From the IMG/VR virus record IMGVR_UViG_3300017971_000072, positions 1 to 52,362 of that record: a stretch of 52,362 bases of DNA. One strand, 5' to 3'. The position numbers and the translations under genes are program-made. Source of the DNA: a virus. How positions within the stretch are numbered: the first letter of the stretch is position 1; every line of letters begins with the position of its first letter. A model generated the notes under the pieces. It did not search any database, was not told where the DNA came from, and saw nothing but the letters and a program-made list of their open reading frames with translations. This document shows, piece by piece, positions 1-52,362 of the stretch.

Positions 1-123
1 CCTACTCAGTTGCATGAAGAGCTTGTGGAGAGATGTATCAAACTCAGCACGCAAGAAGGCGGAACAGTGCTTGACCCCTTCGCAGGAACAGGCACTACAC
101 TCCGCGTTTGCCGGAGAATCAAC
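1..123. repeat. Left copy of a 123-bp exact direct terminal repeat
   Basis: Bases 1-123 are identical to 52240-52362. The repeat lies inside a methyltransferase reading frame that continues in phase across the join. This is the signature of a contig closing on itself, giving a unit of 52,239 bp. Because the repeat falls at an arbitrary point within a gene, I favour an assembly overlap of a circular map over a physical terminal repeat, but the sequence alone cannot separate the two. Confidence 0.95.
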
Positions 124-234
124 AGACAATGCACCCTGATCGAGAAGAGCAGCGACTACTGTTCAGAGATCGCAAAAGAACACGCCCTGGAAATCGAGAG
201 ACTCCCAGGACGTGCAAGAAATGCGGCTGCGTAA
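1..234 (+). CDS. DNA methyltransferase, C-terminal part (continues from 51721-52239)
   Basis: This is the end of a 250-residue DNA methyltransferase whose start is at 51721. Base 1 is the first base of codon 174. The stretch VLDPFAGTGTT (about residues 197-206) is the S-adenosylmethionine-binding motif I. Its position after the catalytic motif IV matches the beta class of amino-methyltransferases. The stop is at 232-234. Likely role: methylating phage DNA at a short site, which protects it from host restriction. Read this entry together with 51721-52362; they are one gene on the circular genome. Confidence 0.9.
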   Translation, partial: PTQLHEELVERCIKLSTQEGGTVLDPFAGTGTTLRVCRRINRQCTLIEKSSDYCSEIAKEHALEIERLPGRARNAAA

Positions 235-320
235 TGATCCGCATCGGCGCTTACCTTGTCTGCCCTAATGCGGACTGGGCTGGGCATGGGCGGCTTTATC
301 CGTCATCGCCTAGAGGGTAG
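129..320 (+). CDS. Small zinc-ribbon protein overlapping the methyltransferase end
   Basis: A 63-residue frame whose C-terminal half reads like a real zinc ribbon: CKKCG, then a short beta stretch, then LVCPN with one more cysteine. The basic N-terminal half lies in the +2 frame of the methyltransferase gene and looks less protein-like, so the true start is uncertain; ATG at 129 is the only ATG upstream of the cysteines. It overlaps the convergent SprT-like gene by 25 bases. Function unknown. Confidence 0.45.
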   Translation: MHPDREEQRLLFRDRKRTRPGNRETPRTCKKCGCVMIRIGAYLVCPNADWAGHGRLYPSSPRG

Positions 321-874
321 AGCGTTGTCCCACACGGACACACAGGCAGACCCACTTCAATCCATTTTCGGGTCGTTCGGACCGTGTACCCGCAGTCTCC
401 ACATTCCAGCTTTAGCATGCGAGTCGATTGCTTCTTTGGTGCGTTACTGTGCTTCAGCTCGGCATGCGGGTACTTGCCTATCTCTTTAACGACGCCGCGG
501 AGGCGGGTCTTCAATTCCTTGCCGGCCACAGTGGCAGTCAGCTTACCTTCCAGGCCGAGCCTTCTGGCCAGCGCGCCGAAATGCCTATTGTGTTGCTGAT
601 CGAGGCCAACCGCACAGTGAACCAGCTCATGCACGAGTGTCGCCCCGACCTCGATCGGGTCTTTCAGGAAGGGTGAAATGAAAACCTCGAAGGTGCCGTC
701 TGCGCTTTGCTTGCTGCTCCATGCCTCACCGATTCGCCGCTTCTTCTGGGCCAGTGCTGACTTGCTTGGCCACGAACACGAGGCACGGATCTTCTTAGGC
801 AGCGGGGCGCCGTTCTCACGGAAGTCCGGGCGCAGGAGTTCGATGCACTTTGTTAGCCAGGCTTCTCTGTTCAT
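296..874 (-). CDS. SprT-like zinc metalloprotease domain protein
   Basis: 192 residues. The N-terminal two thirds carry VHELVHCAVG, the HExxH zinc-protease motif, followed by a downstream HNRHFG segment as in SprT/Spartan-like domains. The C-terminal part has CGDCG and CPCG, a zinc ribbon like that at the end of SprT proteins. The family includes proteases for DNA-protein crosslinks, and phage versions are common with no proven target. It is the last gene of the leftward cluster, 2 bases after the stop of the gene at 877-1152. It converges on the end of the early operon. Confidence 0.8.
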   Translation of the reverse strand: MNREAWLTKCIELLRPDFRENGAPLPKKIRASCSWPSKSALAQKKRRIGEAWSSKQSADGTFEVFISPFLKDPIEVGATLVHELVHCAVGLDQQHNRHFGALARRLGLEGKLTATVAGKELKTRLRGVVKEIGKYPHAELKHSNAPKKQSTRMLKLECGDCGYTVRTTRKWIEVGLPVCPCGTTLYPLGDDG

Positions 875-876
875 GC

Positions 877-1152
877 TTACCTTTCGTTATCGCTCAAGGG
901 TTCTTTGCAGTACAGACAGCCGCCCTCCGGTCGATCGTCCACGAGCGAGGCCATAGTGAACCTGCCTTTCGAGTAAGCCGCGAGGCAGCGGCCGTGAACG
1001 TGACCGCGGATCGGCACGCACTCATTGCCTGCCTTACAGCCGGCCACACAGCCGGCGCAGCCCCGGATTGCGTAGATAGCCTCTTGCTTGGCCGGCTTCT
1101 TCTTGCGCTTCTTGCGGGCTGGGATTCGGCATGGATTAGTGGGAACTTTCAC
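877..1152 (-). CDS. Cysteine-rich small protein
   Basis: 91 residues from a GTG start. I chose this start because GTGA at 1152-1149 overlaps the stop of the upstream gene, with GGAGG just before it. A longer frame back to 1272 would bury the sigma-like gene. The protein has a lysine/arginine-rich segment (PARKKRKKKP) and about nine cysteines, including GCAGC and LYCKE, so it probably binds zinc. No family recognised. Translation is likely coupled to the gene upstream. Confidence 0.65.
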   Translation of the reverse strand: MKVPTNPCRIPARKKRKKKPAKQEAIYAIRGCAGCVAGCKAGNECVPIRGHVHGRCLAAYSKGRFTMASLVDDRPEGGCLYCKEPLSDNER

Positions 1153-1484
1153 ACAACCTCCGAGAAATCGGTCAGGCAAAGATCGGGTCGCCTCCTGCGG
1201 AGCGCCACGCGGAACCGCCTTGCCGCCGCTTTGATACGTTCGCTGACAGCAGACACCCCAACGCCCTCCCACTTTGCGAGGTCGCGGAGTGTCATACCCT
1301 CGCAGTACCGCACGACCAGTAGACCGGCTTGCTCCGGCGGTATCTCAGAAAGCGCTTGCCTGACAGCGAGGATACATTCTCTCCGTGCCGCTATCTCGTC
1401 AGGAGTGTCGCACTGCCGATAGCGCGGCCGAAGCCAGAGTATCGGGAACTTCTTCCTGTAGCCTACCGAGTCTTCGTACGACAT
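1149..1484 (-). CDS. Sigma-70 region 4-like helix-turn-helix protein
   Basis: 111 residues. About residues 33-98 resemble sigma factor region 4: a leader helix (RECILAVRQALSEIPPEQ), then VVRYCEGMTLRDLAKWEGV and SAVSERIKAAARRF as the two helices of the DNA-binding motif. No region 2 is present, so it is not a full sigma factor. It may be a phage transcription regulator or an appropriator of host polymerase. Its stop overlaps the next gene as GTGA. Confidence 0.7.
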   Translation of the reverse strand: MSYEDSVGYRKKFPILWLRPRYRQCDTPDEIAARRECILAVRQALSEIPPEQAGLLVVRYCEGMTLRDLAKWEGVGVSAVSERIKAAARRFRVALRRRRPDLCLTDFSEVV

Positions 1485-1487
1485 TAC

Positions 1488-1679
1488 CTAGCCATTCTCT
1501 GTTGCCTGTCGCCAATCGACCGTGAAGGTCGCTGGCTTGTCTATGTCTCGGAAGAATCGCTCTATCCCTCGCCGGTCGTCCTCGGCTTCTGCCTTGGTGT
1601 CGTACGGCCCGCAAGGTTCCGTCCCTGCGGGAAGTCCGATAACCCACCAACCGTCTTCACGCTGCTCGACTGTTGACAC
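1488..1679 (-). CDS. Small conserved-type phage protein
   Basis: 63 residues from a GTG at 1679 whose first base is the last base of the upstream TAG stop; AAAGGGG lies about 8 bases before. The sequence EDGWWVIGLP, a GPYDTKAEAEDDRRG block and an aromatic helix resemble small phage proteins that I cannot name by function. A longer frame back to 1709 is rejected because it overlaps the zinc-binding gene upstream. Confidence 0.6.
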   Translation of the reverse strand: MSTVEQREDGWWVIGLPAGTEPCGPYDTKAEAEDDRRGIERFFRDIDKPATFTVDWRQATENG

Positions 1680-1807
1680 TACGCTGCCCCTTTCAAGACG
1701 GCCCCGCACTCACAGCAGCAGACACATAACGTCCCGTCTGCCGCAAACCATGCATACAACCTTTCAGGTGGGCACTTACATTCTTCACGCTGCTCTGTCG
1801 TGTTCAC
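1679..1807 (-). CDS. 42-residue zinc-binding miniprotein
   Basis: A GTG-started frame reading VNTTEQREECKCPPERLYAW and ending with a cysteine cluster CVCCCECG before GAVLKGAA. It is wedged between two real-looking genes with a 23-base overlap upstream and a 1-base overlap downstream, typical of this cluster. The C-x-C plus C-C-C-x-C pattern suggests zinc. Function unknown. Confidence 0.55.
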   Translation of the reverse strand: MNTTEQREECKCPPERLYAWFAADGTLCVCCCECGAVLKGAA

Positions 1808-2000
1808 GGCGCCCTTTCTTGATCGGCGGATTGGCGACCTTGGTAGTCAGGCGCGGCGGGTTACAGCGTCGCTGCCGCAGGCAACGGGTACTCTTGCGCG
1901 TTTCTTGCTGCGGCTTGGCTTTTGGCCATGGGCCGACGCGGAAAGCGACCGGGATGGCGCCTATTGGGCGGTTAAGAAAGTGGATGTACTTCTCGTTCAT
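1785..2000 (-). CDS. Small basic protein, unknown
   Basis: 71 residues from ATG at 2000. The N-terminus MNEKYIHFLNRPIGAIPVAF looks protein-like and is followed by a very basic, proline-containing tail. It fills the gap between ArdA and the miniprotein. A longer frame to 2252 is a shadow of ArdA and is rejected. No family recognised. Confidence 0.5.
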   Translation of the reverse strand: MNEKYIHFLNRPIGAIPVAFRVGPWPKAKPQQETRKSTRCLRQRRCNPPRLTTKVANPPIKKGRREHDRAA

Positions 2001-2013
2001 GCTGTATCCTCTG

Positions 2014-2532
2014 TTAGCTGTTGTGGAACACGTAGACGCGCGAGGGGCTCTCCACGCTAAAGCAATCGTTGATGAACAGGTCACGGGCGAAGGCTGCGTA
2101 GTCGATGTAGGCCGCGATATGGTCCGGCAGATCATTGGCGTACAGTTCCTCGAAGACGTGTTCGCCATACGCCTCTTCGCTCTCCCACTCGCCGCAGTAG
2201 GCATCCTCGAAGCCCTCTTCGGTGGCGAAGTCCACGCCAACGTGGTCGGCATAGGCCGCGAACGCTTCTTCGTGTTCGGCGATCAGGGCGCCCAGTTCGG
2301 CGACCCGATCGATATCCTCCGATTCGTCAAGACGGATGGCGCCGAAACCCTCGAAATCGTGGATTGCCCACTCTTCGGCGCCCGGGCAGGGCGAGCGCTT
2401 GAGCATTGCTTGGATTGCCTCCCGGATGGTCTCGGCGTCGGTTGCGTCGATCCACTCTCCGTGGAGGTGGCCGGCATTGTAGCTTGCCAGGCAGGCAACG
2501 TAGATTCTGGGCGGGTCGGTTGTGGTGTTCAT
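2014..2532 (-). CDS. ardA: ArdA-like antirestriction protein
   Basis: 172 residues, close to the usual ArdA length. The opening PRIYVACLASYNAGHLHGEW is the family hallmark. The rest is strongly acidic (many EE/DE pairs), as expected for a protein that mimics B-form DNA and blocks type I restriction-modification enzymes. I chose ATG 2532 over 2541 because GGAG lies at a normal distance from it. With the methyltransferase at 51721 it gives this phage two antirestriction routes. Confidence 0.85.
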   Translation of the reverse strand: MNTTTDPPRIYVACLASYNAGHLHGEWIDATDAETIREAIQAMLKRSPCPGAEEWAIHDFEGFGAIRLDESEDIDRVAELGALIAEHEEAFAAYADHVGVDFATEEGFEDAYCGEWESEEAYGEHVFEELYANDLPDHIAAYIDYAAFARDLFINDCFSVESPSRVYVFHNS

Positions 2533-2565
2533 TAGTTGCATTCTCCAGTGGTGTAAAACAGGGTT

Positions 2566-2964
2566 TCAGTCAATGTAAAGCCGGCCATCATCGCCAACCG
2601 TAATCCAGCACTCGCCGAATGCCTTGCAGGCATTAGTCAGCTTATCGCCGATATCCCCCGGCAAGTCGCCATCCCAAAATCCGGCGCCGTGTCCGTTGCG
2701 GGTCAGCCAGAAGTCATGGCCGGCCATTTCATCGTCCGTGTATCCTGGGTGGCCATACTCCGCTTTTTGCAGTAGCTCTGCGTTATCTTCCTGAAAGCGC
2801 CGGCAATCGCTGATTGCCTTCTTCACGGCCTCGGAGGCGAAGTCGCTAATCACGTAGTTAGCATCGAGTGGCTCACCCCCAGATTCGTCTGCGTTGTCGG
2901 TCTCTGCCCACAAGGCGCATTCGAGGTATGCGACCGTAAAGGCGTCTAAGTTGGTGTATGTCAT
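2566..2964 (-). CDS. Conserved phage protein of unknown function
   Basis: 132 residues. The segment HDFWLTRNGHGAGFWD, followed by GDIGDKLTNACKAFGE and a C-terminal VGDDGRLY, is a pattern I know from many unrelated tailed phages, always without assigned role. Acidic overall with single tryptophans at conserved-looking positions. It sits 5 bases after the stop of the 43-residue zinc protein gene and upstream of ArdA, so it may belong to the host-takeover set. Confident that it is a gene; function unknown. Confidence 0.75.
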   Translation of the reverse strand: MTYTNLDAFTVAYLECALWAETDNADESGGEPLDANYVISDFASEAVKKAISDCRRFQEDNAELLQKAEYGHPGYTDDEMAGHDFWLTRNGHGAGFWDGDLPGDIGDKLTNACKAFGECWITVGDDGRLYID

Positions 2965-2969
2965 GCCGC

Positions 2970-3101
2970 TTACTTACCTTTCATGCTTGCCTTATATTGC
3001 CTCGCGCAGGCCCGACAATATCGGGTGCGATAGCCGGTCTTCTGATTCACGACGGTATACCGCACACGCGGTCCACCACACTTGTCGCAGGTTTTCGCCA
3101 T
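2970..3101 (-). CDS. 43-residue zinc-finger miniprotein
   Basis: Reads MAKTCDKCGG, then a basic linker, then RYCRACARQYK. Two CxxC knuckles 23 residues apart suggest a treble-clef or ribbon zinc finger. Start ATG at 3101; an AGAAAGG site lies upstream. One copy of the 45-base hairpin element sits about 40 bases before the start. Too short for most gene finders. Confidence 0.65.
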   Translation of the reverse strand: MAKTCDKCGGPRVRYTVVNQKTGYRTRYCRACARQYKASMKGK

Positions 3102-3140
3102 GGTTGCCTGCCTTTCTCTGTTACAGGATCGAAACGGGAA

Positions 3141-3186
3141 ACAAGAGCCCCGCCGGGTCGCGAATCCCGGTTGCGCTTTCGGGGCT
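3141..3186 (-). repeat. Leader hairpin element, copy 1
   Basis: On the minus strand this reads as a two-part hairpin: an outer GCCCC/GGGGC stem and an inner CCGGG/CCCGG stem around an ATTCGC-type loop, then CTTGT. A second copy at 3594-3638 has the same plan with a compensating change (CCGG/CCGG). Each copy ends about 35-40 bases before a start codon. It could be an RNA leader, processing site or weak terminator. Confidence 0.6.
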
Positions 3187-3196
3187 GGCCGGCTGT

Positions 3197-3559
3197 CTAT
3201 TCGCCCTGCGCAATGGAATCCAAGACCTGTTCGACAAGATCATAGGCGATACTGTTCGCCCCAATACGGGTAAGCCCCACGCCAACCGATGATGCACCCC
3301 AATGGCCCCGATGGTCTTGATCGTACGATGAGTCTCCAGTCAGGAACGACCACGCGCCATCGTGATATCGCAGACGACAATCGATAGACGGATTACCATC
3401 GTCGTCTGCAATGTCGGCCGGGTCGAATTCGGAAGCTTCCTGCGATAGGTCAAGCAGGTCTTCGACAAGCGCGTAGACTCCACCTGCCTCGTCGAAAGCT
3501 TCCATCGCCTCGACAAGCGCCGGGTTCTGCTTGTCCTCGTCGGTTAGAAAGTCGGTCAT
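3197..3559 (-). CDS. Acidic phage protein, unknown
   Basis: 120 residues, strongly acidic in the first half (DEDKQNPALVEAMEAFDEAG, FDPADIADDDG). The second half, RYHDGAWSFLTGDSSYDQDH and then GHWGASSVG, resembles phage proteins found beside ArdA-type genes. An acidic surface could mean DNA mimicry, but that is a guess. Bounded on both sides by copies of the leader hairpin. Start ATG at 3559 with AAAGGGG upstream. Confidence 0.7.
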   Translation of the reverse strand: MTDFLTDEDKQNPALVEAMEAFDEAGGVYALVEDLLDLSQEASEFDPADIADDDGNPSIDCRLRYHDGAWSFLTGDSSYDQDHRGHWGASSVGVGLTRIGANSIAYDLVEQVLDSIAQGE

Positions 3560-3593
3560 ACGTTCCCCTTTGCGAATAGAGTGGTGAAGTGAG

Positions 3594-3638
3594 ACAAGCG
3601 CCCCGCCGGTTGCGAATTCCGGTTACGCGCTTCGGGGC
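3594..3638 (-). repeat. Leader hairpin element, copy 2
   Basis: Same architecture as copy 1 at 3141-3186: outer GCCCC (3600-3604) with GGGGC (3634-3638), inner CCGG (3606-3609) with CCGG (3619-3622), and the shared flank CTTGT on the minus strand. It lies in the 88-base gap before the gene starting at 3559. Confidence 0.6.
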
Positions 3639-3647
3639 GAAGGGGAA

Positions 3648-4502
3648 TCAGCAGGGCCAAGGTACAACGTGCAACAGCCCACCGCAGAAAGGACAATGGC
3701 CGTTATTGTCTTCGTCCACCCAAACGACACCCGCGCAGGGCTCCGGCCGATTTGGGTCCATCGGACCCCAGTTATCCCATATGACGCGCTGCGCCGGGTC
3801 TGGTTTCTGGGGGTAGCACGGCCGTTCGTCGGTTGCGGGGTAGTCTTGCAGTTGCTTGTATCCCCGGCCGTAGCAACCATCGGGCGCCCAATGGCAACCG
3901 TTGTCCGTGTCCCAATGTTTTCCGCAATCGTCGCAGTAGATGGTTGCCCGGGCGTTGTCGAAGATGGAAGTCCCATCGCAGTCGGTCACGTCAAACGCAA
4001 CCGGGTCTGTATAGCCCCCGCGCACATCGCAGCCCCCGTGAATCTGCAAGAGAACGTGAGTCTCATCGTTCTCGTCGGTCCAGTAGATATACTGGAGAGT
4101 CTGGGAGAGCAGGTCTTCGCCATTGTAGGTGTTGATGACCATGGGCTCTCCGTCCCCGTAGATCCCCTTTCCGCCGATGGAGGTGACAAAGCCGATCGCC
4201 AGGTTGAGACCAGTTGCCCCCGCGTCCTCGCACCACTCCCGGAAGCGTTCGTCAAGCTCCGGGTTGTACTGCAACCGATCCTTGAGGAAGTGGTAGACGC
4301 TGACCACGGGGAGCATATCTAGCTCCCCGTCACGGGCCCAGCATTCCAGCCGGCCCTCCGACTGCTTCTCAAAGTCCACCCCCTGATTGCGTTGCCAGTG
4401 GCGACCATAGTAGTCGCCCGAGTCCAGGATGCTCCGGCCCGTGTTCTCTTGGAGCATTTCGGCTAGCTTCTGGGCCGTTGCGTCCACTTGCTCTGTCGTC
4501 AT
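3648..4502 (-). CDS. Conserved phage protein with C-terminal zinc knuckle
   Basis: 284 residues from ATG 4502, which has GAGGG at a normal distance. A GTG at 4517 would overlap the upstream stop as GTGA but has no ribosome site. The block MLQENTGRSILDSGDYYGR plus RNQG near the N-terminus is shared with many phage proteins I cannot assign. The C-terminal 80 residues hold CDDCG and HCPFCGG, so metal binding is likely. Alternative: a DNA-binding host-takeover protein. Function unknown. Confidence 0.75.
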   Translation of the reverse strand: MTTEQVDATAQKLAEMLQENTGRSILDSGDYYGRHWQRNQGVDFEKQSEGRLECWARDGELDMLPVVSVYHFLKDRLQYNPELDERFREWCEDAGATGLNLAIGFVTSIGGKGIYGDGEPMVINTYNGEDLLSQTLQYIYWTDENDETHVLLQIHGGCDVRGGYTDPVAFDVTDCDGTSIFDNARATIYCDDCGKHWDTDNGCHWAPDGCYGRGYKQLQDYPATDERPCYPQKPDPAQRVIWDNWGPMDPNRPEPCAGVVWVDEDNNGHCPFCGGLLHVVPWPC

Positions 4503-4513
4503 AGGTGTCGCCC

Positions 4514-4879
4514 TCACAGTTGCAGGTCATAGTCGCCGTAGAAATCGGCCCACAGTTCGGCCACCTCCCCGCCCTCACGGATTGCCTCGCGAACGTAGTC
4601 AACGCCATCCGAGGTAAGGTCATTCTCCAGCCACGCGCCGATCTTCGTTCCGTCCGATAGCTCGATGGCGTTGATACACTCCTCACCGGAGCCACAGTGT
4701 TGCGGGGAATCTGCTTCCCCGCCTCCGTCTGGGTATGGGCCTTTCGGGAATTCGTCGGAATCGTAGCTCCGCTCATCATCCGGGTCGGCCGGCGCGTTAC
4801 CCTCTTGCGTAATCCGCTCCCGGATTGCCTCGCCGCATTCCTTGCAGTAGATGTCGGCAGCGTAGATGTAGGCTAGCAT
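4514..4879 (-). CDS. Conserved phage protein with CxxC motif
   Basis: 121 residues from ATG 4879, preceded by GGGGGAG. IYCKECGEAI near the N-terminus, then a proline/glycine/aspartate-rich linker (ADPDDERSYDSDEFP, GPYPDGGGEADSPQHCG), then an acidic C-terminal domain. The linker and cysteines are typical of a small phage family without known role. The same frame stays open to 5293, but that extension covers three other genes and is not credible. Confidence 0.75.
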   Translation of the reverse strand: MLAYIYAADIYCKECGEAIRERITQEGNAPADPDDERSYDSDEFPKGPYPDGGGEADSPQHCGSGEECINAIELSDGTKIGAWLENDLTSDGVDYVREAIREGGEVAELWADFYGDYDLQL

Positions 4880-5130
4880 GCCCAACTCCCCCATCGGTTC
4901 GGAAGGAAAGCCAGAGAGAAGGAAAGCCAGTGGAGATAGTAGGCTGTCCGATGGTAGACAGTCAGACTGGGATACCATCGCCAGAAACCCACAGGAGGGC
5001 GCACGTTGCCGTATCCTCCGACAGAGAAGCGCAGGCATCGTACTCTGCCCTTGCGGCCGCGCCACTCGACAGACCATTGCCGAAGTGCGCCGGAGCCATG
5101 GGTGAGCAGGTGTGAAGTAGAGAACCTCAT
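4873..5130 (-). CDS. Hypothetical protein, tryptophan/arginine-rich
   Basis: 85 residues. The start ATG at 5130 overlaps the stop of the upstream gene as ATGA, and its stop overlaps the next start by 7 bases. That spacing is the main support. Composition is odd (several W, R, Y; SGALRQWSVEWRGRKGR), and the C-terminus is hydrophobic. No family recognised. Confidence 0.5.
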   Translation of the reverse strand: MRFSTSHLLTHGSGALRQWSVEWRGRKGRVRCLRFSVGGYGNVRPPVGFWRWYPSLTVYHRTAYYLHWLSFSLAFLPNRWGSWAC

Positions 5131-5384
5131 ACAACCATCCCCCTTTCTGTCTCGGGTTGCGGTTCAAAGCGCAGGACAGCCGTTCCTGCGACCATCGCAC
5201 AATACGGGTGACGGTCGCAGTCGCTCCGGCGCCGGCCATGGCATGCGAACAAGCGCCGGATGGCGTGTAGGTCCATCGGTTCGCGAAGAACACAGGTCAT
5301 ACTGCGCGAACCGTCTTCGATGATTACGGTTCGCGTGGTATCGACTACATGAGGGCCTTGGAGTGTGTGCGCGGTGTCAGTCAT
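5127..5384 (-). CDS. Hypothetical small protein
   Basis: 85 residues. Reads as a short beta-rich protein (VVDTTRTVIIEDGSRSMTCV) followed by a histidine/cysteine segment (ACHGRRRSDCDRHPYCA), possibly metal binding. Joined by ATGA overlaps to the genes on both sides, so translation is probably coupled. No family recognised. Confidence 0.6.
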   Translation of the reverse strand: MTDTAHTLQGPHVVDTTRTVIIEDGSRSMTCVLREPMDLHAIRRLFACHGRRRSDCDRHPYCAMVAGTAVLRFEPQPETERGMVV

Positions 5385-5605
5385 ACGGTGTTCCCCTCTA
5401 AGCCAAATGCAAAGTCAACAGTTGTGAGAACGGCCAGCCCCACGCGATTGCCATTGCAATCGAGAATCACATTGCACCCGCATTCTGGCATGCCTGCCTC
5501 TTGAATCGCATCTGCCTCGTGACGCAAGATACGGGCTAGTTCTGATCCGAGGTTCTCTCCGTCAAATGCGGCATTGTCGCAGCGGATGGTCATACGAAAC
5601 ATCAT
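5381..5605 (-). CDS. Hypothetical small protein
   Basis: 74 residues. The sequence LARILRHEADAIQEAG, then CNVILDCNGNRVGLAVL, recalls short phage proteins that follow small HTH or zinc proteins. The central segment could form a helix and the C-terminal part a short sheet. Start ATG at 5605 and stop at 5381 both lie in ATGA overlaps with neighbours. Function unknown. Confidence 0.65.
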   Translation of the reverse strand: MMFRMTIRCDNAAFDGENLGSELARILRHEADAIQEAGMPECGCNVILDCNGNRVGLAVLTTVDFAFGLEGNTV

Positions 5606-5760
5606 GCGATTGCCCTCCGGATGCTCAGCAGGTTACGGAAGTGATCGCGCCGGCCATCGGAGCGAGGGCGCACCCAGTAGCCGGACATGTCCGGGCGAAT
5701 CACCCAGATTGATCGGCCCTCACGGTTGGCGATGGCTTGGGCCTTGTGTCTGTCACTCAT
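5602..5760 (-). CDS. Basic 52-residue protein, first gene of the leftward operon
   Basis: Reads MSDRHKAQAIANREGRSIWV and continues with arginine-rich RPRSDGRRDHFRNLL. ATG at 5760 is preceded by AAGGGGGGGG. Its stop overlaps the next gene as ATGA. Being first in the leftward operon and basic, it may bind nucleic acid. It is too short for many gene callers. Confidence 0.6.
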   Translation of the reverse strand: MSDRHKAQAIANREGRSIWVIRPDMSGYWVRPRSDGRRDHFRNLLSIRRAIA

Positions 5761-6800
5761 CGATTCCCCCCCCTTGGTCAGTGATACGGATTCGTGTAAA
5801 CTGGTCTATTTCAAGTCTGGACACGAATTCTGTGGTTGTCCAGCAGAAATCCGAAACGATTACCGCGAATTCTGGACCGATCGGCAATCATGCCGATCAG
5901 AGTGGTCGTGAGAGCCCATTGCGAGCCCGGAGAGCCCGTCTAAGGGCATCCGAGGGCAGCGCAGGTGTTCTGGGACGTGGAGAGGGTGAGTGCGTGAGAG
6001 AGGCGGAGAGGGGCTGGGCGTATTTCAAGTCAGACAGCCTGACTAAGTTCGCGCTCCCTCTGGGCTGGCCAGATCAGCCGGCCATGCAGGGCGAGGACGC
6101 CCTCGACACCCGGCGCCAGGTGTCTCCCCTACGGCATGCACACACATAAACTATTGTGTGCCATAGAGTTGCGCTGTTATGCACTGAGAGTATGGCACTC
6201 TCAGGACATGCCCTCGGCGGCCAGGGGGGGCCCCATAACCCTCAAAATCCTTACCAACCCACCCCGGTCGCTCCCTTCCCCTACTAGCAGTTAGCCCACC
6301 TCCCCCACCACGGGAATTCCCAAAAACACCGCCCTCAAAGTAAGGGGCCCCAACCAAGACAACCACCCACCTGAACGTGGCAGGAAAGTGGTCAGGAATC
6401 AATCAGAAGCAAGTCTGATGTATTTCAGAAGTGACGCATTAAAAACGTCATCGCCGTAAGTCCTTGCGGTACCAATTCTTTCTAAACGTCAATCCGTCAA
6501 CCCCGTTTGAACCCCAGAAGATGTAAGTATAATATATATATATAGTTATATATATAGAGCTTCGCTCTCCCCCCCTCTCCCCCCAGTCCGTCACAGCGTC
6601 AAGCACCTCGTTTCTCACCTCTTCCAGCACCTCCCTTTTTTCCCCTTATACCTAGAGAACCCCTGACTATATGACATTAGCACGTAACTCCAGTAAAGCT
6701 AAGAGGTTAAATGCGACACAAGCTTGCATCGAACTCTCCCCCTACCTGCTAGTGTCGTAACTCTGTGCCACTGATGCCCCTTAAACCTACGGGGGGTACG

Positions 6801-6836
6801 ATTCTCGATCATTCTCGATCATTCCCAACTGGGAAT
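6801..6836. promoter_or_regulatory. Tandem decamer plus perfect palindrome (operator-like)
   Basis: ATTCTCGATC occurs twice in tandem (6801-6820) and is followed at once by the 16-base palindrome ATTCCCA-AC-TGGGAAT (6821-6836). This looks like a dimeric regulator site. The regulator is unknown; the Xre-type protein at 37993 is one candidate. Confidence 0.4.
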
Positions 6837-6894
6837 ACGGGGCCCCGCCGGAATGTGGCTGAGCGGCCAGGGGCCCGGCTCATGCGCATGCGTT

Positions 6895-6947
6895 GCTCCA
6901 TGGGGCCCCTGGCTCCATGGAAGCGGGCCAGGCTCCATGGTCCATGG
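6895..6947. repeat. Iteron-like CCATGG cluster
   Basis: Four CCATGG hexamers at 6898, 6915, 6935 and 6942; the first three share the longer core GCTCCATGG. They lie about 350 bp from an AT-rich tract in the gene-free region. Iterons of this size often bind a replication initiator, but I see no matching initiator gene. Confidence 0.4.
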
Positions 6948-7167
6948 GGCCGGATCGACCGATTGGACGGCTGACCTCGAGCGCCGACCGATCCCTCTGG
7001 GATTGTAGTTCTAACTCCCTCTATGGGGCAGGACGCTCTGCCCTCGTCCTCGCCTACTGGCCGGCGCATCCCTGGGGCCCCGCAGTTTTCACGTCGGCGG
7101 ATTTTCGGCCCGGTCGCCTGGTAGGCTGGACTGAAGATCGATTCCCAGCCCCCAGAGGAGAGACACC

Positions 7168-8286
7168 ATGAGCGACCTGTTCCGTATGCCCGTGCATGAG
7201 TCATCGCTACTCAGAGACACCGCTGTGTTTGTGGACCCCGACACTATGAATCAGCTTGCTAAGCTGACCGACCGAGTGACCGAGAAGCCTAGTCGCCCTG
7301 TTCGCTGGTTCCTCTGGCGCCTTTTGTTGATCGTCCGCTTCCTGATCAGACTCGCTTTCACACCGCTCCGCCTGGTCGTCCGGCTGGTCAGCTCACCGTG
7401 GCGAGTGCGGCGATTAAGGCGCGATCTCTTTTGGCAAGCGGAAATGTCGAATCAAGAAATCGGGCGTCTGTACACGCGGTTCGATGAGGTGGCCGAATTG
7501 CTTAAGGAAGGGGCTGAGCTGGCCAAGAAGCTGCGTAACGAGCGCGACTTCATCGAGGGTAAGCGTTATCGTGCAGCGAGTCAGCTCGAAGAGACGAAAA
7601 GGTTGCTCGAAGAGAGAGAGCAAGAGTGTGACGAGTACGACTCCGACATCGAGCAACTCATCAATCTCCTCTCGATCAAGCAGGCCGCTATTAAGATGTG
7701 GCAGGATAAATTCCAGCAGCTCGAAAAGTCCATCGAGGACGCTAAGGCACCAGAAGAGGAGAGTAATTCCGCTAAGGTGTGGCGAGAGGAGTGTATCAAG
7801 CTTAGTTCTCAATGCAGGGAGCAGAAGGCTGAAATCGATAAGCTCCTTTTCACTGAGGAGGTGAAAGGTGAGCCTTCTGACGGCGAGGATATTGCCGAAT
7901 GCGCGATTAACATCATCAGGAGCCTGGATGACATCGCGAATGACGAACGCAAGACATGCGATAATGCGCTAGAAGTCAACCGCGATCTTCAGCGGCGATA
8001 CCGCGAGGCCATCGATGAAAGGGACAAGCTGAAGCGCCAGGTCGAGCAGATCGGCCAGTTCGATGTCGAGCGGCTCTACGAGATCATCTCCGAGCAAGCC
8101 CTCGAAGTACTGAAGTTGCGCGGTGGTGAGGATGCCGGCGAGAAGCTGAAGCGATGGAGAGTTGCGCTGGATAATTGCCGGCATTATGCTGAGCAGGCTA
8201 TGGAGTCCGCTGAGTCGGATTACATGCAACTTGCAAATATCATTCGCGAGGTGGACGATGCCTTTCAAGAGCGAAAAGCAGCGTAG
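7168..8286 (+). CDS. Membrane-anchored coiled-coil protein, unknown
   Basis: 372 residues. A hydrophobic, arginine-flanked segment at about residues 47-73 (WFLWRLLLIVRFLIRL) probably spans or lies on the membrane. After it come long charged heptad-like helices (LEETKRLLEEREQE and similar) to about residue 350. ATG has AGAGGAGAG upstream. It opens the late operon ahead of the packaging genes. Possible roles: virion-associated or membrane-remodelling protein; no family recognised. Confidence 0.7.
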   Translation: MSDLFRMPVHESSLLRDTAVFVDPDTMNQLAKLTDRVTEKPSRPVRWFLWRLLLIVRFLIRLAFTPLRLVVRLVSSPWRVRRLRRDLFWQAEMSNQEIGRLYTRFDEVAELLKEGAELAKKLRNERDFIEGKRYRAASQLEETKRLLEEREQECDEYDSDIEQLINLLSIKQAAIKMWQDKFQQLEKSIEDAKAPEEESNSAKVWREECIKLSSQCREQKAEIDKLLFTEEVKGEPSDGEDIAECAINIIRSLDDIANDERKTCDNALEVNRDLQRRYREAIDERDKLKRQVEQIGQFDVERLYEIISEQALEVLKLRGGEDAGEKLKRWRVALDNCRHYAEQAMESAESDYMQLANIIREVDDAFQERKAA

Positions 8287-8392
8287 GTATCTCTGGGCCA
8301 AGCACCCCAGTATCGCTCGCCGCTGGACCGAGAAGTACGGTTCCGAGATTCGTAAGAAACTCAAGAAGCGCGAAGAGAGAAGGAAGAAATGA
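8258..8392 (+). CDS. Conserved 44-residue basic phage protein
   Basis: Begins MPFKSEKQRRYLWAKHP and ends in a lysine/arginine helix (KKLKKREERRKK). Tiny proteins starting with this pattern are widespread in tailed phages, usually near head or packaging genes, with unknown role. It overlaps the previous gene by 29 bases, with GAGGTGG before the ATG. Confidence 0.75.
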   Translation: MPFKSEKQRRYLWAKHPSIARRWTEKYGSEIRKKLKKREERRKK

Positions 8393-8472
8393 TTGGCGGT
8401 CTGCTCCTAGTGGCCAGCGTCATTGCTGTCGTTACGATCATAGCCATCATCGGCATGCGTGGTGATCCATGA
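8389..8472 (+). CDS. 27-residue membrane peptide
   Basis: Starts in an ATGA overlap with the previous stop. Reads MIGGLLLVASVIAVVTIIAI and then GMRGDP: a single transmembrane helix with almost no polar part. Possibly a holin-like or membrane-associated peptide; its next neighbour is also a one-helix protein. Short enough that it could be fortuitous, but the coupled spacing argues for it. Confidence 0.5.
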   Translation: MIGGLLLVASVIAVVTIIAIIGMRGDP

Positions 8473-8567
8473 ATGACTTAATGCAATGGGCTTTCTATGC
8501 GACCGTATGGGCTACCTGGCTCGTTCTGATGTTGCTTCCTGGTCGCAGGGGAGAGGAGAGAATATGA
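8469..8567 (+). CDS. 32-residue membrane peptide
   Basis: Starts in an ATGA overlap. A single hydrophobic helix (AFYATVWATWLVLMLL) with a charged tail PGRRGEERI. It forms a pair with the preceding membrane peptide, and the next start again overlaps as ATGA. Function unknown; candidate small holin or antiholin. Confidence 0.5.
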   Translation: MNDLMQWAFYATVWATWLVLMLLPGRRGEERI

Positions 8568-8737
8568 GTAAGGAAGGCGATACACTCATGCAGGCTCAGC
8601 GCGCCTACCGCCAAGAGAGGGCTAGTCGCCGCGCTGAGTTTCGGTGTCGCTATTGCGGCGCCTGGACAGTTCTGAGTGTGTGTCCAAATACGGGGTGCCC
8701 AAGCTACGGAAAGAGAGGGTTGCGCCGTGCCGGGTAA
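8564..8737 (+). CDS. 57-residue zinc-ribbon protein
   Basis: Starts MSKEGDTLMQAQRAYRQERA and carries CRYCGAWTVLSVCPNTGCP, four cysteines in a CxxC...CxxxxC array typical of a small zinc ribbon. Coupled upstream by ATGA and overlapping the small terminase by 11 bases. Role unknown; its place before terminase suggests packaging or late regulation. Confidence 0.6.
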   Translation: MSKEGDTLMQAQRAYRQERASRRAEFRCRYCGAWTVLSVCPNTGCPSYGKRGLRRAG

Positions 8738-9344
8738 GGGCCTGTCGCCGTCTGCTGCAATCAAGGAGTTTCGATCGCGGGCCCGGTCGATCCTCTGGCG
8801 CCAGGACCCCGGCAAGACCGACCGGGAGAAGCTGACCTATCTGAAGTTCCAGCGATTGACCGAGGAGTTCCAGAAGGGTGGGGCGATGACACTGAATCAG
8901 GCCACCGTTCAGGCGGCCAAGGACTTCCCGTGCCTCAATCAGCTCTTCCGCGAGTATGACGTGTCACAGTACGACCCGCACCCAGACTCACATCCTAAGA
9001 CTCCGAAGCCAGACAAGAAGGAGCGAGCGGTCCGTTGCGAGGGCGAAGAATTGTCTTACCGGGAGAACATCTCGTGGGCTCTTACGGCTGCCGGGGTGTT
9101 CCTACGGAAAGGCGAGGAGCCGAAGAGCTGCCCGAACGACCAGGCGTACTTCCTCTATATCCAGGCGAAGGAGCAGCCAAAGGAGTTTATGCAGCGCCTC
9201 GGTCAGGTCGAGTCGAAGGTTGATCCGATCGAAGAAGAGGACCGGCGGACACGCAAGGCTGGGCGACGGAGCGTCGAGGAGATTGAGAGGATGCTTTCGC
9301 GAATCCAAGGCCAAGAAGAGAGGGAAGGCAGTATGGCCGCGTAG
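8727..9344 (+). CDS. terS: Probable terminase small subunit
   Basis: 205 residues from GTG 8727, with AGAGAGGG upstream. It directly precedes and overlaps the large terminase by one base, the usual place of the small subunit. The N-terminal half has helical, possibly HTH-like segments (MTLNQATVQAAKDFPCLNQL), and the C-terminal half is charged and helical. I cannot match it to a named TerS family, so the call rests mainly on position. TerS proteins bind the packaging site and regulate TerL. Confidence 0.55.
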   Translation: MPGKGLSPSAAIKEFRSRARSILWRQDPGKTDREKLTYLKFQRLTEEFQKGGAMTLNQATVQAAKDFPCLNQLFREYDVSQYDPHPDSHPKTPKPDKKERAVRCEGEELSYRENISWALTAAGVFLRKGEEPKSCPNDQAYFLYIQAKEQPKEFMQRLGQVESKVDPIEEEDRRTRKAGRRSVEEIERMLSRIQGQEEREGSMAA

Positions 9345-11161
9345 TGCATTTCTCTCAGCTCTCGTATCGGGTTCCGACCGACCTCGCTGAGAATATGCGG
9401 TGGCGGGCGAACGTCTATCGTCAGGTCATGGAAGATCAGTCGTATGCGGACGTAATCTGGGACGCATGTAGGCAGGACCCAATCTTCTACGTTAACGGGT
9501 TCGTGTGGACGTACGATCCGCGCAGGGAGCCTTTCCCAAAGGTCCCGATGATTCTCTACCCGTTTCAGGAATACGGGCTTAGGGAGATCATTCTGGCGAT
9601 CAATGACCACGATCTGCTGGTCGAGAAGTCACGAGACATGGGGGCCTCGTGGCTGTGTATCCTCGGCTTCGAGTGGGCTTGGCATTTCCACGAGATGCTC
9701 TCGTTTCTGATGGGTAGTCGGGTCGAGGAGTACGTCGATAAGTCAGATAACCCCAAGTCACTCTTCTGGAAGGTGGACTTTATCCATAAGAACCTTCCGG
9801 GTTGGCTGATGCCGCGGGGCTTTGATAGATCGTGCCGCTCTAAGATGCACATCTACAACCCGCAGACCGAGAGCGTCATCGACGGCGAGAGTACGACAGC
9901 CAACTTCGCTCGTGGTGACCGGCGGTCTGGAATCCTCTTAGATGAGTTCGCTGCCGTCGATGAGTTCGGGCATCGTGTCTTGAATGCTACCCGAGACGCC
10001 ACGAAATGCCGGCTCTTCAACTCGACGCCGAACGGCGTAGGTAATGCATATTACGATATACGGCAGACTGGCATTCAGAAGCTTCGCTTCCATTGGAGCG
10101 AGCACCCGCTGAAGAACCATGGGCTCTACAAGACAGCCGATGACGGCGGGCTGGAAGTCTTCGACTACAGCGGGTATCCGGCTAACTACCATCCGATCTT
10201 GGACGGCAAGCTCCGGTCACCGTGGTATGACAATGAGTGCAAGCGCACCGTCTCAGAGCGTGAGATCGCGACCGAGCTGGATATCGACTATCTCGGCTCC
10301 GGCTACCAGTATTTCTCGGCCACTGCGATTCAGGAAGCCATTCGCCGCTTCGCCCGGCCGCCGAGCCTAGTGGGTGATCTGGAATACGACTCCATCACGG
10401 CTGAACCTGTCGCTTTCCGTGAGTGCCAGGATGGTCGGCTTCACCTCTGGTGTCTGCTCAATAAAGACGGCAACCCGCCGCGGGAACACCGCGTTGTCAT
10501 CGGCGTGGACGTATCGGCTGGAACCGGCTCATCGAACTCGTGCGCCTGTGGCTATGACGCCGTGACGAACGAGAAGCTCTTCGAGTACGCCAATCCGTAC
10601 ATTCGCCCCGAGGAGTTTGCCAGGCAGGTTGTGGCGCTTGCCAGGTGGTTCGATGGTGCTCTGATTATCTGGGAGAGTAATGGCCCAGGCCGGCAATTCG
10701 GATCGCGGGTTTTAGAGCTGAAGTACGGGAACATCTACTACCGGCGCCGTGAGGAATCGATCTCGAAGAAGGTTTCGGATGTGCCGGGATGGGCCAGCAC
10801 GAAGGAGACGAAGCTCGTACTGATGGGCGAGTATCGCGCGGCTGTCGAGAAGTTTGCCTGTGTAAACAGGTCGAAGATCGCGCTTCAGGAGACGCTCGAA
10901 TATCTCTTCGATAACAAGGGCGGCGTCTCGCACTCGATTGAGGATAACAAGGTGGACCCGACCGGCGCGAAAGGGAACCACGGTGACCGTGTGATTGCCG
11001 ACGCCTTGGCGTGGCGCGGTATCACCGACCGGAAGTCGAGGCCGGAGCAACATGAACAACGCAAGATTCCGGTCGGCAGTCTTGCATGGCGGCGACAGAT
11101 GCGCGAACAGGATGAACGTAAACCAAACAGAGAACTGCTACATGCAGATGGATGGGGGTAA
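9344..11161 (+). CDS. terL: Terminase large subunit (DNA-packaging ATPase-nuclease)
   Basis: 605 residues. The N-terminal ATPase has VEKSRDMGASW (residues 93-103), a Walker A of the SRxMGxSW type seen in TerL; GILLDEFAAVDE (196-207) as Walker B and catalytic acid; and FNSTPNG (225-231) as the coupling motif. The C-terminal RNase H-like nuclease has VIGVDVSAG (Asp389), IIWESNGPG (Glu444) and a final GDRVIADALAW with the metal-binding aspartates. It powers genome entry into the prohead and cuts the concatemer. GTG start shares its G with the previous TAG. It is followed by portal with a 1-base overlap. Confidence 0.95.
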   Translation: MHFSQLSYRVPTDLAENMRWRANVYRQVMEDQSYADVIWDACRQDPIFYVNGFVWTYDPRREPFPKVPMILYPFQEYGLREIILAINDHDLLVEKSRDMGASWLCILGFEWAWHFHEMLSFLMGSRVEEYVDKSDNPKSLFWKVDFIHKNLPGWLMPRGFDRSCRSKMHIYNPQTESVIDGESTTANFARGDRRSGILLDEFAAVDEFGHRVLNATRDATKCRLFNSTPNGVGNAYYDIRQTGIQKLRFHWSEHPLKNHGLYKTADDGGLEVFDYSGYPANYHPILDGKLRSPWYDNECKRTVSEREIATELDIDYLGSGYQYFSATAIQEAIRRFARPPSLVGDLEYDSITAEPVAFRECQDGRLHLWCLLNKDGNPPREHRVVIGVDVSAGTGSSNSCACGYDAVTNEKLFEYANPYIRPEEFARQVVALARWFDGALIIWESNGPGRQFGSRVLELKYGNIYYRRREESISKKVSDVPGWASTKETKLVLMGEYRAAVEKFACVNRSKIALQETLEYLFDNKGGVSHSIEDNKVDPTGAKGNHGDRVIADALAWRGITDRKSRPEQHEQRKIPVGSLAWRRQMREQDERKPNRELLHADGWG

Positions 11162-12903
11162 TGGCAGAGACAAATCCGCTGAAAGCCAGAGAGTTCGAGC
11201 GGCTTCATAAGAGCATTGAGTGGTCGCAGCAACAGTTAGAGTTCCCTCGCAGTAAGCGAGTGGAGGCGATTAAGGAGTTTGTTGGATATCACTATTCCGA
11301 GGAAGGTGCCGAGAAGCGTGTACCGACTCCGTTCTTAAAGCTGGCCGTGACGATCTTCGCACGGTTACTAGCGCCTCGGGCACCAAGGGTCCTTATCGGA
11401 ACGAACGAACCTGGCTTCGAGCCGGTAGCTGCGAACTTTGAGTTGGCACTTAATCAGATACCAGCCGAGATTGATTTACAGCATACCCTCCGGAATGTCG
11501 TTATCGAGGCCCTGTTCTCGTCTGGTTGGGTGAAGACCGGGCTGCATACGGTTGGCGAGATTCTCGGGCACGACTATGGCCAGCCGTTTGTTGATATCGT
11601 GACGCTGGACGATCTCTTGATTGATATGGCCGCGACGAGAATGGATCAGATTCAGTATATCGGCAACGAATACTGGGTGGACTACGAAGACGTAATGGAC
11701 TCCGATTGGTTCCCAAAGAATGCGAAGCGCGATCTGAAGGCCGATGAGTTTACGGTCATTGGTTCTGCCGGCGAGGATCGTGCTGAGAGTATCTCGATAA
11801 ACTCGTCGGCTGAGGTGTTCCGCGAGAAGATCAAGCTACGTGATGTATGGCTGCCGAAAGAGCGGTTGATGGTGACATACGCCGTTAGGGCGGAGAAGCG
11901 ACTGAAGGTAGTCGAGCAGGACGAACCGAAGCACGGCCCCTATATCGGGCTTGGCTTCGATCATGTTCCGGGTAACCTCATGCCACTTCCGCCGGTGGCT
12001 ATGTGGCGCGACCTCCATGAGATGGCCAACTCATTGTTCCGTAAGCTTGGCGATCAAGCCGACGCCCAGAAGTCGGTCCTTGGGTTTTCTGGTGGCGATG
12101 AGGAGAGCGCTAAGCAATTCCAGGGCGCCAATGACTGCGATGGGATTACGTACAACGGTGCCGAGCCGAAGAGCTTGCAGGTCGGTGGCGTGGATCAGTT
12201 GGGCCTAGCGTTCTGGTTGCAGTGCCGTGACATTGCCAGCTATTTCGCATCTAACCTTGATTCGCTCGGTGGCCTCGCGCCGCAGGCCGAGACACTGGGG
12301 CAGGATAAGCTCATGGCCGAGGCGTCGAACGCTCAGCTCCGCGACATGGCCCTTCAGGTTATTGACTTCTCAAAGAAGCTCTTCGGTGTCCTCGCCTATC
12401 ACGAGTGGAGTGACCCAGTTCGACGGCGTGTGCTCACGAAGGGGATTCCCGGTACGAACCTCTCGATCGTCGTTCCATGGGATCAATCCTCAAAGCAAGG
12501 GCAGTTCGATTTCTATGATCTCGACATCGACGTGTACTCGCTTCAGGACGACTCGCCGGCGGCGAAGATGCAGAAGCTCGAAATGATTCTTCAGCGTTTC
12601 GTGTCGCCAATGATGCCGCAGATTCAAGAAGTTGGTGGCGTACTTGATATCCAGTTGCTCTTTGAGATTATTGCGAAGTACTCGGACTTCGACGAGCTAA
12701 GGAGGCTAATCATCTGGGCCGACCAGGCTCATGCGCCTGGCGCTGAACCTCCTGGGATGCCGATTCACACGACGCGGACTTATGAGCGAGTCAATCGGCC
12801 AGGCGCTACGGACCACGGCAAGAGCCAGATCCTCCAGGATGCCCTTATGGGTGGGCAGCCTCAAGGGAGTGAGGTGGCATCGCTGGGTCGCCGGAGCGCT
12901 TAG
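11161..12903 (+). CDS. Portal protein
   Basis: 580 residues from ATG 11161, whose A is the last base of the terminase stop; GGATGGGGG precedes it. Position after TerL, length, and segments such as FVDIVTLDDLLID, VPGNLMPLPPVAMWRDLHEM and EASNAQLRDMALQVIDF match podovirus-type portals. It forms the dodecameric ring through which DNA enters and leaves the capsid. The C-terminus (about 60 residues) is glycine/proline-rich and probably flexible. Confidence 0.85.
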   Translation: MAETNPLKAREFERLHKSIEWSQQQLEFPRSKRVEAIKEFVGYHYSEEGAEKRVPTPFLKLAVTIFARLLAPRAPRVLIGTNEPGFEPVAANFELALNQIPAEIDLQHTLRNVVIEALFSSGWVKTGLHTVGEILGHDYGQPFVDIVTLDDLLIDMAATRMDQIQYIGNEYWVDYEDVMDSDWFPKNAKRDLKADEFTVIGSAGEDRAESISINSSAEVFREKIKLRDVWLPKERLMVTYAVRAEKRLKVVEQDEPKHGPYIGLGFDHVPGNLMPLPPVAMWRDLHEMANSLFRKLGDQADAQKSVLGFSGGDEESAKQFQGANDCDGITYNGAEPKSLQVGGVDQLGLAFWLQCRDIASYFASNLDSLGGLAPQAETLGQDKLMAEASNAQLRDMALQVIDFSKKLFGVLAYHEWSDPVRRRVLTKGIPGTNLSIVVPWDQSSKQGQFDFYDLDIDVYSLQDDSPAAKMQKLEMILQRFVSPMMPQIQEVGGVLDIQLLFEIIAKYSDFDELRRLIIWADQAHAPGAEPPGMPIHTTRTYERVNRPGATDHGKSQILQDALMGGQPQGSEVASLGRRSA

Positions 12904-12912
12904 ACGAAAATC

Positions 12913-12961
12913 GTGTCATATCTGGCGTGGTTTCCCTTGAAAGTTGTGTCATATCTGACAC
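12913..12961. promoter_or_regulatory. Pair of GTGTCATATC sites (operator-like)
   Basis: GTGTCA-TATC-TGACAC (12946-12961) is a perfect inverted repeat. A related half-degenerate copy, GTGTCA-TATC-TGGCGT, starts 33 bp earlier at 12913, about three helical turns. Both lie in the 159-bp gap after portal, a natural place for control of the capsid genes. The regulator is unknown. Confidence 0.5.
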
Positions 12962-13062
12962 GTTTTCTCTGTAAGTACCGCCACAAGAACACGTTATGTC
13001 TCTGCGGTTAGCATTTTCACGCCAACGCTTTTTTTGCCGGTTCTTCTGGTAGTGTGGAAGGT

Positions 13063-13428
13063 ATGCCTACGTACTGCTACCGTACCGCTGAAGGCGAGAT
13101 TGTCGATCGGGTCTTTCCGTTCGGGGAGGCCCCTGGCGAGGTGGAGGTCGATGGCGCTCGGGCCGTCCGTGACCTCCGGGCAGAACTCGCCGGCTCGACG
13201 ATCTCCGTTCGTGCCGGTAGTGGACGGCATAGCAAGGCTGCGTGGCCAATGACTTGTTACGCCTCCGGCGTTCATCCGGATCAGGCAGGTGAACTCCGGG
13301 ATTATTTGCGTAAGCGTGGCGTTCCAACAGAGGTAAACAGGAATGGTGACCCTGTCTATGAATCAGCCACACATCAAAAGAAGGCTTTGGCTGTGCGCGG
13401 CATGAATGTCAGAAACTCTTTTTGTTAG
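13063..13428 (+). CDS. Conserved head-module protein, FmdB-like start
   Basis: 121 residues. Begins MPTYCYRTAEGEIVDRVF, which recalls the N-terminus of FmdB-type proteins but lacks their CxxC pairs. The C-terminal half (CYASGVHPDQAGELRDYL, then GDPVYESATHQKKAL) is a block I have seen in phage proteins between portal and scaffold. Role unknown. Confidence 0.7.
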   Translation: MPTYCYRTAEGEIVDRVFPFGEAPGEVEVDGARAVRDLRAELAGSTISVRAGSGRHSKAAWPMTCYASGVHPDQAGELRDYLRKRGVPTEVNRNGDPVYESATHQKKALAVRGMNVRNSFC

Positions 13429-13437
13429 GAGAGAGAC

Positions 13438-14466
13438 ATGCCCAGTGACAAGCTGACTGCGGAAATCGAGAAGGCAGTCGAGAACGTATCGTTCGAGAAC
13501 CAGGGGATTGCCAGCGATCCAGAGGAGAGGGCCCCTGATGAACAGGTGGTCGGAGGTGAATTCGATGAACAGCTCGCGAAACCTGATGAGGATTCAGAAG
13601 AGGACAGCACTACTTCTGAAGCTGAGTCGATTGAGGATGACAGCCAAGAGAGCGAATCAGAGTCGGAGGTAGGACAGGACGGCGAGCAGGACGACGAGCA
13701 GGAGGATGAGTCGGAGGCTGAAGAGAGTGACAGCGATGACGCCCCTGAGTTGAGCGACGAAATCATTGCGAGAGCACTCAATGCAGGGATGGATCTCAAG
13801 GACGCCTTGGCATTCCCGAGTGAACAGTCGCTCGATCGGATTGTGTCGGCGATGGAGCGTGGGCGGCAGCCGGCCAGGCAAGAGCCAGAGAAGAAGGAGG
13901 CGCTGAAAGAGAAAGAGGACCCGTTCGCCGATCTGGACCTCGACCCCGAGAAGTACGACCCCGAAGTCGTCGAGCTGTTCGGTAAGGTCAAGAAAGTCTT
14001 GGCTGGCCAGTATGGCAAGATCAAGGAATTCGAGCAGCAGCAAGAGCAGACATCGCGCAACGCCGAGATGGCGGCTGCGCAGGAAGTCGAACGGTGGTTC
14101 GACGGGCAGGTTAAGGAACTCGGTGAGGATTTCGCCGATGCCCTTGGCTCCGGCGGCTACAGGTCGCTGGACCGAGGAAGTTCGCAGTTCGCCAATCGAG
14201 AGGCGATTGCGAATCAAATGGCCGTGATGATGGCCGGCTATCAGGCCATGGGCCAGGAAGCGCCTCCACGAGAACAGGTGTTCGATGCGGCGGCAAGGCT
14301 GGTGCTTAGAGACAAGTATCAGCAGGTTGGGCAGGAACGATTGGCTGGGAAGCTGGCGAAGCGTGCCTTGAAGCACGTTCAGCGAGTTGCCGGGCCGAAA
14401 GCTAAGAGTAAATCGACACCAGAAGAGGAGGCGGCCGACGCGCTGAAAGCGAAATTCGGCGTCTGA
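13438..14466 (+). CDS. Probable capsid scaffold protein
   Basis: 342 residues. The first 110 are extremely acidic and serine-rich, almost without hydrophobic residues. The rest is helical and charged, with a basic C-terminal helix (RALKHVQRVAG, AKSKSTPEEEAAD) that would bind the capsid inner face. Order portal - this gene - major capsid is the classic scaffold position. Scaffolds guide prohead assembly and then leave. AGGAGAGAG precedes the ATG. Confident by composition and place, not by family. Confidence 0.8.
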   Translation: MPSDKLTAEIEKAVENVSFENQGIASDPEERAPDEQVVGGEFDEQLAKPDEDSEEDSTTSEAESIEDDSQESESESEVGQDGEQDDEQEDESEAEESDSDDAPELSDEIIARALNAGMDLKDALAFPSEQSLDRIVSAMERGRQPARQEPEKKEALKEKEDPFADLDLDPEKYDPEVVELFGKVKKVLAGQYGKIKEFEQQQEQTSRNAEMAAAQEVERWFDGQVKELGEDFADALGSGGYRSLDRGSSQFANREAIANQMAVMMAGYQAMGQEAPPREQVFDAAARLVLRDKYQQVGQERLAGKLAKRALKHVQRVAGPKAKSKSTPEEEAADALKAKFGV

Positions 14467-14492
14467 TCTTCGCTGAATACTAGGGGCAGAGA

Positions 14493-15530
14493 ATGGGTCT
14501 TCAGTATGCTGATATTCCCGATGCTGTTCTGCTGACTCAGCAGAATCTCATCAAGCGTGGTGCGTTTGTGGACTTGCAGACCGACCTGCAAGACCATGTT
14601 GCGGTTCGGGAGATGTGGAAGAACCGCGTCAAGAAGTTCACGGGTGGCGATGATTGGGAGTGGGAAGCTCAGACAGACCACAACCATAGTGCCCGTGCGG
14701 TTGAGTTGTACGAGACGGACGGTAGTTCGTTGACGGATACCATGGTTCGTGGCCGAGTCCAGCCGCGGCACGTCAACGCTCATTACATCTTCGATCAACG
14801 CGAGAAGGCGTTCCAGCGCGGTGGCGTAGCGATCGTCGATCTCGTCAAGACTCGATATGTCGCCATGATGGTGAGTTTCTTCGAGAAGCTCGAAGAGTTC
14901 ATTTGGGAAGGTGCGGCCGATAGCTCAGATGAGAAGACGCCGTTTGGTCTCAAAAACTACTGGATTACACGAAACACCACCGGGACTTTCGACGCATCGA
15001 ATCCGTCTGGCTTTGCTTCGGGTCGCGGCGGTATCGATTCGACGACCTATACCCGATGGGGTAACTGGGCTGATGACTACGCTGCGGTTAGCAAGGAAGA
15101 CCTGATTCGCAAGATGCGAAAGTGTCACCGGCAGACGAAGTTCCGGTCGCCGATTTCACACGCCACGCCGCAGCTTGGCAAGATGCGTAACGGCATCTAC
15201 ACGAATGACGACGTGATTGGAATCACGGAGGAGTTGCTTGAGGCTCAGAATATGAACCTCGGTAACGATCTGGCGAGTAAGGACGGCAAGACGCTCTTTA
15301 AGAGCACGCCGGTCACGTACGCACCATACCTTGACAACGACGCCGAGGACCCGGTGTACATGATTGATTGGAAATGGATGGCGATTGGTGTTCTCGCCGG
15401 TTGGCAGAATAACTTGTCGAAGCCGTATATGGTGCCTAATAGGCATACTGTCCGGCGAGTCGATCTCGATGTGACGCTGAATGTCGTCTGCACAAACCTC
15501 CGTCGTCAGGGCATCCTGTATAAGCCGTAA
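14493..15530 (+). CDS. Major capsid protein
   Basis: 345 residues, within the normal range for HK97-fold capsid proteins. It follows scaffold directly. Segments such as DNHSARAVELYETDG-type surface loops (DHNHSARAVELYETDG), HYIFDQREKAFQRG and a C-terminal VDLDVTLNVVCTNLRRQG resemble capsid proteins from podovirus-like phages. It forms the icosahedral shell. GGGGCAGAG before the ATG suggests strong translation. I infer the fold; it is not visible from motifs alone. Confidence 0.85.
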   Translation: MGLQYADIPDAVLLTQQNLIKRGAFVDLQTDLQDHVAVREMWKNRVKKFTGGDDWEWEAQTDHNHSARAVELYETDGSSLTDTMVRGRVQPRHVNAHYIFDQREKAFQRGGVAIVDLVKTRYVAMMVSFFEKLEEFIWEGAADSSDEKTPFGLKNYWITRNTTGTFDASNPSGFASGRGGIDSTTYTRWGNWADDYAAVSKEDLIRKMRKCHRQTKFRSPISHATPQLGKMRNGIYTNDDVIGITEELLEAQNMNLGNDLASKDGKTLFKSTPVTYAPYLDNDAEDPVYMIDWKWMAIGVLAGWQNNLSKPYMVPNRHTVRRVDLDVTLNVVCTNLRRQGILYKP

Positions 15531-15587
15531 GCCGCGTAGCTGTCGGTTCGTCTTTAACGAACAACTCAACTTGAGAAAGGAATAAAC

Positions 15588-16391
15588 ATGGACATGTCAA
15601 TTAACGCCCACCAGAAGAAGGCCAACACTCGGTCTTTGTGGGTTTGGTTTGAAGGAGCCACCGCACTGAAGGAAGGTCAGGCGGTGTGCTACAACTGGGA
15701 TTACGGCACGGATTCGGCGGCTGATGCTCGCCGGTACAACCGTGTCGAGCTGCCGTCCACCACGAACGCCCAGCATTTCGCTGGCGTGGCAGCCAGGGCG
15801 TACAGTGCCAAGTCTACTGGCCAGCTTATCGAGATTTTCGGCCCCGGTAGCATTTGCAGTGTCTATTGTAAGGCCGATTGCACGATTGGTGTTGGGCTCC
15901 TGACGTTCGACGTGACCAGCTCGTACGAAGGCTGGTTCCGATACGAAGGGCTCCCAGGCAAGGGGTCAGCTCGTCCGCTTCAGACGGTCGATCGGTCCAC
16001 CGATGCCGGCCTAGTGCTCTGTAGGCTGATGGAAGGCCCGCAGTCCGGTGGCGTCGAGGTGGTTCAGCTCGTGGACGATACCGCGTTTGTAATGATGGTC
16101 GGAGGCACATCGCTCCTAATCGGGGCGGCCTGTACCACTTCATCGCCGGCCGAGGAGATTGTTGACGGCACGATCGAGGGCCTTCTCAAGAAGGTCGAGA
16201 TTATCACTACGGCCGTGACCACCAACGAGGCTCGGGTCAATATCGAGAACGACGATGGTAACGAGCCTGCTGACGGTACCCAAGACCTCGATGGTCTTGA
16301 ACTTGGCGCTGTTGGCGATCAGTGCGTCCTGGAATGGGCCGCCAATAGTTGGAACATTCGCGGTGCGAATGGTTGCACCCTGGTTTCGTAA
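15588..16391 (+). CDS. Capsid-associated (decoration-type) protein
   Basis: 267 residues, glycine/valine/threonine-rich with short beta segments (EGQAVCYNWDYGTDS, FAGVAARAYSAKSTGQ). Proteins of this type follow the major capsid gene in several phages. Role is probably decoration or stabilisation of the shell. GAAAGGAATAAAC gives a good ribosome site. A 13-bp-stem hairpin ends the gene, so the capsid pair may have its own mRNA 3' end. Confidence 0.6.
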   Translation: MDMSINAHQKKANTRSLWVWFEGATALKEGQAVCYNWDYGTDSAADARRYNRVELPSTTNAQHFAGVAARAYSAKSTGQLIEIFGPGSICSVYCKADCTIGVGLLTFDVTSSYEGWFRYEGLPGKGSARPLQTVDRSTDAGLVLCRLMEGPQSGGVEVVQLVDDTAFVMMVGGTSLLIGAACTTSSPAEEIVDGTIEGLLKKVEIITTAVTTNEARVNIENDDGNEPADGTQDLDGLELGAVGDQCVLEWAANSWNIRGANGCTLVS

Positions 16392-16411
16392 GCGGGGCAG
16401 GATCGGGGCAG

Positions 16412-16449
16412 GGGGTCCGCCAGGTTTCTCTCTTCGCCTGGCGGACCCC
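16412..16449 (+). terminator. Strong hairpin after the capsid genes
   Basis: Perfect 13-bp stem (GGGGTCCGCCAGG at 16412-16424 with its complement at 16437-16449) and a 12-base pyrimidine loop. No T-run follows, so it is either a weak or factor-assisted terminator or a stabilising mRNA 3' end. The tRNA-like element begins 6 bases later. Confidence 0.65.
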
Positions 16450-16455
16450 AGTGGT

Positions 16456-16526
16456 CCCTCGGTAGTTCAACTGGTAGAGCCCACTTCGTAGAAGATGACA
16501 TCTAGGTTCGAGTCCTAGCCGGGGGT
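16456..16526 (+). tRNA. tRNA-like element with a non-standard anticodon arm
   Basis: Acceptor CCCTCGG (16456-16462) pairs with CCGGGGG (16519-16525). TA is followed by a D arm GTTC-AACTGGTA-GAGC. The T arm CTAGG-TTCGAGT-CCTAG is canonical. The region between D and T arms is only 21 bases and cannot form a 5-bp stem with a 7-base loop without mismatches; it folds better as CTTC-GTA-GAAG. If read as an anticodon loop, GTA (Tyr) is the likeliest triplet, with two stem mismatches. No CCA is encoded. The acceptor strand GGGGG also lies where the ribosome site for the gene at 16531 should be. Either a decayed tRNA or a tRNA-mimicking control element. Confidence 0.55.
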
Positions 16527-16530
16527 CTTG

Positions 16531-17535
16531 ATGGCAGAGAGTGGTCTTAGCCTTGGTTGGTCTGACTTCAAGAAGGAAGTCGGCTGGTTCATGGGGTATG
16601 GTCGCGACCCCACAGCCTGGAGCGAGGATCAGACTAGTGAGATAGAGAGTATTGTTCAGTCTGGTGTCAGGCGGGTCTATTACCCAGTCAGCCAGACGCC
16701 AGGCATCGCCGGCTATGAATGGTCGTGGTTGCGGCCGACAAGCATCATCTACCTCGGAGCGTCTGGAAGCGACGGAACGATTACTGGCGACCAGTTTGAT
16801 TCGGCCACCTATACGAATTGGGTGACCCAGGGTATCACCACCGACGACACCGTGACGATCTCGGCAGTCGGCTCTGGCGATACTCCGCTTGATGAGTACA
16901 CGATCTCGTCTGTGGCGATCGGGGCCATTACGCTCGGCTCGTCTCCCGGCGACGGATCGAGTCTTACGTTTCTCGTCGGTCGGAGTCCTGCGAATTACTC
17001 GCTGCCCGACGATTTTGGGCGGCTTATCGGCGAGTTGCACTTCAAGCCAGACGACCAGTACGCCGCGGTCAAGGTGTGCTCCGTCGCCGATATGCTGGAG
17101 ATGCGGGCCATCGAGGACCGTACCGGGGCGCCGGCTTTCGCGGCAGTTCGGCCTAAAGCCTGGGATCGAACTACTGGCCAGCGCTGGGAAATCTTGTTTT
17201 GGCCAAGACCGGACACCAGCTACACGCTCTACTGTGAGTATGAGGCATACAGTGGAGCGTTGTCTGACAGTTACCCCTATCCACTCGGCGGCATGGAACT
17301 GGCGGAGCTGTATATCGAGAGCTGCCTGGCGGTTGCCGAGCAGCGCTTTAACGATGAGGTTGGTCTGCACACTCAGGCATATCAGGCATTTTTGACTGAT
17401 GCGGTTACCAGAGACCGTAAGCGCTCCGCCAGGTACTACGGACGCATGGGTCAGCCTAAAACACACAGGGAGCGCCGAGCCAGGGGTGATACTGGTGGCA
17501 CGTACCCAATCACCTACTCAGGGGAGTTGATTTGA
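16531..17535 (+). CDS. Head-tail adaptor-like protein with an inserted beta-domain
   Basis: 334 residues from ATG 16531 (a TTG at 16528 is less likely). The outer parts fit podovirus connector/adaptor proteins: an N-terminal helical WSDFKKEVGWFMGYG, YSLPDDFGRLIGELHF, and a C-terminal YPLGGMELAELYIESCLAVA helix. Residues about 78-153 are an inserted beta-rich repeat domain that recurs in the protein at 21227. It probably joins portal to tail. The only ribosome-site candidate overlaps the tRNA-like acceptor stem. Confidence 0.65.
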   Translation: MAESGLSLGWSDFKKEVGWFMGYGRDPTAWSEDQTSEIESIVQSGVRRVYYPVSQTPGIAGYEWSWLRPTSIIYLGASGSDGTITGDQFDSATYTNWVTQGITTDDTVTISAVGSGDTPLDEYTISSVAIGAITLGSSPGDGSSLTFLVGRSPANYSLPDDFGRLIGELHFKPDDQYAAVKVCSVADMLEMRAIEDRTGAPAFAAVRPKAWDRTTGQRWEILFWPRPDTSYTLYCEYEAYSGALSDSYPYPLGGMELAELYIESCLAVAEQRFNDEVGLHTQAYQAFLTDAVTRDRKRSARYYGRMGQPKTHRERRARGDTGGTYPITYSGELI

Positions 17536-17819
17536 TGCCGCGATATAACCGCGAATTGCTGATGGATTCCGAGAAGCTCGGCATTGATCCAGAAGTTCTT
17601 ATGAAACTTAGGTACAGAGCGAAGCGGCAGCAAGAAGATCAGTTCATTAACGAGCAACTGGCTGCCCGGCAACAGGCTCGCGCTGCTGAGCAAGCGGCGC
17701 AACCAGTGCAGCAGCCGACGCAGCGTGAAATCGATATCGCTGAGGCGGAGCAGCGGCGTCGGCAGGTATGGGAACGGGTTCCAGGCCTCAGGAACTTGAT
17801 ACAAGCACTCGGAGGGTAG
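17535..17819 (+). CDS. Small coiled-coil structural protein
   Basis: 94 residues. The ATG overlaps the previous stop by one base. Mainly helical and glutamine/alanine-rich (QLAARQQARAAEQAAQ), with a hydrophobic end (VPGLRNLIQALGG). It lies between connector and decoration-like genes and is probably a virion or assembly component. No family recognised. Confidence 0.6.
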   Translation: MPRYNRELLMDSEKLGIDPEVLMKLRYRAKRQQEDQFINEQLAARQQARAAEQAAQPVQQPTQREIDIAEAEQRRRQVWERVPGLRNLIQALGG

Positions 17820-17821
17820 TG

Positions 17822-18127
17822 ATGCTGGATAGTCACACGTTTTCTGGCACTGATAGCGAGCAGATTATTGCTGCTGATGAGAATCGCGATCATATCACGA
17901 TTCAGAATCATACGACATCTGCGCCGGTGTTTCTCGGATTTGGTGAAACTGCCGTGAACAACAAAGGCATCAAGCTGATTTATCCTGGTTGCTCAGTGAG
18001 GGTCACTGGCGCCAAAGCACGGTTGGCTGTATACGGAATTGAGCCTACTGGCACTGGCGGGACGGTAGGAATCGAAACAACGGAAGACGTTGAGTACCGC
18101 CCTGGATCGTACGCATACGGGTATTGA
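17822..18127 (+). CDS. Small beta-domain virion protein (paralogue of next gene)
   Basis: 101 residues. IIAADENRDHITIQNHTT, VFLGFGETAV and GCSVRVTGAKARLAVYG correspond one by one to segments of the next protein. This is therefore a tandem duplication. The domain looks like a small beta-sandwich found in phage capsid or tail decoration proteins. Two bases separate it from the gene before. Confidence 0.6.
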   Translation: MLDSHTFSGTDSEQIIAADENRDHITIQNHTTSAPVFLGFGETAVNNKGIKLIYPGCSVRVTGAKARLAVYGIEPTGTGGTVGIETTEDVEYRPGSYAYGY

Positions 18128-18129
18128 GA

Positions 18130-18804
18130 ATGTCCGCATCTTCTTGGGCTGTTGTCGGCGGCGCCGACAGTGCATTGATTCTTGCTGCCGATGAGTATCG
18201 CGATGAGATGCTTATCCAGTTACAGAGCATGGCCGCAGATGGTGCAGACCCGGTGTTCCTGGGTTTTGGTGAGGATGCTGTCAGTGAAAGCGGCCTTTTC
18301 CTTGGCAGTATTGGCCATACGGTACGTGTGCTTGGAGCAAAGGCGAGGCTGGCAGTGTATGCCCTGAGTGCTGCCAATGCCTCTGGAGGTATTGAAACAC
18401 ACACGAGTATTGAGTATAGGCATACGCTCAACTATCCAATCTGGCAGAAGTTACCGGAACAAGGGCATGGACCGGAACTCATCCATGCTTCTCCATTGGA
18501 TGATTACGATGCGGTCGTGACAACCTGGGACCCGTTCCTTCTCATATTCGATATGAACGTGGTCGCTGGTGCCGGCAGTTTCACGCTGCATTTGGCAAGT
18601 GATGATTCAGTAGTTGAGACAGTCGATATAGGCGACGCAACAGTCGATGGAGGAACTTGTGAATTCTCTTTGCTTGCGCCATTGACTCCGGCCACTGAGT
18701 ACTACATCAAGGCCACGCCAGGCATTCTCACGAATGAGGATTCGACCCCATGGGCCGGAATCACAGACGAGACAACCTGGAACTTCACCACGGGAATGCT
18801 GTAA
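18130..18804 (+). CDS. Virion protein: duplicated beta-domain plus SbsA/Ig-like domain
   Basis: 224 residues. Residues 1-100 are homologous to the preceding 101-residue protein (LILAADEYRDEMLIQL, VFLGFGEDAV, RVLGAKARLAVYA). Residues about 110-224 look like a bacterial Ig/SbsA-type domain (ASPLDDYDAVVTTWDPFLLI, then PATEYYIKATPGI, ending TWNFTTG). Such domains mediate weak surface binding, so a decoration or fibre role is likely. Confidence 0.65.
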   Translation: MSASSWAVVGGADSALILAADEYRDEMLIQLQSMAADGADPVFLGFGEDAVSESGLFLGSIGHTVRVLGAKARLAVYALSAANASGGIETHTSIEYRHTLNYPIWQKLPEQGHGPELIHASPLDDYDAVVTTWDPFLLIFDMNVVAGAGSFTLHLASDDSVVETVDIGDATVDGGTCEFSLLAPLTPATEYYIKATPGILTNEDSTPWAGITDETTWNFTTGML

Positions 18805-18826
18805 GAAACACACAGGAGACGAGTAA

Positions 18827-18934
18827 ATGAGCAAATTCACTGAATGGTCCGAGAAGACTGGGATTCCAACGTGGGCCTTCTTTGTGGCGACTGGTGTTGC
18901 GATTCTCGTCGTCCTGAAGGTTCTGTTTTCGTAG
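18827..18934 (+). CDS. 35-residue membrane protein
   Basis: Reads MSKFTEWSEKTGIPTWAFFV and then VATGVAILVVLKVLFS: one transmembrane helix after a polar N-terminus. CAGGAG lies 9 bases before the ATG. Placed in the tail region, it could be a small holin or a virion membrane peptide. No family recognised. Confidence 0.55.
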   Translation: MSKFTEWSEKTGIPTWAFFVATGVAILVVLKVLFS

Positions 18935-18956
18935 GTTTGCGTTAAGGAGGGTCTTT

Positions 18957-18992
18957 GTGCTGCTGGGACGCTGGAGGTTTCTTGGTTTCTGA
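18957..18992 (+). CDS. Possible 11-residue leader peptide
   Basis: GTG at 18957 is preceded by TAAGGAGG, close to a perfect ribosome site, at 6-7 bases. The frame encodes only VLLGRWRFLGF before TGA. It precedes the gene at 19008 by 15 bases and could couple or regulate its translation. It may also be a relic. Confidence 0.3.
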   Translation: MLLGRWRFLGF

Positions 18993-19007
18993 GTAAGGGG
19001 CAAATCG

Positions 19008-20474
19008 ATGATTCAACGAGTCTGTAGTTTGCTGCGCATGCAGCCGCCAGTCATTACGAACCGAGGGCTGTTGTTCGCGTCTGGTGCAACGGTTCCGACT
19101 GACGGGACCGATGGGTACCAGGTGGGATGTCTTTTTCAACACACTGATGGCGGGGCTGGTACTGCTCTCTACTTGAATGAAGGGAGCGTTACGTCATGTG
19201 ACTTTAATCCAATCGACGCAGGCGACATCGATGTGTCATTGGATGTTGGTGAATTCTCTTCGCTTGATGCAGGGAGCGGAATTGCTCTTTCTTCAGACGA
19301 TCGATCTGCCGTTGCTGTTTATGGTGACGATAATGGATTGAGCATAGCCTCGAATGTCTACAACCTGCGAACGCGGCTTTTGCTGACTGTCGATCAAGCC
19401 GGTGCTTCGATCCGTGCTCTCATGGCACAACTGAAGTGTGCTGATGGCGTGGATGTCGAAACTGGCATCTACACTGCAAGTCAGGGCTACCTGGAGCTGG
19501 CCGGCACGCATATCGCCAAGAATGGTGCCACCCTGTCGTGTATCGATGCAAGCCTGGAGATCGGCACCAAGCTCACAACGAATGTCGGTGGCGAAGCGTG
19601 TGGTATCCACGTTGAGACGACTGGTGCTGGCACGATCACCAATAACGGCACGTGCGCAGGTATTTTGATCGACAAGGCGGCTGGCGCGGCCGATTGGCCG
19701 ATGGGTCTGTATGTCCTGAATTCGACGATTGGCATTGATATTGGGACTGCCACTACTGGCCTCAATTTCAGCGGCACGTACACTGGCAATGCGATCGACT
19801 TCTCAAATGCGACGATCGACCCGACCGGCTCGAACGGTCCTTGTTTCATTCGTGCGGGAACGTATGCGAGCCCGATCGATTACGGTGCTGATAACCACCA
19901 GAGCGGCATGATGCGTCTTTATTCGACGTGCTCTGGAGACAGCAGTAGTTACGATCGTGGTATCTTCATCTACACCGAGACGACTGGCGCGAAGGCTGCT
20001 TTTCCGGTTGCCGGATTGGCAGAGGCGAATAACACGGGCACTGGGCCAAGGAAACTCCAGGCAGCACAGTTTATTGCACATCTCGGGGCTCAGAGTTCCG
20101 GTGCGCACTTGGTGACTTTAGGTGGTGATGCGACTGCTGGTATGTATGCTGCCTGGCTGAAGGTGGCTGCTTCAGGAACCGCCGTGTGTGACTCAGGGTC
20201 TCGTGTGGCCTGTGCTTGGGTCGATAACCAAATGAGTGGGACCGTCTCTGGTGAGGAATATGGTATCTTCGCCACGACTGGTGCCAGTCGGCCCGATGCC
20301 TTCATTGGCTTCGAGACCACCTCGTCCGGGTACGATCAGCTTCTCTACTTCGACGAGACGTTTAATTCTGGCGCAGGAACGTGCATCACGACAGAGGCGG
20401 TGCCTGGAACCCAGGACGCCAGGATTAAGGTCTATTACGACGGAAAGCAGTATTACCTCGCATTGTATAGGTAA
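19008..20474 (+). CDS. Large glycine/threonine-rich virion protein
   Basis: 488 residues, mainly short beta segments with repeats of TTGAGTITNNG and GTATTGLNFSGTYTGNA type. The pattern suggests a beta-helical or fibre-like surface protein, possibly a head fibre given its place between decoration genes and tail. AAGGGG precedes the ATG. No family recognised. Confidence 0.6.
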   Translation: MIQRVCSLLRMQPPVITNRGLLFASGATVPTDGTDGYQVGCLFQHTDGGAGTALYLNEGSVTSCDFNPIDAGDIDVSLDVGEFSSLDAGSGIALSSDDRSAVAVYGDDNGLSIASNVYNLRTRLLLTVDQAGASIRALMAQLKCADGVDVETGIYTASQGYLELAGTHIAKNGATLSCIDASLEIGTKLTTNVGGEACGIHVETTGAGTITNNGTCAGILIDKAAGAADWPMGLYVLNSTIGIDIGTATTGLNFSGTYTGNAIDFSNATIDPTGSNGPCFIRAGTYASPIDYGADNHQSGMMRLYSTCSGDSSSYDRGIFIYTETTGAKAAFPVAGLAEANNTGTGPRKLQAAQFIAHLGAQSSGAHLVTLGGDATAGMYAAWLKVAASGTAVCDSGSRVACAWVDNQMSGTVSGEEYGIFATTGASRPDAFIGFETTSSGYDQLLYFDETFNSGAGTCITTEAVPGTQDARIKVYYDGKQYYLALYR

Positions 20475-20479
20475 TTGAC

Positions 20480-20671
20480 ATGCAGTTGAGCGAATCTGTA
20501 GTTCACACTCATGTCAAGCGATCCGGTACCGAGGAGGTTGTATTGCCTGCTGGAACTACACTCAAGATTGAGACAAGTCCTGGTGGAACAGAGATCCTGA
20601 ACGTCGAGGTACCAGCGGGTAAGGAATGGAGTGCATGTCTCATGGTTAGCGTGGACGAAACTGACGTGTAG
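20480..20671 (+). CDS. Small beta-rich protein
   Basis: 63 residues, all short beta segments (VVLPAGTTLKIETSPGG, then TEILNVEVPAGKEWSAC). Begins 5 bases after the preceding gene and ends just before a terminator hairpin, so it closes this part of the operon. Probably a virion accessory of the preceding protein. Confidence 0.6.
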   Translation: MQLSESVVHTHVKRSGTEEVVLPAGTTLKIETSPGGTEILNVEVPAGKEWSACLMVSVDETDV

Positions 20672-20686
20672 TCAGGTAACGATTGC

Positions 20687-20730
20687 GCCTGGCGCCCCTT
20701 GCTTGCTCGGGGCGCCGGGCTGCCCTTTTC
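20687..20730 (+). terminator. Rho-independent terminator candidate
   Basis: GGCGCCCC (20691-20698) pairs with GGGGCGCC (20709-20716) around a 10-base loop; GCC/GGC and a G-T pair extend the stem to 12 bp. CTTTTCCTGTT follows. It is placed right after the stop at 20671. Confidence 0.7.
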
Positions 20731-20750
20731 CTGTTCGTAAGGAGAGACAC

Positions 20751-21329
20751 ATGAAGCTCGGTTACATCTTTGGAGCAATCGACGCTTGGAGGAAACTCGC
20801 TAGTTTGCGAATGAAGCCGAGAATGGCTTATCGGCTGGCCAAGTATGCCAAGGAAGTTTCTGCTGAATGGGAGTTCACTGAGAAACAGCGTGTGGCGCTG
20901 ATTCACGAACTGTCCGGCGTTCCGGAAGGGCAGCCAGCTTCGATACAGCAGGGGACACCTGAGTTCGCGAAGTATACTAAGCGATTCATGGAGATCATGG
21001 AAACGGACTGCGATCTCAGAAAGATCGACTTGAACTTCGACAAAGTGCTGGATGCCATTGGCGAGAATCAGGAGAATGAACTGACACCGCAGGAGGTTGA
21101 TGTATTGCTGCCATTCTTCTCGGAGTCAGGAACTCGCGCTCGCCGAGGCGGCTTGACGTACCTGGACGAAACACATACCCGGCGGTCCGGCCTCAGCGCG
21201 GGGCCGCCGGTTTTCATAGGTAGACGATGGGGCGAAAGCGTAGACTCAACATCCAGTTCCCTCTTGCCGGCCTCAATCGCGAGGGGGCCTATCGACAGCA
21301 ACCTCCGTATACTTCGCAGGACATGCTGA
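20751..21329 (+). CDS. Helical phage protein with a suspicious C-terminal extension
   Basis: The open frame gives 192 residues, but only the first ~125 look genuine (WRKLASLRMKPRMAYRLAKY, FTEKQRVALIHELSG, TPQEVDVLLPFF). After that the frame runs through a terminator hairpin (21179-21214) and 103 bases into the next gene. Shifting +1 near 21115-21127 gives QELALAEAA and a stop at 21154-21156, a far more natural end 22 bases before the terminator. So there is a frameshift, either a sequence error, a mutation or programmed. AAGGAGAG precedes the ATG. Function unknown. Confidence 0.6.
   Translation: MKLGYIFGAIDAWRKLASLRMKPRMAYRLAKYAKEVSAEWEFTEKQRVALIHELSGVPEGQPASIQQGTPEFAKYTKRFMEIMETDCDLRKIDLNFDKVLDAIGENQENELTPQEVDVLLPFFSESGTRARRGGLTYLDETHTRRSGLSAGPPVFIGRRWGESVDSTSSSLLPASIARGPIDSNLRILRRTC
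21179..21214 (+). terminator. Rho-independent terminator
   Basis: Ten-bp GC-rich stem (CCGGCGGTCC at 21179-21188 with GGGCCGCCGG at 21201-21210, one G-T pair), 12-base loop, then TTTT. It lies just before the gene at 21227 and marks the expected end of the gene at 20751. Confidence 0.7.
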
Positions 21330-23566
21330 ATGTCTGGCCGCGTGGCCCACTTGAAAGTAGAGAGCGAGGGGGCAGCAGGCCGGGCTTAATCAAGTCGCAC
21401 ATTACTGATCTCGGATCGAATGTGCGACTTCTCTATCCGATGACGCTGGCGCTTGGCGACAACTTCACGGCCTGGAGCGATGTCTTCGCAGGCACGGCAC
21501 TCGCCTCAGTATGGTCGCAGGCATCGTGGGCTGACGATACTCCGGACATCCTGCCATTTGCGCTTGCGTCTGTGGACTACAGCACAAGCGAAGGCGAGGT
21601 CGTTCGCGATGCACTCTCGATCGACACGTCAGAGAACTACACTGTCGAGATGTTCATCGTGCCGTATGACGGTGAGTTCCACGGCAAGTACCGGCTCTAC
21701 CTGCGGCTCGACGACACGACACCGGCCTACGCCACGGACGGCGTGCAAATCGAGCTGACCATGACGGGCTCGGATGGCTCGTGGTCAGGGACCCTGAAGT
21801 CCTACACCGGCTCGGTCGCCACGACAACTGACTCGGATTCAGGAACGATTACGACGCCGGCGCCGGGCTGGCTCTCGGCTGTAGTAAGCGGGGACGATGT
21901 GGATGTGTACTGGCACGGCACGAAGATTCTCTCGGGGACTGTGGATTCGCACTCTGGTGCCCGTGTTGGCTTCGGGCTCGAATGCACTGAGGCCGGCGGT
22001 ATCTGCCTGGTGAACACGTTCCGTGTTCAGTATTTCTCGACCAGCACAATCAGTGGTTCGCGAACAATGCTTGTCGCTTCGGCCGGTGGGAAGCTCTACT
22101 ACGAAGAGACCTATGGCACGATGACGGAGCTTACTACAGACCTAACTTTGGCCAGCGACAAGCCAGTCAACGCCGTCCAATCTGGACAGAAGCTCTACAT
22201 CGCCGACTATGGGCTTCGGGTGACAGGCACAGATGGCACGGTCTCCGGTAATGATCTGGACGCTGCTAGTGTTGCTGATTGGACGGCTCACAGTATCAGT
22301 GCGCATGATGATGTCGTAGTCATTTCAAATGGAACCGGAGATACGACCGATGGCACTTACACTATCGATTCGATTGCGGCCGGAGCTATTACGCTCAATG
22401 ATGCGCCCGGCGATGGAACCTGCACGTTTCGCGTAGAGCGTGGCCCGAAGGTCTATGATCCATCAGCCGGCACTCTCTCGCTTCTCACGGCCGAAGGTGC
22501 GCCGAGTTTACAGGCGCCGACGGGCTGTCCATTGATCGCCAGGTTCCTGGATCGAATCTTCCTGGGTGGCGCCGACATTGCGCCGCACGTCTGGTATGCG
22601 GCCAGGCAGAGTGACGAAGATGATTGGGACTATTCGCAAGAAGACAGCCAGCGCGCTGTAGCTGGCACTGCCTCTGAGGCTGGTACGCCTGGTGGGCCGC
22701 TGACGGCAATTGCAGCTCATAGCGACGACTATCTGATTCTTGGATGCCGGAATGAGCTATGGATGATGCGCGGCGATCCGGTCTACGCACCAGACCTTGA
22801 TGCTGTCAGTCATATTGTCGGAATCGTTGGGCCAACAGCTTGGTGCATCGGACCAGAGGGTGAGTTGGTTTTCCTGACACTTGATGGCCTGTATATCCTG
22901 CCGGCCGGTGGTGGCGCGAAACCTGTTCCTGTTTCGCACGATATTCTCCCTCGGGAATTCAAGAATCTCCATCCGGAGACGACCACGATTTCCATGGAGT
23001 TCGACACCGAGAACAACGGCGTCCATATCTTCCTGTGCCCGGACTCATCAAATGCACGAACACACTGGTTCTTTCACTGGGGCCGCAAGACCTTCTGGCC
23101 GGTTACTCTATCCGCAGATCACGAACCCCTGGCGACCTGTAATTACCAGGCGACGTGTGTGGAGGACTCCTCTGTTCTCCTTGGTGGGCGAGACGGCTAC
23201 CTCCGGCGATTTTCCGGGCTTGCAGAGAACGACTGCGGGACCACGTTCTCGTCTTACGTAGAGATGGGGCCGCTGCCGCTGGCAAGCGACGGACACGTTG
23301 GGACGCTGCTTGAATTGGACGGCGTGTTGGCAGCAGATAGTGCAGATGTGACGTGGGCGATTCAGCCGGCGCTGACGTTCGAAGGGGCGACCACGGCCAC
23401 GGCCTCCGCCACTGGAACGTGGAGCGGCGGCCTGAACGCCACAGTGCGCCGGCCATGCCGTGGGCAGGCGTGTATCCTGAAGTTGACTGGCACGGCAGGG
23501 AGCGCTTGGGCGTTCGAGAATGCGATCGCCACTGTGATGGATTCAGGTCGGCGGAGAATCGCATGA
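21227..23566 (+). CDS. Tail protein (tubular/stabilisation type), multi-domain
   Basis: 779 residues. The basic N-terminus RKRRLNIQFPLAGLNREG, followed by PPYTSQDMLNVWPRG, is typical of podovirus tail tubular or stabilising proteins. About residues 80-270 look like a concanavalin/LamG-type domain (FIVPYDGEFHGKYRLYLRL, GVQIELTM). Residues about 335-408 repeat the beta-domain inserted in the adaptor at 16531. The rest resembles a beta-propeller (IARFLDRIFLGGAD, HSDDYLILGCRNELWMMRG). It probably forms the short tail or its receptor-facing shell. Confidence 0.65.
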   Translation: MGRKRRLNIQFPLAGLNREGAYRQQPPYTSQDMLNVWPRGPLESRERGGSRPGLIKSHITDLGSNVRLLYPMTLALGDNFTAWSDVFAGTALASVWSQASWADDTPDILPFALASVDYSTSEGEVVRDALSIDTSENYTVEMFIVPYDGEFHGKYRLYLRLDDTTPAYATDGVQIELTMTGSDGSWSGTLKSYTGSVATTTDSDSGTITTPAPGWLSAVVSGDDVDVYWHGTKILSGTVDSHSGARVGFGLECTEAGGICLVNTFRVQYFSTSTISGSRTMLVASAGGKLYYEETYGTMTELTTDLTLASDKPVNAVQSGQKLYIADYGLRVTGTDGTVSGNDLDAASVADWTAHSISAHDDVVVISNGTGDTTDGTYTIDSIAAGAITLNDAPGDGTCTFRVERGPKVYDPSAGTLSLLTAEGAPSLQAPTGCPLIARFLDRIFLGGADIAPHVWYAARQSDEDDWDYSQEDSQRAVAGTASEAGTPGGPLTAIAAHSDDYLILGCRNELWMMRGDPVYAPDLDAVSHIVGIVGPTAWCIGPEGELVFLTLDGLYILPAGGGAKPVPVSHDILPREFKNLHPETTTISMEFDTENNGVHIFLCPDSSNARTHWFFHWGRKTFWPVTLSADHEPLATCNYQATCVEDSSVLLGGRDGYLRRFSGLAENDCGTTFSSYVEMGPLPLASDGHVGTLLELDGVLAADSADVTWAIQPALTFEGATTATASATGTWSGGLNATVRRPCRGQACILKLTGTAGSAWAFENAIATVMDSGRRRIA

Positions 23567-26500
23567 CCAGGCGTCGTATTCCACATCCAGAGGTTCCGAC
23601 AGAGGTTCGCCAGGCGTTTCAATATTTAGTGGAGGACACTGGCGTTTTGACGGATGGCGCCGCTGGTGAAGTCTTGGTCGGGATTGGCGTAGGGTCTGCG
23701 CCAGCATGGGGCACGCAGCTAACTGGATTGACGTTGCTGACTGTTGACAACATCACAGTCAATGGTGCGGCAATCACAAGTGATACTGGGGCGATCAGTT
23801 TCGGAGACGAGAATCTCTCGACAACTGGATCGATCACAGGTGGCCTCTTGAACATCGACAACATCACGATCGATGGTGCGACGATTACGAGCGATACTGG
23901 CGCGATTAGCTTCAATGACGAGAACCTCTCGACGACCGGAGCGATCACGGGGGTCAATGTTACCAGCGGCGCCGACCCTGGGCACACGCACACTGGAGCT
24001 AGTCTGAGTGGGATCGACATCTCTGATGACACAAATCTGGCTGTTACTGCGCCGATAACGCTGACTGACGATACCGTTGGATTGGATCAATCCGGCATCG
24101 ACCATGGTTCAGTTAGCGGCCTCAATGACGACGACCATCCTCAGTATCATAACGATACGCGTGGTGATGCGAGATACTATACGGAGACGGAACTCGACGG
24201 TGGTCAGCTTGACAATCGATACTACACTGAAACGGAACTCGATGGCGGGCAGCTTAATAGCCTGTACTTTACTGAAGCTGAACACATCAATAGCAGCTCC
24301 GGGTCTTCGGATGCCGGAAAGCCAATAGTCTTGAATGCAGTCGGCCTGGTGGACCCGACAATGGTTCCGTCAGCGGCCAGTGGTGGCTTTGCTGACGATG
24401 GCCAGGTAGTGTTTACCGAAGAGATCGGTCTTGATTGGTACGAAGTTGACAACTCAGGATACTACATTAAGGCGTTCTCGTATCTCGGCAATGGTATCGT
24501 GCTGGCAGGTGGTGGCGGCGGGCGCGTCTTACGCTCTACGGACTATGGAGAGAACTGGACCGACCTCGGGCAGCAGCATAGTACAACATACGTCGAAGGG
24601 CTCGCCAATTGTGGAAGTGGCGTTGTCGTGGCTGCGACCAGGGCTGGTGGAAAGGTATTGCGGTCCACTGATTACGGCGCAACATGGAGCGATCTCGGGC
24701 AGCAGCACAGTGCCGCGAACCTCTGGGCTGCATGTTTCGTTGGGGATGACACGGTTCTAATTGGCGAAGGCTCAGGTCGAATTTTTCGATCTACCGATAA
24801 CGGGCAGAATTGGACCGATCTTGGCCAGCAGTTTTCGCAATCTATTATCTACTCGCTATGTTATCTCGGCAGTGGGGTGGTCCTGGCGGGAACTGCGAAT
24901 GGTGGCCTGATTCTAAAATCGTCTGATCGTGGGGCTACATGGTCAAGCAAGGGGCAGCTTGGTTCAGCGACGAGTGTGTGGGCGATTTGCTACGTTGGCG
25001 ACGGCATAGTGCTTGCTGGCACTTCTCCGAATGGCCACATTTTCAGGTCTACTGACTACGGTGAGAATTGGTCCGATCTTGGGCAGCAGGCCAGTCAGGC
25101 ATCGATTGAGGGAATCGCTTATCTGACTCATGGCATTTGCATCGCCGGAACTTCCATAGGCGGCAAGGTGCTTCGGTCAACTGACTACGGTGCTACCTGG
25201 ACCGATCTCGGCAACATCTACTCGTCTGTTGTGTACGAGGTAGCCAATGCGGGTGAGGGTACTGCGCTGGCTGGCTCTGCTGGCAAGATTCACAAGTCTG
25301 GAGTGTTTCTTACGACTGGGCCGGCCGATGGCTCTGAGGTTACTTACTATCTGAAGAGCGAGTATCTCAACAGCAGCGCTGGTGCTGGCGATGCGGGCAA
25401 GCCAATCGTGCTTGACGCTGGTGGGCATATCGATGCGACAATGATTAACGATGCCGACATCGACCATGATTCGTTGACTGGCTTTGTTGCTGATGAGCAT
25501 ACTGATGCAAAGGTAAAAGTGGATTCTGGCGCAACAGCCGGATATATCGGTGCTGCATCGAATGATGGTGTATTGCGAGCCGCCTCGCCTTTGACGTATA
25601 CGGACGGTGGCGATTACGTGACGCTTGGTTCAGATGCACTGCCTGCCATCAAGACAAACACTACGTACTACATCGCCACGCCAGGGAATGGTGGCGATGA
25701 TACGACTGGAGACGGCTCGGTTGGCAGCCCATGGGCGACGCTAGCCAAGGCGCTCACTTACATCGGCGACTATCTGATCGGGCCAGGCGCCACTGTGACG
25801 ATTCAGCTTGGTGATGGCACGTATGCGTGGTCTTCCACTGACGTGTTTGAGCATCAAGACGGAAAAAGGATATCTATCGTAGGAGAGAACACATACAGCA
25901 AGACGTTAAGCTCGATTCAAAGCTCCTCTGGCTCTGCTGGCGCATGGTCGATCATCCTGAACCTGGATAGTGTGGCGAACATTGAAGTCGGCGACTATGC
26001 GATGGTGGCGTATAACGTCTCTGGTGGGACCCTGCCTGAATGCCTGTGTGGTTGCTGGGAGGTCACTAACGTCGATGCAGTGAACACAAGGATAACGATC
26101 CTGTCATTGCATCAGCATAGTTCGGCTCCGAGCGGTGCGGTGGCTGGAACAGTTACAATCGTCAAGACAATCTTGGGGTATTCTGGATGCACTGGCCTAG
26201 AGATAGGCGAGCTTCGTGCGCTTGGCAATCTCAACAAGGTTGTTTTCGTCGGCGACAAGACCGGCGGGACATACGGAATTAGCGTGACTGGCAAGGCGTT
26301 CTTGCAGCTTGGAAGCACTGTTGGTGTGTCCTCGTTTGATATTGGTGTGCGGGTTCTATCGTTTGGGCATCTTGAGGGTGATTACTTGATGTCCTGTGGA
26401 AATGATACGCAAAATCTCCAACTGAATTTTGGGACCGGGAGAACAGTTCGCGGCGTGTTCTCTGGGTCTGACGGCACGTTTGGAAGCATTTATGCGATAA

Positions 26501-26745
26501 CCAGCATCCTGAATACTTATGGCGCTGTAGTCAGTGGGAACACGCAAAGTGGAGTGTACGCTACTTCATCGTCTACGATCGGCATAACAACCCCAGCAAA
26601 AATTACATACAACCAGGCGTATGGTACGTATGCAACGATCAACACAATCATCAACGCATCGACTTCAACATTCACAGGAAATGGCACGGTGTCGTCGCCT
26701 GCGCTAAATACACTCGGGAACATCGAATCGTACGTCATTAACTGA
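23563..26745 (+). CDS. Tail fibre/spike with Asp-box propeller and beta-helix
   Basis: 1,060 residues from ATG 23563 (ATGA overlap). An N-terminal adaptor (~60 residues) leads to two near-identical 35-residue repeats (SDTGAISF-DENLSTTG). A collagen-poor fibre stalk follows with VSGLNDDDHPQYHND and twin RYYTETELDGGQL repeats. Then come six or more Asp-box units of the form RSTDYGENWTDLGQQ (about residues 320-575), as in sialidase/BNR propellers. A second stalk and a right-handed beta-helix starting at YYIATPGNGGDD (about residue 705) complete it. It most likely binds, and perhaps degrades, host surface polymers. I see no certain catalytic triad. Confidence 0.75.
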   Translation: MTRRRIPHPEVPTEVRQAFQYLVEDTGVLTDGAAGEVLVGIGVGSAPAWGTQLTGLTLLTVDNITVNGAAITSDTGAISFGDENLSTTGSITGGLLNIDNITIDGATITSDTGAISFNDENLSTTGAITGVNVTSGADPGHTHTGASLSGIDISDDTNLAVTAPITLTDDTVGLDQSGIDHGSVSGLNDDDHPQYHNDTRGDARYYTETELDGGQLDNRYYTETELDGGQLNSLYFTEAEHINSSSGSSDAGKPIVLNAVGLVDPTMVPSAASGGFADDGQVVFTEEIGLDWYEVDNSGYYIKAFSYLGNGIVLAGGGGGRVLRSTDYGENWTDLGQQHSTTYVEGLANCGSGVVVAATRAGGKVLRSTDYGATWSDLGQQHSAANLWAACFVGDDTVLIGEGSGRIFRSTDNGQNWTDLGQQFSQSIIYSLCYLGSGVVLAGTANGGLILKSSDRGATWSSKGQLGSATSVWAICYVGDGIVLAGTSPNGHIFRSTDYGENWSDLGQQASQASIEGIAYLTHGICIAGTSIGGKVLRSTDYGATWTDLGNIYSSVVYEVANAGEGTALAGSAGKIHKSGVFLTTGPADGSEVTYYLKSEYLNSSAGAGDAGKPIVLDAGGHIDATMINDADIDHDSLTGFVADEHTDAKVKVDSGATAGYIGAASNDGVLRAASPLTYTDGGDYVTLGSDALPAIKTNTTYYIATPGNGGDDTTGDGSVGSPWATLAKALTYIGDYLIGPGATVTIQLGDGTYAWSSTDVFEHQDGKRISIVGENTYSKTLSSIQSSSGSAGAWSIILNLDSVANIEVGDYAMVAYNVSGGTLPECLCGCWEVTNVDAVNTRITILSLHQHSSAPSGAVAGTVTIVKTILGYSGCTGLEIGELRALGNLNKVVFVGDKTGGTYGISVTGKAFLQLGSTVGVSSFDIGVRVLSFGHLEGDYLMSCGNDTQNLQLNFGTGRTVRGVFSGSDGTFGSIYAITSILNTYGAVVSGNTQSGVYATSSSTIGITTPAKITYNQAYGTYATINTIINASTSTFTGNGTVSSPALNTLGNIESYVIN

Positions 26746-26746
26746 C

Positions 26747-27694
26747 ATGGCCGGAGCATACACAGCGAAAGTTGCCGCCTCGTCTTCGCCGGAAGTTCCG
26801 CCAGGCTGGGGTGACTGGTTGTTTCCTGGCCCATATCCACCTGGGTACGTGCCAGAGTTGGCTATGGGACTCACTGTGCCGTCGTATGTTGTGCCAGGCG
26901 AGCAGGCAACTGGGGTTATCGGGAAGTTGACAGACCATACGGATTACGGAACTGGAGAGCCAAGTGGCAACACCACATGGACAGCAACTCTCAAGAGCAC
27001 TGGCGATACTGTCCAGCTTAAGGAGGATGTCGGTGACGATTTCGCTGATTCAATAGAGAAGGATTACTCGAATCTGACTGGTGATTTCTGGGGAAGTGAA
27101 CCATCCTTCTACTTTGACATCAGTGCTGCCGACATAGGCGATAGTATCGTGTTGTGCGCGGAAGACGGCGATGCCTTTGGTTACTCTGTTTCGGAAGAAG
27201 ACGAGATTCCGATTATAGCTGCTGTTGTCTTGGAGGCAATCAAGTCGATTAGCGTTACGCTTACATTGACTGACCATGAAATCAGCAGTCCATCGTCGCC
27301 GAAACTCAGGGTTAAGGTTTCGCGGACACCAACAGAGCAGATAGATTGGCCTCAGTTTGGCGCGGTCTGCTACTACGGCGATCCAATCTGGTGGTCTGAC
27401 GATACTTCATATAACGAGATTAGTGAATTCACTTGCTCGGCAAGCTATTCGTCGATTACTGCCGTATGTACCTCGCCCGTAGAAGGTAAGGTTTACAGCA
27501 TCACACTTGATGCAGATACAGTTGGTAACGCCGGCCTTTGTGTTACCTTTAACGCAGTGATTACAAGAGATGACGACAGCACCGAAGAGGAAGAGTATAG
27601 CTTCACGATCGATCCACACGGAGGCAAGGTAACGTCGTACGTTTACATCAACATAGACAATAGGTCTGTTGTTTTCTCTGGATGGGAAGGGTAA
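26747..27694 (+). CDS. Tail-associated beta-rich protein, unknown
   Basis: 315 residues. A proline-rich N-terminus (PGWGDWLFPGPYPPGYVP) precedes Ig-like beta segments (ITLDADTVGNAGLCVTFNAV). Directly follows the tail fibre with one base between stop and ATG. It may be a fibre chaperone or a second receptor-binding part. The frame has even composition throughout and no sign of decay. No family recognised. Confidence 0.6.
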   Translation: MAGAYTAKVAASSSPEVPPGWGDWLFPGPYPPGYVPELAMGLTVPSYVVPGEQATGVIGKLTDHTDYGTGEPSGNTTWTATLKSTGDTVQLKEDVGDDFADSIEKDYSNLTGDFWGSEPSFYFDISAADIGDSIVLCAEDGDAFGYSVSEEDEIPIIAAVVLEAIKSISVTLTLTDHEISSPSSPKLRVKVSRTPTEQIDWPQFGAVCYYGDPIWWSDDTSYNEISEFTCSASYSSITAVCTSPVEGKVYSITLDADTVGNAGLCVTFNAVITRDDDSTEEEEYSFTIDPHGGKVTSYVYINIDNRSVVFSGWEG

Positions 27695-27699
27695 GTAAT

Positions 27700-28389
27700 A
27701 TGGGTATGTGGGGCGGCGGTTCTGGGTTTGGTATGTCCACGACAACCGGCCCGTTTGGAATGACTTCTTCGTCGTACGATGCTGGTGCGGCCATGCAACA
27801 GAGGCTTGCGCAGGAGCAATGGGACTGGCAGAAGCGGCTTTATGAACAGCAGGCCAAGCAATCCGAGCAGCTAGGCGGCAGCTTGAGCCGACTCATCAAC
27901 CAGTACAACACAGCATATGGCCAGGCAAAGGCGGCGAATGAGCAGCGGTATAAGCAGCTCCTCGACATTGCCGACCAGACCACTGGGCAGCGGGAAGCTG
28001 ACATTCGCAGCGACTACGCTGGCCGTGAGGCGGACATCATACAGCAACTCGCCAGGTGGGGTGGCTCGACAGTTGGTTCAGTACTGGGCCTTGGAGTGGA
28101 GCGCGAAAAGCAATCGGCGTTGAATCGCCTTGCTGACGAGATGCAAGGGACGAAGCTCGGGATCATCGAGCGGCGCGAGGATGAGTATCCGAGTTCTGAC
28201 GTAATCGTATCGCTTGTCAACGCTCTCGGGCAGGGTACTGGAAACGCTGATCTCTTTAGTGCACTCGGGAACATCACCTTAACCGGCTCCGGTGCGCCGG
28301 CGATAGGTAGTGGTGGCGGTGGCGGACCAACTAGGACTACCGGCGCGCCAAGGCTAGGCGGAGTAACGCGATACGGAGCAAGGGCATAA
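27700..28389 (+). CDS. Internal virion-type protein, helical with glycine-rich ends
   Basis: 229 residues from ATG 27700. Glycine-rich start (MGMWGGGSGFGMSTTTGPFG), a long glutamine/alanine helix (RLAQEQWDWQKRLYEQQAKQ), then a glycine-rich tail (GSGGGGGPTRTTG). Proteins of this build precede the large ejection protein in podoviruses. They are often released into the host envelope during DNA entry. Inference only. Confidence 0.55.
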   Translation: MGMWGGGSGFGMSTTTGPFGMTSSSYDAGAAMQQRLAQEQWDWQKRLYEQQAKQSEQLGGSLSRLINQYNTAYGQAKAANEQRYKQLLDIADQTTGQREADIRSDYAGREADIIQQLARWGGSTVGSVLGLGVEREKQSALNRLADEMQGTKLGIIERREDEYPSSDVIVSLVNALGQGTGNADLFSALGNITLTGSGAPAIGSGGGGGPTRTTGAPRLGGVTRYGARA

Positions 28390-28391
28390 TC

Positions 28392-29444
28392 ATGGCGATA
28401 CGAGTTAAGCATGGTGAGGCGGACCTCGGAGCGCTGGTGCAGTTGGCGGCACTGGCCGGAGCCGCACAGGCAGAGGCACCTCAAGTGCCGAGTGTGTTCC
28501 CGCAGGGTGCGCCGCGAGTTGGCGGAGGCGGTGGCGGCCGGCGATACCCGTCTCGTGCTCCGCGCCTGGAGGATTACGGCCGGATCAAGTACCCAACCGC
28601 CGGCGAGCGAATGGCTGAGACAAAGACTCAGCAGATGGAGATCGAAAAGAAGATGCGCCTCCAAGAGGAGGCACGGCAGGCCGCGGTTCCAGTCGATTTC
28701 AAATACACAGCAAAGCAGAAAGCCGAGATCGCCAGGCTTCAGAATGCCAAGCAAGACCTGCTGCGGAACAATCGACTTACTGATGTCGAAAAGCAACTCA
28801 TGGGGCGTGAGATCGACGCGCAGATTGATTCAATCTTGCCGACCGGCATTCCTCGCGATCCAAGTGCTCCGCAGTATCCGCCTGGACATGGGCCAGGTGA
28901 CACATTCCAAGAGCCGGATGGTTCGTGGTACACCGTCACGCCAGAAGGCGAGAAGAAGCTCCTTGTGCGATATGACCAGACAAGAGAGTACGTCGAGCAG
29001 AAGGCAGCTCGCGATAAAGAGCTGAAGCTACTCGACATTCGCCATCAGATAACTAAGACTCCTATCGGGCCACCCGATAATCAGCGACTTCCCGAGAAAG
29101 AAGATGTCGATCGGATGATGGCCGTGATTTCGGGTGATGTGCCGGAGTATGGTACGCCCGAGGAAGAGGAGCTGTTAAGGCAGCGGGTCGCGGAATTGAA
29201 GCAAGCACCTCAAGTGGCCAATGAGGCAGGCAAAGACTTGTCCCGTGAGTTTATCGGTCGGAACCGAATGATGGGCGTCAGCCCAGGCAGGGATGAGGAA
29301 GACTTACCGATTGAAGTCGCCAATGCCCAGGCGTTCTTAAAGGAGATGCGTCGGCGTAAAGAGCACGGCGAGAGGCTGTCATCTGGCGCCGCGCAGGCGA
29401 TCAAACGAGCTAAGGATATGCTGCGGAGGCATAACAGGGGATAG
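28392..29444 (+). CDS. Charged helical virion protein, unknown
   Basis: 350 residues. Alanine-rich start, a GGGGGG hinge at about residue 45, then lysine/glutamate-rich helices (KTQQMEIEKKMRLQEEARQA) and a basic C-terminus (AIKRAKDMLRRHNRG). Between the glycine-rich virion protein and the 1,582-residue ejection protein, so probably an internal virion or ejectosome component. No catalytic motif seen. Confidence 0.55.
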   Translation: MAIRVKHGEADLGALVQLAALAGAAQAEAPQVPSVFPQGAPRVGGGGGGRRYPSRAPRLEDYGRIKYPTAGERMAETKTQQMEIEKKMRLQEEARQAAVPVDFKYTAKQKAEIARLQNAKQDLLRNNRLTDVEKQLMGREIDAQIDSILPTGIPRDPSAPQYPPGHGPGDTFQEPDGSWYTVTPEGEKKLLVRYDQTREYVEQKAARDKELKLLDIRHQITKTPIGPPDNQRLPEKEDVDRMMAVISGDVPEYGTPEEEELLRQRVAELKQAPQVANEAGKDLSREFIGRNRMMGVSPGRDEEDLPIEVANAQAFLKEMRRRKEHGERLSSGAAQAIKRAKDMLRRHNRG

Positions 29445-29445
29445 C

Positions 29446-32400
29446 ATGCCACTCGATCTGTCACTACTTGAACTTGACGCCAGAAAGAAGGTTCGTCGCG
29501 CCGGTGGCGTGGACGCTGATGTTCTCCGGTGGGCTGACGAGTACACCGAGACTCATCGTACCGGCGGCGTGGACCTGGATGTCCTTCGGTGGGCTGACAA
29601 GTACATCGAGGAAGCACCGGAGGAAGAGCTGCGACCGAAGCTCACGCCGGCCGAACGCGAGGAAGCTCTCCGCCGGGCCGAGGAAGAGCGGCTACTGGCA
29701 CAGGCCCACAAAGAACTCGGCGAGACGGCGCTCCCGAGCGTCAGGGCGTACTCGATCGAGGCCGGGGCCGATATCGTATCCCCGCTTGCCAGGCTGGCCG
29801 GAAAGGGCGAGTACGCTGACCGGATGGTTCGCTGGGCAGACGCCATCGAGCAGGCTCAACAGAAGCGCGAGGTAGGCGGGCTGATCCCCGATGTCCTCCA
29901 GCGGGGGGTTCGGGGCGCGGGGCGGTCCCTGACTTCCATGGCTGGCGCCGGGATGGTCGGGGGGCCGTACGCTGCCATCGGAGTGGCTGCCGGCCAAGAG
30001 ACCAACAGGGCAATTACGGAGGGCAAGGACGCAGGGCTGCGAGGCACTGAGCTGGCCGGCTATGCAGTCAGTCAGGGGGTTATCGAGGCTGCGCCGGCCA
30101 TGGTAATGCAGCGGGTCGGCTTAGGTGGTACTGAATCCCTGGTGGCCGGTAAGCAGGCCGTGGCATCCGGGGTCCGTGAGGCCCTGAAGCGGATGGGTAT
30201 GGCCGTCGCGGAAGAGGTCCCCGAGGAGCTGGTGACCGAGATCGGCCATGCCGTCGCCGCCAAGGTGGCCGGCGTAGACCCCGAGAGCCTCACGAAGGAC
30301 AGCCTGCGCCAGATCGTCGAGGACACCACTGTCCAGACGGTTCTTACGGTCGGCATGGCCGGGGCGCCCGGCGTGGCGCGGGCCGCCCAGAGCCGGAGGG
30401 CCGCGGCACGGGAAGCGGAGATTGTCGCCCATGCGGAGGAGAAGCGGGCTCCATCCCGGAAGACCTGGAAGCGCTGGGGTATGGACCCGGAAGCCGGGAA
30501 GTCAGCTAAGCAACGGCGGGAAGTCACGCAGCATCTTGCCACGATGCTCAAGGCCGTCAGGGAGGCTGCTACGCAGCTCACAGAGGCTCCTGTGGCGCCG
30601 GTGGCGGAGACGACTCAGGAGCCGGCCATGGGGGCGGAGGCCGCCAGCGAGCCGCCTGCGGCCACTGAGCAAGAGTCAGCGGCCTTGGAATCGGCGGCCG
30701 GGCAGCCGATCGCGCCGGAGGTTACTACTACCCCCGCCAAGAAGCCAGCCGTAGTCCCTCAAGAAGAGGCTGAGCCGGCGGTGGTTCGTCAGGTGGGGCC
30801 GATTGAACATGACTTCCCAGCCGAGGTCAAGGGCACTGGTGAGCGGGTCAGCGCTCGTGAGGTTGTGCGCCGGATCGGGCAAATCTGGGGAGTGCCGATC
30901 CGCGAGGGACGTGTCGGTGGGCGCCGCGGGGGCATCTTTAAGATGAAGCCGCAGGTTGCCCGGCTGGCGCGCGGCGAGGAAGCTTCCGGTGCCGTGGCCG
31001 TCCATGAGGCGATCGGGCACTACCTCGACTCCGAGACGCGAATCCTGAAGGGCGATATCCCGAAAGCAGCGCTGGCTGAGCTTGGGCAGTTTGATTATGA
31101 CCAGACGAAGCAACGGGCTTCTGAAGGGCTTTCTGAGTACCTGCGCGGCTACCTGACCGGCGGGATTGAGATTGCTCGTGGCGGCATCGATGTGAGGGCA
31201 CAGGCGCCGGAGTTCACGCGGCACTTCGAAGCATGGCTCGACAAGCATCCCGATATCAAGCAGAAGATGGTGGCAACCAAGCCACTCTTCGATGCCTACC
31301 GCCGGGCTGGCGCAGTCGGCCGAGTGAAGGGGCAGATCAGTAAGACCGGCCGCGACGTGGCGGAGATACAGCCGCCACTCAAGAAGCGTGTAAATGAGTG
31401 GAAAGAGCTCCTATACACTCGCATTAAGGAAGAGGGTCGGCCGGTCGCGAGGTTCGTCGAGGAGGCGAAGAAGCGCGGGTATATACCCGGCAAGGAAACC
31501 GACCCGTTCGAGGACTACTCAGCGCTGCGTCAGATTGGGCCGCACTTCGCCGCAAATGCGATTGAGCACGGTGTCTTCCGGTTGTCTGACCATCAAATGA
31601 TTGGCCCGTCACTCATCGAAGCGCTGGCCGAGATCGAGGATGACGAGGACTATGAGAATTTCGTGGCCTGGGCTTACGCACGCCACGCAGTTGAGTCATG
31701 GAGTAAAGGTAAAGATCCGGGTATCACTCTCCAGGACGCCCAGGAGACGCAGAAGCAACTCTACGATCCGAGGTATGAGCGAGCTGCCGCGAAGATTACG
31801 GCATTCAATGATGCTCTGATCGATGTACTGGTTGACTCAGGTGCCCTTGAGGTAGCAGAGGCCGCCAAAATCAAAGGGTACTATCAAACGTATATTCCGC
31901 TCCGCAGGGCAAGGCGCAGGGGTGGTGTTGGCGGCGGCAGGAAACTCGTGGACCTGTCAAAGCCGCTCCGGGGCCGTAGTGGTAGCGGCCTCCAAATCAT
32001 TGATCCGCTTGAAGCGACGCTCTCGCGGGCCATTCAGCTCTATGAGCGAGCGGCAAAGCAAGTCGTTACCGACAAGATCGTGCGGGTTGCCAGGGAAACT
32101 AAGGGGCTCGGTATCTGGGTAGAGAGGGTGCCGACAAAGAACCTGCCGACGAAATTCACTATCAGTGAGATCAAGGATCAACTATCCGGGATACTGGCCG
32201 ACGAATTCGGGGAGGGCGGATTCACTAAGGAAGAGATTGACACGATCCTCAGTCAAGTCAATCCGTATACTGCGCTAACCGTCTGGCGCCCGGATCTAAT
32301 GACTGATAAGAGCGGCGAGCCGATCGCCAGGATTATGATCGATGGGCAGCAGCAGTTCTACCAGCTACACCCGGAGCTGCACAAGTCACTCGGCGGGCTC

Positions 32401-34194
32401 GATACGCTTCAGAATCTCGGAATCGTTACGCGGGTCTTCAGGGGACTAAACAAGGCGGTCAAGATCGGGGCAACGCGAGCCAATCCTGACTTCATTCTCA
32501 CGAACGCTCTACGCGATCTGCAAACTTTCCTGATACAGGGAGAAAGGGGACTACGTGGTGTATTCGACCCAGCACATTGGGCGACGGCCTACGTCCTATC
32601 TGAAATGCGCGCCGCATCTGGAGAGGTAGGCGATCCGGTTGTGCGACTCTATAAGCGGATGGGCGGTGAGCTATCCACCTACACTGGCCTCGACCGCGAC
32701 AGACTCAGAAAAGGGGTGCGCCGCGCTAGAGCCGGCCGCCAAGATTACCTAGCGACTGGCTTGAATATCGCCGGGACGCCAGAGGTTGCTTCCCGGCTCG
32801 CGGAGTTCGCGCAGGTGCTCCATCGCGAGGGCTGGCTTGATCGTGCCAAGCGCGGCGAGACACCTCCGATGCCTGTACTTATTCGGGCGATCAACGCCGC
32901 ACATGATGTGACAGTGGATTTCCGGCGCATGGGCAAGTGGGGCCGGTATCTCAACTACTACATCCCGTTCCTGAACGCTCAGCTCGAAGGTTTCGACAAG
33001 ACGGTCAGGACATTCAGAAAGTATCCGGGGCGGACAGCCTTGCGTGTTGTGATGAATCGTATCCCGCTAGCGCTGACTTACTGGTGGTTCCGGCATAACG
33101 ATGACGACTACCGGGAGCGGCCCGAGTGGCAGGACGGGTTCTGGACGTTCCCAGATGAAGATGGCAACCCAATCGTCCGTATTCCGAAGCCACACGAATG
33201 GGGCCTCATTGACTCGGCTATCGAGCGAATGCTAGATGCAATATACGAGAAGGACCCTGAGCCAATTGAGCGGTGGTTTAAGCAGGCTATCGGAACAGTG
33301 CTGCCGAATAACTATCCGGCCGGTATCACGCCGTTGTTCGAGACGATGTTTAATTATTCCTCGTTCGGCAATAGGCCAGTTGTTTCGAGACGACTCCAGA
33401 AACTCGAACCTGTCGATCAATACTACGATCACACAACGAAACTCGCCAGGCAGGCTGCAATGTTCCTTTATGAATACAGCCGCGAACGTGTGAATCTCAG
33501 CCCGGCGAAGATCGATCATTTAGCGGACGGCCTAACGGGCGGCGGGTACCGGAGGTTAGTTAAGCCGGTCGAGAAAGTGGCTGGCAGCGAGGAGGAGTGG
33601 GCGGCGAGCGATGTGCCTGGTTTGGGACAGGTGACATTCAGGGGGGATTACGCAAAATCAGTAGACGACTTCTACGCCGAGCGCGGGCGCCTCGCTCAGC
33701 GCCACGAATCGAACCGGCTACTGGAAAAGCGAGGCAAACCAAAACGAGAGGAAGACCTACCTCGATGGCGTCGCTTCGAGGCAGTGTCCTCGCTGATGAC
33801 TCAAATGTTGAATGAGGCGAAGGCCGGCAGCGCAGAGGAACGCCGCGTGACCGATCTGGCCCTGACGGGTCTGGCGCGTAAGGCACTGGACCGCGAACCG
33901 CTAGAGCGGTATCCGAATCCGCTGGCCGACCCAAGCGGGCTCCCGGAGGTCGTAGCCAAGGTGGTCCGTGACCATATCGGCATGAAGGCTTCCACAGCCT
34001 CCCGGAATATCCGCGGACCGCGTGGATGGATTAACCCGAAGACCAAAGAGACAGTCGAGTCAGCCAGGCAGTACCTCCGTGACATGGATGTGCCGGCCAA
34101 TGAGGCTGCCAAGGCTGCATTCACACGAATGCTGACGCAAGGATATAAGCGGAACACTGCGATGGAGCGTGCGAGAAACTTAGGTAACCTGTAG
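29446..34194 (+). CDS. Giant LPD38-type internal virion/ejection protein with zincin-like motif
   Basis: 1,582 residues. The N-terminus has two tandem copies of GGVD-DVLRWAD-Y. A glycine/alanine-rich helical part (residues ~80-300) could interact with membranes. Residues ~300-450 are a proline/alanine/glutamate-rich linker. AVHEAIGHYLD (His520, Glu521, His525) resembles the HExxGH motif of zincins found in large phage polyvalent proteins; its spacing is one residue longer than HExxH. NPDFILTNALRDLQTFL and the following ~350 residues match the LPD38 domain of such proteins. Likely injected with the genome and acting on the envelope or early host targets. Confidence 0.75.
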   Translation: MPLDLSLLELDARKKVRRAGGVDADVLRWADEYTETHRTGGVDLDVLRWADKYIEEAPEEELRPKLTPAEREEALRRAEEERLLAQAHKELGETALPSVRAYSIEAGADIVSPLARLAGKGEYADRMVRWADAIEQAQQKREVGGLIPDVLQRGVRGAGRSLTSMAGAGMVGGPYAAIGVAAGQETNRAITEGKDAGLRGTELAGYAVSQGVIEAAPAMVMQRVGLGGTESLVAGKQAVASGVREALKRMGMAVAEEVPEELVTEIGHAVAAKVAGVDPESLTKDSLRQIVEDTTVQTVLTVGMAGAPGVARAAQSRRAAAREAEIVAHAEEKRAPSRKTWKRWGMDPEAGKSAKQRREVTQHLATMLKAVREAATQLTEAPVAPVAETTQEPAMGAEAASEPPAATEQESAALESAAGQPIAPEVTTTPAKKPAVVPQEEAEPAVVRQVGPIEHDFPAEVKGTGERVSAREVVRRIGQIWGVPIREGRVGGRRGGIFKMKPQVARLARGEEASGAVAVHEAIGHYLDSETRILKGDIPKAALAELGQFDYDQTKQRASEGLSEYLRGYLTGGIEIARGGIDVRAQAPEFTRHFEAWLDKHPDIKQKMVATKPLFDAYRRAGAVGRVKGQISKTGRDVAEIQPPLKKRVNEWKELLYTRIKEEGRPVARFVEEAKKRGYIPGKETDPFEDYSALRQIGPHFAANAIEHGVFRLSDHQMIGPSLIEALAEIEDDEDYENFVAWAYARHAVESWSKGKDPGITLQDAQETQKQLYDPRYERAAAKITAFNDALIDVLVDSGALEVAEAAKIKGYYQTYIPLRRARRRGGVGGGRKLVDLSKPLRGRSGSGLQIIDPLEATLSRAIQLYERAAKQVVTDKIVRVARETKGLGIWVERVPTKNLPTKFTISEIKDQLSGILADEFGEGGFTKEEIDTILSQVNPYTALTVWRPDLMTDKSGEPIARIMIDGQQQFYQLHPELHKSLGGLDTLQNLGIVTRVFRGLNKAVKIGATRANPDFILTNALRDLQTFLIQGERGLRGVFDPAHWATAYVLSEMRAASGEVGDPVVRLYKRMGGELSTYTGLDRDRLRKGVRRARAGRQDYLATGLNIAGTPEVASRLAEFAQVLHREGWLDRAKRGETPPMPVLIRAINAAHDVTVDFRRMGKWGRYLNYYIPFLNAQLEGFDKTVRTFRKYPGRTALRVVMNRIPLALTYWWFRHNDDDYRERPEWQDGFWTFPDEDGNPIVRIPKPHEWGLIDSAIERMLDAIYEKDPEPIERWFKQAIGTVLPNNYPAGITPLFETMFNYSSFGNRPVVSRRLQKLEPVDQYYDHTTKLARQAAMFLYEYSRERVNLSPAKIDHLADGLTGGGYRRLVKPVEKVAGSEEEWAASDVPGLGQVTFRGDYAKSVDDFYAERGRLAQRHESNRLLEKRGKPKREEDLPRWRRFEAVSSLMTQMLNEAKAGSAEERRVTDLALTGLARKALDREPLERYPNPLADPSGLPEVVAKVVRDHIGMKASTASRNIRGPRGWINPKTKETVESARQYLRDMDVPANEAAKAAFTRMLTQGYKRNTAMERARNLGNL

Positions 34195-34214
34195 TAACCC
34201 CGAGGAGTAGCACC

Positions 34215-34589
34215 ATGAAACTGCTGCAACTACTGAACATTGTTCGCCGCATTCCGATTCGTGCGCTGATGGATACGCCGGATGATTTCCGTGACATGAA
34301 GCAAGTCCGCCCATGGGCGATGGCTGTCGTGGACACGCTGCAAGTGCTCGCCGAGTATTCGGTGACTGAGCTGGACGACCAAGCGCTCGCGTTCGTTGAG
34401 CAAGTCCTGAGTAATGCCGAAGTCTGGGATGCGCTTGATGCGCTGACTGCGAAGATCGAGCTTACGGCCACAAAGAATGGCATTGAAAAGTGCGCATTCA
34501 ATCCGATGTGGATTCTCTTCGCAATCCAGGCCGCCCAGGTGTTGCTGAAGATGCTTCGTGAGCGTCGTCAGTTGCGTACCGCTGCATAA
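34215..34589 (+). CDS. Hypothetical helical protein
   Basis: 124 residues. IRALMDTPDDFRDMKQVRPWA and ELDDQALAFVEQVLSN suggest an all-helical domain. The C-terminus (FNPMWILFAIQAAQVLLKML) is an amphipathic or membrane-facing helix with a basic end. It begins the possible envelope/lysis cassette after the ejection protein. GAGGAG precedes the ATG. Confidence 0.6.
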   Translation: MKLLQLLNIVRRIPIRALMDTPDDFRDMKQVRPWAMAVVDTLQVLAEYSVTELDDQALAFVEQVLSNAEVWDALDALTAKIELTATKNGIEKCAFNPMWILFAIQAAQVLLKMLRERRQLRTAA

Positions 34590-34603
34590 GAAAGGAGGGG
34601 CAG

Positions 34604-35572
34604 ATGAAGAGGCTTTTTCTGGCTGTCTGGGTGCTGGCTGTGCTGGCTTTCGCCGGCTGCCCAGACAATAGTGATGTGTGGCCAGTCGAAGATTGGCAGA
34701 TCGAAACTCCCGTGGAAACTCCCGTGGAGCCAGCGCCGCCGGTCGAAGACCCGACTGACGAGTACGGCTACTATCTCGATGCTTGCTGCCGGGTGTACGC
34801 TGGAAACAGCGGTGGTTCCGGTACATGCTTTAAGATCGATGAGCAGTTCGTCTATATCCTGACGTGCCGACACGTCGCCGGAAGCAACAAGACGGCCAAA
34901 GTCGAGTTCTGGGTGGACGGAGTAGTCAGTAAGAAGTACCCAGCGAAAGTCGTGCGCGTTCTGAAAGTTGATGCCGCCGTACTCACTGTGGAGCGCAAGC
35001 TATTTGAGGTACTGCCTAACGCAATCCCGGTCGCAAGAGAAGGAGTAAAATCTGGTGACGTGATTATATCTGTTGGCTGCCCTGGTCTGAGCTGGCAATC
35101 GCTATTCGAGGGTCACGTACTCGGAGAAGTTGGCATGTCCAAGAACTACAATGGAGGCGTTACGAGCTTTACGTTTGTACCTCCACCAAAAGGTGGACGA
35201 TCTGGCTCAGGCATTTTCATGGACGGTAAGATCGTTGGTATCCTCTGGGGTTCCGACAGAAAGAGTACCGGCTATGCCGTTCGGTGTGAGGACTTTGTAA
35301 AAGAAGTCGAATTGATTGGCAGCCGAGAGGATATGCTCGGATACTTCTTTACTGCCGATTGGTGTAATCATTGCAAGGAAGCTAAGGGGATCATCCAGGG
35401 ACTCATTGACTCTGGCCTCGGGATTCAGGTGCTCGACTATGATCACAACACTGTTCTTGCTGAGTTGTATGATATTGGCGCTCTCCCTGCTTATGTCAAT
35501 CGAAAAGGTGATACGCTGTCGGGAGTACGCTCGGCGGATGAGCTGAGAAGGTTCTATGAGGAGGGCCCCTAA
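34604..35572 (+). CDS. Lipoprotein: trypsin-like serine protease fused to thioredoxin-like domain
   Basis: 322 residues. Signal peptide MKRLFLAVWVLAVLAFAGC ends in a lipobox-like site with Cys19, so membrane anchoring is likely. A proline/glutamate linker (36-55) follows. The protease domain shows CRHVAG (His90), KVDAAVL (Asp123) and GGRSGSG (Ser200), the trypsin/HtrA-type triad. Residues about 242-322 are thioredoxin-like, with FFTADWCNHCK (Cys254, Cys257) and a cis-proline site ALPAYV. Both active sites look intact. AAGGAGGGG precedes the ATG; the next gene overlaps by one base. It would act outside the inner membrane on envelope proteins or disulfides. I know no phage family with this fusion. 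Confidence 0.8.
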   Translation: MKRLFLAVWVLAVLAFAGCPDNSDVWPVEDWQIETPVETPVEPAPPVEDPTDEYGYYLDACCRVYAGNSGGSGTCFKIDEQFVYILTCRHVAGSNKTAKVEFWVDGVVSKKYPAKVVRVLKVDAAVLTVERKLFEVLPNAIPVAREGVKSGDVIISVGCPGLSWQSLFEGHVLGEVGMSKNYNGGVTSFTFVPPPKGGRSGSGIFMDGKIVGILWGSDRKSTGYAVRCEDFVKEVELIGSREDMLGYFFTADWCNHCKEAKGIIQGLIDSGLGIQVLDYDHNTVLAELYDIGALPAYVNRKGDTLSGVRSADELRRFYEEGP

Positions 35573-35841
35573 TGCGGTTCGCAGCCTACAGCGTCCTCTC
35601 ATCTACGGCTTTGCTGGCCGCCGCGGACGCCGCGGGCCCGGCGGCCGGACTCGCTCCGCTCGTCGTCCAGGGCGGCGCCTTGGCGATCCTCGGGAGCGTC
35701 GTCTGGTATCTGCTAACTAAGACCTTCCCGGCCCACACGGCGGCCCTGAAGGACCAGCGGGAGGCATTCCTTCGGACGCTGGAGGCGGAGCGCAAGGAGA
35801 CTCGCGATCTAATCACGGCACTCGTTGGCCGCGATCGTTGA
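35572..35841 (+). CDS. Holin-like membrane protein with charged tail
   Basis: 89 residues. A signal-like hydrophobic start (YSVLSSTALLAAADAAG), one clear transmembrane helix (LVVQGGALAILGSVVWYLLT) and a charged helical C-terminus (EAFLRTLEAERKETRDL). The build resembles class II-type holins or phage membrane accessory proteins. One-base overlap with the protease-thioredoxin lipoprotein suggests they work together. Confidence 0.6.
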   Translation: MRFAAYSVLSSTALLAAADAAGPAAGLAPLVVQGGALAILGSVVWYLLTKTFPAHTAALKDQREAFLRTLEAERKETRDLITALVGRDR

Positions 35842-35869
35842 CACAGACATTCCAGCTCGTCCGGATTTC

Positions 35870-35900
35870 GAGCCGGCCAACGATTGGCCGGCTCATTCTT
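35870..35900 (+). terminator. Terminator-like hairpin ending the late operon
   Basis: GAGCCGGCC (35870-35878) and GGCCGGCTC (35886-35894) form a perfect 9-bp stem with a 7-base loop, followed by ATTCTTT. It lies 29 bases after the stop at 35841 and probably ends the late transcript. Confidence 0.6.
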
Positions 35901-35913
35901 TGCGCGGTATACT
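35884..35913 (+). promoter_or_regulatory. Candidate promoter for the secreted-protein gene
   Basis: TTGGCC (35884-35889), 18-base spacer, TATACT (35908-35913). The -10 box is good; the -35 overlaps the terminator stem and is weak. The gene at 35949 starts 36 bases after the -10 box. Confidence 0.4.
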
Positions 35914-35948
35914 TGAGTGGGGCAATGACCCAAGAAAGAGGCGACGAC

Positions 35949-36422
35949 ATGAGGCGGTATGTATTGATAGTGGTCGTGCTCGTTGCAGTGTTTACGCGTT
36001 TCGCACCGGCAGAGGAAAACGCTTCTGTATACTTGAATCGTCATCGGCTTCGTGGCCTTGAACATGTGTCTGTGTGGATTGATGACGGGAATGCAAAGCA
36101 GAAAGACCAACTGATAGCCGAAGTTATAGCTAGGCTGCGGCTTGTCGGAATCAAAGCCACTTCCGCGTATGATTCAGCGGCCGACGCACCGATATTGATG
36201 CTTGGGCGACTCAACGCCAGACTCGTTGAATTCGGTCAGTTCGAGCGAAGCGTTGACCGTGAGCGGGTCGCACGCGAGCTGCCGGCCACGACCTGGGCGT
36301 CTCGCCAATATCGCTCAACTCACGGAAACTGGCAGTCTGTTCGTGACACCGCTCACCTGGCAACCAAGGAGTTCATTGAAGACTGGATTGCCGCTAATCT
36401 CACACTGCCTGATGCCGAATAG
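35949..36422 (+). CDS. Secreted protein, unknown
   Basis: 157 residues. The signal peptide RRYVLIVVVLVAVFTRFAPA is clear. The mature part has VSVWIDDGNAKQKDQLIAEV and VARELPATTWASRQYRSTHG, with no known enzyme motif. It has its own promoter-like sequence, so it could be expressed from the prophage (conversion or superinfection immunity) rather than only late. A 22-bp palindrome covers its stop codon. Could alternatively be a periplasmic lysis factor. Confidence 0.55.
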   Translation: MRRYVLIVVVLVAVFTRFAPAEENASVYLNRHRLRGLEHVSVWIDDGNAKQKDQLIAEVIARLRLVGIKATSAYDSAADAPILMLGRLNARLVEFGQFERSVDRERVARELPATTWASRQYRSTHGNWQSVRDTAHLATKEFIEDWIAANLTLPDAE

Positions 36423-36435
36423 CGCGCTATTCGGC
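36414..36435. repeat. 22-bp perfect palindrome over a stop codon
   Basis: GCCGAATAGCG is followed directly by its reverse complement. It includes the TAG stop (36420-36422) of the preceding gene. As RNA it would fold into a hairpin with a small loop and may end that transcript; as DNA it could bind a dimer. Confidence 0.6.
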
Positions 36436-36764
36436 GAGCAAACAGCGCGGGTGTCAAGACACCCGGTACCTGGCAAAATCTGCTCATTTCTGTCACTTAC
36501 GGCGATTCAGGCCGTCGCCGTAAGTCTTTGTGTGACAAGCACTTTACTGTAATGCCAAAGAAAACAGTTGCAGGTGTTGGGATCGGAGGATATACTTGAA
36601 TGGTGCGCCGACACCTGTTGACAAACAAGGCTTTATGTGAACCGGGCAAGTCGGCTAAACAACGAAAGACACCCGTTTGACACCCAGCCGTTCTGTAGTG
36701 GTAGTCAATCAAGGAAAGACTGCCGCCAAAACAAGGTACACTTGATAATCGGGATGCAATTGCG
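36423..36764. other. Repeat-rich region upstream of integrase, candidate attP
   Basis: No gene in these 342 bases. It holds a hairpin CGGGTGTC-AA-GACACCCG (36448-36465); an 11-bp inverted repeat ACTTACGGCGA/TCGCCGTAAGT with a 9-base spacer (36495-36525); and scattered GACACC(C)G and TTGACA(C) motifs (around 36610-36622 and 36668-36684) that could be integrase arm sites. Phage attachment sites usually adjoin the integrase gene, so attP most likely lies here. The core cannot be fixed without the host sequence. Confidence 0.5.
36568..36596 (+). promoter_or_regulatory. Candidate integrase promoter
   Basis: TTGCAG (36568-36573), 17-base spacer, TATACT (36591-36596). Both boxes and the spacing fit a sigma-70-type promoter. 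The integrase ATG is 168 bases downstream, leaving a long leader within the repeat region. Confidence 0.5.
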
Positions 36765-37934
36765 ATGAATGCAGTAATGCAAAGACGAGTGCGAGAGTAT
36801 CGAGCCTGGAAGAAGGGGCACCCGAGCTACCCACTAACCGTCCACCCGAGCGGTCGCTGGTCGAAGAAGATCCGCGGGAAGACTCACTACTTCGGTAAGC
36901 TCGACGACCCGCAAGCCGCGCTCAAGCTTTGGGACAGCGAACGAGAATACCTCGAAGCTGGCCTGGAGCCGCCGACCTGGAATGATGGCCTGACTGTTGG
37001 CGAGCTGGCCGCCAGGCACCTGGCTGATGTGGACAGCAGGATCGCCGCCGGCCGGATGAAGTTCAGGTCGCGATCAGGTTACGCTGTGGCCGGCAAGTTG
37101 TTCGACGACGCTCGCCTCTCCGGGATGCCTGTTAGCTCTATCGGGCCCGAGCATTTCACCGTGCTTCAGAGCATCCTGGAGCGATCCGGGCGCGGCCTGC
37201 GGACCCAGAAGAACCTCATTATTGCCATCAAGGTCATTTTCAACTGGGGGCGGCAGATGGGGATGATCGATCGGGAAATTCGCTACGGCCCGCGGTTCGT
37301 GGCGCCGCCGCTCAATGCCATCGAGGCCGAGCAAGAGCAGAATGGTGCCTGTCGTTTCCTGGACCGGGAGCTGATTCTCACGGCGATGGATCGTGCAAAC
37401 CCCAAGATGAAGGTCGCGATTCTTCTTGGGATCAACTGCGGTTTCTACCCAGGAGATACTGTCGCCATCCCTATGGATCGCCTGCACCTGGACGGCGAGA
37501 TTCCCTACCACGACTTCCGGCGCGTCAAGAACAGCCAGCGCCGGATGGCAGCATTGTGGCCGGAGACAGTGGAGGCGATTCGGGATTACCGGGACAACCA
37601 TCGCAGGCCGGCCAACTCATTTGAGCAGCGATTACTGCTGTCCAGGTGGCGGGAGGGTTACGGGAAACGTGGGGGCCTTGTGCTACTAAAGTCGTTCAGC
37701 CTCTTACTGGACTCAATCGGGGATCGCCCCAGGGCAGTGAGCCTAGGGAGCCTACGTCACACGTACGGGACCGTTGTGGACCTCGTGCCAGATCAGGCCA
37801 TGATCGATCTAACGATGGGGCACACGAACAAGTCACTCCAGAAACGTGTCTATTCGCAACTCAATCTCCAAGAGCTAGAAAGGCTAGCAGTCGTCGCCGG
37901 CACAGTGCGGAATTGGCTGTTCAATGGAGGCTAA
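36765..37934 (+). CDS. int: Tyrosine recombinase integrase
   Basis: 389 residues. The N-terminal arm/SAM-like region has KKIRGKTHYFGKLDDPQAAL, a block I associate with planctomycete integrases. In the catalytic domain I see Lys255 (RRVKNSQRR), SLRHTYG (Arg331), MGHTNKSL (His352) and RVYSQL (Tyr363, nucleophile). The usual first catalytic arginine is missing: box I reads GINCGFYPGD with Phe227 in its place, a variation also present in planctomycete relatives as far as I recall. It would integrate the phage into the host chromosome. Neighbouring repeats and excisionase-like gene fit. Confidence 0.85.
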   Translation: MNAVMQRRVREYRAWKKGHPSYPLTVHPSGRWSKKIRGKTHYFGKLDDPQAALKLWDSEREYLEAGLEPPTWNDGLTVGELAARHLADVDSRIAAGRMKFRSRSGYAVAGKLFDDARLSGMPVSSIGPEHFTVLQSILERSGRGLRTQKNLIIAIKVIFNWGRQMGMIDREIRYGPRFVAPPLNAIEAEQEQNGACRFLDRELILTAMDRANPKMKVAILLGINCGFYPGDTVAIPMDRLHLDGEIPYHDFRRVKNSQRRMAALWPETVEAIRDYRDNHRRPANSFEQRLLLSRWREGYGKRGGLVLLKSFSLLLDSIGDRPRAVSLGSLRHTYGTVVDLVPDQAMIDLTMGHTNKSLQKRVYSQLNLQELERLAVVAGTVRNWLFNGG

Positions 37935-37945
37935 CGGAATTTGCC

Positions 37946-37974
37946 TTGACACTAAGCCTGTTGCGATGTATGCT
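37946..37974 (+). promoter_or_regulatory. Strong sigma-70-type promoter for the repressor-like gene
   Basis: TTGACA (37946-37951), 17-base spacer, TATGCT (37969-37974): near-consensus at both boxes. It lies 19-47 bases before the ATG at 37993, with AAGG in the short leader. A dedicated promoter suits a lysogeny regulator. Confidence 0.8.
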
Positions 37975-37992
37975 AGAGAAGAAGGTCGCAAC

Positions 37993-38241
37993 ATGAAAAA
38001 TGGAGCGTCGTACCAAATGCCTATGCCGCCTCGACTTCGCCGTGCCATCCGGAGAGAGATGTTTGAACGCGACATCTCTCAGCGCGAACTCGCCTCCAGG
38101 ACTGGACTCGCCGAAAGTACGATTTGCAATCTCCTCGGCGATAGCCCAGGTGACGTTAAGCTAAGTACGATCGAGGCTGTGGCTCGCGCCCTTGGCTGCG
38201 AACTGGATATTGAGCTAAAGGGCCTAGGCCCGCCAATCTGA
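37993..38241 (+). CDS. Xre-family helix-turn-helix regulator
   Basis: 82 residues from ATG 37993, the first start after the promoter. RDISQRELASRTGLAESTIC followed by VKLSTIEAVARALGCELDIE is a standard Xre/Cro-type HTH. It has its own strong promoter and terminator, one gene after the integrase, so it is the best candidate for the lysogeny repressor. It lacks a cleavable RecA-sensing domain, so induction would need another route. Targets could be the palindromes at 38720-38805 or 12946-12961. Confidence 0.8.
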   Translation: MKNGASYQMPMPPRLRRAIRREMFERDISQRELASRTGLAESTICNLLGDSPGDVKLSTIEAVARALGCELDIELKGLGPPI

Positions 38242-38252
38242 CAGGTACCGTA

Positions 38253-38279
38253 GGCGGCCCATTCGGGCCGCCTTTTTTT
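38253..38279 (+). terminator. Rho-independent terminator
   Basis: GGCGGCCC-ATTC-GGGCCGCC followed by seven T. An 8-bp stem, 4-base loop and T-run, 11 bases after the repressor stop. Confidence 0.9.
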
Positions 38280-38318
38280 GTTCTTGACTCCCCACTTCTG
38301 CGTTGATTCTGCGCCTGA

Positions 38319-38717
38319 ATGCAATTCGCCTTAACGGACAACGAGGCCGTTGAGTTTCTGCGGACCTCGATACGCCGTGACGACGGGATGCTCCTGATTG
38401 ACATTCCTGACTCGCATCTTGCCAGCGCAAATACCAGTCGGCCGCATCTCTCTTTCGCTAAGAATTCACGCACTGTTCACCATGGCAGCCAGAGTGCTCG
38501 GCTCTGGAATAAAGAGTTCGGTCTTCTTCAGTATATCTACGAGCATGGTCGCACGAGCTTCGAGGAGGCCCAGGACGCCGTATGGCATCGTAATGTTTCC
38601 GATGCCACGATACGTAAGACATGCTCGCGACTCTCAACACGACTTCTTGACGCCGACATTCCACTCGCGGTTCTCACGCGAAACGGCGGTATTCTTATCG
38701 AAGAAGTCCTTTCTTGA
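38319..38717 (+). CDS. Winged-helix DNA-binding protein (OmpR/PhoB C-terminal type)
   Basis: 132 residues. The C-terminal ~75 residues (LWNKEFGLLQYIYEHGRTSF, VSDATIRKTCSRLSTRLL, and then NGGILIEEV) follow the plan of response-regulator winged helices. The N-terminal ~55 residues are not a receiver domain. It lies between the repressor and excisionase-like genes, so a role in the lysis-lysogeny decision is likely. Confidence 0.65.
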   Translation: MQFALTDNEAVEFLRTSIRRDDGMLLIDIPDSHLASANTSRPHLSFAKNSRTVHHGSQSARLWNKEFGLLQYIYEHGRTSFEEAQDAVWHRNVSDATIRKTCSRLSTRLLDADIPLAVLTRNGGILIEEVLS

Positions 38718-38719
38718 TT

Positions 38720-38748
38720 TGTGACGCGATCACGTCACAGATGTGACG
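38720..38748. promoter_or_regulatory. Operator-like TGTGACG repeats
   Basis: TGTGACG (38720-38726) and CGTCACA (38733-38739) form a perfect inverted repeat with a 6-base spacer; a third direct half-site GTGACG follows at 38743. It lies just upstream of the nested palindrome and the excisionase-like gene. Confidence 0.5.
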
Positions 38749-38756
38749 CACCGACC

Positions 38757-38805
38757 TGATAGGATCGAAGTATCGACCCTTCGATACTCGTCTCCGATCC
38801 TATCA
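38757..38805. promoter_or_regulatory. 49-bp nested palindrome touching a start codon
   Basis: Outer arms TGATAGGATCG (38757-38767) and CGATCCTATCA (38795-38805) enclose inner arms AGTATCGA (38769-38776) and TCGATACT (38781-38788). All pair perfectly. The final A is the first base of the ATG at 38805. It leaves no room for a ribosome site, so the mRNA is either leaderless-like or the hairpin controls translation. As DNA it would be a strong two-tier operator. Confidence 0.7.
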
Positions 38806-39032
38806 TGCTTCTCACACTTTCTCAGGTCGCCGAGCAACTCGCCGTCTCTACGCACACGGTTCGCCGACTGATTGGCGGCGGGCATCTGGCGCACGTAAAC
38901 GTCTCGTCTGGCAAGCGGCAGAGTATCCGCGTTGACGAGGCCGACCTCCTTCTTTTCATTGCTGCCCGGCGGAAGGAACGCCAAGTGGATCAGCCGCCTC
39001 GTCGGCGGCATAGGCGGAGACGAATTCCATGA
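38805..39032 (+). CDS. Excisionase-like MerR-type HTH protein
   Basis: 75 residues. LTLSQVAEQLAVSTHTVRRL, GGHLAHVNVSSGKRQSIRV and DEADLLLFIAARR form a complete helix_turn_helix_17 (excisionase/AlpA-like) domain. A very basic tail (PPRRRHRRRR) follows. Close to integrase and behind a big palindrome, it is probably the excisionase or an early regulator. The start codon abuts the palindrome; no ribosome site is visible. Confidence 0.75.
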   Translation: MLLTLSQVAEQLAVSTHTVRRLIGGGHLAHVNVSSGKRQSIRVDEADLLLFIAARRKERQVDQPPRRRHRRRRIP

Positions 39033-39184
39033 GGAGCGAAGAAATGTGGAATCAACGACTAGAAGACGGTTGGCGGATGCTTGACGACGACTACGGAACA
39101 GACGACCTGGATGGACTGACGATCTGGGAACACAAAGAAGAACAAAAAGAAGAACAAGGGGAAGACGAATGGCCTACGATCTAA
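39029..39184 (+). CDS. Small acidic protein
   Basis: 51 residues. Starts in an ATGA overlap with the previous stop. Reads MRSEEMWNQRLEDGWRMLDD, then an acidic lysine/glutamate tail (EHKEEQKEEQGEDEW). Overlaps the ATPase start by 16 bases. Function unknown. Confidence 0.5.
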   Translation: MRSEEMWNQRLEDGWRMLDDDYGTDDLDGLTIWEHKEEQKEEQGEDEWPTI

Positions 39185-39948
39185 GCGAAATTTCAGCCGG
39201 CCGAATCATGCGGGCACCGCGAATCATCCTACTTGGCGTTGAGAAGATTGGGAAGAGCACGTTTGCCGCCGGAGCCAATAACCCGGTGTTCCTGCCTATC
39301 AAGGGCGAGGAAGGAATTGACGAAATCGACGTAGCCAAAACCCCGGTCTGCAACTCAGTAAACGATGTCTTTGGTTGGCTGAAAACGACACGGGATCAAG
39401 AAAATGACTGGAAGACCGTCGTTATCGACTCCGCGAGTACGCTTGAGGCGTTGATCGAGGAGGGCTTATGTGAAAGGGCCGGCGTCAAGAGCCTCTCGGA
39501 TGTGGACGGCGGCTTCGGTCGCGGTCGCGAGCAGGCCCTTAGCACCTGGCGGTCCATTACAGCGTGGCTCGATTCGATTCGTGCGCGTCTCAACATGACC
39601 TCGATCTTAATCGGGCACGTCAAAGTTGGTCGGTTTGACGACCCGGAAGGCGAGTCGTACGACAGATACCAATGGGACGTTCACGAAAAGACAGCCAACC
39701 TTCTCTATCGCTGGGCCGATTGCATCCTGTTCGCGAATACAAAGGTCGTGGTCAGGCACGAGAAGCTCGGCTTCCACAAAGATAACGTGAAGAAGACCGG
39801 TATTGAGATCGCCCCTGGCTCCCGTTTCCTCTTCACTCAGAAGCGCCCATCGCATCCCGGCGGCGGGCGAGGCGTATACGGCCACCTCCCCTATGAGCTG
39901 CCTCTCTCATGGGAGGCTTTCCAGAACGCAGTTGTAGCGGCAATGTAA
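39169..39948 (+). CDS. Sak4/RecA-like phage ATPase (single-strand annealing type)
   Basis: 259 residues. LLGVEKIGKSTFA (residues 21-33) is the Walker A motif of the AAA_24/Sak4 phage ATPases. TVVIDSASTLEALIEE is the Walker B region, and ILIGHVKVGRFDDP fits the following sensor. Sak4-type proteins assist recombination together with an SSB-like partner. The DUF669 protein two genes on is the usual neighbour, which strengthens the call. AAGGGG site upstream. Confidence 0.85.
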   Translation: MAYDLSEISAGRIMRAPRIILLGVEKIGKSTFAAGANNPVFLPIKGEEGIDEIDVAKTPVCNSVNDVFGWLKTTRDQENDWKTVVIDSASTLEALIEEGLCERAGVKSLSDVDGGFGRGREQALSTWRSITAWLDSIRARLNMTSILIGHVKVGRFDDPEGESYDRYQWDVHEKTANLLYRWADCILFANTKVVVRHEKLGFHKDNVKKTGIEIAPGSRFLFTQKRPSHPGGGRGVYGHLPYELPLSWEAFQNAVVAAM

Positions 39949-39965
39949 CCGCAGGAGTTATCACG

Positions 39966-40196
39966 GTGAGTATCGATATTATCTCAATACTCTGCGAAGT
40001 CGAAGCTGAATTCGGTAGGGCAACAAAGCTTCACGGCCCAATTGTTACGCCACATGAGGCATACGGAATCATCCTAGAAGAGCTTGATGAATTCTGGGAT
40101 GAAGTCAAGAAGAAGAAGCACGATCTACGTGAACTCAGGAAAGAGCTTGTACAGGTAGCAGCAATGGCGATTCGAGCGATTCACGACATCGCTTAA
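39966..40196 (+). CDS. MazG-like nucleotide pyrophosphohydrolase domain protein
   Basis: 76 residues from GTG 39966, with GGAG 10 bases upstream. HEAYGIILEELDEFWDEVKK then RKELVQVAAMAIRAIHDI matches short MazG-like phage proteins: EExxE and a second acidic helix would bind magnesium. The family hydrolyses (d)NTPs to monophosphates. It is half the length of a full MazG domain. Belongs to a set of nucleotide-pool genes here. Confidence 0.65.
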   Translation: MSIDIISILCEVEAEFGRATKLHGPIVTPHEAYGIILEELDEFWDEVKKKKHDLRELRKELVQVAAMAIRAIHDIA

Positions 40197-40217
40197 CACA
40201 CCCACGAGGAGACCACT

Positions 40218-40889
40218 ATGAATTTCGACGATTACGGTGACATCCAAGCTGTCTTTGGCGGTCACGAGTTCGATCCGATGGCTGTGGAGCCGTCCAGTAG
40301 CTTCGATCCGCTTCCGCCGGGTGATTACCCGGTGCTGATCGAGCAGGCAGAGATCAGGGAAACAAAGAAGGGTGACGGCAGCTACCTCAAGCTGACTCTC
40401 CAGGTGCTCGATGGCCAATTCAAGGGCCGGAAGCTCTGGGATAACATCAATCTGGCGAATCCTAACGTCCAGTGCGTCGAGATCGGTATGAAAGCCCTTG
40501 CTTCTCTCGGCCGGGCCCTTGGCGGCCAGAAGATCAGGGCCACCGAGCAACTTCTTAATCAGGTTGTCGCCGCAAAAGTTGCCGTGAAGAACGACAAAAA
40601 CTACGGCGACCAGAACGTCGTTCGCGAATACAAGGCGCCCAGCGAGGCCCAGCCGCAAACCGGCGATGCTGGCCTCCCGGCCCCCGCTCAGCCCGCTCCT
40701 GTCCCTGTTGCCGCGCCGCAAGCCGCCGGGCCCGCCCCGCTCCCCGCGGGCTCGGCGGCGCCGGGGGTCGAGGCGTACGGCACGCATGCCGGCCCCGGAG
40801 CCCCGTCGCAGCCGGCCACTGTTCCAGTGCAGGCCCGAACCGCACCGGCTGGTCTGCCGCCATGGGAGACGGCAAGACGCGCCGCCTAA
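40218..40889 (+). CDS. DUF669 protein (SSB-like recombination partner)
   Basis: 223 residues. LPPGDYPVLIEQAEIRETKK, GDGSYLKLTLQVLDGQFKGR and KLWDNINLANPN are the DUF669 signature (residues 31-90). The C-terminal 80 residues are a proline/alanine-rich flexible tail ending LPPWE, like the acidic/aromatic tips of SSB proteins. Family members bind single-stranded DNA next to Sak/Erf-type annealases. GGAGACC before the ATG. GC content of the tail is much higher than nearby DNA. Confidence 0.8.
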   Translation: MNFDDYGDIQAVFGGHEFDPMAVEPSSSFDPLPPGDYPVLIEQAEIRETKKGDGSYLKLTLQVLDGQFKGRKLWDNINLANPNVQCVEIGMKALASLGRALGGQKIRATEQLLNQVVAAKVAVKNDKNYGDQNVVREYKAPSEAQPQTGDAGLPAPAQPAPVPVAAPQAAGPAPLPAGSAAPGVEAYGTHAGPGAPSQPATVPVQARTAPAGLPPWETARRAA

Positions 40890-40998
40890 TCCATTTGTTG
40901 CTCGCGGCGGAAGGGCGTGGCTCTCGACACGCTGAGCGATGATCGAAGGCACGGCTGCGCCCCGCCGCGGGTTTTCTCCATCTACGAGGACTATCGCA

Positions 40999-41163
40999 AT
41001 GGCACGAGACCCTTTTCTGGATTTTGATAAGCGTGTGGATCGGCTTACGCAATTTGGACGGAAGACAATACTGGCAGTAATGGGGTGTTATTTCGTTGGG
41101 GTTATCTTGACTATCACGACTATAGCCACTGCCATCTGGTTCCTTTTGAACGCCTTTAAGTGA
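40999..41163 (+). CDS. Small membrane protein
   Basis: 54 residues from ATG 40999 (MARDPFLDFDKRVDRLTQFG), with GAGGA upstream. A transmembrane helix follows (GCYFVGVILTITTIATAIWF). A start 60 bases earlier in the same frame is open, but its extension looks unlike protein. Unknown function; an envelope or exclusion role is possible. Confidence 0.55.
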   Translation: MARDPFLDFDKRVDRLTQFGRKTILAVMGCYFVGVILTITTIATAIWFLLNAFK

Positions 41164-41202
41164 GGAGTTTGACCCGATGAACGACACACTGACGCTGGCT
41201 CA

Positions 41203-41277
41203 ATGGACGGCCCGCAGATTTCGATTCACGACGCCCTGGAAACCCCATTTGAATTCGAGGAGTTGTCGGTAGCATGA
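41203..41277 (+). CDS. Possible 24-residue peptide
   Basis: Reads MDGPQISIHDALETPFEFEE and LSVA. Its stop overlaps the next ATG as ATGA, the pattern used throughout this operon. No clear ribosome site. It fits the spacing but is too short to be sure. Confidence 0.3.
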   Translation: MDGPQISIHDALETPFEFEELSVA

Positions 41278-41726
41278 GTACCCAACAGAATGACCAGTTC
41301 GACGTGGTTGGATCTATGAAACAAAACCTCGAACTCGCGAAGCTCGTCGATAACCTACTGGAAACCAAGACTAAAGAACAGGAAGCAAAGCAGGCGCGGA
41401 TTGAGGCCGAGGAGAAGATTGCTGCGCTCGTCGAGACCGCCGAAGAAGGCCAAAAGACGTTCTCGGTAGGCGATCTCAAGCTCACGGTCAAGCGGAGCCT
41501 GCTCTACAGCGCCGACTTCGATGGGATCAGGTCTGCCCTTAACAAGCAGGGCCTCGTAGACGGCAATCGGTATCACATACCGATTAACTCGAAGACAACG
41601 CACACACTAGACGTGGCAGGCTATCGCTGGTACCGCGACAACGCCCCTGCGGCATGGAGGGCGATGGCAGAGCACGTCAGCGTGAAGCCCGCTAAAACCT
41701 CTGTAACCGTAAAGGGTAAGCAATGA
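41274..41726 (+). CDS. Conserved phage protein, unknown
   Basis: 150 residues. An N-terminal coiled coil (NLLETKTKEQEAKQARIEAE) leads to a compact beta-rich part (FSVGDLKLTVKRSLLYSADF, NRYHIPINSKTT). I know similar proteins from phage replication operons, without assigned role. ATGA overlap downstream. Possibly an accessory of the annealing proteins. Confidence 0.65.
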   Translation: MSTQQNDQFDVVGSMKQNLELAKLVDNLLETKTKEQEAKQARIEAEEKIAALVETAEEGQKTFSVGDLKLTVKRSLLYSADFDGIRSALNKQGLVDGNRYHIPINSKTTHTLDVAGYRWYRDNAPAAWRAMAEHVSVKPAKTSVTVKGKQ

Positions 41727-41941
41727 GTAAGAAGAACAGGAAGGTGTGGTTGTCCAATGTGACGCTCCAGGACGCCGCGACCATCATGGATATTTTCCCA
41801 GGAGTGTCAATCGGAATGCCGCGAGTGAAGCGAGGAGAAGGCGAATACACTGCATCTGAGCTGTGCAAAATAGGACTTGCCGGCCTGTACGCCGATTCCA
41901 AGGAGCGTGCCGCAGAGCTGCGAAGGGAGCCAAAACAATGA
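41723..41941 (+). CDS. Small basic protein, unknown
   Basis: 72 residues. KKNRKVWLSNVTLQDAATIM then PRVKRGEGEYTASELCKIGL. Basic at both ends with a possible helix-turn-helix in between. ATGA overlaps join it to both neighbours. No family recognised. Confidence 0.55.
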   Translation: MSKKNRKVWLSNVTLQDAATIMDIFPGVSIGMPRVKRGEGEYTASELCKIGLAGLYADSKERAAELRREPKQ

Positions 41942-42099
41942 GCGAACACATCTTTGTCATTGTAGTGGTCTTGATGATCGGAATCTTTGAGTTCATCTGC
42001 GGCACAGCATTTGGCTGGTGGCTACGTGAAATTAGAGAAGAGAAACGTGGCTCCGTGAAATTAGAGGAGAGAAACGATGAACGACACCGTGATTACTAA
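41938..42099 (+). CDS. 53-residue membrane protein
   Basis: Starts in ATGA overlap. One transmembrane helix (FVIVVVLMIGIFEFICGTAF) then an acidic/basic tail encoded by a 23-base sequence present twice (42025-42076). The tail overlaps the next gene's start by 23 bases. Spanin-like topology is conceivable but unproven. Confidence 0.55.
   Translation: MSEHIFVIVVVLMIGIFEFICGTAFGWWLREIREEKRGSVKLEERNDERHRDY
42025..42076 (+). repeat. Duplicated 23-mer creating a ribosome site
   Basis: CGTGAAATTAGAG(A/G)AGAGAAACG occurs at 42025-42047 and 42054-42076, 22 of 23 bases the same, 29 bases apart. The second copy provides GGAGAG directly before the ATG at 42077. It looks like a local duplication that built the start signal of that gene. 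Confidence 0.7.
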
Positions 42100-42469
42100 G
42101 GAGTTTAAGCGAGACGCCAATGATGGCATGTTCTATTCGACAGCGACAGGCAAGTACATGCCGACTGAACGCCTGTTTCGCAGGCTATCACTGAACTGGC
42201 TCAAAAAACATATAGAGGTGCCAGATACAGCGAATAGTCTCTGGTTTGAATTCTCACATAAGCGGCAAGCTGGATCAATTCGCGTACGACTCATAAGGTC
42301 TTACGATGGACATGAGCTTGACGTTAGCCTCCTCGACGGTGATGCTGTTTATGATTCCAATATCATGTTTTCAGCCGAACTTCCCGGCGGAATGCGCAAG
42401 ACCATGAAAAAGCTGAAGTTTGATGGTAACACATGCATGTGTCACATGCGCGTTCTCTACGAGGAATAA
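42077..42469 (+). CDS. Hypothetical protein
   Basis: 130 residues. MFYSTATGKYMPTERLFRRL then beta segments (SLWFEFSHKRQAGSIRVRLI). No family recognised. The start uses the duplicated ribosome site at 42065-42070. Base use is more AT-rich than its neighbours, which may mean later acquisition. Confidence 0.6.
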   Translation: MNDTVITKEFKRDANDGMFYSTATGKYMPTERLFRRLSLNWLKKHIEVPDTANSLWFEFSHKRQAGSIRVRLIRSYDGHELDVSLLDGDAVYDSNIMFSAELPGGMRKTMKKLKFDGNTCMCHMRVLYEE

Positions 42470-42475
42470 CCAAGA

Positions 42476-43804
42476 ATGGGCGACATCGAAGACGCACTCC
42501 CAAAAGAAACGAAGACCGTCCAGGCGATCTACGACCATTACAAGGCACAAGGCGACAACGGCTACATGAGCCAGACGCTTAGTGTCTCGCTTCTCGGTCA
42601 TCCATGTGAGCGCTATCTTTGGTACTCGTTTCGCCAGTGCTTCAAACCGCAATTCGATGGTCGCATGTACCGCCTCTTCGAGCGAGGAGACCTCGAAGAG
42701 GCGAGGTTAACCACCGACCTCCGAGCGATCGGGTGCGAAGTTCACGTCATCGACGAGCGGACCGGCCGGCAATTCCTTGTCCTGGGTCACGGCGGGCATC
42801 TGAAGGGCTACATGGACGGCTGCGGCCTCGGGCTCCCCGAGGCCCCGAAGACCTGGCATGTCGTCGAGTACAAGACGCATAATGCCAAGTCGTTTGCGAA
42901 GCTCAGGAGAGATGGCCTCGAAAAAGCGCACCCGAAACACTTCGCTCAGGTGCAGATCGAGATGCACCTGACCGGCATGCGGAGGGCGCTTTACCTGGCC
43001 GTCAATAAGGACACGGACGAAATCTACGCAGAGCGAGTCCGTTACGACAAGGCGTTCGCTACGGATCTCTATGAAAAGGCTCTGCGTATTATCGCATTAT
43101 CGAAGCCGCCCTCTCGCATTTCCAGCCGGCCAGACTACTACCAGTGTCGGTTCTGTGACGCCAAGGCAATCTGCTGGGGTACCACAGCGCCGGAGCCGGC
43201 TGTTCCACTTCCGCGCCTCTCATGCCGACAATGTTGCTGGGCCACGCCACTAACCGATCGCGGTAATGCCCACTGGCGCTGCGAAAAGCATGGCAACGTC
43301 ATGCGGCTAGTCGGCGATGTAAGCCCGTGTAAGCACCATCTACTGATTCCTGACCTGGTGATGTTTGCGGAAGTCGGCGCCTACGACACAGACGATCTCG
43401 GAAATGCGCGAGTTGAGTTCATAGTAGAAGACGGAAAGACGTTTCGACACGGAAACGGACCTGGCTGCATAAGTAGCGAAGCGCTCATCACGACCCCGGC
43501 TGATGCAATAATGGATGGCGCCGTCCAGGCGGCGTGCGAGCAATTCGGTGCGAAGCCGACCGACTACTGCGCCGACGACATCCTGTCGCGGTACCCGGAG
43601 GAGGACTCGCGAACGATCTGGAAGGGCCCCGCCAAACAGATCAAGGAGCAATGGATGGCGACGTACAAAGAGGACCCCATGGAACTGAAGCCGCTGGCTA
43701 CCTGTAACAACTTCGAGGCCCGCGTTATTGAGTACGAGGGCGGTCGCCTGGCGATCGTCTGGCGTGATAGCGGACTCGGGGAGATTAGGGAGGGAGTTGA
43801 ATGA
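42476..43804 (+). CDS. Cas4/RecB-like PD-(D/E)XK nuclease with iron-sulfur-type cysteines
   Basis: 442 residues. SVSLLGHPCERYLWYSF places one cysteine (Cys44) before the nuclease core. LKGYMDG (Asp about 114) and HVVEYKTHNAKSF (Glu about 132, Lys about 134) form the PD-(D/E)XK site. YYQCRFCDAKAICW (about 221-234) adds three cysteines, as in Cas4/AddB-type 4Fe-4S clusters. A further zinc-like cluster (SCRQCCWAT, CEKHG) and a C-terminal domain follow. Likely a 5'-3' exonuclease that feeds the Sak4/DUF669 annealing system. Confidence 0.8.
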   Translation: MGDIEDALPKETKTVQAIYDHYKAQGDNGYMSQTLSVSLLGHPCERYLWYSFRQCFKPQFDGRMYRLFERGDLEEARLTTDLRAIGCEVHVIDERTGRQFLVLGHGGHLKGYMDGCGLGLPEAPKTWHVVEYKTHNAKSFAKLRRDGLEKAHPKHFAQVQIEMHLTGMRRALYLAVNKDTDEIYAERVRYDKAFATDLYEKALRIIALSKPPSRISSRPDYYQCRFCDAKAICWGTTAPEPAVPLPRLSCRQCCWATPLTDRGNAHWRCEKHGNVMRLVGDVSPCKHHLLIPDLVMFAEVGAYDTDDLGNARVEFIVEDGKTFRHGNGPGCISSEALITTPADAIMDGAVQAACEQFGAKPTDYCADDILSRYPEEDSRTIWKGPAKQIKEQWMATYKEDPMELKPLATCNNFEARVIEYEGGRLAIVWRDSGLGEIREGVE

Positions 43805-44043
43805 CGCAAGTTGGTCACAACGAGATGCGATTCGATATTACGCTAGGGCACATCTGGCCAATGGTTGAGTGCGGCGAAGTGAGTATGCCCATTCTTATTA
43901 GAAAAATCAGGGAAGCGATTATCGACGTAATCAACCTAGAGACTTGCTGGGGTCCGCCTGTTTGCACCGTGATTTCGACAGGCGGGGATGGCCGGCGCGA
44001 GCAGCCATTGCATATTGAAGAAATCGGTTACGACTTCAGCTAA
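43801..44043 (+). CDS. Small protein, unknown
   Basis: 80 residues. Begins in an ATGA overlap with the nuclease. FDITLGHIWPMVECGEVSMP then IRKIREAIIDVINLET suggests a small mixed alpha/beta protein. The sequence GPPVCTVISTGGDG near the C-terminus is glycine-rich but not a P-loop. No family recognised. Confidence 0.55.
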   Translation: MTQVGHNEMRFDITLGHIWPMVECGEVSMPILIRKIREAIIDVINLETCWGPPVCTVISTGGDGRREQPLHIEEIGYDFS

Positions 44044-44116
44044 GGAATCAAGCAAGGAGTTGGGCAGTGATGACCATGTTTGACGGCGTGCTCCTCGTGC
44101 CGAAGGATGTCTGCCG

Positions 44117-45733
44117 TTGCTGACGCCCCGCCCCTACCAGGCTGAATGCCTCGAAGCGCTCCACCGATTTATCTGCGAGCAGGAAGGCAATCCCTGCGCG
44201 GTCCTGCCGACCGGAGCCGGTAAGAGCCTGCTGATAGCCTGGGCGATCCAGAGCTGGTCGGAGCGATGTCCGTGGTTCCGGTGTATCATCCTCGCTCACC
44301 GCAAGGAGCTGATTCAGCAGAACGTGGACGAGCTTCGGGCGATCGCCCCTGAGCTGGATATCGGCATCTTCTCGGCAGCCCTAAAGCAGCGCGACTGGGA
44401 TGCGAGGATTCTGTACGCCTCGATCGATTCGGTCTACCGGAAAGCCGGGGAATTCCCGCCATGGGACGTAATCATGGTCGATGAAGCACACCGCATCCCA
44501 TTCAAGGGCGAGGGAAAGTACCGGACATTCATCAATGGGAGCCGGCGATTCAATCCAGAACTCAAGGTGATTGGCTGGACTGCAACCCCGTTTCGGATGG
44601 ACGGCGGCCAGCTTTGCCATAAGGACCACATTCTTACGGACATCTGTTATGAAGCCAAGATCCCCGACCTGATTCACGACGGCTACCTGTGCCACCTACG
44701 GTCCAAGGTGGCAGTGACGCAGCCTGATCTCACGGAAGTCCGTAAGGCCGGCGGCGAGTACGTCCTAAAGAGCCTGGCTGAGGCGACGAATCGCGAGCTA
44801 CTCGTTCGAGAGGCCGTTGCCGAAGCTGCGCGAATCATCAAGGCAGAGCAGCGCAGGGCCGTCGTCTTCTTCTGCGTCGATGTCACGCATTGCCACAAGG
44901 TCAGCAGGGAGCTGGACTATCATGGAATCTGTGCGCCGGTCGTCACCGGCAAGACGCGACAGGACGACCGAGACAGGATTGTCAGGGCGTTTAAGGAACG
45001 GCGTTTACACGCTATCTGCAACGTCAATGTCTACACGGAAGGCTTTAACGCTCGGCACGTTGACTGTATCGTGCTCCTGCGTCCAACACTCTCCGCTGGC
45101 CTCTATTCACAGATGGTCGGACGCGGCCTGCGGGTCCATGAGAACAAGCAAGACTGCCTTATCCTGGACTTCGCCAACTGCATTGAGCAGCACGGCCCGA
45201 TCGATCTCGTGGGCGGCGAGGCGACGGTAATGGCTATCTGTCAGCAATGCCGGGAATCGTTCTCTCGTGCGATCCGAGCTTGCCCAGCCTGCGGCTGGGA
45301 GATTCCGAAGCGCGAGATCGAGCGACTGGACCAGCAGGAGCGCGAACGCCGGATGCACGACAAGAAGGCGTCGGATCGCTCAATCCTCTCGACTGAGCCG
45401 GAGGTTCACAAGGTCGATGCCGTCCACGTCAGGCGGCACGCGAAGGCAGGTTCGCCTGATTCGATCTGCGTGCAATATCGGTGTGGGCTGTCTATGTACA
45501 GGGAGTGGGTATGCCTGGATCACCCTGGGTATGCCGGCGGAAAAGCGCAACAGTGGTGGCGTCGTCGATTTGGGCCGTCGCCGTCAGCAATCACGGTCAA
45601 CAAGGCGCTCGAAAACCTCTTTCTGTCGCAGGAGCTACTTGAATGGACGAAGACAGTAACCGTTCGTCGAAACGGGAAGTGGTTCGAGGTGATTAACTAC
45701 AACCAGCCGGTCAAAGAGGCGCAGGCAGCATGA
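44117..45733 (+). CDS. SF2 DEAD/DEAH-type helicase with zinc ribbon
   Basis: 538 residues from TTG 44117. LTPRPYQAECLEAL (Q-like motif), LPTGAGKSLL (residues 30-39, motif I), VDEAH (121-125, II), GWTATPFRMDG (III), and YSQMVGRGLRVH (VI) define an SF2 helicase of the UvsW/RAD25-like group. CQQCRESFSRAIRACPACGW is a four-cysteine ribbon. A 19-codon mini-frame (44067-44123) with AAGGAG upstream overlaps the TTG, so the helicase is probably translated by coupling. Role: replication or recombination DNA unwinding. Confidence 0.9.
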   Translation: MLTPRPYQAECLEALHRFICEQEGNPCAVLPTGAGKSLLIAWAIQSWSERCPWFRCIILAHRKELIQQNVDELRAIAPELDIGIFSAALKQRDWDARILYASIDSVYRKAGEFPPWDVIMVDEAHRIPFKGEGKYRTFINGSRRFNPELKVIGWTATPFRMDGGQLCHKDHILTDICYEAKIPDLIHDGYLCHLRSKVAVTQPDLTEVRKAGGEYVLKSLAEATNRELLVREAVAEAARIIKAEQRRAVVFFCVDVTHCHKVSRELDYHGICAPVVTGKTRQDDRDRIVRAFKERRLHAICNVNVYTEGFNARHVDCIVLLRPTLSAGLYSQMVGRGLRVHENKQDCLILDFANCIEQHGPIDLVGGEATVMAICQQCRESFSRAIRACPACGWEIPKREIERLDQQERERRMHDKKASDRSILSTEPEVHKVDAVHVRRHAKAGSPDSICVQYRCGLSMYREWVCLDHPGYAGGKAQQWWRRRFGPSPSAITVNKALENLFLSQELLEWTKTVTVRRNGKWFEVINYNQPVKEAQAA

Positions 45734-45915
45734 GCGAAGATAGCGACATAGTTGACTCGATAACAATCCAAAGACACAGCATGATTGGAGCCGTTCACTG
45801 GTATGTAATCGAGCATCCTGGGTGGAAAACCACGAGGAAGTTTAATCACTTCAAAGATGCTAAACGATACGCAGAAACCATAGTTTCACCAGACAAAATA
45901 GAGGTCTTAGGATGA
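45730..45915 (+). CDS. Small protein, unknown
   Basis: 61 residues in ATGA overlaps on both sides. TIQRHSMIGAVHWYVIEHPG then KFNHFKDAKRYAETIV resembles a small alpha/beta fold similar to short phage proteins beside helicases. Lies between helicase and primase, so probably co-expressed with them. Confidence 0.55.
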   Translation: MSEDSDIVDSITIQRHSMIGAVHWYVIEHPGWKTTRKFNHFKDAKRYAETIVSPDKIEVLG

Positions 45916-48227
45916 CCGAGTTCCTTGAGGCAGCACTAAAGTACGCCGAGCTAGGCTGGCGCGTCTTGCCCTGCCGACCGAAACAGAAGATTCCGGCAAC
46001 TCCACACGGCGTCAAAGACGCCACTACCAACCTTGAGCAGATCAAAGCGTGGTGGGCTCAGAATCCGCAGTTCAACGTCGCAATCGCGTGCGGCAAGGAG
46101 AGCGGAGTCTACGTGGTTGATGTGGACGTGACCGAGGCCGGCGATGTCAACGGCTACGATTCACTGGAAGAGTTCGACGAACTCCCGGAAACCGTTCGCC
46201 AGGACACTCCGCGAGGCGGCTTCCACGCCTTCTACCGCACTGACGACCCGCCGAAGAACAAGAACTCCTTCCGGCCAGGGATCGACATTCGAGGCGATGG
46301 CTACTACGTGGTCGCGTGTCCGTCCATCCATCCGAACGGTGGCCGGTACGTCTGGGCGCCGGACCAGGGGCCCGGCCAGATCGAGATCGCCGAGTTCCCC
46401 GACTTCATGCGGCCGGCGGAGAAGGCGCCGTGGGTTGCGCCACCGATCTCCCAGTCGCCTCGCCTCGACCCCACTGGTGTGAGGGACGACGTGAAGATGC
46501 AAATTGCCGAGGCGTACATCCAGCATTGCGAGCCAGCCTTTCAGGGTCAAGGCGGACACGACAAGCTCTTCTGGGCCGCGCAGTGCATGGTCAACGGCAT
46601 TGGGCTCTCGGACAGCCAGGCGTTCGACATCCTTTCCCGGCAATACAACCCATTCTGTACGCCGCCATGGAATCTCCAAGAGAAGAAGGACTACAGAGAT
46701 TTCGTTCGTAAGATCACAGAGGCCCGAAAGCATCCGCCGAGCGACCTGCCGTATCTCTGGATTCTCAATGACCCGGAGTACGCACATCTTCGCGGCGAGG
46801 TCCCGCAGGAAGTCCGCGATGGAGCGGCGGAGATGCTAGCGGCACATCGCGAGAGTCAGCAGCAAATTCTAGCCGGCAGGAGTGTATTTCCCGCTCGTTT
46901 GGTCACGCCCCTAGAAGATATCAACCAAAACGACCTAATGCGCCCCCCCGGTCTGGTCGGCGAAATATGCGATTGGATCAACTCCACGGCCCTATGCAGA
47001 CAGCCATTTCTTACCCTTGGCTGCGCACTCGCGTTCTGTGGTTCGCTCTTTGGGCGAAAGGTCACAGAAAAGACTGGCGCGAGGACCAATCTCTACTGTA
47101 TGGGTGTTGGTGATTCATCCTCCGGTAAGAACTGGCCGCCTGGGCAAATCCGGAAGCTTTGCCTACAAGCGGGCGCCCTGGACTTGTTGGGCGGCGAGAC
47201 GGTGGCCTCGGACGCTGGTATCGAAGAACGAATACATCGATTCCCCGCGACGCTCTTTCTTTGGGACGAGATCGGCTTCCTACTTCGTAGCCTAAAAGCC
47301 AACAGAGACACGCACAAAACAGGTGTCGTACCGCTTTTGATGCGCCTGTACTCATCTTCTGGTTCGACGTTCACAGGTCGCGAGTACGCCGACGCCGAGA
47401 AGCAGCGCCGCATCATCCAGCCCTGCTGTTGCATCTACGGCAGCTCTACTCCAGACAGGTTCCTTGAGGGCATCTCTGAGAGCGAGTTGTCTGATGGCTG
47501 GCTATCGCGGTGCCTGGTATTCCGCGTCGAGGATAATCAGCCGCCGAAATCCAGAGACAGGTGCAACGATCCGCCGCCCAAAGAGGTTTGTGAGCTGGTC
47601 TCCAAATGGTTCAGGCGACGAATCAAGCCGAAGAACGAAGACCTAGACTCCTATGCGGTCGTCCATGGCGGAGCGAACTCAGCCACGCTTCAGCCGCCGA
47701 CGCAGCTATTCGTGCCCTCGACAGACGAGGCAGAGCGGCTGCTCATCAGCCTAGACAATACAGCCAGGGAAATTGGCGCCAAAGACAAGCGGTCGAAATA
47801 CCTCTGGCTCAAGGCAGAGGAAAACGCCCGTAAGGTCGCGCTGATTATCGCTGCCGGCCTCAATTACGAGCACCCTGAGATCACCTGGCAAGTCGCAGAG
47901 TACGCCTGTAATCTGATCTCACTTCTCATTTGGCAATTCATGCATACAATCGCCCCAGAGATGGTTGTATGCAGCGTCGATGCTGAAAAGCGTAAGATTG
48001 CCAGAATCGTCGAAGAACACGGCATTAACGGATGCAGGCAACGTGAAATCACAAGGCGAACACAACATCTGAATCAAAAGGCGCGAAATGGATACATAGC
48101 CGACATGCTCGACGCTGACATTCTCGTATCGGAGCCTGGTCCAAAACGAAAGCACGGCAGGCCACCAACGATCTATTGGACGGCCGGCAATTATGTGGCG
48201 TACTTAGAAGGCCAGAAGAATGGGTGA
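45912..48227 (+). CDS. Primase-polymerase fused to DUF3987 ATPase
   Basis: 771 residues. Residues 1-170 are the bifunctional primase/polymerase (AEP) domain: KYAELGWRVLPCRPKQKIPA, VYVVDVDV (metal-binding acids) and HAFYRTDD, IDIRGDGYYVVACPSIH. Residues about 180-300 are helical (PriCT-like region). Residues about 340-700 match DUF3987: MGVGDSSSGKN is a Walker A in which the usual Ser/Thr after GK is Asn; FLWDEIGFLL is Walker B. The C-terminal ~70 residues look like a winged helix. It likely primes and unwinds phage DNA, replacing separate primase and helicase genes. Confidence 0.85.
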   Translation: MTEFLEAALKYAELGWRVLPCRPKQKIPATPHGVKDATTNLEQIKAWWAQNPQFNVAIACGKESGVYVVDVDVTEAGDVNGYDSLEEFDELPETVRQDTPRGGFHAFYRTDDPPKNKNSFRPGIDIRGDGYYVVACPSIHPNGGRYVWAPDQGPGQIEIAEFPDFMRPAEKAPWVAPPISQSPRLDPTGVRDDVKMQIAEAYIQHCEPAFQGQGGHDKLFWAAQCMVNGIGLSDSQAFDILSRQYNPFCTPPWNLQEKKDYRDFVRKITEARKHPPSDLPYLWILNDPEYAHLRGEVPQEVRDGAAEMLAAHRESQQQILAGRSVFPARLVTPLEDINQNDLMRPPGLVGEICDWINSTALCRQPFLTLGCALAFCGSLFGRKVTEKTGARTNLYCMGVGDSSSGKNWPPGQIRKLCLQAGALDLLGGETVASDAGIEERIHRFPATLFLWDEIGFLLRSLKANRDTHKTGVVPLLMRLYSSSGSTFTGREYADAEKQRRIIQPCCCIYGSSTPDRFLEGISESELSDGWLSRCLVFRVEDNQPPKSRDRCNDPPPKEVCELVSKWFRRRIKPKNEDLDSYAVVHGGANSATLQPPTQLFVPSTDEAERLLISLDNTAREIGAKDKRSKYLWLKAEENARKVALIIAAGLNYEHPEITWQVAEYACNLISLLIWQFMHTIAPEMVVCSVDAEKRKIARIVEEHGINGCRQREITRRTQHLNQKARNGYIADMLDADILVSEPGPKRKHGRPPTIYWTAGNYVAYLEGQKNG

Positions 48228-48597
48228 GTCGATCGTGGTCGTGTTGCCGCTGCCGCCGAGAGTCCTATCGCCAAATTGCGCCGTAGCCACGCCAGGCGGG
48301 CGATTTAAGAAGGCAGCGGCAGCCAAACGGTATCGCCGGCTAGCACGCGAGGCCACTGAGGCAGAGCGGCTCACACCATGGATAAAGGCATCTGTGACCC
48401 CCAGGTTCTTTTTCCCGACCAAGCGCCGCCGCGACGAGGACAACGCTATCGCCTCCCTGAAGGCTGCCTACGACGGGATAGTGGATGCCGGCCTGTTACC
48501 AGACGACGATCATACGCACATGCAGCGCGAGCGGCCGGAATTCGGGATCGATTGCGACCACCCGAGAGTTGAGTTATGGATCGGTAGGATACAGTAA
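48220..48597 (+). CDS. rusA: RusA-family Holliday junction resolvase
   Basis: 125 residues. VTPRFFFPTKRRRDEDNAIA then SLKAAYDGIVDAGLLPDDDH is the RusA core with its clustered aspartates. The N-terminal LPLPPRVLSPNCA fits the family. RusA cuts four-way junctions, here resolving branches before packaging. Overlaps the primase end by 8 bases. Confidence 0.9.
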   Translation: MGESIVVVLPLPPRVLSPNCAVATPGGRFKKAAAAKRYRRLAREATEAERLTPWIKASVTPRFFFPTKRRRDEDNAIASLKAAYDGIVDAGLLPDDDHTHMQRERPEFGIDCDHPRVELWIGRIQ

Positions 48598-48896
48598 TGC
48601 TGCCACTCTGGAAAGAAGTGGGGATTCGCAAGGCGCTAAAGGAAGGGAATACCTTCGAGAATATTGCAAGGGAGTTCCATGTTAGCGTTGGGGTAGTCCA
48701 CAAAATCAGCAGACTCCCGGCGATACGAAAACGCAGTAAGCCCGCGATACCCTACAAACTACGAGTGAAGCGCCGGTGCCCAGAATGCGGAGGACTTGTC
48801 TACTACTGGCCGTGTGTGTTATGCCGGCCATGGGCTTACTACTACGATGACGCATCTATTGAGGAGGAGTTCAATGTCGAGAAAAAAGCAGCCTGA
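48597..48896 (+). CDS. HTH plus zinc-ribbon small protein
   Basis: 99 residues. RKALKEGNTFENIAREFHVS then VGVVHKISRLPAIRKR is a helix-turn-helix of the resolvase/transposase type. CPECGGLVYYWPCVLC is a four-cysteine ribbon. ATG shares a base with the RusA stop. Probably a DNA-binding regulator of the early operon. Confidence 0.65.
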   Translation: MLPLWKEVGIRKALKEGNTFENIAREFHVSVGVVHKISRLPAIRKRSKPAIPYKLRVKRRCPECGGLVYYWPCVLCRPWAYYYDDASIEEEFNVEKKAA

Positions 48897-49749
48897 AAAA
48901 CTCACGAACCTGATTGTCGTGTCCGATCTGCACTGCGGATGCAGGCTCGGCCTATGTCCGCCGACCGTCATACTCGACGATGGAGCGATCTACAATCATA
49001 CGCCAGTTCAGGCCGATGTCTGGAAGCGCTGGCAGGAATTCTGGAACGACTGGGTGCCGCGGGTGACACGCGGCGAGCCGTTCGCTGTCGTTCTGAATGG
49101 CGACGCCATCGATGGGCGGCACCACCGGGCCGTCACTCATGTCTCACAGAACCTAGCCGACCAGGCGCGAATTGCAAGGCAAGTCCTGAAGCCTGTCGTA
49201 AAGGCATGCGAGGGGCGATATTACCATATCCGCGGCACAGAGGCGCATGTCGGGCCGTCTGGCGAGAACGAGGAACAGCTCGCGGAGAGCCTCGGAGCGA
49301 TCCCCGACGCCGATGGCAGGTTCGCCAGGTGGGAGCTATGGATCGAGATCGGCGTCGGCTTGGTGCATCTGACGCATCATATCGGTACTGCCGGGAGCCT
49401 CGCGTACGAAACCACGGCCGTCCACAAGGAGCTGGAGCAGGCGTTCGTTGAAGCAGCACGCTGGGGCGACAGGCACCCCGACGTGATTGTGCGTAGCCAC
49501 CGCCACCGAAACGTGGAAACGCGAATCCAGTCGGCTCACGGCTTCGCTACGGCCTGTACCACGGCCGGCTGGCAAGCCAAGACACCATTTGTCTTCAGGA
49601 TCGTCGGTGGCCGACAAACGCTGCCGCAAATCGGCGGTACGCTTGTTCGCTCTGGAGACGAGGACGTTTACACGCGCCACTGCCTCTGGACTTTGAATCG
49701 CGATCCGGTTGAGGTGCCTACCGTTGCGCCAGTGAGGAAAGCAGCATGA
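48874..49749 (+). CDS. Metallophosphoesterase
   Basis: 291 residues from ATG 48874, after GAGGAGGAG. LIVVSDLHCGC (Asp18, His20), AVVLNGDAIDG, the RGTEAHVG segment (replacing the usual GNHE), LTHH and VRSHRHR supply the two-metal site of calcineurin-like phosphoesterases. The Asn of GNHE is changed to Thr (GTEAH), which is common in phage members. Substrate unknown; possible DNA 3'-end or nucleotide phosphatase/phosphodiesterase in repair. Confidence 0.85.
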   Translation: MSRKKQPEKLTNLIVVSDLHCGCRLGLCPPTVILDDGAIYNHTPVQADVWKRWQEFWNDWVPRVTRGEPFAVVLNGDAIDGRHHRAVTHVSQNLADQARIARQVLKPVVKACEGRYYHIRGTEAHVGPSGENEEQLAESLGAIPDADGRFARWELWIEIGVGLVHLTHHIGTAGSLAYETTAVHKELEQAFVEAARWGDRHPDVIVRSHRHRNVETRIQSAHGFATACTTAGWQAKTPFVFRIVGGRQTLPQIGGTLVRSGDEDVYTRHCLWTLNRDPVEVPTVAPVRKAA

Positions 49750-50051
49750 AAGACGGTGGAAAACTAGATACGACAGTTGAGCAATGGAGGGCAGCGCTTG
49801 AGGAAGCAGCCGGAACACCTGTCGTTCATAACCAGAACTACTTACTAGCGTGGATACGGATGAAGAAGGGAGGGAGAGTAACCATTCGCGAACTACAGAG
49901 AGGACTGCAAGCCTTTAAGGGCCCAGAAAAGGCAGAAAAAGCGCTCAGATCGCTAGCTAGGGCCGGAATTCTCACTGTCACAAACGCAAAGAGACCTAAT
50001 GGCGGCGTATCATTCCAGTATTTCACGCTCACCCAGAAGCCAGCACTATGA
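49746..50051 (+). CDS. Small winged-helix-like protein
   Basis: 101 residues in ATGA overlaps. NQNYLLAWIRMKKGGRVTIR, then ELQRGLQAFKGPEKAEKALR and SLARAGILTVTN resemble the C-terminal replication winged helix seen in DUF3987-type primases. It may be a detached accessory of the primase or a regulator. Function inferred from fold only. Confidence 0.6.
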   Translation: MKDGGKLDTTVEQWRAALEEAAGTPVVHNQNYLLAWIRMKKGGRVTIRELQRGLQAFKGPEKAEKALRSLARAGILTVTNAKRPNGGVSFQYFTLTQKPAL

Positions 50052-50503
50052 CCATGCGAACTTTCTCTAGCGGGGCAACCCGCGACAACAGCGACGACAA
50101 GCTCGATTACGAAGGTTTCATTTGTCCCATCGCACTAGAAACGTACGCTGAGTACCTGCATAAACACCGCATCCAATCAGACGGCAAGAAGCGAGACAGC
50201 GATAGCTGGCAAAAGGGAATACCGATTAAGGAGTGCGTGAAGTCGCTACTCCGGCATACCGTTGACCTCTGGAAGATTAACCGAGGCCATATCGCTTTCG
50301 ATCGCAAGGACGGCCATGAAATCAACATGAGTGAGGCAGCATGCGCGATAGTCTTCAATGCCTTCGCTATCCTGCATGAGCTAGCGGCCCTGCCGTGTAC
50401 TATCCCTCCGGCTCCATGCCAATACGGCGACGAGATGGCAGACCAAGGCTCACACGATACGAGCTGCCACTGCTGTATCCGCGAAGACAAAAGGGCCGCC
50501 TAG
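50048..50503 (+). CDS. dATP/dGTP diphosphohydrolase-like protein (DUF5664 type)
   Basis: 151 residues. RTFSSGATRDNSDDKLDYEG, then WQKGIPIKECVKSLLRHTVD, NMSEAACAIVFNAFAILHEL is the characteristic pattern of this phage family, annotated as dATP/dGTP diphosphohydrolase N-terminal domain. The C-terminal ~30 residues (CHCCIRED) are extra. It would reduce selected dNTPs. I do not see PurZ, so a 2-aminoadenine genome is not supported. Confidence 0.7.
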   Translation: MTMRTFSSGATRDNSDDKLDYEGFICPIALETYAEYLHKHRIQSDGKKRDSDSWQKGIPIKECVKSLLRHTVDLWKINRGHIAFDRKDGHEINMSEAACAIVFNAFAILHELAALPCTIPPAPCQYGDEMADQGSHDTSCHCCIREDKRAA

Positions 50504-50513
50504 GAGACACATT

Positions 50514-51158
50514 ATGATCAAACGCATTTTCATCGACCTAGATGACGTACTCAACCAGTTCTCGATGCACGCGCTCCAGATGCTTGGCTGCCCAGTTACG
50601 CCTGGCGCCCTCAGTAAGTACGACCCGAAATGGGGCTTCGACCTCACGCAGGCAGCGAACGCGCTGCACGAAGAGCTATACTTCGATACCGAGAGGCTAT
50701 GGAGTGAACTCAATGGACCAGACGTTTGGGCCCAGGCGCCGAAATCAAAGGAGTTCTGGCCGCTACTCAACTTCTGCGAAGCAATGGTCGGCAGAAAAAA
50801 CATCTGTATACTGACTAGCTCTGTCAGCGACCCTGAGTGTCTATCGGGTAAGGCGGAATGGATTCAGAGGCATTGCCCGAGATGGTTACACAGGCAATTC
50901 CTTGTCGGCCCGCAAAAGCACCTGCTAGCTAGGGTAGGCCGAATACTGATCGACGACAGCGACGAGAATGTGGAGATGTTCCGTAAGCATGGAGGCGAGG
51001 CTGTACTGTTCCCGAGGCCATGGAACACACTGCACGCCAAATACAAGGAACCGCTGGTGCATGTATTCATGGAAACAGTAGTTTGCTTGGAGCGAATGCG
51101 TACACCAAGAATCAACGAGCCTTTCGGCTTTGACTATTGGCTGAAGGACGCCGCATGA
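50514..51158 (+). CDS. HAD-family 5'(3')-deoxyribonucleotidase-like protein
   Basis: 214 residues. IFIDLDDVLNQF (Asp8, Asp10) is HAD motif I, CILTSSVSDP motif II, KAEWIQRH with LVGPQKHLLA supplies the lysine, and RILIDDSDENVEMF motif IV. All catalytic residues are present. The family removes phosphate from dNMPs. GGAGAC precedes the ATG. It acts with the neighbouring pyrophosphohydrolases on the nucleotide pool. Confidence 0.8.
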   Translation: MIKRIFIDLDDVLNQFSMHALQMLGCPVTPGALSKYDPKWGFDLTQAANALHEELYFDTERLWSELNGPDVWAQAPKSKEFWPLLNFCEAMVGRKNICILTSSVSDPECLSGKAEWIQRHCPRWLHRQFLVGPQKHLLARVGRILIDDSDENVEMFRKHGGEAVLFPRPWNTLHAKYKEPLVHVFMETVVCLERMRTPRINEPFGFDYWLKDAA

Positions 51159-51724
51159 CCAGCGCTTTCGCTTGGATTGGCCAGCTCGCCGAATGGATCG
51201 GCCAATGGATTCCGCAGGTCAAGCACCTTGAGTGTACCGAGATCGGCGTCACTGTGACACGCGGCACTCGGGTCAAGGTGCTTCGGCCTGGGCTCCGGCT
51301 GATCTGGCCGTTCTGGACCAACTACTACGCCCGGCCGGCGAACATTCAGACCATCAGTCTACCAACGAAATCGCTGACGACTTCAGACGGCAAGACAGTC
51401 GTTGCCGGCGTGATGGTCCGATACGAGTTCGATCGCTCGCCAGTAGCCGTCCACAAGGCCCTTATTGACACAGATAGCGTCGAAGATTCGCTCGGCGACG
51501 AGGTAATGGGCGTGCTCTGCGCATTCGTGACCGGCAAAACGTTCGCGGAGCTACAAGAAGACCGCACGGCGATTAACCGCTCGCTGACTGGCCGGCTCGA
51601 TACCCAGCTCTCGCGATACGGAGTCAACGTCCTGCGAGCGCAGCTCACCGACTTTTCGAGCTGCATTACCCTGAATCACACTGGCTCCAGCCTGAGGGCT
51701 GAGGCGATAGAGGAGGAAGAATGA
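51155..51724 (+). CDS. SPFH/Band 7 (stomatin-like) domain protein
   Basis: 189 residues, ATGA overlap with the gene before. TEIGVTVTRGTRVKVLRPGL, RLIWPFWTNYYARPANIQTI, VVAGVMVRYEFDRSPVAV, and LTGRLDTQLSRYGVNVLRA follow an SPFH domain from start to end. The N-terminal IGQLAEWIGQWIPQ could be an amphipathic membrane hook; there is no true transmembrane helix. SPFH proteins form membrane rings and microdomains. In phages they are uncommon, and the role here is unknown; superinfection exclusion or organising replication at the membrane are options. Confidence 0.75.
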   Translation: MTSAFAWIGQLAEWIGQWIPQVKHLECTEIGVTVTRGTRVKVLRPGLRLIWPFWTNYYARPANIQTISLPTKSLTTSDGKTVVAGVMVRYEFDRSPVAVHKALIDTDSVEDSLGDEVMGVLCAFVTGKTFAELQEDRTAINRSLTGRLDTQLSRYGVNVLRAQLTDFSSCITLNHTGSSLRAEAIEEEE

Positions 51725-52362
51725 AACATCGCCTGATTCACGGCGACTGCCAAGACGTGATTGAATCACTCCCGCTGGCTACTTGCTTGTTCGCTGACCC
51801 GCCAGACAATATCGGCCTCAGATACACCGGCTACACAGACAACAGGTCAGAGGACGACTACCTTGGCTGGCTCGGGATCTGCATCGCGGCCTTCGCCCGG
51901 AAGGCAGATATAACGTGGGTGAGCTACAACGCGAAGTGGTTTGCTCGCGTCGGCTCAATCGTCAGCTCACTGCTCCGGACATTTAAGTGGTTACGGGCAC
52001 GCCAGTGCATCCAGACCTTCACGTTCGGCCAGCACCGCCAGACCGATCTCGGAAATAACTACCGGCCCTTACTTCGCCTGTGGCGTGAGGATGCTGTCTT
52101 CTATCCTGACCAGATCCGCGTACCTTCCTGGAGACAGCTCAATGGAGACAAGAGAGCCGACCCGAGAGGGCGAGTACCTGGGGATGTGTTCGACTTTCCT
52201 CGGGTCACTGGTAACTCTCGCCAAAAAAGACCCTGGTGCCCTACTCAGTTGCATGAAGAGCTTGTGGAGAGATGTATCAAACTCAGCACGCAAGAAGGCG
52301 GAACAGTGCTTGACCCCTTCGCAGGAACAGGCACTACACTCCGCGTTTGCCGGAGAATCAAC
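51721..52362 (+). CDS. DNA methyltransferase, N-terminal part (ends at 234 on the circle)
   Basis: Residues 1-214 of 250. Starts in an ATGA overlap. CLFADPPDNIGLRY (motif IV, DPPD at residues 26-29) comes first and VLDPFAGTGTT (motif I, about 197-206) later, so it is a beta-class amino-methyltransferase. The fourth residue of DPPY/F is Asp, an unusual variant: the aromatic ring that normally stacks on the flipped base is missing. WVSYNAKWFARVG and LGNNYRPLLRL lie in the target-recognition part. Likely modifies phage DNA against restriction, with specificity unknown. Whether it is fully active is uncertain. Confidence 0.85.
   Translation, partial: MKHRLIHGDCQDVIESLPLATCLFADPPDNIGLRYTGYTDNRSEDDYLGWLGICIAAFARKADITWVSYNAKWFARVGSIVSSLLRTFKWLRARQCIQTFTFGQHRQTDLGNNYRPLLRLWREDAVFYPDQIRVPSWRQLNGDKRADPRGRVPGDVFDFPRVTGNSRQKRPWCPTQLHEELVERCIKLSTQEGGTVLDPFAGTGTTLRVCRRIN
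52240..52362. repeat. Right copy of the 123-bp exact direct terminal repeat
   Basis: Identical to bases 1-123; see that entry. Cutting one copy restores a single methyltransferase frame across the join. Confidence 0.95.

Follow-up and report, generated by a model that had tools for sequence, protein, structure and literature searches.

A lipoprotein-type protease-thioredoxin fusion in a candidate lysis cassette of an environmental phage

The holin-endolysin-spanin cassettes of tailed phages lie at the end of the late operon or before terminase, the latter being where lambda keeps its lysis genes, and combine small membrane proteins with envelope enzymes. The locus described here, located in a stretch of 52,362 nt representing one IMG/VR virus record (IMGVR_UViG_3300017971_000072, positions 1 to 52,362; hereafter the window), shares these traits. 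In contrast to such cassettes, the window has no recognisable peptidoglycan hydrolase, and a protease and a thioredoxin, fused in one protein, are the main enzymes. In the literature searched, neither a published description of such a cassette nor a known lysis cassette with a protease-thioredoxin pair was found. The fusion protein resembles MarP (Rv3671c) and DegS/HtrA in fold, catalytic triad, membrane tether, and periplasmic location (PMC6628586), the last of which is predicted for the fusion. Unlike them, it is phage-encoded within a lysis-type cassette, is fused to a thioredoxin, lacks a PDZ domain, and is only about 19-24% identical. Thioredoxin, DsbC-like, and PDI domains share the CxxC motif, the cis-proline, and the fold with that of the fusion, which differs in being the C-terminal domain of a protease and in its CNHC active site. 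Disulfide chemistry in phage lysis control has a precedent in Lyz of P1, at least in the form in which PMC9025707 cites it; unlike in this muramidase, the redox domain of the fusion is a separate catalytic fold. The Planctopirus limnophila plasmid pPLIM01 (genes 21-2218) carries a lipoprotein/holin-like gene followed by a protease gene just upstream of terminase, and this protease is homologous to the one occupying the slot of the fusion in a relative of the window (L082). However, it is papain-like, not trypsin-like, no thioredoxin was seen, and the region is not annotated as a lysis cassette.

Anatomy of the cassette and the fusion protein

The cassette (34215-35841; Table 1) closes the series of late genes, which run rightward. 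It follows the LPD38 gene after 20 bases, and its first two genes are 14 bases apart. The fusion ORF (34604-35572) starts with ATG, has AGGAGG upstream, and overlaps with its stop the start of the third gene by 1 base (TAATG), in agreement with the original prediction. No promoter or terminator was found between the late genes and the cassette, whereas a terminator hairpin (dG -22.3 kcal/mol, z -3.97) directly follows it; the cassette occupies the late-operon-end or pre-terminase position by which lysis cassettes are recognised. The original prediction had also counted the next gene (35949-36422) as a member. Because this gene lies behind the strong terminator, 107 bases downstream of the cassette, and because no homologues were found in related phages, it was placed outside the cassette and a lysis role for it was dropped. 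It encodes a secreted 157-aa protein, has its own promoter-like site (35884-35913), and is bracketed by the closing hairpin of the cassette and another terminator-like hairpin (36495-36525), thus reading as a separate moron-like unit. The LPD38 protein upstream is probably a virion or ejection protein; it contains a HEAIGH zincin-like motif and may itself be a metalloprotease.

Table 1. Coordinates of the cassette, its domains, and neighbouring features in the window.
Feature	Position	Strand	Basis or remark
First cassette gene, 124 aa, C-terminal hydrophobic segment, candidate holin/membrane protein	34215..34589	+	homologues in same slot
Protease-thioredoxin fusion, lipoprotein-type, 322 aa	34604..35572	+	Pfam, AlphaFold2, alignment
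Signal peptide with lipobox-like FAGC, Cys19	34604..34660	+	sequence; relatives LPGC or one TM
Trypsin_2 domain	34820..35242	+	Pfam; codons H90 34871-34873, D123 34970-34972, S200 35201-35203
Thioredoxin-fold domain	35324..35554	+	Pfam; codons CNHC 35363-35374, cis-Pro295 35486-35488
Holin-like 89-aa membrane protein	35572..35841	+	one TM, charged C-terminal helix; homologues in same slot
Rho-independent terminator-like hairpin closing the cassette	35870..35894	+	11-bp stem and T tract
Upstream late gene, 1582-aa LPD38 large polyvalent protein; context, outside the cassette	29446..34194	+	Pfam LPD38 7e-30
Tyrosine-recombinase-like integrase; context marker for finding sister phages	36765..37934	+	53-63% identical homologues downstream of slot

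The lipoprotein signal, the trypsin-type triad, and the thioredoxin-like CNHC domain, all foreseen from the sequence, were recovered. The N-terminal hydrophobic segment ends in FAGC, with F at -3 in place of the usual L; the single TM found instead of LPGC among the relatives is that of L071. Pfam matched Trypsin_2 (residues 73-213; E = 1.3e-15, with a separate value of 1.6e-16) and Thioredoxin (residues 241-317; E = 1.7e-5), both above the curated cut-off. The His-Asp-Ser triad with GxSG in a two-barrel fold was found by Pfam, by alignment, and by AlphaFold2 combined with Foldseek, and H90, D123, and S200 were invariant (22/22 in a 51-row alignment). In the same alignment, C254, C257, and P295 were kept in 34/34. 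The thioredoxin motif (W253-CNHC-257) has its CxxC at the helix start, with the cis-proline opposite, in a thioredoxin fold; the domain matches solved thioredoxins by sequence and is a short form resembling glutaredoxin, in which the Pfam model's first strand is missing.

Structure prediction, which had been proposed as a check, returned both folds: the AlphaFold2 model from 51 sequences (mean pLDDT 87.1; a model from 5 sequences, pLDDT 41, was discarded) shows two folded domains, preceded by a proline-rich linker of low confidence. The best solved structures retrieved with this model by Foldseek were MarP/Rv3671c, as the top match (E 3e-12, 19% identity), and DegS/HtrA proteases. A PDZ domain was sought by Pfam and not found, the C-terminal domain being the thioredoxin. 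Weak matches to Pfam S32 and to PHROG "virion structural" were taken as chance or as reflecting the shared chymotrypsin fold. The fusion is very probably an active exported protease, and its thioredoxin is likely a working redox domain. The window-type protease has a further cysteine (Cys88) two residues before the catalytic His, and Cys62 and Cys159 are invariant in the fusions. The fused thioredoxins carry CNHC, CKYC, CRFC, or CQYC, the unfused proteins CGPC; the fused motifs resemble oxidase/isomerase motifs more closely than CGPC.

Both flanking genes encode small membrane proteins of conserved position, for which no holin family match was found. The product of the first had no Pfam match and only a weak one to phrog_2738 (E 5e-4), a family of unknown function; homologues 31-39% identical occupy the same slot in L072, L073, L074, and L082, and an 81-aa holin-like TM protein takes its place in L071 and L177. 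The third gene product, also without a Pfam family, has homologues 44-51% identical in the same slot of L071, L072, L074, L082, and G003.

Related phages and the recurrent module

A tblastn search of INPHARED with the window protein yielded no relatives, a peptide-pattern scan based on this single protein missed all viral ones, and those cassette parts that were searched for were absent from 50,697 catalogued phage records. Relatives were reached only through terminase (25 viral loci), integrase (15), and alignments; a marker membrane protein led to 56 loci, and protease alignments gave 35 locus listings, which partly overlap. The marker family (L039:747-1154 and 54 homologues) comprises small membrane proteins with an invariant Y-[SA]-[VI]-G-[DN]-Y motif and had no Pfam or PHROG match. 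That homologues might turn out to be unrelated host chromosomal genes was not borne out, since genome contigs contained only generic HtrA-type proteases of about 30% local identity.

Five further contigs (L071, L072, L074, L177, and L073, of which L075 is nearly a copy) keep the fusion over its full length at 48-57% identity; in each it follows the large protein and, wherever the contig shows it, precedes the integrase. Other relatives fill the slot differently. In G003, a permuted NlpC/P60-like hydrolase is joined there by a trypsin with a TM anchor, the marker, a thioredoxin encoded as a lipoprotein of its own, and the homologue of the third cassette gene. G002 and G008 likewise have the hydrolase and the marker, together with a membrane protein, a thioredoxin-like protein, and a putative cysteine protease. 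In L082, the papain-like protease lies between homologues of the two flanking membrane proteins. The profile of the sister hydrolase matched PDB 3kw0, a YiiX-like permuted enzyme (E 5e-4), and Pfam C92 (4.6e-6). The cysteine protease was labelled C39-like from its Cys/His/Asn motifs only and had no Pfam, PHROG, or PDB match; trxdeg, our own reading of thioredoxin-like sequences without CxxC, had no PDB match either. Proteases, thioredoxins, and the marker carry a signal or TM, whereas the hydrolase is without signal, like an endolysin. Within the protease family, an N-terminal hydrophobic segment was present in 19/25 and a C-terminal TM in 13/25 members, with signal, lipobox, or TM anchors throughout.

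Many phages have homologous modules immediately ahead of terminase in which holin-like genes accompany the permuted NlpC/P60-like hydrolase; in most other lineages terminase follows the module at a distance of 2-4 genes. Close relatives (G002, at L037:12572-13492, and G001, G005, and G008) encode a further, distinct family of secreted trypsin-like proteases between their small and large terminase genes; the window does not have it.

The marker was found at 48 non-redundant loci, 33 of them flanked by 2.5 kb or more on the upstream and 1.5 kb or more on the downstream side. Among these 33, the hydrolase was present in 29, a protease in 26, a thioredoxin-like protein in 30, and all three in 23; some of the labels derive from HMMs built on a few of the same loci, and recall is therefore not independent. 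As a control, each label was found no more than once among the 230 genes lying further than five genes from the marker. A conserved hydrolase-protease-thioredoxin-membrane cassette is common to dozens of environmental phages.

The fusions of the window type form one clade (93/93), outside of which L233 has the reverse order, thioredoxin then trypsin. For papain-like proteases (GxC, HQM, and NSW(G)-type motifs), a thioredoxin was encoded at most two genes away in 8 of 26 non-redundant loci, compared with 1 of 311 background genes. Trypsin-like, papain-like, and possibly metalloproteases each recur adjoining or fused to a thioredoxin, and this repeated assembly with unrelated proteases argues for a joint function of the two. 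At L086:2783-3865, immediately behind a trypsin with a TM anchor, a protein with a metalloprotease-like HELTHD motif is fused to a thioredoxin bearing WCGPC.

The original prediction that the genome has no recognisable endolysin held. No endolysin family was among the best 25 of 33 Pfam families matched by the 59 window genes (E<=0.01), and no permuted NlpC/P60 homologue was found in the window. Among 93 proteins of G002, G003, and G008 chosen because they have no window homologue, the only relevant matches were C92, trypsin, and thioredoxin. The window may encode a highly divergent endolysin. Since it lacks the NlpC/P60-like hydrolase of the sister phages, the window lineage would have to manage with no known wall hydrolase, or with a hydrolase that has diverged beyond the reach of Pfam.

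Proposed lysis role and alternative functions

Conserved active sites, the export signal, operon position, synteny, the recurrent protease-thioredoxin-hydrolase linkage, and the lack of a recognisable endolysin together make lysis, or breach of the envelope, the probable role of the cassette. The fusion would be exported and lipid-anchored in the periplasm (by TM segments in sister phages), where its serine protease would cut envelope proteins while its thioredoxin domain would exchange or reduce disulfides, rendering cross-linked protein soluble; the two membrane proteins would act as a holin-type trigger. The preferred reading takes 34215-35841 for the lysis cassette of a temperate phage, expressed late and breaching the envelope by cutting and reducing its disulfide-bonded protein; opinion on this reading as a whole is evenly balanced, and we infer its lysis, substrate, holin role, and host. 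The lysis or envelope reading of the original prediction is supported in part: both domains are real, no endolysin family was found, the cassette closes the late operon, and homologous modules elsewhere carry hydrolase and holin-like genes ahead of terminase; the 35949 gene is not a member. Against the preferred reading count the lack of the sister hydrolase in the window lineage, the two flanking proteins that match no holin family, and the oxidase/isomerase-like motifs of the fused thioredoxins. Outside the inner membrane, a thioredoxin would also have to be supplied with electrons. Moreover, the permuted NlpC/P60-like family of the sister phages may cut acyl-protein bonds, not peptidoglycan (PMC3142127).

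The main rival of a wall-dissolving cassette is an activator, in which the protease would cleave and thereby activate a wall hydrolase of the host (or of a sister phage) and the thioredoxin would serve as redox switch or as folding aid for the protease. The periplasmic protease MarP, the best structural match, sets the precedent by cleaving the NlpC/P60 enzyme RipA (reviewed in PMC6628586), and many sister cassettes encode a permuted NlpC/P60-like protein. Cys88 next to the catalytic His and the invariant Cys62 and Cys159 would suit redox control, as would P1 Lyz, which PMC9025707 cites as an endolysin controlled by disulfide isomerisation. However, the MarP match is a general match to the HtrA fold, with hundreds of similar ones, the window contains no phage hydrolase to activate, and unrelated protease classes adjoining a thioredoxin fit bulk degradation better than one specific cleavage. 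Activation is therefore considered unlikely.

The lipoprotein anchor and the neighbouring integrase, a frequent site of moron genes, would also suit superinfection exclusion or lysogenic conversion, with the envelope-anchored protease of the lysogen destroying incoming phage proteins or remodelling receptors. This is quite improbable, because no promoter or terminator splits the cassette from the late genes and the terminator only follows it, because other lineages have this module ahead of terminase with no integrase anywhere near, and because it travels with hydrolase and holin-like genes. Slightly less credible still is periplasmic quality control, a combination of HtrA and Dsb-like duties in which the module would fold or clear disulfide-containing phage or host proteins without breaching the envelope: the HtrA-type fold and the similarity of CNHC, CRFC, and CKYC to disulfide isomerases are in its favour, but the fusion lacks a PDZ domain, and the hydrolase, the holin-like genes, and the lysis-type position would be left unexplained. 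That a virion or prohead protease was misread as an envelope enzyme can practically be dismissed, even though homologous trypsins also adjoin terminase, portal, and head genes, because the family is anchored throughout by signal peptide, lipobox, or TM and exported proteins cannot act in head assembly.

Host, envelope chemistry, and further observations

If the cassette breaches the envelope, its most likely substrate would be the protein wall reported for Planctomycetales, which contains cysteine-rich YTV proteins and disulfide bonds, in an order most of whose members miss peptidoglycan genes; peptidoglycan was nevertheless reported in some planctomycetes, and the nature of the wall is disputed (PMC8567305, PMC2754498; for wall chemistry also PMC3035269). 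To open a wall of this kind, a protease coupled to disulfide exchange would be the fitting tool. As the main target, a disulfide-bonded protein wall is proposed tentatively.

The planctomycete idea of the original prediction gained one independent link. Compared with 72,556 plasmids, the papain-like protease of L082 matched only pPLIM01 (E 7e-9), a phage-plasmid with terminase, portal, and capsid genes, in which the protease gene lies just before HNH and terminase; the lipoprotein gene preceding it showed weak similarity too (E 0.013). No endolysin family was found among the hypothetical genes of pPLIM01. Within its first 8,000 positions (L237, NC_014149, 1-8000), a ClpP-type protease is also encoded, and the pre-terminase genes look like a holin/lipoprotein and a papain-like protease. 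A planctomycete host for the phage group is thereby supported only indirectly and, for the window itself, at one remove. Integrase and marker gene were absent from 388 Verrucomicrobiota genomes, neither matched phages or plasmids, and no phage genes are annotated in the first 50 kb of Isosphaera pISOP01, in which annotated genes only were considered.

Dissolution of a disulfide-bonded protein sacculus by protease and thioredoxin, instead of or besides peptidoglycan cutting and paired repeatedly with unrelated proteases, is a possible, if somewhat doubtful, new class of phage lysis for protein-walled bacteria. If proteolysis and reduction of a protein wall were real, phages of a little-studied group would have evolved a new, protein-targeted class of lysis system. 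This would bear on the disputed planctomycete wall, since whatever structure truly gives the cell its coherence is the one that a phage has to break; the question would become testable with one gene cassette, and further enzymes for opening lysozyme-resistant bacteria would be at hand. Whether or not the wall hypothesis holds, a cassette conserved across dozens of environmental phages is worth naming.

Elsewhere in the window, a tRNA-Tyr gene (gta; 16456-16527) is located within the structural genes, and 296-874 (-) encodes a SprT-like HELVH motif. One window gene matched the ArdA antirestriction family (Pfam 1.8e-41), which on our reading is the gene at 2014-2541 (-).
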